Shown here in pieces: positions 1 through 21,001 of a stretch of DNA of 21,001 nucleotides (position 1 is the stretch's first letter; the number at the start of each line of letters is the position of its first letter). Origin of the DNA: a virus; IMG/VR virus record IMGVR_UViG_3300027760_000097, positions 1 through 21,001 of that record; one strand, written 5' to 3'. Made by a program: the position numbers and the translations under genes. The notes beneath the pieces were generated by a model. That model was not told where the DNA came from and searched no databases. It saw nothing but the letters and a program-made list of their open reading frames with translations.

Positions 1-185
1 GTACCCTTTTTAGGAAAAGGACAAACTTCTTTGGGCGCTTTGTAGTATTCCCCGTCTGGGTCCTTATAGAACCTATCCGCACTTTTATACCAATTTGGAA
101 TTTCGGTTTGTGTTGGGACGGGCTTAGAAACATCTTCTTTTTTTATCCAAGGCCTAAAAGGTCTAAATATGGCAACCAAAGACAT
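1..185 (-). CDS. Hypothetical protein, C-terminus cut by window edge
   Basis: The frame is open from an ATG at 185 to the left edge, giving 61 visible codons. The visible N-terminus begins MSLVAIFRPFRPWIKKEDV and contains an IPNWYK motif near residues 33-38, followed by a Lys/Tyr-rich stretch (DRFYKDPDGEYYKAPKEVCPF). The ATG overlaps the TAA of the oxygenase gene by one base (TAATG), which implies translational coupling. A Pro-rich opening followed by IPxWYK reminds me of an uncharacterised phage family found beside tail and accessory genes, but I cannot confirm that from a fragment. It is the last visible member of the accessory operon that also encodes the zinc-ribbon protein and the oxygenase. 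No function is assigned. Confidence 0.7.
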   Translation of the reverse strand, partial: MSLVAIFRPFRPWIKKEDVSKPVPTQTEIPNWYKSADRFYKDPDGEYYKAPKEVCPFPKKG

Positions 186-892
186 TACTTGTGCCCTAAC
201 TCATTAATGTCTGTCATAACAACAACGCAATATTTTGTTCCTGACACCATGGGCAGAGAGGCGTGTTCGTAAATGTAGTTTGAGGGAAATACTGCAATGT
301 CTCCTACTTTTGGTTTATAGATTAAATTATCAAGTCTTGGAAACTTTATATCTCCACCCTCATAATCATCATTAATATATATAACGGCAGATACTGTGCA
401 ATTATAAGCAGGGCCGTGGTCTGCGTGAATATTAAAGTGGGTCCCACTTCCCTCATACTTTACAAAGTTAAAAGCTTCATAATAAACTACGTTAATGCCC
501 CAGTATTTAGCATAATCATCTATGCAGTATTTAAGCTTTTGATAAATTTCTTCATGCAAGTCTATCAGTTCTGCATTTGATTCGTCTCTGAGCCCAAGCT
601 GTTCTTTTTTATATTTAAAGTCTACACAGTCTCTTGCTTTTTTAATTGGGGTATTAGAGTTTGTAACTCTAGCCTCTGACCATTTATATTTGCCATCTGT
701 TGATAGGTTAGACTCAAGGGTGTCAATGTATCTTGCAGCATCTTCACTAGAAAAAGTATTTTGGTAAACGTTTAGGCCCAAACCTAAGTTTTTAACACTT
801 ACCTTATTGTCTAACGCCCTTTCAGGGGTCCTATTTGATGCGGTCTCTGACCTATCCTTTGTAAACCAAATATTTTCGTTTTCGTTATGCAT
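185..892 (-). CDS. 2OG-Fe(II) oxygenase, prolyl-4-hydroxylase-like
   Basis: This 235-residue protein is a non-haem iron dioxygenase that would use 2-oxoglutarate and O2 to hydroxylate a substrate. The double-stranded beta-helix core spans about residues 136-230. The iron ligands fit an HxD...H triad: H156 and D158 in HADHG, and H210. The distal motif HASLPMVSGTKY (210-221) resembles the prolyl-4-hydroxylase pattern H..xPVxxGxK, with K220 as the expected 2OG-binding basic residue ten positions after the histidine; many other families have Arg there. EGGDIKF (178-184) is the usual strand turn between them. The first ~45 residues are polar and unrecognised. The start at 892 is ATG after a weak purine-rich stretch, and its first 8 bases overlap the preceding zinc-ribbon gene. 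The substrate is unknown; nearby proline-rich fibre proteins are candidates (inference). Confidence 0.9.
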   Translation of the reverse strand: MHNENENIWFTKDRSETASNRTPERALDNKVSVKNLGLGLNVYQNTFSSEDAARYIDTLESNLSTDGKYKWSEARVTNSNTPIKKARDCVDFKYKKEQLGLRDESNAELIDLHEEIYQKLKYCIDDYAKYWGINVVYYEAFNFVKYEGSGTHFNIHADHGPAYNCTVSAVIYINDDYEGGDIKFPRLDNLIYKPKVGDIAVFPSNYIYEHASLPMVSGTKYCVVVMTDINELGHK

Positions 893-1145
893 TTTTTTCT
901 TCTTCTTCCCATTTACCTAGGGGGCATGATGCTAGTTCTAGTTTTGCTTTGAATTTCATAACACACCCACATTTTTTGCATTGAGTAGTCAAAGACAAAA
1001 ACTCAGGACAGCCTCTACAGATATTTAATCTGTTGGAATACGCTTCTTCATCTACATATTGAGTACTTGGGTTTAGCAAATCCCAAGGTCTAGTATCTCC
1101 TAAATTTTGTTTATACTTTTGCCAAGGAGTTAAACCTTCTTCCAC
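885..1145 (-). CDS. Small zinc-ribbon-like protein
   Basis: This 86-residue protein has six cysteines in a metal-binding layout: C43 and C46 (CRGC), C56, C59 and C61 (CKKCGC), and C74 before a conserved-looking PLGKW end. The first 40 residues are Trp/Pro-rich (PWQKYKQ, RPWDLLNP). Small phage proteins with CxxCP...CxxCGC...CPLGKW are common near tail genes, generally with no known function. The start is GTG at 1145, preceded at about 6 bases by GAGAGG; no ATG fits. Its last 8 bases overlap the oxygenase gene, so the two are probably co-translated. A structural zinc site is expected. A role as an oxygenase partner or a nucleic-acid binder is possible but nothing in the sequence decides it. Confidence 0.85.
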   Translation of the reverse strand: MEEGLTPWQKYKQNLGDTRPWDLLNPSTQYVDEEAYSNRLNICRGCPEFLSLTTQCKKCGCVMKFKAKLELASCPLGKWEEEEKNA

Positions 1146-1164
1146 GGTGCCCTCTCTATAATTA

Positions 1165-1557
1165 TTAAAGTTCGGCTACCTCATAGGTGATGGTCGGGTT
1201 ACTTGAAAGGGCGGCAATCCTCATATCGTTGTCCCCGAATCCTACGCAATAGCCGTTCATCCCATAATAGACATTATCTTTAAGAAAAGCAAAAGACACA
1301 CACCCGTTTGTGCAAACCACTCCACAAGCCAGTCTGTGTTCTTCGCCTTCAGGAGCAATGAACTCTGACCCATTCCAAACACTAAGTTTGGCAGGGATAT
1401 AGTTCAAATGCGTTATATCTAGTATCTCTGGATTATTAGATAGAGCATAATCTTTGTCTATTTTAGAGTCTAACGGAAGCCCAGAATCATCTAACTCTAT
1501 TGAGTAGAAAATAATTTTATCTCCGTCTAAATTCAGGTAAAAGTTTTTTACTTTCAT
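1165..1557 (-). CDS. Hypothetical phage protein, tail-fibre associated
   Basis: This 130-residue protein matches no family I recognise. It is mostly short beta-like segments with acidic residues, a SVWNGSEF motif at 59-66, and cysteines at 78, 82, 86 and 104 (LACGVVCTNGC, GYC) that could form disulfides or bind metal. There are no membrane segments or signal peptide. The ATG at 1557 follows a good Shine-Dalgarno (AAGGAG, 5-base spacing) that partly overlaps the stop of the Phe-Pro repeat protein upstream, so the two genes are adjacent in one operon. Its place directly after the surface-protein gene suggests an accessory fibre or assembly protein; this is inferred from position only. Confidence 0.8.
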   Translation of the reverse strand: MKVKNFYLNLDGDKIIFYSIELDDSGLPLDSKIDKDYALSNNPEILDITHLNYIPAKLSVWNGSEFIAPEGEEHRLACGVVCTNGCVSFAFLKDNVYYGMNGYCVGFGDNDMRIAALSSNPTITYEVAEL

Positions 1558-1565
1558 ATCGCTCC

Positions 1566-2408
1566 TTAGTCGTCACAACCGCAAACATTACCGCAGTTAT
1601 CGACGATAATGCATGACCCGCCGCCACATGTCCTACTGCAATCTGTAATGCCACAATATCCGCTTGGTACGCAGGCAAAGTATGGAAAAAACGGCGGGAA
1701 GAATGGGAAATACGGTGGAAAAAACGGCGGGAAGAATGGGAAGAATGGGAAGAACGGTGGAAAGAACGGCGGAAAGAACGGAAAGAACGGTGGAAAAAAC
1801 GGCGGGAAGAACGGTGATAGGGTAGTGATTGACCCAGACGCAGGAGAGGCGGTGCTTGTTCCGTTAGCATTAGTTGCTGTAACTGTGTATGTCTGAGAAG
1901 TGCCACCCGTATCACTAATAACAATAGGAGATGAAGCCCCTGTTCCAGTAGTGGCATCACTGCCTGTTACGGTAAAGCCAGTAATAGCGCTACCACCAGT
2001 TGCTGGGGCTGTAAAAGCAATTGAGTTTTGATTAACTCCAGCGGTAGGGGTAGGGGCAGACATTGTTGCAGGGACTGTTGTTGCGGTAATAGAATTTGAT
2101 GCTGCAGATGCTTGAGAAGTTCCAGCAGCGTTAGTTGCTGTTACGGTAAATGTGTAAGCCGTATTAGATTGCAAACCTGTGACTGTAACTGGGGAGGATG
2201 ACCCAGTTCCAGTATACCCGCCAGGAGATGAAGTTACAGTAAACGATGTAGCAGCAGGGGATAGCGCAGGCAAAGAAAATGTAACTGTAGCTGCGCCATT
2301 GTTAAATGCTCTGCCTGTTCCAACATTTGTAGCAGTCCCGATTGTTGGCGCCGATGGCTCTAGAAAGTCGTTTGAAGCCTGTGACTTCTTTCCAAATCTT
2401 TTACCCAT
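1566..2408 (-). CDS. Surface protein: two FnIII-like domains, Phe-Pro repeat, Cys-rich tip
   Basis: This 280-residue protein has four parts. Residues 1-16 are a basic N-terminus (MGKRFGKKSQ). Residues ~17-110 and ~113-196 are two fibronectin-III-like beta-sandwiches, each with the strand motif TYTxTxTxTNAxGTS (YTFTVTATNAAGTS and YTVTATNANGTS). Residues 199-244 are made almost only of Pro and Phe (PFFPPFFPPFFPFF pattern) with three Tyr. Residues 246-278 hold eight cysteines (246, 252, 257, 261, 266, 272, 276, 278) with many glycines, probably a small disulfide or metal-bound knob. FnIII domains are frequent on phage surface proteins and bind sugars or other surfaces weakly. The ATG at 2408 has only a weak Shine-Dalgarno and begins 4 bases after the long fibre gene stops, so coupling is likely. 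A host-binding or capsid/tail decoration role is inferred. Confidence 0.85.
   Translation of the reverse strand: MGKRFGKKSQASNDFLEPSAPTIGTATNVGTGRAFNNGAATVTFSLPALSPAATSFTVTSSPGGYTGTGSSSPVTVTGLQSNTAYTFTVTATNAAGTSQASAASNSITATTVPATMSAPTPTAGVNQNSIAFTAPATGGSAITGFTVTGSDATTGTGASSPIVISDTGGTSQTYTVTATNANGTSTASPASGSITTLSPFFPPFFPPFFPFFPPFFPPFFPFFPFFPPFFPPYFPFFPPFFPYFACVPSGYCGITDCSRTCGGGSCIIVDNCGNVCGCDD
1677..1814 (-). repeat. In-frame tandem repeat encoding Phe-Pro tract
   Basis: The DNA is a degenerate array of 9-base (FFP) and 3-base (P) units. A longer block, plus-strand GGAAAAAACGGCGGGAAGAA, recurs at about 1684, 1720 and 1792, giving a 36-base (12-codon) higher-order period. All units keep frame, so copy number could change by recombination or slippage without breaking the gene. 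Confidence 0.85.
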
Positions 2409-2412
2409 TTTC

Positions 2413-5259
2413 TTAAGCCGTCAAGTCGCCGTAGACAACCCAAGTATTTGTTGCTCTCTTAAAGAGAGTTGCAGATGACCATTGAGTTCTTAGCTTTAAT
2501 CCTGGTGTTGAGTTAACTGTAACTCCAGCATCTCCTGCAATTGTTACTTGTCCTGTAGAAGTTTGAAGAATATCTATAGATGTTCCAACTGGATAAGCCA
2601 CTGCTGAGTTTAATGGAATAGTAATTGTTGTAGCACTTGAACTGGCAACTTCAATTAGAGAGTCTCTTTCTGTAAGTGCTGAAAGTGCATAGGAGGCTGT
2701 CTTTTGGATAATTGGTGTACGTGAGGGTACGCCTTCTTTTGTCTGTGTACCATCAGTAAACGCTAAACCAGCAGAAGATGCTGTTATTAATCCAGAACCA
2801 GATACTGTAAGTGCTGCTACAGTGTTTGTACCAGTAAAAGTTGGTGATGCAAGTGGTGCAAATCCTGAAATACTTGCACCCGCAGGAATTGTTACTGTAC
2901 CAGTAAATGTTGGTGACGCAAGGTCTGCTTTAAGTCCAAGGCTTGTTGATAACCCTGATATCTTAGACTGAGCAATAGCGGCTGACGCATTAATATCTCC
3001 GTCAACAATAGTTCCATCTAAAATCATTGCAGATGTAACTGTACCTGTATCTGCCGCAGTAATTGCAGTACCAGAAATCTTTGTTTTAGCGATTGCTGCG
3101 GAGGCATTAATATCTCCGTCAACAATAGTTCCATCTAAAATCATTGTTGAAGTAACTCCGCCAGTTGCAATATCAAGTGTTCCTGGCGTAGATTCTGTTA
3201 GACCAGAGCCAGCTGTAATTGCTTTAGCAGCATTAAATGCTACATATGTTACGTTTGTTGTCCCAATTGTAATTGCTGATGTATTAGAACAAACATACCC
3301 GTAGCCTGAGCCTACAGTACCTTCAAGTACAAGTGTAAAGTCTCCACCCTTTAGTTCTCCATCGGGAGTATTGTCTGCATCTGTTGCGCGTGACCATGCA
3401 CTTGCTGATGCTACATAGATACCGTTTTGAGTTCCTGTTGTTTGGTCTTTAACAAGAACACGGTCTCCAGCAACAACTGATACACCATCAATTGTTTGCG
3501 CTCCGCTTAGCGTAATATTTGCTGTTGTAGCAACTCGTACTGGTTGATGAAAGTTAAGTCCAGAAACAACATTGTCAACATATGCCTTTGTTGCTGCATG
3601 GAGGTCTACTGTTGGTGCGCCTGAAAGAGTAAGTGCTCCTGTCATCGTTCCGCCAGCAAGTGCTAACTTAGCATCAAGTGCTGTTTGTGTAGCTGTAGAA
3701 ACTGGTTTTGCCGAATCTGCAGTATTGTCTACGTTGTCAAGGCCGACCATTGTTTTTGTAATACCTGAAACGGTACCTGTAAATGTAGGCGCGTTTAGGT
3801 TAGCTTTTAGGTCAAGAGCTGTCTGCTGTGCTGTAGACACGGGCTTGTTGGCGTCTGACGTGTTGTCAACATTAGCAAGACCAACATGAGTTTTTGTTAC
3901 ACCAGAAACTGTTCCAGTAAATGTAGGGTTAGCAATTGGCGCCTTTAGGTCAAGGGCGGTCTGTTGAGCCGTTGAGACTGGTTTATTAGCATCGGTTGTG
4001 TTATCAACATTTGCAAGCCCTACGTGAGACTTAGTTACGCCTGAGACTGTTCCTGTGAAAGTTGGGTTAGCCAAGGGTGCATATGTAGAAGATGCTGTTG
4101 CAGAGGCAAGTTTTAAATCAAGTGCTGTTTGTGTTGCTGTAGAGATGGGCTTGTTTGCATCTGTAGTGTTATCTACATTCCCTAGTCCAACATCTGATTT
4201 AGTTAATCCAGATGGAGAGGTAATTGTTTTATTAGTAAGAGTTTGAGTTCCATTTGTTGTTACAAGTATAGATGTGTCTGTAATTCCGTGCACAGCGGTT
4301 GTGTCTGAAGAATGAGTAGAAACTGCGGTATCAGCATACGTCTTTGTAGCAAGTGCTGCAGTATCTGCAATTCCGTGTACGGAGGTTGTGACTGAGCTAT
4401 GTGTTCCTATTGCGTTGGTTGCATAGTCTTGTGTAGCAAGTGTTCCTGTTACATCTGGAAGAGTTAGGACTCTATCTGCTGTAGGGTCCTCTACTGCTAG
4501 TGTAGTTTCAAAAGCATTTGCTGTAGCGCCTTCAAATACAAGGTTGACACCCGTATCAAGAGACACTGTTCCAGTAAATGTTGGTGATGCAAGATTTGCT
4601 TTAAGGTCAAGAGCTGTTTGTGAAGCTTTAGTTGCAAGTGCATTTGTAACAGTTACTGAGAATGACGCATCATTTCCAAGGGCTGTTGCCAACTCATTGA
4701 GGGTATCAAGTGCACCTGGCGCAGACGCTACAAGGTTTGAAACCGCTGTTCCTACAAATGCTGTAGTTGCAATTTGTGTAGTAGCTGTACCTGCTGCTGC
4801 TGTAGGAGCTGTTGGAGTTCCTGTCAAACCTGGTGATGTAAGGGTCTTGTTAGTAAGGGTCTGTGTATTAGTTGTTCCAACTACCGCACCAGTAGCACCG
4901 TGTGCTTCTGTAAGATTTGCGTGTGTAGTAACATCTGAAGTAAGTGCTACTGTTCCTGTTGCGTCTGGAAGAGTAATTGTACGGTCGGCGGTTGGGTCAG
5001 TTACCGAAACCGTAGTTTCAAAAGCATTATCTGTTGCGCCTTCAAATGTAATGCTTGAGCCAAATGATGGATTTACTGTTGAATTAGCATCAATAAAATA
5101 GTCAAGGTTTATCCAGTGATTTGTACCATCACCAATTTTAAACTTGTTTGTATCGGTTTCGTACCCGATTTCGCCCGCGTTTAGGATAGGGCCGTTGCCA
5201 CTGTTAGTAGATATCCACTGCGCCGCAGTGCCCCTACGCTGTTGCATTCTTGTTGCCAT
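2413..5259 (-). CDS. Long tail-fibre protein with Mtd_N-type N-terminus
   Basis: This 948-residue protein is a modular receptor-binding fibre. Residues 1-55 (MQQRRGTAAQW... AGEIGYETDTNKFKIGDG) match the N-terminal domain type of the Bordetella phage major tropism determinant, used to attach fibres to the virion. FEGAT.NAFETT..VxDPTADR modules lie at 72-107 and 242-276. Four VGLxNVDNTxDxxKPVST repeats begin at 357, 413, 459 and 505. A module with GDRVLVKDQTTGTQNGIY covers ~567-676. MILDGTIVDGDINASAAIA occurs twice (705, 744), and PTFTG motifs recur throughout. Residues ~850-948 form a distinct globular C-terminal domain (LIEVASSSATTITIP...W). The start is ATG at 5259 after GGGAGGA. A candidate promoter just upstream could boost its expression. 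A trimeric, beta-rich adhesin is expected; no chaperone or peptidase domain was recognised. Confidence 0.92.
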   Translation of the reverse strand: MATRMQQRRGTAAQWISTNSGNGPILNAGEIGYETDTNKFKIGDGTNHWINLDYFIDANSTVNPSFGSSITFEGATDNAFETTVSVTDPTADRTITLPDATGTVALTSDVTTHANLTEAHGATGAVVGTTNTQTLTNKTLTSPGLTGTPTAPTAAAGTATTQIATTAFVGTAVSNLVASAPGALDTLNELATALGNDASFSVTVTNALATKASQTALDLKANLASPTFTGTVSLDTGVNLVFEGATANAFETTLAVEDPTADRVLTLPDVTGTLATQDYATNAIGTHSSVTTSVHGIADTAALATKTYADTAVSTHSSDTTAVHGITDTSILVTTNGTQTLTNKTITSPSGLTKSDVGLGNVDNTTDANKPISTATQTALDLKLASATASSTYAPLANPTFTGTVSGVTKSHVGLANVDNTTDANKPVSTAQQTALDLKAPIANPTFTGTVSGVTKTHVGLANVDNTSDANKPVSTAQQTALDLKANLNAPTFTGTVSGITKTMVGLDNVDNTADSAKPVSTATQTALDAKLALAGGTMTGALTLSGAPTVDLHAATKAYVDNVVSGLNFHQPVRVATTANITLSGAQTIDGVSVVAGDRVLVKDQTTGTQNGIYVASASAWSRATDADNTPDGELKGGDFTLVLEGTVGSGYGYVCSNTSAITIGTTNVTYVAFNAAKAITAGSGLTESTPGTLDIATGGVTSTMILDGTIVDGDINASAAIAKTKISGTAITAADTGTVTSAMILDGTIVDGDINASAAIAQSKISGLSTSLGLKADLASPTFTGTVTIPAGASISGFAPLASPTFTGTNTVAALTVSGSGLITASSAGLAFTDGTQTKEGVPSRTPIIQKTASYALSALTERDSLIEVASSSATTITIPLNSAVAYPVGTSIDILQTSTGQVTIAGDAGVTVNSTPGLKLRTQWSSATLFKRATNTWVVYGDLTA
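2987..3146 (-). repeat. Pair of identical 43-bp direct repeats inside fibre gene
   Basis: The 43 bases at 2987-3029 and 3104-3146 are identical, 117 bp apart (39 codons). They encode part of MILDGTIVDGDINASA in each copy. Perfect DNA identity where other repeats have drifted suggests recent duplication or gene conversion. Confidence 0.85.
3670..4191 (-). repeat. NVDNT fibre repeats, 138-bp period
   Basis: Four in-frame copies of a VGLxNVDNTxDxxKPVST...QTALD motif are present. The last three are spaced exactly 46 codons (138 bp) and the first is 56 codons away. Each repeat is followed by a PTFTGTVSG motif except the last. The DNA copies have diverged at third positions, so the array is older than the 43-bp pair further along the gene. 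Confidence 0.85.
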
Positions 5260-5285
5260 AGCTGTGTCCTCCCAGACCTTTTACT

Positions 5286-5316
5286 ATTATATCAGATAAT
5301 TAATTAAAATTATCTG
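5286..5316 (-). promoter_or_regulatory. Candidate extended -10 promoter with inverted repeat
   Basis: On the minus strand TGATATAAT (5294-5286) is a perfect extended -10 (TGnTATAAT). It overlaps an 8-bp inverted repeat, CAGATAAT at 5293-5300 and ATTATCTG at 5309-5316. No good -35 is visible, which extended -10 promoters can tolerate. It sits 26 bases before the fibre start at 5259. The repeat could be an operator or a weak hairpin covering the stop of the upstream gene. Confidence 0.45.
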
Positions 5317-5860
5317 TTGGACTCCCGCCGTCGTAACCACTATCCCAGGAATCTGTACCATAAAACCCAGCATCTATTATAGATATATTATCTAAGGGGG
5401 TTCCGCCGTCGTAACTACTAGTCCAGGAACTTGTATCATAAAACCCAGCATCTGCTGTAATTATAAATGTTGAATCATAGAACCCTGCATCTTCAAATAC
5501 AAAAACAATTAGCCCAGTACCATCAACCGCGGTGTCGTGAACATGCTGTCTAAGGTCGTCTGCAAAGTTAGCAAGCGCAATCCAATTAGCAGCTCCTGCA
5601 GAATAAACAGATAGACGCATTGATACTGTGTTAAACCATAGTTGCCCATCTACTGGAGAACCTGGTGCGGATGAGGAGGCAGGGGCAATACCATCCCCAG
5701 CACCACCCCCAGCACCACCACTTGATGCAGCCCAAGCTGTTCCGTTATAGATGTAGAGGGTTGAGTCAGTCGTATTAAAGTACAGGTCACCTGCACGTTG
5801 GCCAACAGGCTCGCTGCTTTTAGCCAGTACGTTTAGGGGTACTAATGCCTTTGTACTCAT
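5300..5860 (-). CDS. Small fibre/surface protein with DAGFY-YDGG repeats
   Basis: This 186-residue protein starts like other phage fibre N-termini (residues 1-45, with GDLYFNTTDSTLYIYNGTAW), repeats the same motif type at 66-97 (GSPVDGQLWFNT...), and has a Gly/Ala-rich linker at 48-58. After a QHVHDTAVDG segment, the C-terminal third carries DAGFY three times (124, 137, 163) and YDGG twice (150, 176), ending SPTDNFN. The repeats are also visible in the DNA. Its ATG lies 5 bases after the upstream fibre stop with no clear Shine-Dalgarno, so translation probably depends on coupling. A short tail or fibre-tip protein is likely; the receptor is unknown. Confidence 0.85.
   Translation of the reverse strand: MSTKALVPLNVLAKSSEPVGQRAGDLYFNTTDSTLYIYNGTAWAASSGGAGGGAGDGIAPASSSAPGSPVDGQLWFNTVSMRLSVYSAGAANWIALANFADDLRQHVHDTAVDGTGLIVFVFEDAGFYDSTFIITADAGFYDTSSWTSSYDGGTPLDNISIIDAGFYGTDSWDSGYDGGSPTDNFN
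5325..5492 (-). repeat. DAGFY/YDGG direct repeats, 78-bp period
   Basis: Two ~51-bp direct repeats (5325-5375 and 5403-5453) are spaced 78 bp apart, with a third partial copy at 5476-5492. They encode the DAGFY(D/G)T.SW.S.YDGG units at the C-terminus of the small surface protein. Differences are mostly silent third-position changes. Confidence 0.75.
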
Positions 5861-5865
5861 TTATA

Positions 5866-7455
5866 TTATCCGATTACGACTACTCTGTAGGCGTTAGATG
5901 ATGGTGCGGATGCAAATCCAAGTGTCACAGTGGAGGTTGTAGCGCGGGTGTTATCTACTATAACTTCGTCTCCAGTAGCCACTTCATAAACCTGAACGTG
6001 GACATCTAGTGTTCCTAGGTTGTGGGTAATTGTGTATGAGGTAGCTGATGTTGAAAGTGTGGTTGAGTACTTTCTAGCTACTACTGTGGCGTCAACAGAG
6101 ATTGTGTTAGTGCCCACGGTAATGCCGTTACCAGCGCCAATTGCAAAGCCGTTAGCGTCTGTAGCAGCACCTGAGTTGGTAGCAAGCTTGATAGAAGCTC
6201 CACCACCAGCTGTTTGCAAACCACCTGTTGAAAGCGGCTCAAAGGTGAAGTTAGAGCCAGTAAGTAGAACACCATTAGATGCTGTGTAAGTTCCAGCGCC
6301 AGAGAACTGTGTAAATGTAAGAGCTGTTGTTCCTAGAGTGATTGTGTCATCAGTAGTTAGGACATAGCCGTCGTTTCCGTTAGCTGTACCCTCTGAAACA
6401 AATACAAATAGTCCAGCAGTTACTTCGGAGCTTACGTTGGCATCTGTTGCACGAGTCGGTGCGCCTGACGCGTTAACAGTATAAATACCGTTTTCAGCTC
6501 CAGATGCCTGGTTCTTAATAAGGATACGGTCGCCAGTTGCAAGTGTGACACCGTCAATAACAGAACCATTAGCAAATGATGAAGCAAGAGTTCCTGCTAC
6601 TGCAGTAGCTGCACGAACTGATGCTTTAACATCAAGACCTTGAGCTGTTGAGTCTACGTAAGCCTTGGTTGCAGCATCTTGTGCGCTAACTGGGTCTGAT
6701 ACGTTGGTGATTAAGTTGCTGTTCATTGAGAACGAGCCGGTTGGAGCTGTTAAATCTGTAACTTTATTTGTACTAAGGATTACCGTTCCGTTAGCATCGG
6801 GAAGGGTGATTGTGCGGTCAGCTGTTGGGTCAGTAGCAGTAAGGGTAGTCTCAAAAGCATCTGCTGTAGCACCTTCAATAATAATTGAAGACCCAGTAAC
6901 TATAAGATTTTTGTTTCCATCAAGCCCTGCTACACCACCCGCTATACCGATGTCTGCAAGTTCAACGTATGAGCCTAAAGATGTGGATACGTCTTCTGCC
7001 AAAGCAACGGTTCCTGTTGCGTCTGGGAATGTGATAGTTCTATCTGCTGTTGGGTCTGTAACTGATACTGTAGTTTCAAAAGCATTTGCTGTAGAGCCTT
7101 CAAATACAATTGAAGAGTCTAAAGAAACCGTACCTGTAAAGGTAGGGTTAGCAAGAGGGGCCTTTAGGTTTAATTGACCTTGGATGCCTGAGGTGACGCC
7201 ATCTACATAGTTAAGTTCTGTAGCGCTTACGGCGGTTCCAGCAAGAATGTTGATTTCAGCTGCGGTAGCGGTTACGCCGTTAAGTCCAACAGCTTCCCAA
7301 ATAGTACCGTTATAAACACGCATTTCATTAGAAGCGGTGTTGTAGTAAACCTGGCCTGTTACAGGACTTGCTGGGTCAGTCGCTAGATTTTGAATACGAG
7401 CATTTTGAAGCTCGTTCTTCGTCAAATCAAGTGACGTTAAATATTTACGTGCCAT
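5866..7455 (-). CDS. Tail-fibre protein
   Basis: This 529-residue fibre has an N-terminal virion-attachment-like segment (MARKYLTSLDLTKNELQNAR, then GQVYYNTASNEMRVYNGTIW at 34-53). EGxTAxAFETTxxxTDPTADRTIT modules lie at 119-142 and 194-217, and an AATKAYVD motif at 261-268. A GDRILIKNQASGAENGIYTV module covers ~272-385 and parallels one in the long fibre. The C-terminal domain (~459-529) begins ARKYSTTLSTSATSYTITHNLG. That ITHNLG domain type also occurs alone in the next gene upstream. The start is ATG at 7455 after AAGGAG at 10 bases; the Shine-Dalgarno overlaps the end of the preceding gene. It probably forms a trimeric fibre or spike with the tip domain contacting the host or a partner fibre. 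Confidence 0.9.
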   Translation of the reverse strand: MARKYLTSLDLTKNELQNARIQNLATDPASPVTGQVYYNTASNEMRVYNGTIWEAVGLNGVTATAAEINILAGTAVSATELNYVDGVTSGIQGQLNLKAPLANPTFTGTVSLDSSIVFEGSTANAFETTVSVTDPTADRTITFPDATGTVALAEDVSTSLGSYVELADIGIAGGVAGLDGNKNLIVTGSSIIIEGATADAFETTLTATDPTADRTITLPDANGTVILSTNKVTDLTAPTGSFSMNSNLITNVSDPVSAQDAATKAYVDSTAQGLDVKASVRAATAVAGTLASSFANGSVIDGVTLATGDRILIKNQASGAENGIYTVNASGAPTRATDANVSSEVTAGLFVFVSEGTANGNDGYVLTTDDTITLGTTALTFTQFSGAGTYTASNGVLLTGSNFTFEPLSTGGLQTAGGGASIKLATNSGAATDANGFAIGAGNGITVGTNTISVDATVVARKYSTTLSTSATSYTITHNLGTLDVHVQVYEVATGDEVIVDNTRATTSTVTLGFASAPSSNAYRVVVIG

Positions 7456-7468
7456 TTATTTTTTCTCC

Positions 7469-7771
7469 TTAGGAAAGGTACGCTCTGCCGCTGAATGCCC
7501 CGGTGAAAGTTATCGTAAGGGACATGGTGTTCGTATAGGCTATTTCACCTTCAACGATTGACCCGCCCGAGTCCTGAACAGTTACGTTTGGATACCAACC
7601 AAGGTTGTGAGTTATGGTCCACACAGCCGAAGATGTTCCCTGAGTATGATGATACGCCACAGAGGGTTGATTTATGCCCCCAACTGTAATTTGGTTTAAG
7701 GTAACCGCAGGCGATGCTGGTGGGGTTACCTGCACAACTACTTGGCCGGCTACTGGAATAAGTCCGCTCAT
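7469..7771 (-). CDS. Small ITHNLG-domain structural protein
   Basis: This 100-residue protein has a Val/Pro-rich N-terminus (GQVVVQVTPPASPAVTLNQ, 9-27), then a compact beta domain starting WTITHNLGWYPNVTVQDSGG (51-70) and ending FSGRAYLS. The same ITHNLG fold motif forms the tip of the 529-residue fibre. Single-domain versions are common in phage genomes between neck and fibre genes, but their function is not established as far as I know. The ATG at 7771 is one base beyond the TAA of the neck-like gene (TAATATG), which argues for re-initiation rather than an independent Shine-Dalgarno. A baseplate or fibre-attachment subunit is plausible. Confidence 0.8.
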   Translation of the reverse strand: MSGLIPVAGQVVVQVTPPASPAVTLNQITVGGINQPSVAYHHTQGTSSAVWTITHNLGWYPNVTVQDSGGSIVEGEIAYTNTMSLTITFTGAFSGRAYLS

Positions 7772-7772
7772 A

Positions 7773-8831
7773 TTAAGCCAATGTCACTTGTTGGGTTACA
7801 AATACTTGCCCGCGAATATAGGTCTGTTCGAAGGTTGCATCTGTTGTACTTGTGGCTTGAAGGTCCCAGAAAGCTCGTGCTGGTAAATACTTAGTAGCCG
7901 ATGGGGCCATCGTCAAACGAATACGGCCGTTAGCCGCGTCAATTTTAGTAATGTCAAAAGTCGCATAAAGTGCAGGAGCATTTGGATAGGTTCTAATTTG
8001 AGCTTTAAAAGTAAGAGCTGTGACATCAAATGGGAAGTCAAATTCGCCAGACCATGAATCTCCCTGATAAAGGGTGATGTCATAAACACCTGCGTAGGTA
8101 GGTATTGGCTTACGACCTTTGAGGTCGTTTTGAATATATACGCGCTCTGGTCTACGAGAGTCATCAATCTCTTGAGCCAAGTACATAGGGACGAGCTTGT
8201 TAGTAAGGCGAGAAACACGGCGAAGTGTTCCCATCTCAATACGCCATAGTCCGATGTTAAGTGCAGAGGAAAGCTGCTTGTACTGGTCAGTTCTAGATTG
8301 AATCATTTGTACAAGCTGGCGGTATCTGTCAGAACGCGGAATCATAACCCCGTCTGGTGAAGATATATTAATATCAAATGCAGAGTCTGTAGCAAGAGCC
8401 CATAGAGCTTCAATTGTTGACAGAATTGCTAATGGGTACTCTTCAACTGGTGGAATCATGGCAATTGTCATCTGGCTTCCGTAGCCATCTGTTCTTTCAA
8501 AAGTGTGCTGTTCAACCGCAGTATTAACAAAGCGGGTTATATCTGTGTCTGTAAAGTATCGGTAATGAGTTCCGACTACTGAGATTGCAGCGTTATTGGC
8601 TGGGGCAGTTACAAATGTAACAATGCCTAAATCTTGTTGAATCGTGTATCCGGCTGGGGTAGCTACTGGGCTACCAGCTACTGTAACTAAAAGAGTTGTG
8701 TTTTCAACAGGCTTCTTTTTTAAGTCAAAAATTTTAGTAGTTCCGTCGCCTGTTGCGGTGTAGGTAAACTGAGTTGGCATGTCGCCTAGCTCAAGCCTTA
8801 CTCTAGACACTAGGTCTGCTAATACAGCCAC
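7773..8831 (-). CDS. Neck/head-tail adaptor-like protein with C-terminal beta domain
   Basis: This 352-residue protein looks like a fusion. Residues 1-~235 begin with a helix typical of head-tail adaptors (LADLVSRVRLELGD). They then hold a beta insert with GDGTTKIFDLKKKPV (28-42), and helices rich in Tyr, Gln and Arg (FVNTAVEQHTFER, RYRQLVQMIQSRTDQYKQL). Residues ~249-352 form a beta domain starting DITLYQGDSWSGEFDF, a type (xYxGDxxxxxF...KAQIR) seen as a separate protein or terminal domain in many phages. GTG at 8831 is the start, with AGGAGTGG at about 7 bases. It lies between the capsid genes and fibres, after a terminator-like hairpin, which fits a connector or tail-initiating role. The exact neck class is not certain. 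Confidence 0.7.
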   Translation of the reverse strand: MAVLADLVSRVRLELGDMPTQFTYTATGDGTTKIFDLKKKPVENTTLLVTVAGSPVATPAGYTIQQDLGIVTFVTAPANNAAISVVGTHYRYFTDTDITRFVNTAVEQHTFERTDGYGSQMTIAMIPPVEEYPLAILSTIEALWALATDSAFDINISSPDGVMIPRSDRYRQLVQMIQSRTDQYKQLSSALNIGLWRIEMGTLRRVSRLTNKLVPMYLAQEIDDSRRPERVYIQNDLKGRKPIPTYAGVYDITLYQGDSWSGEFDFPFDVTALTFKAQIRTYPNAPALYATFDITKIDAANGRIRLTMAPSATKYLPARAFWDLQATSTTDATFEQTYIRGQVFVTQQVTLA

Positions 8832-8889
8832 TAACCACTCCTAACGTAACTAATCTAATGGTAGCGGTTACGGCCAAAAAAACTTGATA

Positions 8890-8923
8890 AACGAAACAGC
8901 GGGGGGAAGACCGCTGCTTCGTT
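8890..8923 (-). terminator. Hairpin, probable terminator after capsid genes
   Basis: AACGAA-a-CAGCGG (8890-8902) pairs with CCGCTG-c-TTCGTT (8911-8923), 12 pairs with one mismatch. On the minus strand it follows the stop at 8930 and is followed, after a gap of about 7 bases, by seven T (8882-8876). The separated T-run makes termination plausible but perhaps incomplete. The next gene starts only 59 bases beyond. Confidence 0.6.
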
Positions 8924-8929
8924 AATCAA

Positions 8930-9295
8930 TTAAATATTGGCTGCTAAGTAGCCTTTTTCTTTTAAGTGTTCAGCTACTGAACGTGTAACTTCGTACTTTT
9001 GACCTGGCTTAAAGTTAAAGTTGTTTCCAGCTCCAAGGGTCATGTTTTCAATATTTTCTACAACACGAATAATTACTGTGTCATCTTGCTTACCTACCCG
9101 GTCTACTGTGTCAACAATAACTGTTTGACGGTCAGGCTTGGTAGCGTCAATAACTTGTGTTTCTGCTTGAATAGCAGCAGTTGCTGTTGCTAGTGACATT
9201 TCTTCAGCTCTCTTAGCTGTTTCATCTGAGAACTGGTCTGCTAGCTCATCACGGCTACGGCCTGTGACGTCTGTTGGTGATTTCTTTGTTGCCAT
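8930..9295 (-). CDS. Small capsid-linked protein, function unknown
   Basis: The best start is the ATG at 9295 (MATKKSPTDVTGRSRDELAD), preceded by GGAGG at about 6 bases; an in-frame ATG at 9346 would place the start inside a hairpin and has no Shine-Dalgarno. The 121-residue protein has a polar N-terminal third, an Ala/Thr/Gln-rich helix, a central beta segment (TVIVDTVDRV...DDTVIIRVVENIENM) and a C-terminal FKPGQKYEVTRSVAEHLKEKGYL. The 'xPGxxxxVxxxVAxHLxxKGxL' ending is familiar from small phage proteins encoded just after the major capsid gene. A decoration or head-completion role is possible but not shown. Confidence 0.8.
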   Translation of the reverse strand: MATKKSPTDVTGRSRDELADQFSDETAKRAEEMSLATATAAIQAETQVIDATKPDRQTVIVDTVDRVGKQDDTVIIRVVENIENMTLGAGNNFNFKPGQKYEVTRSVAEHLKEKGYLAANI

Positions 9296-9331
9296 TTGTA
9301 TCCTCCGGGTTAGTGAATGAGTTTGTGTTGA

Positions 9332-9357
9332 GGCGGGGAGTTTCAAGGCTCCCCGCC
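9332..9357 (-). other. GC-rich intergenic hairpin downstream of capsid gene
   Basis: GGCGGGGAG (9332-9340) pairs perfectly with CTCCCCGCC (9349-9357). There is no T-run on either side, so it is not a standard intrinsic terminator. It lies 26 bases after the major capsid stop and may block 3' decay of the abundant capsid mRNA or act as a processing site. Confidence 0.6.
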
Positions 9358-9382
9358 CAACATTTAAGCTATTAAATTGTGA

Positions 9383-10453
9383 TTAGTTGGTTTCTGCAAT
9401 AACTACAGCCTGGTCAGTGATTAGACCAAGTCCGAAGATTGAGTACCAAGCAAGTGCGTGCTCACGACCGAAGTCTAGAATACCGCCATCGCGGAGTTCT
9501 ACTGGAAGTGAGATTGCGTGACCGAATGCGTTATCTCCGATGAAGATAGATGCATAGCGGTCTGAACCACCATTACCTGTCTTTGTAGCAGGTGTGATGT
9601 ATCCACCACCAGCAGTAACTGTTGGGTTAGCAACTGTTGTGTCTGTTGTGTATGAAGTACCAGCACCACCAGCAACCTTTAGGACCTGTGTGGTTTCGAT
9701 GAATACGCAGTCGTACAAACGACCGATTTCACCGAGCATGAAGTTACCAGGTGCTGCGTACTTGGTTACTTCGATGAATTCCGGATTGTCACGTAGCTTA
9801 CGTGACTGGTGTGGGTGAACGAAAGCAACATATGTCTCACCAAGGCGAGGGATGTTCTTTGTTGCTAGGCTCTCTACTGCATCCTTCACAGTGTGAGGTG
9901 TCATGTAGTAAGTGCCTGTCATAGCAGCACGGTTTGCTGCGGTTGTTCCGTCAGCGTACCAAGCATTAACTGCTGTCTGGCCTGAGCGGTCTTCACCGTA
10001 GATTACTGATGTTGCTGCATAGAGTGTGTCGCGTGACAACTGGTCAAGATAGATTGCCATGTTACGACCAAGAAGACGTGAGGCTGAAGCCATTACGTCA
10101 TCGAATGAAGCGTTCAATAGAAGCTCAGATACAGCAAGAGCATAACCATGCTCAGTTACTGTGATTGAGAACTGTTGCGCTGTAAGAGCGTTTGTCTGCA
10201 TACGTACACCTTCGACAAGTGCTGAAGCAAAGCCGAGGTTGTTGTAACGCATGAAGTTGATTTGAAGACCAGGTGCAACACCTAGTTCAGTCTTCTTTAC
10301 TGCAAACTGCTCAAAGCGAAGAATAGGCATTGCCTGGAACAAGATTTCCTTGGACCAAATTGTCTGAATCGCTTGAGTTAGCTGTGTATTTGTACCTGAG
10401 TACGCTGTAGGTGCTGCGGCAAGATTGCCGGTACCCGTAATGCTTGATGCCAT
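9383..10453 (-). CDS. Major capsid protein, N4-gp56 type
   Basis: This 356-residue protein matches the N4-gp56 family of HK97-fold capsid proteins. The indicators are ALVEGVRMQTNALTAQQF (78-95) followed by TEHGYALAVSELLL (100-113), the long spine-helix region with LGRNMAIYLDQLSRDTLYAA (128-147), and FVHPHQSRKLRDNPEF (211-226) leading to GEIGRLYDCVFIETT (241-255), the hallmark of the family. No protease is encoded nearby and the N-terminus is short, so maturation cleavage is not evident. ATG at 10453 follows AAGGAG at 9 bases. It lies directly after the scaffold gene, the usual order. A strong hairpin follows the gene. Confidence 0.93.
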   Translation of the reverse strand: MASSITGTGNLAAAPTAYSGTNTQLTQAIQTIWSKEILFQAMPILRFEQFAVKKTELGVAPGLQINFMRYNNLGFASALVEGVRMQTNALTAQQFSITVTEHGYALAVSELLLNASFDDVMASASRLLGRNMAIYLDQLSRDTLYAATSVIYGEDRSGQTAVNAWYADGTTAANRAAMTGTYYMTPHTVKDAVESLATKNIPRLGETYVAFVHPHQSRKLRDNPEFIEVTKYAAPGNFMLGEIGRLYDCVFIETTQVLKVAGGAGTSYTTDTTVANPTVTAGGGYITPATKTGNGGSDRYASIFIGDNAFGHAISLPVELRDGGILDFGREHALAWYSIFGLGLITDQAVVIAETN

Positions 10454-10491
10454 TTAAATTGACTCCTTGTCAACGGTATTGGATTTTTGGG

Positions 10492-11274
10492 TCATCCGAA
10501 CAGTCCCTTTGTTTTACCCTGAGCACTAGGGCTCAAGAGTCGGCCACGATATTTAGCGTATTCATCCATTGACATTGACGCAATATCTTGCGCCGTTAAG
10601 TTTTTTTGCTCCGAATTGGTATCCAAGGGTCCAGCTCCAGGAGGCAAGGTTGCCCTTGTTCCTGTCATCTCTCGACGTGCATTCTGCATTGCAGATTGCG
10701 CCGACTCGAGAATTCTAGTTGAGCGCTCTTTCAAGCTCTCTATGCTTGCATCAACTTCTTCTATAGTGTTTCCACTAATCAAGTCAACAAGCTCTGGCAT
10801 GATGTTATCACGCTCAGCTTCGAGCTTCTGTGCTCGGTAGGTCTGAAGTTCTGTGTATGCGCGTTCACGTTCTAGAAGTGCAAAAGCAGTTTCACGTTCT
10901 TGCTTCTCATGCTGCAGTTGTTCTTGCCATTCTTTTTCTTTCTTAGCCAGGAGGTCACGAACTTCTAGTTCAGACTCTTCCTTAGCCTTTATTTCCTGAG
11001 CAATACGAGCTTGACGCTCTGATTCTTCAGTTGCAATTCGACTGGCTTCTTCTTCTCGACTGCGCTTCAATACATCAACTTCTTCTTTTAGCTTTTCAAT
11101 CTGAGGATAAAGTTTTTCTTTTTCCTGAGAGCGAACCTTAGCAAGGTCTTCTTCTGTATAAAATTTTGTGTTTTGAATATTAATTGCTGATGCATCAGCA
11201 TCAGACGTGTTAATAGCTGGTAGTACTCCTGCTTCGGCTGCGAAAGCCTCTGCGTTTACTTCTGCAGTATCCAT
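10492..11274 (-). CDS. Capsid scaffolding protein
   Basis: This 260-residue protein is highly charged and helical, with almost no hydrophobic core. Residues ~40-160 are a near-continuous Glu/Lys/Arg/Gln coiled coil, followed by helices at ~170-202. A Gly/Pro hinge (TLPPGAGPLD, 209-218) leads to a basic, compact C-terminus (MSMDEYAKYRGRLLSPSAQGKTKGLFG region, 234-260). This is the general plan of phage scaffold proteins, whose C-terminal helix contacts the capsid shell. Position between portal and major capsid genes supports the call. ATG at 11274 follows AAGGAAG at about 5 bases. There is no protease domain, so scaffold exit rather than self-cleavage is expected. Confidence 0.85.
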   Translation of the reverse strand: MDTAEVNAEAFAAEAGVLPAINTSDADASAINIQNTKFYTEEDLAKVRSQEKEKLYPQIEKLKEEVDVLKRSREEEASRIATEESERQARIAQEIKAKEESELEVRDLLAKKEKEWQEQLQHEKQERETAFALLERERAYTELQTYRAQKLEAERDNIMPELVDLISGNTIEEVDASIESLKERSTRILESAQSAMQNARREMTGTRATLPPGAGPLDTNSEQKNLTAQDIASMSMDEYAKYRGRLLSPSAQGKTKGLFG

Positions 11275-11389
11275 TTTTACTTCCTTTTATCCTAGGGGTC
11301 GTTTTCCAATTTAATAACACATATGACCAAACGTTGTCTTTCAGTAAACAATTTTTGCTTGTTTAGGCAGACTTGTCAGGCTAAACTAC
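11275..11389 (-). other. 115-bp portal-scaffold intergenic region
   Basis: There is no ORF of useful length. On the minus strand CTGACA followed after 17 bases by AAAAAT is a possible but weak promoter for scaffold and capsid. No hairpin with a T-run was seen. Confidence 0.35.
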
Positions 11390-13111
11390 TTACTTTTCAT
11401 ACTCTTCCGGCACTCTCCGTTGTGGGATTTTTGTACCGTAAGCTTCTGTTACAAGGCGCTGTCGTATTCCTTGCTCGCCCATCTGTGCAAACATTTGAGC
11501 CTCGTCAAGGATAGGGCTAGGCGCTCCAGGATTTCCTGGCATAGGTTGACCTTCTGGACCTTGCATTGGTTGAGGTGGCGCACCATCTGGGCCCGGAAGC
11601 ATTCCAGTTAATTGAGCAATTTCTTGCTGAATCTGACCCTTAACAAGGTTAAGAGCTCCATCGGCCTTAGCGTCATCAATAAGTTCTTGACGAATTTCCA
11701 TAAGTTTTTCATCAGGGAATTCTTCGCCTAGTGAACGAAGTGCGCCTTCCTTAGACTCTAGGCCAAGAGAAAGCATTGTTTGAACTTCGTTAAGCGCAAT
11801 TAGCTTGTCAAGCGGTAGCGGAGGCGGGAAGTGTACATATGAGCGGAAGCTGATTGGGTCGTTCAAATCTAAGACTTCAACTTGTCCCTCTTTAAGAGGA
11901 GCAAAACGTGTACCAGGATTAGCCGCCATACTTTCAGGCTCTTTAACCGCAAGGCTGATAAGAATAAGTTCGTTTACGCGCTCTAGCCCGTGTGCGTATT
12001 GAATGACTTTTTGGTGATAACGGTTCATCAAAGGCTGGAACATAATTGCTAGTGCTACACCTGAGGTGTTAGATACAGGCATTGCCTGACCAAGAGCAGT
12101 TTCAGGAACACCAGTCATCTCGTGCATTGACTTTTTCATCATTGCAAGGAAGTCCATAGCACCCTTAAGGCCCTGTGCTCCACCTTCAAGGTTTTCTACA
12201 CGAGCATCCTTGGGTAGTCCGCCCCATACTTTATTAGCGCCCTTTTCTAATTGCGACGCTTTAGCACCGATAATAACCGTAACTGGCGCTGCGTGGTAGT
12301 TAACGATGTCGGCAATATCTGTAGCCGTTTCATTATACGTACGGTTAATTGGAATAATGTCATTGCAATCAGATAGGCCCCAAGGGCTACCAGAAATGCG
12401 GACATTAGGAATATGAATAATGGGAATAACACCAAGCGGGTTAGGGCGAGAGTCAATGAGTTCATCGTTAATGTACTCCTCAATAGCGTCATCAGTTAAA
12501 ATTTCTGTGTAAGTAAACACTTGACGTGTTCCTTCAAGCGATGTACCCCAAAAACGATACTTAAGCTTAAAACGAATTAAACGTTCACGGTCGTGAGGGT
12601 GAAATTCTGGAAACGCAAATGATGAGTTAAGAGGCAAGATACGAACACGGCCTGGGTGAACTCGACCAGCTGGGTCTTGATAAGCCTCTTCGTAAGCAAC
12701 TTTAATAAAGCAATCGCCTGAGACTCCGCCCTGCTGTCCCATTTCCCAAAGTACTGTTGCTTTGTTGTTATCTACTTCCCAAACTCTTTCTAGCAAGTCA
12801 GGAACGATAGCCTCTGTCTGCTTAGGGCTACGGAATTGGACGCCCTTACCAAATGTAAAGTTAAGAATAAAGTCTGTAAAAGCACGGTAGTAGTTAAGAA
12901 CCATCTGTGATTCGCCTACTTGACGGCGGTATGAATAATGATGACCAAGATACATGGCCCAGTTAAGTGAATAACGGTTTAAACGAGGGCCGTGAACTTC
13001 AAATTCTTCATCCGCTAGTTCTACAAGACCTAGTGGAGAAATAGAAATAGTTAAGTCAGAAGACGCAGCTCTATACGATGGAGGTGAGAAATCTAGACCG
13101 CTACCACTCAC
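11390..13111 (-). CDS. Portal protein
   Basis: This 573-residue protein has the size and features of an SPP1 gp6-like portal, the dodecameric ring through which DNA enters the head. The N-terminal wing includes YYRAFTDFILNFTFGKGVQF. The segment GQQGGVSGDCFIKVAY marks the start of the core. PNPLGVIPIIHIPN and WGLSDCNDIIPINRTYNE precede the stem helices. MHEMTGVPETALGQAMPVSNTSGVALAI is the characteristic stem/tunnel-loop part. Residues ~505-532 form a Pro/Gly/Gln-rich linker before a final helix. GTG at 13111 is preceded by AGAGGAA at about 8 bases. A promoter-like palindromic element lies 45-64 bases upstream, so portal may have its own transcript. Confidence 0.92.
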   Translation of the reverse strand: MSGSGLDFSPPSYRAASSDLTISISPLGLVELADEEFEVHGPRLNRYSLNWAMYLGHHYSYRRQVGESQMVLNYYRAFTDFILNFTFGKGVQFRSPKQTEAIVPDLLERVWEVDNNKATVLWEMGQQGGVSGDCFIKVAYEEAYQDPAGRVHPGRVRILPLNSSFAFPEFHPHDRERLIRFKLKYRFWGTSLEGTRQVFTYTEILTDDAIEEYINDELIDSRPNPLGVIPIIHIPNVRISGSPWGLSDCNDIIPINRTYNETATDIADIVNYHAAPVTVIIGAKASQLEKGANKVWGGLPKDARVENLEGGAQGLKGAMDFLAMMKKSMHEMTGVPETALGQAMPVSNTSGVALAIMFQPLMNRYHQKVIQYAHGLERVNELILISLAVKEPESMAANPGTRFAPLKEGQVEVLDLNDPISFRSYVHFPPPLPLDKLIALNEVQTMLSLGLESKEGALRSLGEEFPDEKLMEIRQELIDDAKADGALNLVKGQIQQEIAQLTGMLPGPDGAPPQPMQGPEGQPMPGNPGAPSPILDEAQMFAQMGEQGIRQRLVTEAYGTKIPQRRVPEEYEK

Positions 13112-13142
13112 CGATAATTCCTCTCGTTAAACTCACAACTAA

Positions 13143-13173
13143 ATACTAGCATTAATATCGACATGTCGCTTTA
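13143..13173 (-). promoter_or_regulatory. Palindromic promoter element, portal copy
   Basis: CGACATGTCG (13159-13168) is a perfect 10-bp palindrome. On the minus strand a -10-like TAGTAT (13148-13143) follows at the same spacing as in the terL copy. The two 31-bp elements match at 24 positions, including an unbroken 11-base core. A start about 25 bases before the portal GTG is predicted. The outer edge contains the TAA of the upstream gene. Confidence 0.6.
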
Positions 13174-13482
13174 ACGCTTAAAGGATTCGCCCTTAATAAC
13201 TCCGTGACCAACAGGCTTAGTTACTTTTTGCTTTTGTTCTTTTTCTTCTTTGTCTCTTTTTTCCTGTACGTAATCTCTATTACGTGGGTCAATATCTTTT
13301 TTAGAATCTACAAATTTTCCGCCCATTTGCACATACTTAGTGTGCACCCAGTGAGCAGCGGCTGGTGAAGGATACTTAGGAAAACGTGACTTAGCCTGAA
13401 CAGTAACTGTATTCCAGAGGCGTGGATTAGCAGGTAACTGCTTTGGAGCATTAGTTACGGAACGACCAGAAATAAGTGCCAT
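13171..13482 (-). CDS. Hypothetical protein between terL and portal
   Basis: This 103-residue protein is basic, especially at its C-terminus (DKEEKEQKQKVTKPVGHG, ~76-93). The central part FPKYPSPAAAHWVHTKYVQMGGKFV (34-58) looks like a short conserved helical motif and may be its folded portion. No domain is recognised. ATG at 13482 follows AAGGATT at about 5 bases. A hairpin with a weak T-run ends 19 bases upstream. Its stop is embedded in the promoter-like element of portal. A packaging or head-assembly role would fit its location but is unproven. Confidence 0.75.
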   Translation of the reverse strand: MALISGRSVTNAPKQLPANPRLWNTVTVQAKSRFPKYPSPAAAHWVHTKYVQMGGKFVDSKKDIDPRNRDYVQEKRDKEEKEQKQKVTKPVGHGVIKGESFKR

Positions 13483-13500
13483 AGTTAATCCTTAGAAAAG

Positions 13501-13531
13501 CCCCACCAGTCCCGTTGCCAGGACGGTGGGG
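13501..13531 (-). terminator. GC-rich hairpin with weak T-run
   Basis: CCCCACC-a-GTCC (13501-13512) pairs with GGAC-GGTGGGG (13521-13531), with an 8-base loop and one bulged base. On the minus strand it follows the 132-residue gene and is followed by CTTTTCTAAGG, so T-run and Shine-Dalgarno are nearly fused. It could be a partial terminator or an mRNA-stability element. Confidence 0.55.
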
Positions 13532-13545
13532 AGCTACTTCTTTTA

Positions 13546-13944
13546 CTAGTCCTGCACTACTGAAGGGTTAAGGCGCTGTTGGTGTGAGCCATTGCGGAAT
13601 ACTTCCTCAATAACATTTGAACCGTAATCGCCAAAGCCAGCAGAAGCAAACTCTTGAAGAGTATTTGGCGCTTCTACCCATGCTGCAGAACCTACGTGAG
13701 CACGCTCACGCATTGTTTCTTCAGCTGGCTTAGTGTGAACTGCTGCATTTCGATTTGTACGGCCTGCTGCAGGGATATAGCCCTGTGCAGCTCCGTTTGA
13801 AAATTCTTGCGGAACATCTGTGTCAGTTGCAATTCCCTCTTCAAAGCGAAGTGGTCCGCGCTGTCCTGGCACTGCGCCAGCCATCTTGCGGTCGTAAACT
13901 GAACCTGGACGTTCTGGGAAGCTTGGTGCTGGTGAGATTGTCAT
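13546..13944 (-). CDS. Hypothetical head-region protein
   Basis: This 132-residue protein has a polar, low-complexity look with many Pro, Gly, Ala, Asn and Arg, and little predicted secondary structure until the second half (RERAHVGSAAWVEAPNTLQEFASAGFGDYG, 79-108). The opening MTISPAPSFPERPGSVYDRKMAG and an RGPLRFEEG motif are visible. No domain is recognised. ATG at 13944 follows AAGGAG at about 8 bases. It directly follows terL in the same direction and ends just before a strong hairpin. A virion-associated minor protein or packaging accessory is plausible from position only. Confidence 0.75.
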   Translation of the reverse strand: MTISPAPSFPERPGSVYDRKMAGAVPGQRGPLRFEEGIATDTDVPQEFSNGAAQGYIPAAGRTNRNAAVHTKPAEETMRERAHVGSAAWVEAPNTLQEFASAGFGDYGSNVIEEVFRNGSHQQRLNPSVVQD

Positions 13945-14024
13945 AGTTATAACTCCTTGTAAAGGTTGAGGCCTCAGGTAAAAGTGTGCTACTTATTTAA
14001 GGTAAATACTGCCTAAAGTAATAA

Positions 14025-15596
14025 TTATCTATAAAAAGGTGAAGAAGATACTTCTACCGAAGGCATAGTTAAATCCATAGTTAAACAGACAGCAATGGCC
14101 AAACTATCCGCGTAGTCATCGTGGGCGTGAGCTTCAGCGGGTGCGTGAGCTAAGAAGTTTGGGCCTTGGAACTTTGTCTCAAGGTCGGTCATCTGCTGGT
14201 AAAAACGCTTCCAAGTTCTAAGGCGTCTGGTCTTAGCGTGTGCAGGCCAACCAACCATGCGACGGTCAATCAAGGCCTTAAGGTGCTTCCAGCGTTTAGA
14301 CTGCTCTTGTTGACTACTGCCTATCGAATGAACCTCTGCTCCTGGAAGTAAAAGCTTAAGGCGTTGGGCTACCGCATCACCGACTCCGTTAGCATCTACA
14401 CCTACCGCTAAAACATCGTAAGAGCCAAGAAAGTTTACAATTTGGAAATACTGGTCTTCCCAGTCATCACCCTGAATTTCTAACCAGTTAAGTACTCGGT
14501 GGTCGTAGTAACCAAACTCATCTGGCCTATCCCAATCAACCCACACAACAGTTACAACTGTTGAGTCCATCTTACGTGCGGGGTCAATCCCAACAACAAC
14601 TGGAGTTCTGTGCCATGCCCTAACAGTTTCTTGAGATGTATCGCCAAGCTCATCCATAATTGTGGAGGTAACGAACATTCCGCGTTCTAGTAGCCACTTG
14701 CAGTTGTATGACATCTGGAACTCATCAGAATCTTCGCCAACACGAAGCATTTCTTTTTTAATGAACTTACCGTAGTTAAGGTTTACCTTAGCTACATCTT
14801 TGTAGTCCCATTGGAAGTGGTTCTGTCTTGAAGCTCTGCCTGTCTGTCTACGCTTGTTTAGTTGAATAGAGCGATAAAAGTTATTCTTGTGCGTAGTTGG
14901 CGTGCCTGTCTTTACCATCGTCCCTGAGTAATACGCAAGCATAGGAGAAATTGATTTAGAGACTACAAAGTCATCTGCTTCTTGGCACTCGTCAATAACA
15001 ATAAGGTGAAAAGATTTAGATTCAATCTTTGCGCGTGGGTTAGCGGTCATCATCATTAGGCTACTGCCTGAGTTCTTAAGCTTAATTTGGCGTGTCACAC
15101 CTGGGACTTTGCCAAGGGAGTCATCAATCTCTGGGTCGCCTAAAATCTCTAACGCACGCTCAGAAGTTAAACGGTTTACCGTACGACCAAAAAGAGTTTC
15201 AACCTGACCTTCTACTGGAGCAAACATTCCAATCCAGATGCCGTCTTTAAACTGACCTAATAAATCTGGGTACATTTTTGCAAGTCTAGGTAGCAACACC
15301 ATTAATGTGGCTACTGTGTTAGCAATTGTTTCTGATTTTCCTGACTGGCGTGCAGCAAGCGCTGTAACTTCTTCACCGTCATTAATGATTACAGACTCAA
15401 TAATGCGACGAGCAAGCGGTAGTTGATATGCGTGTAGCTCGTGCCCCACTAAGGCGTTCATAAACTGGATTGTTTTATCAACCATCTTGCGTACAAATTC
15501 TTTAGAGAGTTCGTCTAACTCTTCTTCCTCTTCTTCAATGAGTTCTTCTTCATCTTCTAAGAGTTCTTCTTCGTCTAAAAATTCTAACTCGCTCAT
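14025..15596 (-). CDS. terL: Terminase large subunit
   Basis: This 523-residue ATPase-nuclease cuts and pumps DNA into the prohead through the portal. Walker A is ARQSGKSET (82-90). Walker B is LIVIDEC (198-204) with catalytic E203. The coupling motif is KTGTPTT near 229-235. The RNase H-like nuclease domain starts VVGIDPARKMDS (334-345), with D338 the likely first metal ligand, then GVDANGVGDAV (399-409) and HDDYADSLAIA (492-502). Residues 3-29 are unusual: 19 of 27 are Asp or Glu. ATG at 15596 follows AAGGAACAT. The leader contains a terminator-like hairpin and a palindromic promoter element. No partner small terminase was recognised nearby. Confidence 0.95.
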   Translation of the reverse strand: MSELEFLDEEELLEDEEELIEEEEEELDELSKEFVRKMVDKTIQFMNALVGHELHAYQLPLARRIIESVIINDGEEVTALAARQSGKSETIANTVATLMVLLPRLAKMYPDLLGQFKDGIWIGMFAPVEGQVETLFGRTVNRLTSERALEILGDPEIDDSLGKVPGVTRQIKLKNSGSSLMMMTANPRAKIESKSFHLIVIDECQEADDFVVSKSISPMLAYYSGTMVKTGTPTTHKNNFYRSIQLNKRRQTGRASRQNHFQWDYKDVAKVNLNYGKFIKKEMLRVGEDSDEFQMSYNCKWLLERGMFVTSTIMDELGDTSQETVRAWHRTPVVVGIDPARKMDSTVVTVVWVDWDRPDEFGYYDHRVLNWLEIQGDDWEDQYFQIVNFLGSYDVLAVGVDANGVGDAVAQRLKLLLPGAEVHSIGSSQQEQSKRWKHLKALIDRRMVGWPAHAKTRRLRTWKRFYQQMTDLETKFQGPNFLAHAPAEAHAHDDYADSLAIAVCLTMDLTMPSVEVSSSPFYR

Positions 15597-15624
15597 ATGT
15601 TCCTTATTCTAATAAAAAACATGA

Positions 15625-15648
15625 AACCCTGGTAGGTATACCAGGGTT
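15625..15648 (-). terminator. Terminator-like hairpin in terL leader
   Basis: AACCCTGGTA (15625-15634) pairs perfectly with TACCAGGGTT (15639-15648) around a 4-base loop. On the minus strand TCATG and then six T (15619-15614) follow. It lies between the candidate promoter at 15690-15720 and the terL start at 15596, so it may attenuate terL or end transcripts from upstream. Confidence 0.7.
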
Positions 15649-15689
15649 CACGTTGCCACACACGGGAGAGAAGGAAGAGAGGCAAGGTA

Positions 15690-15720
15690 ATTGTAGCGCA
15701 AATGTCGACATGTCGTTTTA
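15690..15720 (-). promoter_or_regulatory. Palindromic promoter element, terL copy
   Basis: CGACATGTCG (15706-15715) is a perfect palindrome lying where a -35 box would be. On the minus strand TACAAT (15695-15690) is a good -10. The same layout recurs at 13143-13173. The start point is predicted near 15683, giving a leader of about 87 bases that includes a pyrimidine-rich tract and the hairpin. The palindrome probably binds a dimeric regulator. Confidence 0.65.
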
Positions 15721-15972
15721 TCCGAGTTTTGCAGTAGTTCTAGTGTGCAACTCGTGTACAACAGCGTGAAGGGCCTCTGCCCCTGTTAAAGCTTCTTCTA
15801 AAACTGCAACATCACGGGTTCTAGAGTAAACGCTCATACAACGACCTATTTCGTAGGTAGCCTGTTCAATCCACATCTCAAGTTCTGTTGTATGTATCTT
15901 TCTTACGCGTTTTACTACTTTTTCTGAAAAAGGCTTATCCCAAGGGCTTTTCTTTTTAAACACGCCAGTCAC
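15718..15972 (-). CDS. Small helical hypothetical protein
   Basis: This 84-residue protein is almost wholly helical. A basic N-terminus (FKKKSPWDKPFSEKVVKRVRK) is followed by MWIEQATYEIGRCMSVYSRTRD and then ALTGAEALHAVVHELHTRT. The layout (basic arm plus helical body, upstream of terL) is compatible with a small terminase, but it is shorter than most and has no recognisable helix-turn-helix; I therefore leave it unnamed. GTG at 15972 follows GGAAG. It overlaps the preceding gene by 17 bases. Its stop is part of the palindromic promoter element in front of terL. Confidence 0.75.
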   Translation of the reverse strand: MTGVFKKKSPWDKPFSEKVVKRVRKIHTTELEMWIEQATYEIGRCMSVYSRTRDVAVLEEALTGAEALHAVVHELHTRTTAKLG

Positions 15973-16243
15973 CTATTTCTTCCGTATTAAGTTCCATATC
16001 CCTAAGACCTAATGCTTTAGCAATCATATCATCGGCATCCTCATCAAAAACAAAGCCTTCAGAGCGCTTCCATAATCCCAACACAAACCCAGGCTTAGTA
16101 AAGGGAAAACGAAATACTAGGCATACTTTGCTTTGTCTAAACGGATGTTCAGTTTCCTGGGTCCAGCCTTTTTCTACCACAGGTAACAAATTACGGTGGT
16201 AGTACTGAAGAACGTCTACGTATAGTGGTCCAATTGATTTCAT
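15956..16243 (-). CDS. Hypothetical protein
   Basis: The chosen start is ATG at 16243 (MKSIGPLYVDVLQYYHRN), one base beyond the TAA of the KTSC gene (TAATATG), giving 95 residues. A longer frame to 16303 would run deep into that gene and is less likely. The protein is a mixed alpha/beta unknown with a VCLVFRFPFTKPGFVLGLWKR segment (41-60) and an acidic C-terminal half (FDEDADDMIAK, NTEEIGDW). No motif is recognised. It has no independent Shine-Dalgarno at useful distance, so re-initiation from the upstream gene is expected. It belongs to the chain of small genes feeding into terL. Confidence 0.7.
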   Translation of the reverse strand: MKSIGPLYVDVLQYYHRNLLPVVEKGWTQETEHPFRQSKVCLVFRFPFTKPGFVLGLWKRSEGFVFDEDADDMIAKALGLRDMELNTEEIGDWRV

Positions 16244-16244
16244 A

Positions 16245-16745
16245 TTAGTTTGCTGCGAAGCCTCCGCCGTCTCCGTACATATAACTAGCAAATGCTTTAA
16301 CATCGTTTAGCTGAACTCGTTGGTCTCTTGGCATTCCAGCGGGGTCAGCTAATCCCATTTTAGGCCATTTATTAAGCCCAGAAGCTTCTAGGTATGGGCC
16401 CTTTGAAGGCGCAAGAACAAAGCCTTCCCAAAGGTATGGTGGGACGTCGTAGTAATTCCACCAAGTTCCATCTCTAAATACAACAGTTAAAGTTTGAGTA
16501 TTTGCGTCGTATCCAGCTTTTAGTGTTCTTGGTTTTTTAGGGTTTGAGCTTGTTGTTGCTCTTAAGTTATACGCAGATATAACTTGATACTTTGAGGCTA
16601 CTTCTGCTTTTTTTACTTTTGATGAGGGGTTAAATAAATACTCATCAAGAGTTGGAAGGCTAGAGGCTCCAGAGGGTTGACCTATTTGATATCCGCCAAG
16701 TAGTACGTCAATACTAGGTACTTGGGCTCTTTTTCTTGGGGGCAT
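16245..16745 (-). CDS. KTSC-domain protein
   Basis: This 166-residue protein has a basic N-terminus (MPPRKRAQ), a low-complexity linker, and a KTSC-type domain at about 76-130: AGYDANTQTLTVVFRDGTWWNYYDVPPYLWEGFVLAPSKGPYL contains the pattern YDxxxxxLxVxFxxGxxxxYxxVPxxxxxxFxxAxSxGxY. The family is named for a conserved Lys-Thr-Ser-Cys signature; here the corresponding piece is APSKG and the last part of the domain diverges. KTSC domains occur in bacterial and phage proteins, sometimes linked to nucleic-acid enzymes, but a general role is not established. ATG at 16745 follows AAGGAAG and shares one base with the preceding stop (TAATG). Confidence 0.8.
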   Translation of the reverse strand: MPPRKRAQVPSIDVLLGGYQIGQPSGASSLPTLDEYLFNPSSKVKKAEVASKYQVISAYNLRATTSSNPKKPRTLKAGYDANTQTLTVVFRDGTWWNYYDVPPYLWEGFVLAPSKGPYLEASGLNKWPKMGLADPAGMPRDQRVQLNDVKAFASYMYGDGGGFAAN

Positions 16746-17011
16746 TAATCTTCCTTACAGGTGTGGTCGCCTGTCTTATGCGCTAGAACTCGCTCGTTAC
16801 ATTCTGAGCAAGTTAGCACGCGGGCTCCCTTAAAGTTATTTTGAGCAGTTGACCCGATAGGAAAGTTACTTCCATCTTCAGGTACTTCTGACTCATACTC
16901 GGTATTAATTTTAGACTCTCTAAATAACTCTTGTGGAAACGGTCCAGAAGGGCTCGTAACTCTAGAAGGTATTGGGTGAGCCTGAGCCGCTTTCACGCGG
17001 GTTACCTTCAT
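16745..17011 (-). CDS. Small protein with C-terminal zinc-finger-like motif
   Basis: This 88-residue protein has a long polar, probably disordered N-terminal part (Pro, Ser, Glu, Asn-rich; 1-60) and a C-terminal motif TCSECNERVLAHKTGDHTC (67-85). In it C68, C71, H83 and C85 could bind zinc as CxxC...HxC. Size and layout resemble the many small phage zinc-finger proteins of unknown target. ATG at 17011 overlaps the preceding stop as ATGA; the stop overlaps the next ATG as TAATG, so three genes are translated as a chain. Confidence 0.75.
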   Translation of the reverse strand: MKVTRVKAAQAHPIPSRVTSPSGPFPQELFRESKINTEYESEVPEDGSNFPIGSTAQNNFKGARVLTCSECNERVLAHKTGDHTCKED

Positions 17012-17223
17012 TCTGTTGGTTCTTCAGTAACTTCTTCAGTCTTTTTCTTAGAAGACTTTTTAGGTGTTGAGTCTTCCGCTGAAACAAAGGCTAGTGGAAA
17101 GTGGCCAGCAGTAGCACGTTCACGAAGGTGCTTTGGTAGGCACTGGGTGCAATAGTCAACGGGGTTTACCCCAGCATCGGCTACTGTATAGATTGCATGA
17201 TTATCACAATTAACGCATTTCAT
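17008..17223 (-). CDS. Small two-CxxC zinc-binding protein
   Basis: ATG at 17223 is chosen because GGAGG sits 6-7 bases upstream; the frame extends to 17271 but that part crosses a terminator hairpin. The 71-residue protein has CVNC (C3, C6) and CTQC (C25, C28), typical of a four-cysteine zinc knuckle, followed by KHLRERATAG and a Lys/Glu/Thr-rich tail (SKKKTEEVTEEPTE) that is likely disordered. This is a standard layout for small phage zinc proteins that may bind nucleic acid or host factors. It begins the five-gene chain that runs to 15718. Confidence 0.8.
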   Translation of the reverse strand: MKCVNCDNHAIYTVADAGVNPVDYCTQCLPKHLRERATAGHFPLAFVSAEDSTPKKSSKKKTEEVTEEPTE

Positions 17224-17258
17224 AGTTTTTCCTCCTTCTTTAAGTGTACAACAAAAAA

Positions 17259-17281
17259 GGGAGCAGCACATAGCCGCTCCC
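17259..17281 (-). terminator. Intrinsic terminator after holin genes
   Basis: GGGAGC-a-GC (17259-17267) pairs with GC-c-GCTCCC (17273-17281) with one mismatch and a 5-base loop. On the minus strand six T (17258-17253) follow immediately. It terminates the two membrane-protein genes that end at 17296. The next gene starts 36 bases beyond the stem with no obvious promoter between. Confidence 0.8.
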
Positions 17282-17295
17282 CCAATTGTAGGCTT

Positions 17296-17586
17296 TTATT
17301 TCTTCTTTGGAGCCTTTTTAGCCACAGAGGCTTCTACTGCAAGTTTCTTAGTAATTTCTGCAAGGCCAATAGTTGCTACTCGGCCAAACGCTGGGTCCTT
17401 CTTATTGATATAGCGAAGTGCTACTGGGACCAAAGATGCCCATAGAGCGTTGGCTACTAGTAGCCACTCGCCTGAACTAAAGTCCAACGGTGTTGCTGCT
17501 CCGCTTGTTTGCATGACAATCATTACTGCGCCGATAACTTGGCCAAGCAAGTTACGTGCATAGGATTCAATCATTGCTTTATTCAT
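17296..17586 (-). CDS. Holin-like small membrane protein
   Basis: This 96-residue protein has two likely transmembrane helices, about 13-30 (LLGQVIGAVMIVMQTSGA) and 41-60 (WLLVANALWASLVPVALRYI), and a Lys/Ala-rich cytoplasmic tail (KKLAVEASVAKKAPKKK). This is the size and charge plan of a phage class II holin, which opens the membrane at lysis. The lysin gene lies a few hundred bases away in the opposite direction. ATG at 17586 follows GGAGAAAA and overlaps the preceding stop (ATGA). Because the lysin has its own signal peptide, this protein may act as a pinholin or time lysis rather than release the enzyme; that is inference. Confidence 0.7.
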   Translation of the reverse strand: MNKAMIESYARNLLGQVIGAVMIVMQTSGAATPLDFSSGEWLLVANALWASLVPVALRYINKKDPAFGRVATIGLAEITKKLAVEASVAKKAPKKK

Positions 17587-17831
17587 TTTTCTCCTTCTTC
17601 TACGTGCTGGTCGAAACGACCCTCAAGTCTTGACAATGATACACGAACTTCAACCATGTCCACGGCAATTCTATTAATTGCGTCTTTTAGCGATGAGCCA
17701 CCATTGGGCTTAAGCTCTGACAGGTAATGTTTAATTGTCCAACGAATACCTACAATTATCGCGGCGCCTACGCCTAATAACGTAGATGATAAAGCTGCCC
17801 AGTCTTGTACGCTCAAGGTGTATCCGTTCAA
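17583..17831 (-). CDS. Small membrane protein, holin partner
   Basis: This 82-residue protein has one N-terminal transmembrane segment (~14-32, LSSTLLGVGAAIIVGIRWT), then the motif YLSELKPNGGSSLKDAI (36-52), then an amphipathic helix ending in an acidic tail. Small phage membrane proteins with ELKPNGGSSL are common beside holins and lysins, and may be antiholins or regulators. The only usable start is TTG at 17831: a stop codon lies 18 bases upstream in frame with no ATG between. There is no clear Shine-Dalgarno, but TATGAT at 17851-17846 on the minus strand could be a -10, giving a very short leader. Confidence 0.75.
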   Translation of the reverse strand: MNGYTLSVQDWAALSSTLLGVGAAIIVGIRWTIKHYLSELKPNGGSSLKDAINRIAVDMVEVRVSLSRLEGRFDQHVEEGEK

Positions 17832-18040
17832 TAGGTGTGATGTATATCATAGAATGGTAACAATAATAATACCGCGTTTAATTAAAATATTATTAAATAT
17901 TTGTGCTTAAACTTGCATTTAGATGTACTTATCAATAAAAATTACTGGTTCAACTTGACACGGCATGTAACTCTGGTGTTTCCTAGAACATGACAGGGCC
18001 ACTCACAAGGTGGCTTTTGCCTACTGAGAGGAGCAATTAA
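17832..18040. promoter_or_regulatory. Divergent control region between holin pair and lysin
   Basis: These 209 bases contain no ORF. The left part is AT-rich with TATGAT (17851-17846, minus strand) as a candidate -10 for the membrane genes. The right part has TTGACA (17955-17960, plus strand) as a possible -35 for lysin, partly within a small inverted repeat TCAAcTTGA, but only a weak -10 follows. A small hairpin, GCCAC (17998-18002) with GTGGC (18010-18014) followed by TTTT, lies in the lysin leader and could attenuate it. Confidence 0.45.
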
Positions 18041-18586
18041 ATGCTCAATATCAGAATTAATCTAACGATTAATCTAAGAAAGGTTGTATCAATACTAGGA
18101 GTACTCCTCATTACGAGCTCCCAGATGTTACAGCCAGCGTACGCGGTTAAAGAGTTTAGCAAGACAGTATTACCGCCAGAAAAGGCTATTACTGTATCGC
18201 TGACACACTTGAAGGTGACCACTACGCAATCAGCTGCTAGGAAAGCCCTAGCAAGCCCACACGCTAAGTACTTTGATGCGGAAGCAACAGCGTTCTTAAC
18301 TGTGTATACCCAAGACTGGTCCGTTAAAGAATGGAATTGTCTTAGATATATTTGGACTAAAGAAAGCCACTTTAATCCAAAGGCCGAAAACAAGAGCTCG
18401 GGAGCATACGGAATTGCTCAATTTATGCCAAGCACTTGGGGAAACTACAAGGTTGAAAAAACCTCAGACGCCCAACTACAGATTAAATATGGCTTGCGTT
18501 ACATCCTAAAGCGTTACGGCAATGCTGCTGACCCAAATGGAGCGTGTAATGCACAGGCCTTCTGGAAGAAGAACAATTGGTACTAG
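18041..18586 (+). CDS. Secreted SLT-type lytic transglycosylase (lysin)
   Basis: This 181-residue enzyme is predicted to cleave peptidoglycan glycan strands at lysis or entry. Residues 1-35 form a signal peptide: basic N-region, hydrophobic core VVSILGVLLITSS, and probable cleavage after AYA (33-35). A low-conservation spacer to ~92 is followed by an SLT-type catalytic domain: WTKESHFNPKAENKSSGAYGIAQFMPSTWG (105-134), with E108 as catalytic acid, and IKYGLRYILKRYGN (148-161). The fold resembles actinobacterial secreted transglycosylases with the GAYGIxQ motif. ATG follows AGAGGAG at about 8 bases. It is the only plus-strand gene and ends at a strong terminator. Sec export would let it act without full holin release. 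Confidence 0.88.
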   Translation: MLNIRINLTINLRKVVSILGVLLITSSQMLQPAYAVKEFSKTVLPPEKAITVSLTHLKVTTTQSAARKALASPHAKYFDAEATAFLTVYTQDWSVKEWNCLRYIWTKESHFNPKAENKSSGAYGIAQFMPSTWGNYKVEKTSDAQLQIKYGLRYILKRYGNAADPNGACNAQAFWKKNNWY

Positions 18587-18600
18587 ACGTAAAATAAAAA

Positions 18601-18627
18601 AGCCCCCCAGCTAAATGCTGGGGGGCT
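18601..18627. terminator. Strong bidirectional terminator
   Basis: AGCCCCCCAGC (18601-18611) pairs perfectly with GCTGGGGGGCT (18617-18627) around a 5-base loop. On the plus strand TTTTTATTT follows; on the minus strand TTTTTATTTT follows (18600-18591). It ends both the lysin gene and the convergent structural gene at 18639. Confidence 0.92.
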
Positions 18628-18638
18628 TTTTATTTAGG

Positions 18639-19589
18639 CTATGCAGCCCAAGGTGTGATTGTAATTGTTGCTGTTGTAGCGACTGAAGCAGTTGCTGCCG
18701 CTGTTGACTGTGTCTTGATTGTTCCAGCTGTACCTGTTAGGCGTGTACCAGGTGTAATAGCGCCTGTGTTGGCAACTGTCCATCCTGAACCTGCAATAAC
18801 AAGTGTGCTTCCTGAACCACCAGTTACAGTCCAAGTACCAACAAGTGCTGCTGGGATACCTGTACCTGCGGCGATAGTTACCTTAGTACCTACAGGCCAT
18901 GTTGAAGTTCCGCCAGCGATTGTTACTGTTGCCGCTGTGGTTGCTGTTACGTTAATACCAGTTGGCTGTGTAGCAGTGTTTGTAGCTGCTGAAGCTGTAG
19001 TGATATTAGCTGCTTCGTAACCTGCATCCTTAAGCTCATCAAGAGCTACTGCTGTTGTATCACCAAGTACTGAAGGTACGTTGATGTATCCAATTCCAGC
19101 GCCATCTCCTGCTGTTAGAGCGTCTGTGCGCTGAACCTTGCCATACTGACCTGTAATAAGACCAGCGTTAGCTGCGTTAGTTACTGTAAAGCTAAGCGCG
19201 TTAGCTGTAGCAACAGTTGCTGCTGAAAGGTTGTAAGCACCTGCTGAAAGACCTGTAATGTTTACAGAAGAACCTGCAGCTAGATTGTTTTGTGATGTAT
19301 AAGTTACTGTTGTGCCATCACCTGAAACTGCTGTAATAATAAAATTACCTGAACCTGGTGTGTAAGAAGGGTATCCTGCCCAACCAGCTTCTGCTACTGC
19401 GTGGTTAGAAAGTGATGCATCTAGACGGTCTGCTGCTACGCGAGTAGTAGCTGACCATGCATAATCTCCTGAAGAGTTTGCTGAAAAGTTTGCTGGAGTC
19501 ACTGCCGCAGCTCGGTCATCGTTTGGTTGCATAGGGAAGTTTCCCCACACAAAGTCAACGGCTTGCTGACCTGATGTGTCTGTTGCCAT
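18639..19589 (-). CDS. Structural protein with split PASTA-like segment
   Basis: This 316-residue protein is Ala/Thr/Gly-rich, as in virion surface proteins. Residues 1-26 (QQAVDFVWGNFPMQPNDDR) are distinctive and probably the virion-binding end. A beta domain covers ~82-150 (FIITAVSGDGTTVTYTSQNN...). INVPSVLGDTTAVALDELKDAGYEAANIT (169-197) looks like the first half of a PASTA domain. A second beta domain (~212-286) follows, and GTIKTQSTAAATASVATTATITIT (289-312) resembles a PASTA second half. PASTA domains bind cell-wall fragments or serve as spacers. ATG at 19589 has a weak Shine-Dalgarno. It ends 12 bases from the bidirectional terminator. A cell-wall-contacting decoration protein is suggested, not shown. 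Confidence 0.75.
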   Translation of the reverse strand: MATDTSGQQAVDFVWGNFPMQPNDDRAAAVTPANFSANSSGDYAWSATTRVAADRLDASLSNHAVAEAGWAGYPSYTPGSGNFIITAVSGDGTTVTYTSQNNLAAGSSVNITGLSAGAYNLSAATVATANALSFTVTNAANAGLITGQYGKVQRTDALTAGDGAGIGYINVPSVLGDTTAVALDELKDAGYEAANITTASAATNTATQPTGINVTATTAATVTIAGGTSTWPVGTKVTIAAGTGIPAALVGTWTVTGGSGSTLVIAGSGWTVANTGAITPGTRLTGTAGTIKTQSTAAATASVATTATITITPWAA

Positions 19590-19678
19590 TATTTTACCTA
19601 TTTCTCTAGAGTGGTATTAACGCCTGATATCGTGGGCGCAAAGGCTATTGTCCAACGGAAATACAGAGGTTGTCAGGC

Positions 19679-19840
19679 TTAATTCGAAGACTCTCCGTTA
19701 GGACCTTTACCTGGACGACTATAGGTTCCAATACTCGGTGTTTCATTTTTAGTTAAATATATTTTGCGTATGCCAAATCTACTGTCTCTAATCGTGGCAG
19801 GTTTAAACTTTGCATCAGTGTCAAACGTTTTTTTTCTCAT
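19679..19840 (-). CDS. 53-residue basic hypothetical protein
   Basis: The frame runs from ATG at 19840 to TAA at 19681-19679. The product opens MRKKTFDTDAKFKPATIRDS and ends in a Gly/Pro/Ser-rich tail (SRPGKGPNGESSN). It is basic, with no recognised motif. The ATG overlaps the stop of the preceding reading frame as ATGA, the same coupling seen elsewhere in this genome, which is the best evidence that it is translated. A run of eight A covers codons 2-5. Its own Shine-Dalgarno is weak. Confidence 0.6.
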   Translation of the reverse strand: MRKKTFDTDAKFKPATIRDSRFGIRKIYLTKNETPSIGTYSRPGKGPNGESSN

Positions 19841-19974
19841 GGAGACCATCGATTCCATTGAAGAGCTTGTGTTTCTTGTCCTTGGGTAGCGCCAACAGCT
19901 CTAGTAAGCGAATCACGAAAATCGCGGTCGCTAGGTTTGTCTACTTTGCTAGATTTATTTAATTGGGGTTCCAA
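19837..19974 (-). CDS. Out-of-frame extension or small gene (putative)
   Basis: This frame ends in TGA at 19837, overlapping the next ATG. Between about 19957 and 19837 it encodes a coding-like hydrophilic peptide, KPSDRDFRDSLTRAVGATQG followed by QETQALQWNRWSP. Further upstream the same frame becomes Leu/Val-rich, as expected of a shadow of the overlapping gene. The first usable start near the transition is TTG at 19974 (45 residues), with only a weak GGCGG-rich Shine-Dalgarno. Alternatives are a +1 frameshift extension of the 211-residue protein, or a one-base assembly or sequencing error splitting one gene. I cannot choose among these from sequence alone. Confidence 0.45.
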   Translation of the reverse strand: MEPQLNKSSKVDKPSDRDFRDSLTRAVGATQGQETQALQWNRWSP

Positions 19975-20590
19975 CGCCGCCGCCAGGAGTTGTGCCACCA
20001 AATTGACCAGTAGAGCCGATACCAGCAACGTACTCAACGCCTTGACGAATAGGTGCAGGAGGTTTTCCGGCGTTATCATCAGCACGGTCACGACCAACGC
20101 GAGCCGCATAATTTGAATGTCGTCCAGCTGCTTCTGCTTGGCTTAACTCTCCTGAGTCAACCATTGCTTGAATTTTCTTAACTGTCATGCGAGGACCTGA
20201 AGACCCACCACGCTTTGGTGGTGGTGGAGCAAACGCAGGGTTCCAAGAGGCTTTTGCGTTGTCAAGGTCAGCAGATTGAGCGTGTGGGTTAGCTTTACCA
20301 AAACCTGTTAAATGTTCAGAGGCACGTCCACGACTCCAGTCTTGCTGTTGCACAGTAGCGTCAATACGGCTTGACTCACGATTAAACTTATCTACTTCGC
20401 CTGTTTGCTGACGACCAAAATCTAAAGCGCTATTTTGATTTGCAAGAAAAGCACCGTGAGACATTTCATCACGACGCATCTGCATGTACTGTCGCATTTG
20501 ACGGCTACTCATGCCACCCATACCGCCGCGACGGCTACCGCCAAAATATCTTCCAGCAGCGTTATCGCCTACACCTGAATTAAGGTTCAT
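19955..20590 (-). CDS. Arg/Gln/Gly-rich hypothetical protein
   Basis: ATG at 20590 (MNLNSGVGDNAAGRYFGGSR) is preferred over an in-frame ATG at 20614 because GGAGGG lies 5-6 bases upstream of it. The 211-residue product has a Gly/Arg/Met-rich N-terminus (RRGGMGGMSSRQMRQYMQMRRDEM), a polar helical region with many Gln, Ser and Asp (QQTGEVDKFNRESSRIDATVQQQDW), a proline run (APPPPKRGG), and MTVKKIQAMVDSGELSQAEAAG (~142-163), which looks like a short helical hairpin. The end is Gly-rich. No domain is recognised. A scaffold-like or internal virion protein is possible. A coding-like frame continues past its stop in a different register. Confidence 0.75.
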   Translation of the reverse strand: MNLNSGVGDNAAGRYFGGSRRGGMGGMSSRQMRQYMQMRRDEMSHGAFLANQNSALDFGRQQTGEVDKFNRESSRIDATVQQQDWSRGRASEHLTGFGKANPHAQSADLDNAKASWNPAFAPPPPKRGGSSGPRMTVKKIQAMVDSGELSQAEAAGRHSNYAARVGRDRADDNAGKPPAPIRQGVEYVAGIGSTGQFGGTTPGGGVGTPIK

Positions 20591-20636
20591 GCTTCCCTCC
20601 GGGTATGATGGCATATTAATATTGTTCCTGTTCTAC

Positions 20637-20744
20637 TTAAGAAAGTCTGTCTAAACTTGGACGAAAATCTCCGCTAATTGGGTCAACAAAATCTTCCCAG
20701 CTAAATACTGGTTCTCTGTCACATCTTCCGTCAGCGTAAGCCAT
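20637..20744 (-). CDS. Possible 35-residue protein
   Basis: An ATG at 20744 opens a 35-codon frame, MAYADGRCDREPVFSWEDFV followed by DPISGDFRPSLDRLS, closed by TAA at 20639-20637. It overlaps the preceding zinc-knuckle gene by 14 bases and fills the space before the next gene. The composition is acidic and protein-like, but there is no Shine-Dalgarno and nothing familiar in it. It is included because otherwise this stretch is empty in a densely packed region. Confidence 0.4.
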   Translation of the reverse strand: MAYADGRCDREPVFSWEDFVDPISGDFRPSLDRLS

Positions 20745-20853
20745 AGTCTGATTCTAGATGTTTTTTCTCGCACATACGTGCTAAATCAGGAACAACGTAA
20801 CGCTTATCGCATAAAGCGCAGGTATAGCGCTTTATGCGTTCAGCATCATCCAC
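20731..20853 (-). CDS. 40-residue zinc-knuckle protein
   Basis: GTG at 20853 shares one base with the TAG of the upstream gene (TAGTG), supporting translational coupling. The 40 residues include RYTCALCDKRYVVPDLARMC followed by EKKH: C12 and C15 (CALC), with C28 and H32 as likely further ligands, a compact zinc-finger layout. Tiny C-x-x-C...C-x-x-x-H proteins are frequent in phages of this general kind. The end (LESDYGLR) overlaps the next small frame. A target is not known. Confidence 0.7.
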   Translation of the reverse strand: MDDAERIKRYTCALCDKRYVVPDLARMCEKKHLESDYGLR

Positions 20854-21001
20854 TACTTACCGCAGGTTGGGCACTTAGCTGCTGCTGTAGCAGGTTTAGC
20901 TGCTCCCGCTGCTTTGAACTTTGGGCGGCCAAAGCCAACAATTGAAATCAAGACTCCAGCCTTGTTCTTCTTAAATGCACGAAGTTGCTTGCACACTTCT
21001 C
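20853..21001 (-). CDS. C-terminus of protein with terminal CPTCGK motif (partial)
   Basis: The frame is open at the right edge and ends at TAG (20855-20853). The 48 visible residues read EVCKQLRAFKKNKAGVLISI, then VGFGRPKFK, an Ala/Lys/Pro-rich linker, and KCPTCGK at the end. The terminal CxxC looks like half of a zinc ribbon, with C3 of the visible part or residues beyond the window as possible partners. The basic KKNKAG...GRPKFK stretch could contact nucleic acid. The start and total length are unknown. It is the first visible gene of the right-hand module and is coupled to the next one. Confidence 0.7.
   Translation of the reverse strand, partial: EVCKQLRAFKKNKAGVLISIVGFGRPKFKAAGAAKPATAAAKCPTCGK

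Follow-up and report, generated by a model that had tools for sequence, protein, structure and literature searches.

The locus raises the question of whether a phage hydroxylates proline in a protein of its own. Within the 21,001-bp virus record analyzed here (referred to throughout as the window), a gene for a 2OG-Fe(II) oxygenase lies close to a gene whose product contains a tract of Phe and Pro. The genes of the window are mostly located on the minus strand. Its capsid and terminase are closest to those of Streptomyces phage BRock (Borockvirus; 70% identity for the major capsid protein and 55% for the terminase), so that the window probably represents a phage of an aquatic actinobacterium; because BRock carries a tail sheath gene, a contractile tail is expected.

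On the minus strand, the genes follow one another 5' to 3' in a compact order. A tail-fibre-like protein with an Mtd_N domain (5259-2413; PF18454, 1.3e-12) is followed after 4 bp by the 280-residue FN3 protein (2408-1566; fn3, 1.7e-9), which carries the Phe-Pro tract and a Cys-rich C-terminus and which we propose as the substrate. Two small genes come next. The product of the first (1557-1165) has no assigned function and matched nothing in family searches; the second (1145-885) encodes a DUF6171 protein with a CxxC...CxxC pattern (PF19668, 2e-7; phrog_13558, 1e-17), shares 8 nt with the start of the oxygenase gene and has counterparts directly upstream of the oxygenase in the related loci L008, L013 and L050. 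The 235-residue oxygenase (892-185) is followed by the start of a gene cut at the window edge (185-3; MSLVAIFRPFRPW...IPNWYKSADRFY). Homologues in relatives identify this gene as the usual downstream neighbour of the oxygenase, and in L013, L037 and L070 it sits between the first two oxygenases. Promoter-like sites in the window showed no excess over chance, and a scan of the window for RNA families and tRNAs found none.

The preliminary description, made from the sequence alone, had recognized the oxygenase by its distal motif HASLPMVSGTK. This motif is present in the product of 185-892, and the assignment is borne out by matches to PF13640 (2OG-FeII_Oxy_3; 1.5e-9, 39.1 bits against a cut-off of 27) and to phrog_61 (1.4e-23). 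The HxD...H iron triad, His156, Asp158 and His210, and the basic 2OG-binding residue Lys220 are intact; among 89 relatives, His156 and Asp158 are invariant and His210 and Lys220 are kept in at least 90%. The description had also taken the distal Lys as a sign of a prolyl 4-hydroxylase. Lys is indeed found in 261 of 265 members of the enzyme's cluster, as judged by a motif regular expression, but it is not diagnostic of a prolyl hydroxylase: the position is occupied by Lys in some paralogues of that cluster and by Arg in others. Compared by group, the residue is Lys in the Phe-Pro clade, Arg in the PTPVA clade and either one in the paralogues, with no simple tracking of the partner protein.

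An AlphaFold2 model of the oxygenase (pLDDT 94.2, pTM 0.91) matches double-stranded beta-helix oxygenases and, together with the profile, places the enzyme in the PF13640 superfamily. The best Foldseek matches in the PDB are PHD2 with a HIF peptide, an algal P4H with and without (Ser-Pro)5, a Pseudomonas P4H with EF-Tu, the PBCV-1 P4H and a Bacillus anthracis P4H, at TMq values of about 0.65 and 15-16% identity for the top hits and 15-19% for the set, which denotes resemblance at the level of the fold; at such identity the fold alone does not give the substrate. The top profile matches are likewise prolyl hydroxylases, namely prolyl 3-hydroxylase 1 (5.7e-11) and the B. anthracis enzyme (1.1e-10). 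By contrast, TET-like PDB entries appeared in the profile search at only 3.8e-4, and there was no Pfam hit to the AlkB or TET-JBP class. The enzyme also differs from collagen prolyl 4-hydroxylases, whose substrates are X-Pro-Gly repeats, in that the tract of its partner is devoid of Gly, and from oxygenases of the cyanophage replication module in that it adjoins tail-fibre genes rather than uvsX or the gp41 helicase. Judged by its modelled fold, the window enzyme groups with the protein prolyl hydroxylases.

The proposed substrate tract comprises residues 199-244 of the FN3 protein (1814-1677, minus strand), a stretch of 46 residues made up of 20 Pro, 24 Phe and 2 Tyr. As first described, it is encoded on the same strand as the oxygenase and three genes away, with the two small genes in between. 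Codon use within the tract is mixed (TTC and TTT, CCG and CCA), and in 189 distinct tracts the aromatic runs are exact doublets in 3172 of 3183 cases; the amino-acid pattern is therefore conserved beyond chance. The same mixed codons, together with conservation of the FN3 frame, led us to reject an antisense KNGG frame (1609-1896, plus strand) as a shadow ORF. Cells rarely carry tracts of this type: 257 Gb of prokaryote sequence yielded 28 stretches, as against at least 119 matches among viral contigs. Apparent exceptions proved to have variants of the tract, of the type PPGFFAPP and PPPFPPPF in L268 and L241/G026. A search of cultured phages with the Phe-Pro protein gave no match, low-complexity masking hiding the tract in such a search, and a text search of the literature for a Phe-Phe-Pro-Pro phage protein found no published mention among the papers listed. 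We know of no prolyl hydroxylase substrate of the Phe-Pro or Phe-Phe-Pro-Pro type.

The preliminary description tied the enzyme to the tract by proximity and motif, and proposed a survey of related phages for co-occurrence of the two genes. The 80 closest oxygenase loci are 82-100% identical to the window enzyme. A strict pattern detected the tract in 65 of them and a looser pattern in nine more; in the remaining six the contigs end upstream, that of L024 inside an apparent Hint-like domain. The tract was thus found on every contig long enough to include its gene, and the case that was to speak against the link, an oxygenase relative lacking a proline-rich surface protein, was sought among these loci and not found. 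In the reverse direction, among the matches listed for viral contigs selected solely by a Phe-Pro DNA pattern, an oxygenase lies no more than 2.7 kb downstream of the tract in 68 of 81 loci and upstream in 2 of 54.

A blind control was provided by loci selected solely by the Mtd_N fibre motif and having 4.5 kb available downstream. The oxygenase is present in 10/10 tract-bearing and 0/34 tract-less loci (Fisher p=4e-10), or in 9/9 and 0/28 after removal of near-duplicates (p=8e-9). The tract definition used here was widened for variants met along the way (L268); the first, stricter definition gives 9/9 against 1/35. The gene pairing put forward in the preliminary description is thus borne out, and hydroxylation is what we infer from it.

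The pairing does not depend on one protein scaffold. When FN3 homologues were collected with a query that leaves the tract out, an oxygenase was found within 4 kb of 162 of 166 tract-bearing members and of two of nine tract-less ones; of these two exceptions, one (L187) is a fragment with a genuine tract gene downstream of it, and the other (L263) has a Phe-rich repeat of a different kind. In a scaffold survey, 202 of 207 tract-bearing FN3 homologues had an oxygenase. Tract-less proteins are scattered among the tract-bearing ones in a tree of the FN3 homologues, and the contigs of seven of them (L416, 52 kb; L246, 62 kb; L300, 44 kb; L258, L281, L311 and L248) contain no match to the oxygenase family. 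The tract also occurs on PASTA proteins (oxygenase in 6/6 testable cases), on mucin-like TTAP proteins, which the oxygenase gene abuts, and on an oxygenase-linked PTP-repeat protein. Some tract genes on other scaffolds had no oxygenase on partial contigs of 8-38 kb (L089/G007, 37 kb; L153/G012, 38 kb; L167; L138); the contigs surveyed are fragments. Collectively, these data demonstrate a near-obligate, clade-specific genetic association between this oxygenase family and Phe-Pro tracts.

Oxygenase contigs devoid of a Phe-Pro tract revealed further proline-rich partners: a PPPF variant and proteins with (PTPVA)n or (PVT)n repeats. In Marine virus AG-345-F15 a gene for a collagen-like protein lies about 40 bp upstream of the oxygenase. 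With the sister enzymes as queries, a limit of 4 kb captured a proline-repeat gene at 72 of the 73 PTPVA-type loci (PTP at 70, Phe-Pro at one and collagen at one), at 43 of the 46 collagen-type loci (collagen-like (GPP)n at 38 and PTP at five) and at 38 of the 45 distant Phe-Pro-type loci, the last number rising to 42 at a limit of 6 kb. In one enzyme-query set, five of seven apparent exceptions have the tract on a fragment. With three exceptions among these paired sister and distant loci, the repeat gene precedes the oxygenase gene on the same strand. As to base rates, 13 of 1389 genes in tract-negative phage loci are proline-rich, none of the Phe-Pro type, and 0 of 409 farther genes are proline-rich in the PTPVA set; the collagen arm is weak, since 11 of 89 distant genes there are proline-rich, collagen-like genes being frequent in those phages.

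The enzyme tree splits into clades by partner type, with support values of 100/96 for Phe-Pro, 100/98 for PTP and 100/99 for collagen. Partner labels change eight times on this tree, compared with 55 in shuffles, which leave shared descent within clades in place. Within-clade pairing partly reflects such descent, and single linkage by shared genes joins 111 loci. The case therefore rests on three unlike repeats that have only proline in common, on the swaps of scaffold and on repeated loss or gain of the tract. The rule is limited to these clades and does not extend to the superfamily: the large phages G019 and G036 carry more distant oxygenases with no strongly proline-rich neighbour, and the cyanophage relatives examined, about 30% identical, have no proline-rich gene nearby and lie in replication or other modules, several of them in the replication module, for example beside uvsX/gp41.

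Taken together, these observations lead us to regard it as likely that the product of 185-892 is a peptidyl-prolyl hydroxylase and that its target is the Phe-Pro tract in the FN3 protein encoded alongside it by the same phage, which is probably a tail-fibre or receptor-binding component. The alternative that fares best, itself unlikely, is that the oxygenase modifies another residue or protein of the fibre module (for example the Cys-rich cap, the Mtd_N fibre, or a domain of the Hint or FN3 type), with the tract serving as a mere linker. Conservation of the tail-fibre neighbours alongside the oxygenase would fit this reading, as would the 6-10 oxygenase paralogues on related contigs, which make more than one substrate likely and whose Lys or Arg at the 2OG site points the same way. 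However, the caps are variable (Cys-rich, Hint-like and others) and the scaffold changes between FN3, PASTA and mucin-like proteins, which leaves the proline repeat as the sole common feature, and FN3 proteins that lack the tract lack the oxygenase as well.

It is less probable still that no substrate link exists and that the oxygenases form an accessory island, serving DNA repair, 2OG and nitrogen metabolism or nucleotide-sugar chemistry, whose arrival at the fibre locus was accidental and which has been co-inherited with it. Roles in DNA repair and 2OG metabolism have been proposed in print (PMC3037559), the cyanophage relatives do occupy replication modules, and SDR and epimerase genes are found near the oxygenases. 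A chance insertion is nevertheless difficult to reconcile with the absence of an oxygenase at the same place in all 34 tract-less fibre loci, with a pairing that outlasts scaffold swaps and repeated loss or gain of the tract, with sister clades that track other proline repeats against the zero background of the PTPVA set, or with best folds that are protein prolyl hydroxylases and not AlkB or TET. Finally, hydroxylation of a host protein such as EF-Tu or a ribosomal protein, as by cellular bacterial prolyl hydroxylases, is suggested by the EF-Tu prolyl hydroxylase structures 4iw3 and 5v7y among the fold matches, yet for such an enzyme there would be no reason to be encoded behind a repeat protein of the phage or to divide by repeat type, and we consider this highly improbable.

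A phage prolyl hydroxylase directed at the Phe-Pro tract would require 2OG, Fe(II) and O2, and would most likely meet the repeat protein in the host cytoplasm while nascent or unassembled. Prolines of the FFPP and FFP units would be converted to hydroxyproline ahead of assembly. Hydroxyl groups on so hydrophobic a run, with its 24 Phe residues, may improve solubility and favour an extended, stiffer polyproline-II rod or stalk; alternatively, they may tune adhesion or serve as attachment sites for sugars. We infer that the modified residue is proline, and likewise which prolines are concerned, whether C4 or C3 is hydroxylated, the location in the virion and the physical effect. Further modification steps are possible in view of the multiple oxygenases per contig and of L013, which additionally encodes a DUF6065 protein, a glutathione-peroxidase-like protein and an SDR.

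The near-constant company of enzyme and tract, and the position of related enzymes beside other proline-rich repeats, suggest that aquatic phages probably modify their own proteins chemically. Many of them may hydroxylate prolines of the fibre proteins in which they themselves encode such repeats, with one repeat type per enzyme clade. A wider scheme appears to us slightly favoured on balance: modular prolyl-hydroxylation of the phages' own adhesion proteins would be widespread, with a dedicated enzyme clade for each repeat, (FFPP)n, (PTPVA)n or collagen (GPP)n, and the extra oxygenases, DUF6065 proteins and sugar enzymes maybe adding decorations, giving phage hydroxyproline-rich glycoproteins. 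For a phage gene that is common but otherwise annotated merely as 2OG-Fe(II) oxygenase, the pairing names a specific candidate substrate; it also offers three natural enzyme-repeat pairs for mutual comparison and may provide new means of producing hydroxylated repeat proteins in bacterial hosts. If the proposal is true, virion assembly would be tied to oxygen, iron and 2-oxoglutarate.

Among cellular enzymes, the collagen, algal and plant prolyl 4-hydroxylases and prolyl 3-hydroxylase 1 (3gze, 8k0e) share with the window enzyme the fold and the HxD...H and Lys motif and are its best profile matches; their substrates are X-Pro-Gly or Ser-Pro/Pro-Pro repeats. Mimivirus, a giant virus of amoebae, resembles the phage in modifying its own repeat protein, although only collagen is concerned there and the enzyme differs. 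Hydroxylation and glycosylation of mimivirus collagen have been mentioned, and prokaryotic collagen-like proteins have been described as lacking hydroxyproline (PMC8968730). The cyanophage 2OG-Fe(II) oxygenases of phrog_61, which Phold describes as EGLN3-like (PMC12774648), belong to the same superfamily; unlike the window enzyme, those examined have no proline-rich partner. In marine metaviromic islands, Fe(II)-dependent oxygenases have been counted among host-recognition genes beside fibres, and the passage on them makes no link to proline-rich repeats (PMC3909814). Our literature search, with subscription journals mostly outside its reach, found no published report of phage pairs of prolyl hydroxylase and repeat protein. 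How viruses use prolyl 4-hydroxylase has been called cryptic (PMC9301287). The closest viral precedent is the prolyl 4-hydroxylase of PBCV-1 (vCPH; PDB 5c5t), likewise virus-encoded and of the same fold (Foldseek E 1.1e-8), which hydroxylates proline-containing peptides in a sequence-specific manner; its role has been called unknown, and a search of chlorovirus virions reportedly revealed no hydroxyproline (PMC7019647). PBCV-1, however, is a virus of eukaryotic algae, and the phage enzyme, 16-17% identical to vCPH, is linked genetically to a defined Phe-Pro protein. A viral prolyl 4-hydroxylase with peptide activity was thus already known from PBCV-1; what appears to be new is the pairing of enzyme and repeat in phages.

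Among the related viral loci, the Phe/Pro tract varies in its aromatic residue. In L585-L661, Phe is replaced by His (PPHFPPHFPP), Tyr or Trp, which indicates that the identity of the aromatic side chain is flexible while the spacing of the prolines is kept. In a further FN3 homologue (L263:2897-3676), the position of the tract is taken by a (FSPFGVFGF)n repeat rich in Phe; the only oxygenase nearby is a distant one at 3 kb.

Many FN3 proteins, both tract-bearing and tract-less, end in a domain that by eye appears Hint/intein-like (L024:3-443, L049, L058, L059, L062 and L416); in L059, a Hint match was absent in Pfam. Such a domain could serve in cleavage or attachment of the C-terminus. Other FN3 homologues possess short Cys-rich caps instead.

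Downstream of the Phe-Pro gene, relatives contain as many as seven or eight distinct 2OG oxygenase paralogues in one cluster (L013:10001-17581; L037; L070), interspersed with DUF6065, a glutathione-peroxidase-like protein and a short-chain dehydrogenase. A protein with the motif IPxWYKxADRF, for which no family match was found, is encoded at window 3-185 and at L013:10708-11472; in L013, L037 and L070 it lies between the first and second oxygenases. In the window, the gene for a DUF6171 protein with a four-Cys pattern (885-1145) shares 8 nt with the start of the oxygenase gene. Several relatives encode a similar protein directly ahead of the oxygenase, and the DUF6171 protein is a possible partner of the oxygenase.

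Elsewhere in the window, the Mtd_N tail-fibre gene contains a 138-bp tandem repeat of 1.9 copies (3806-4071), and a transglycosylase-like ORF (18041-18586; phrog_15428, 1.8e-28) is encoded on the plus strand, whereas its neighbours lie on the minus strand.
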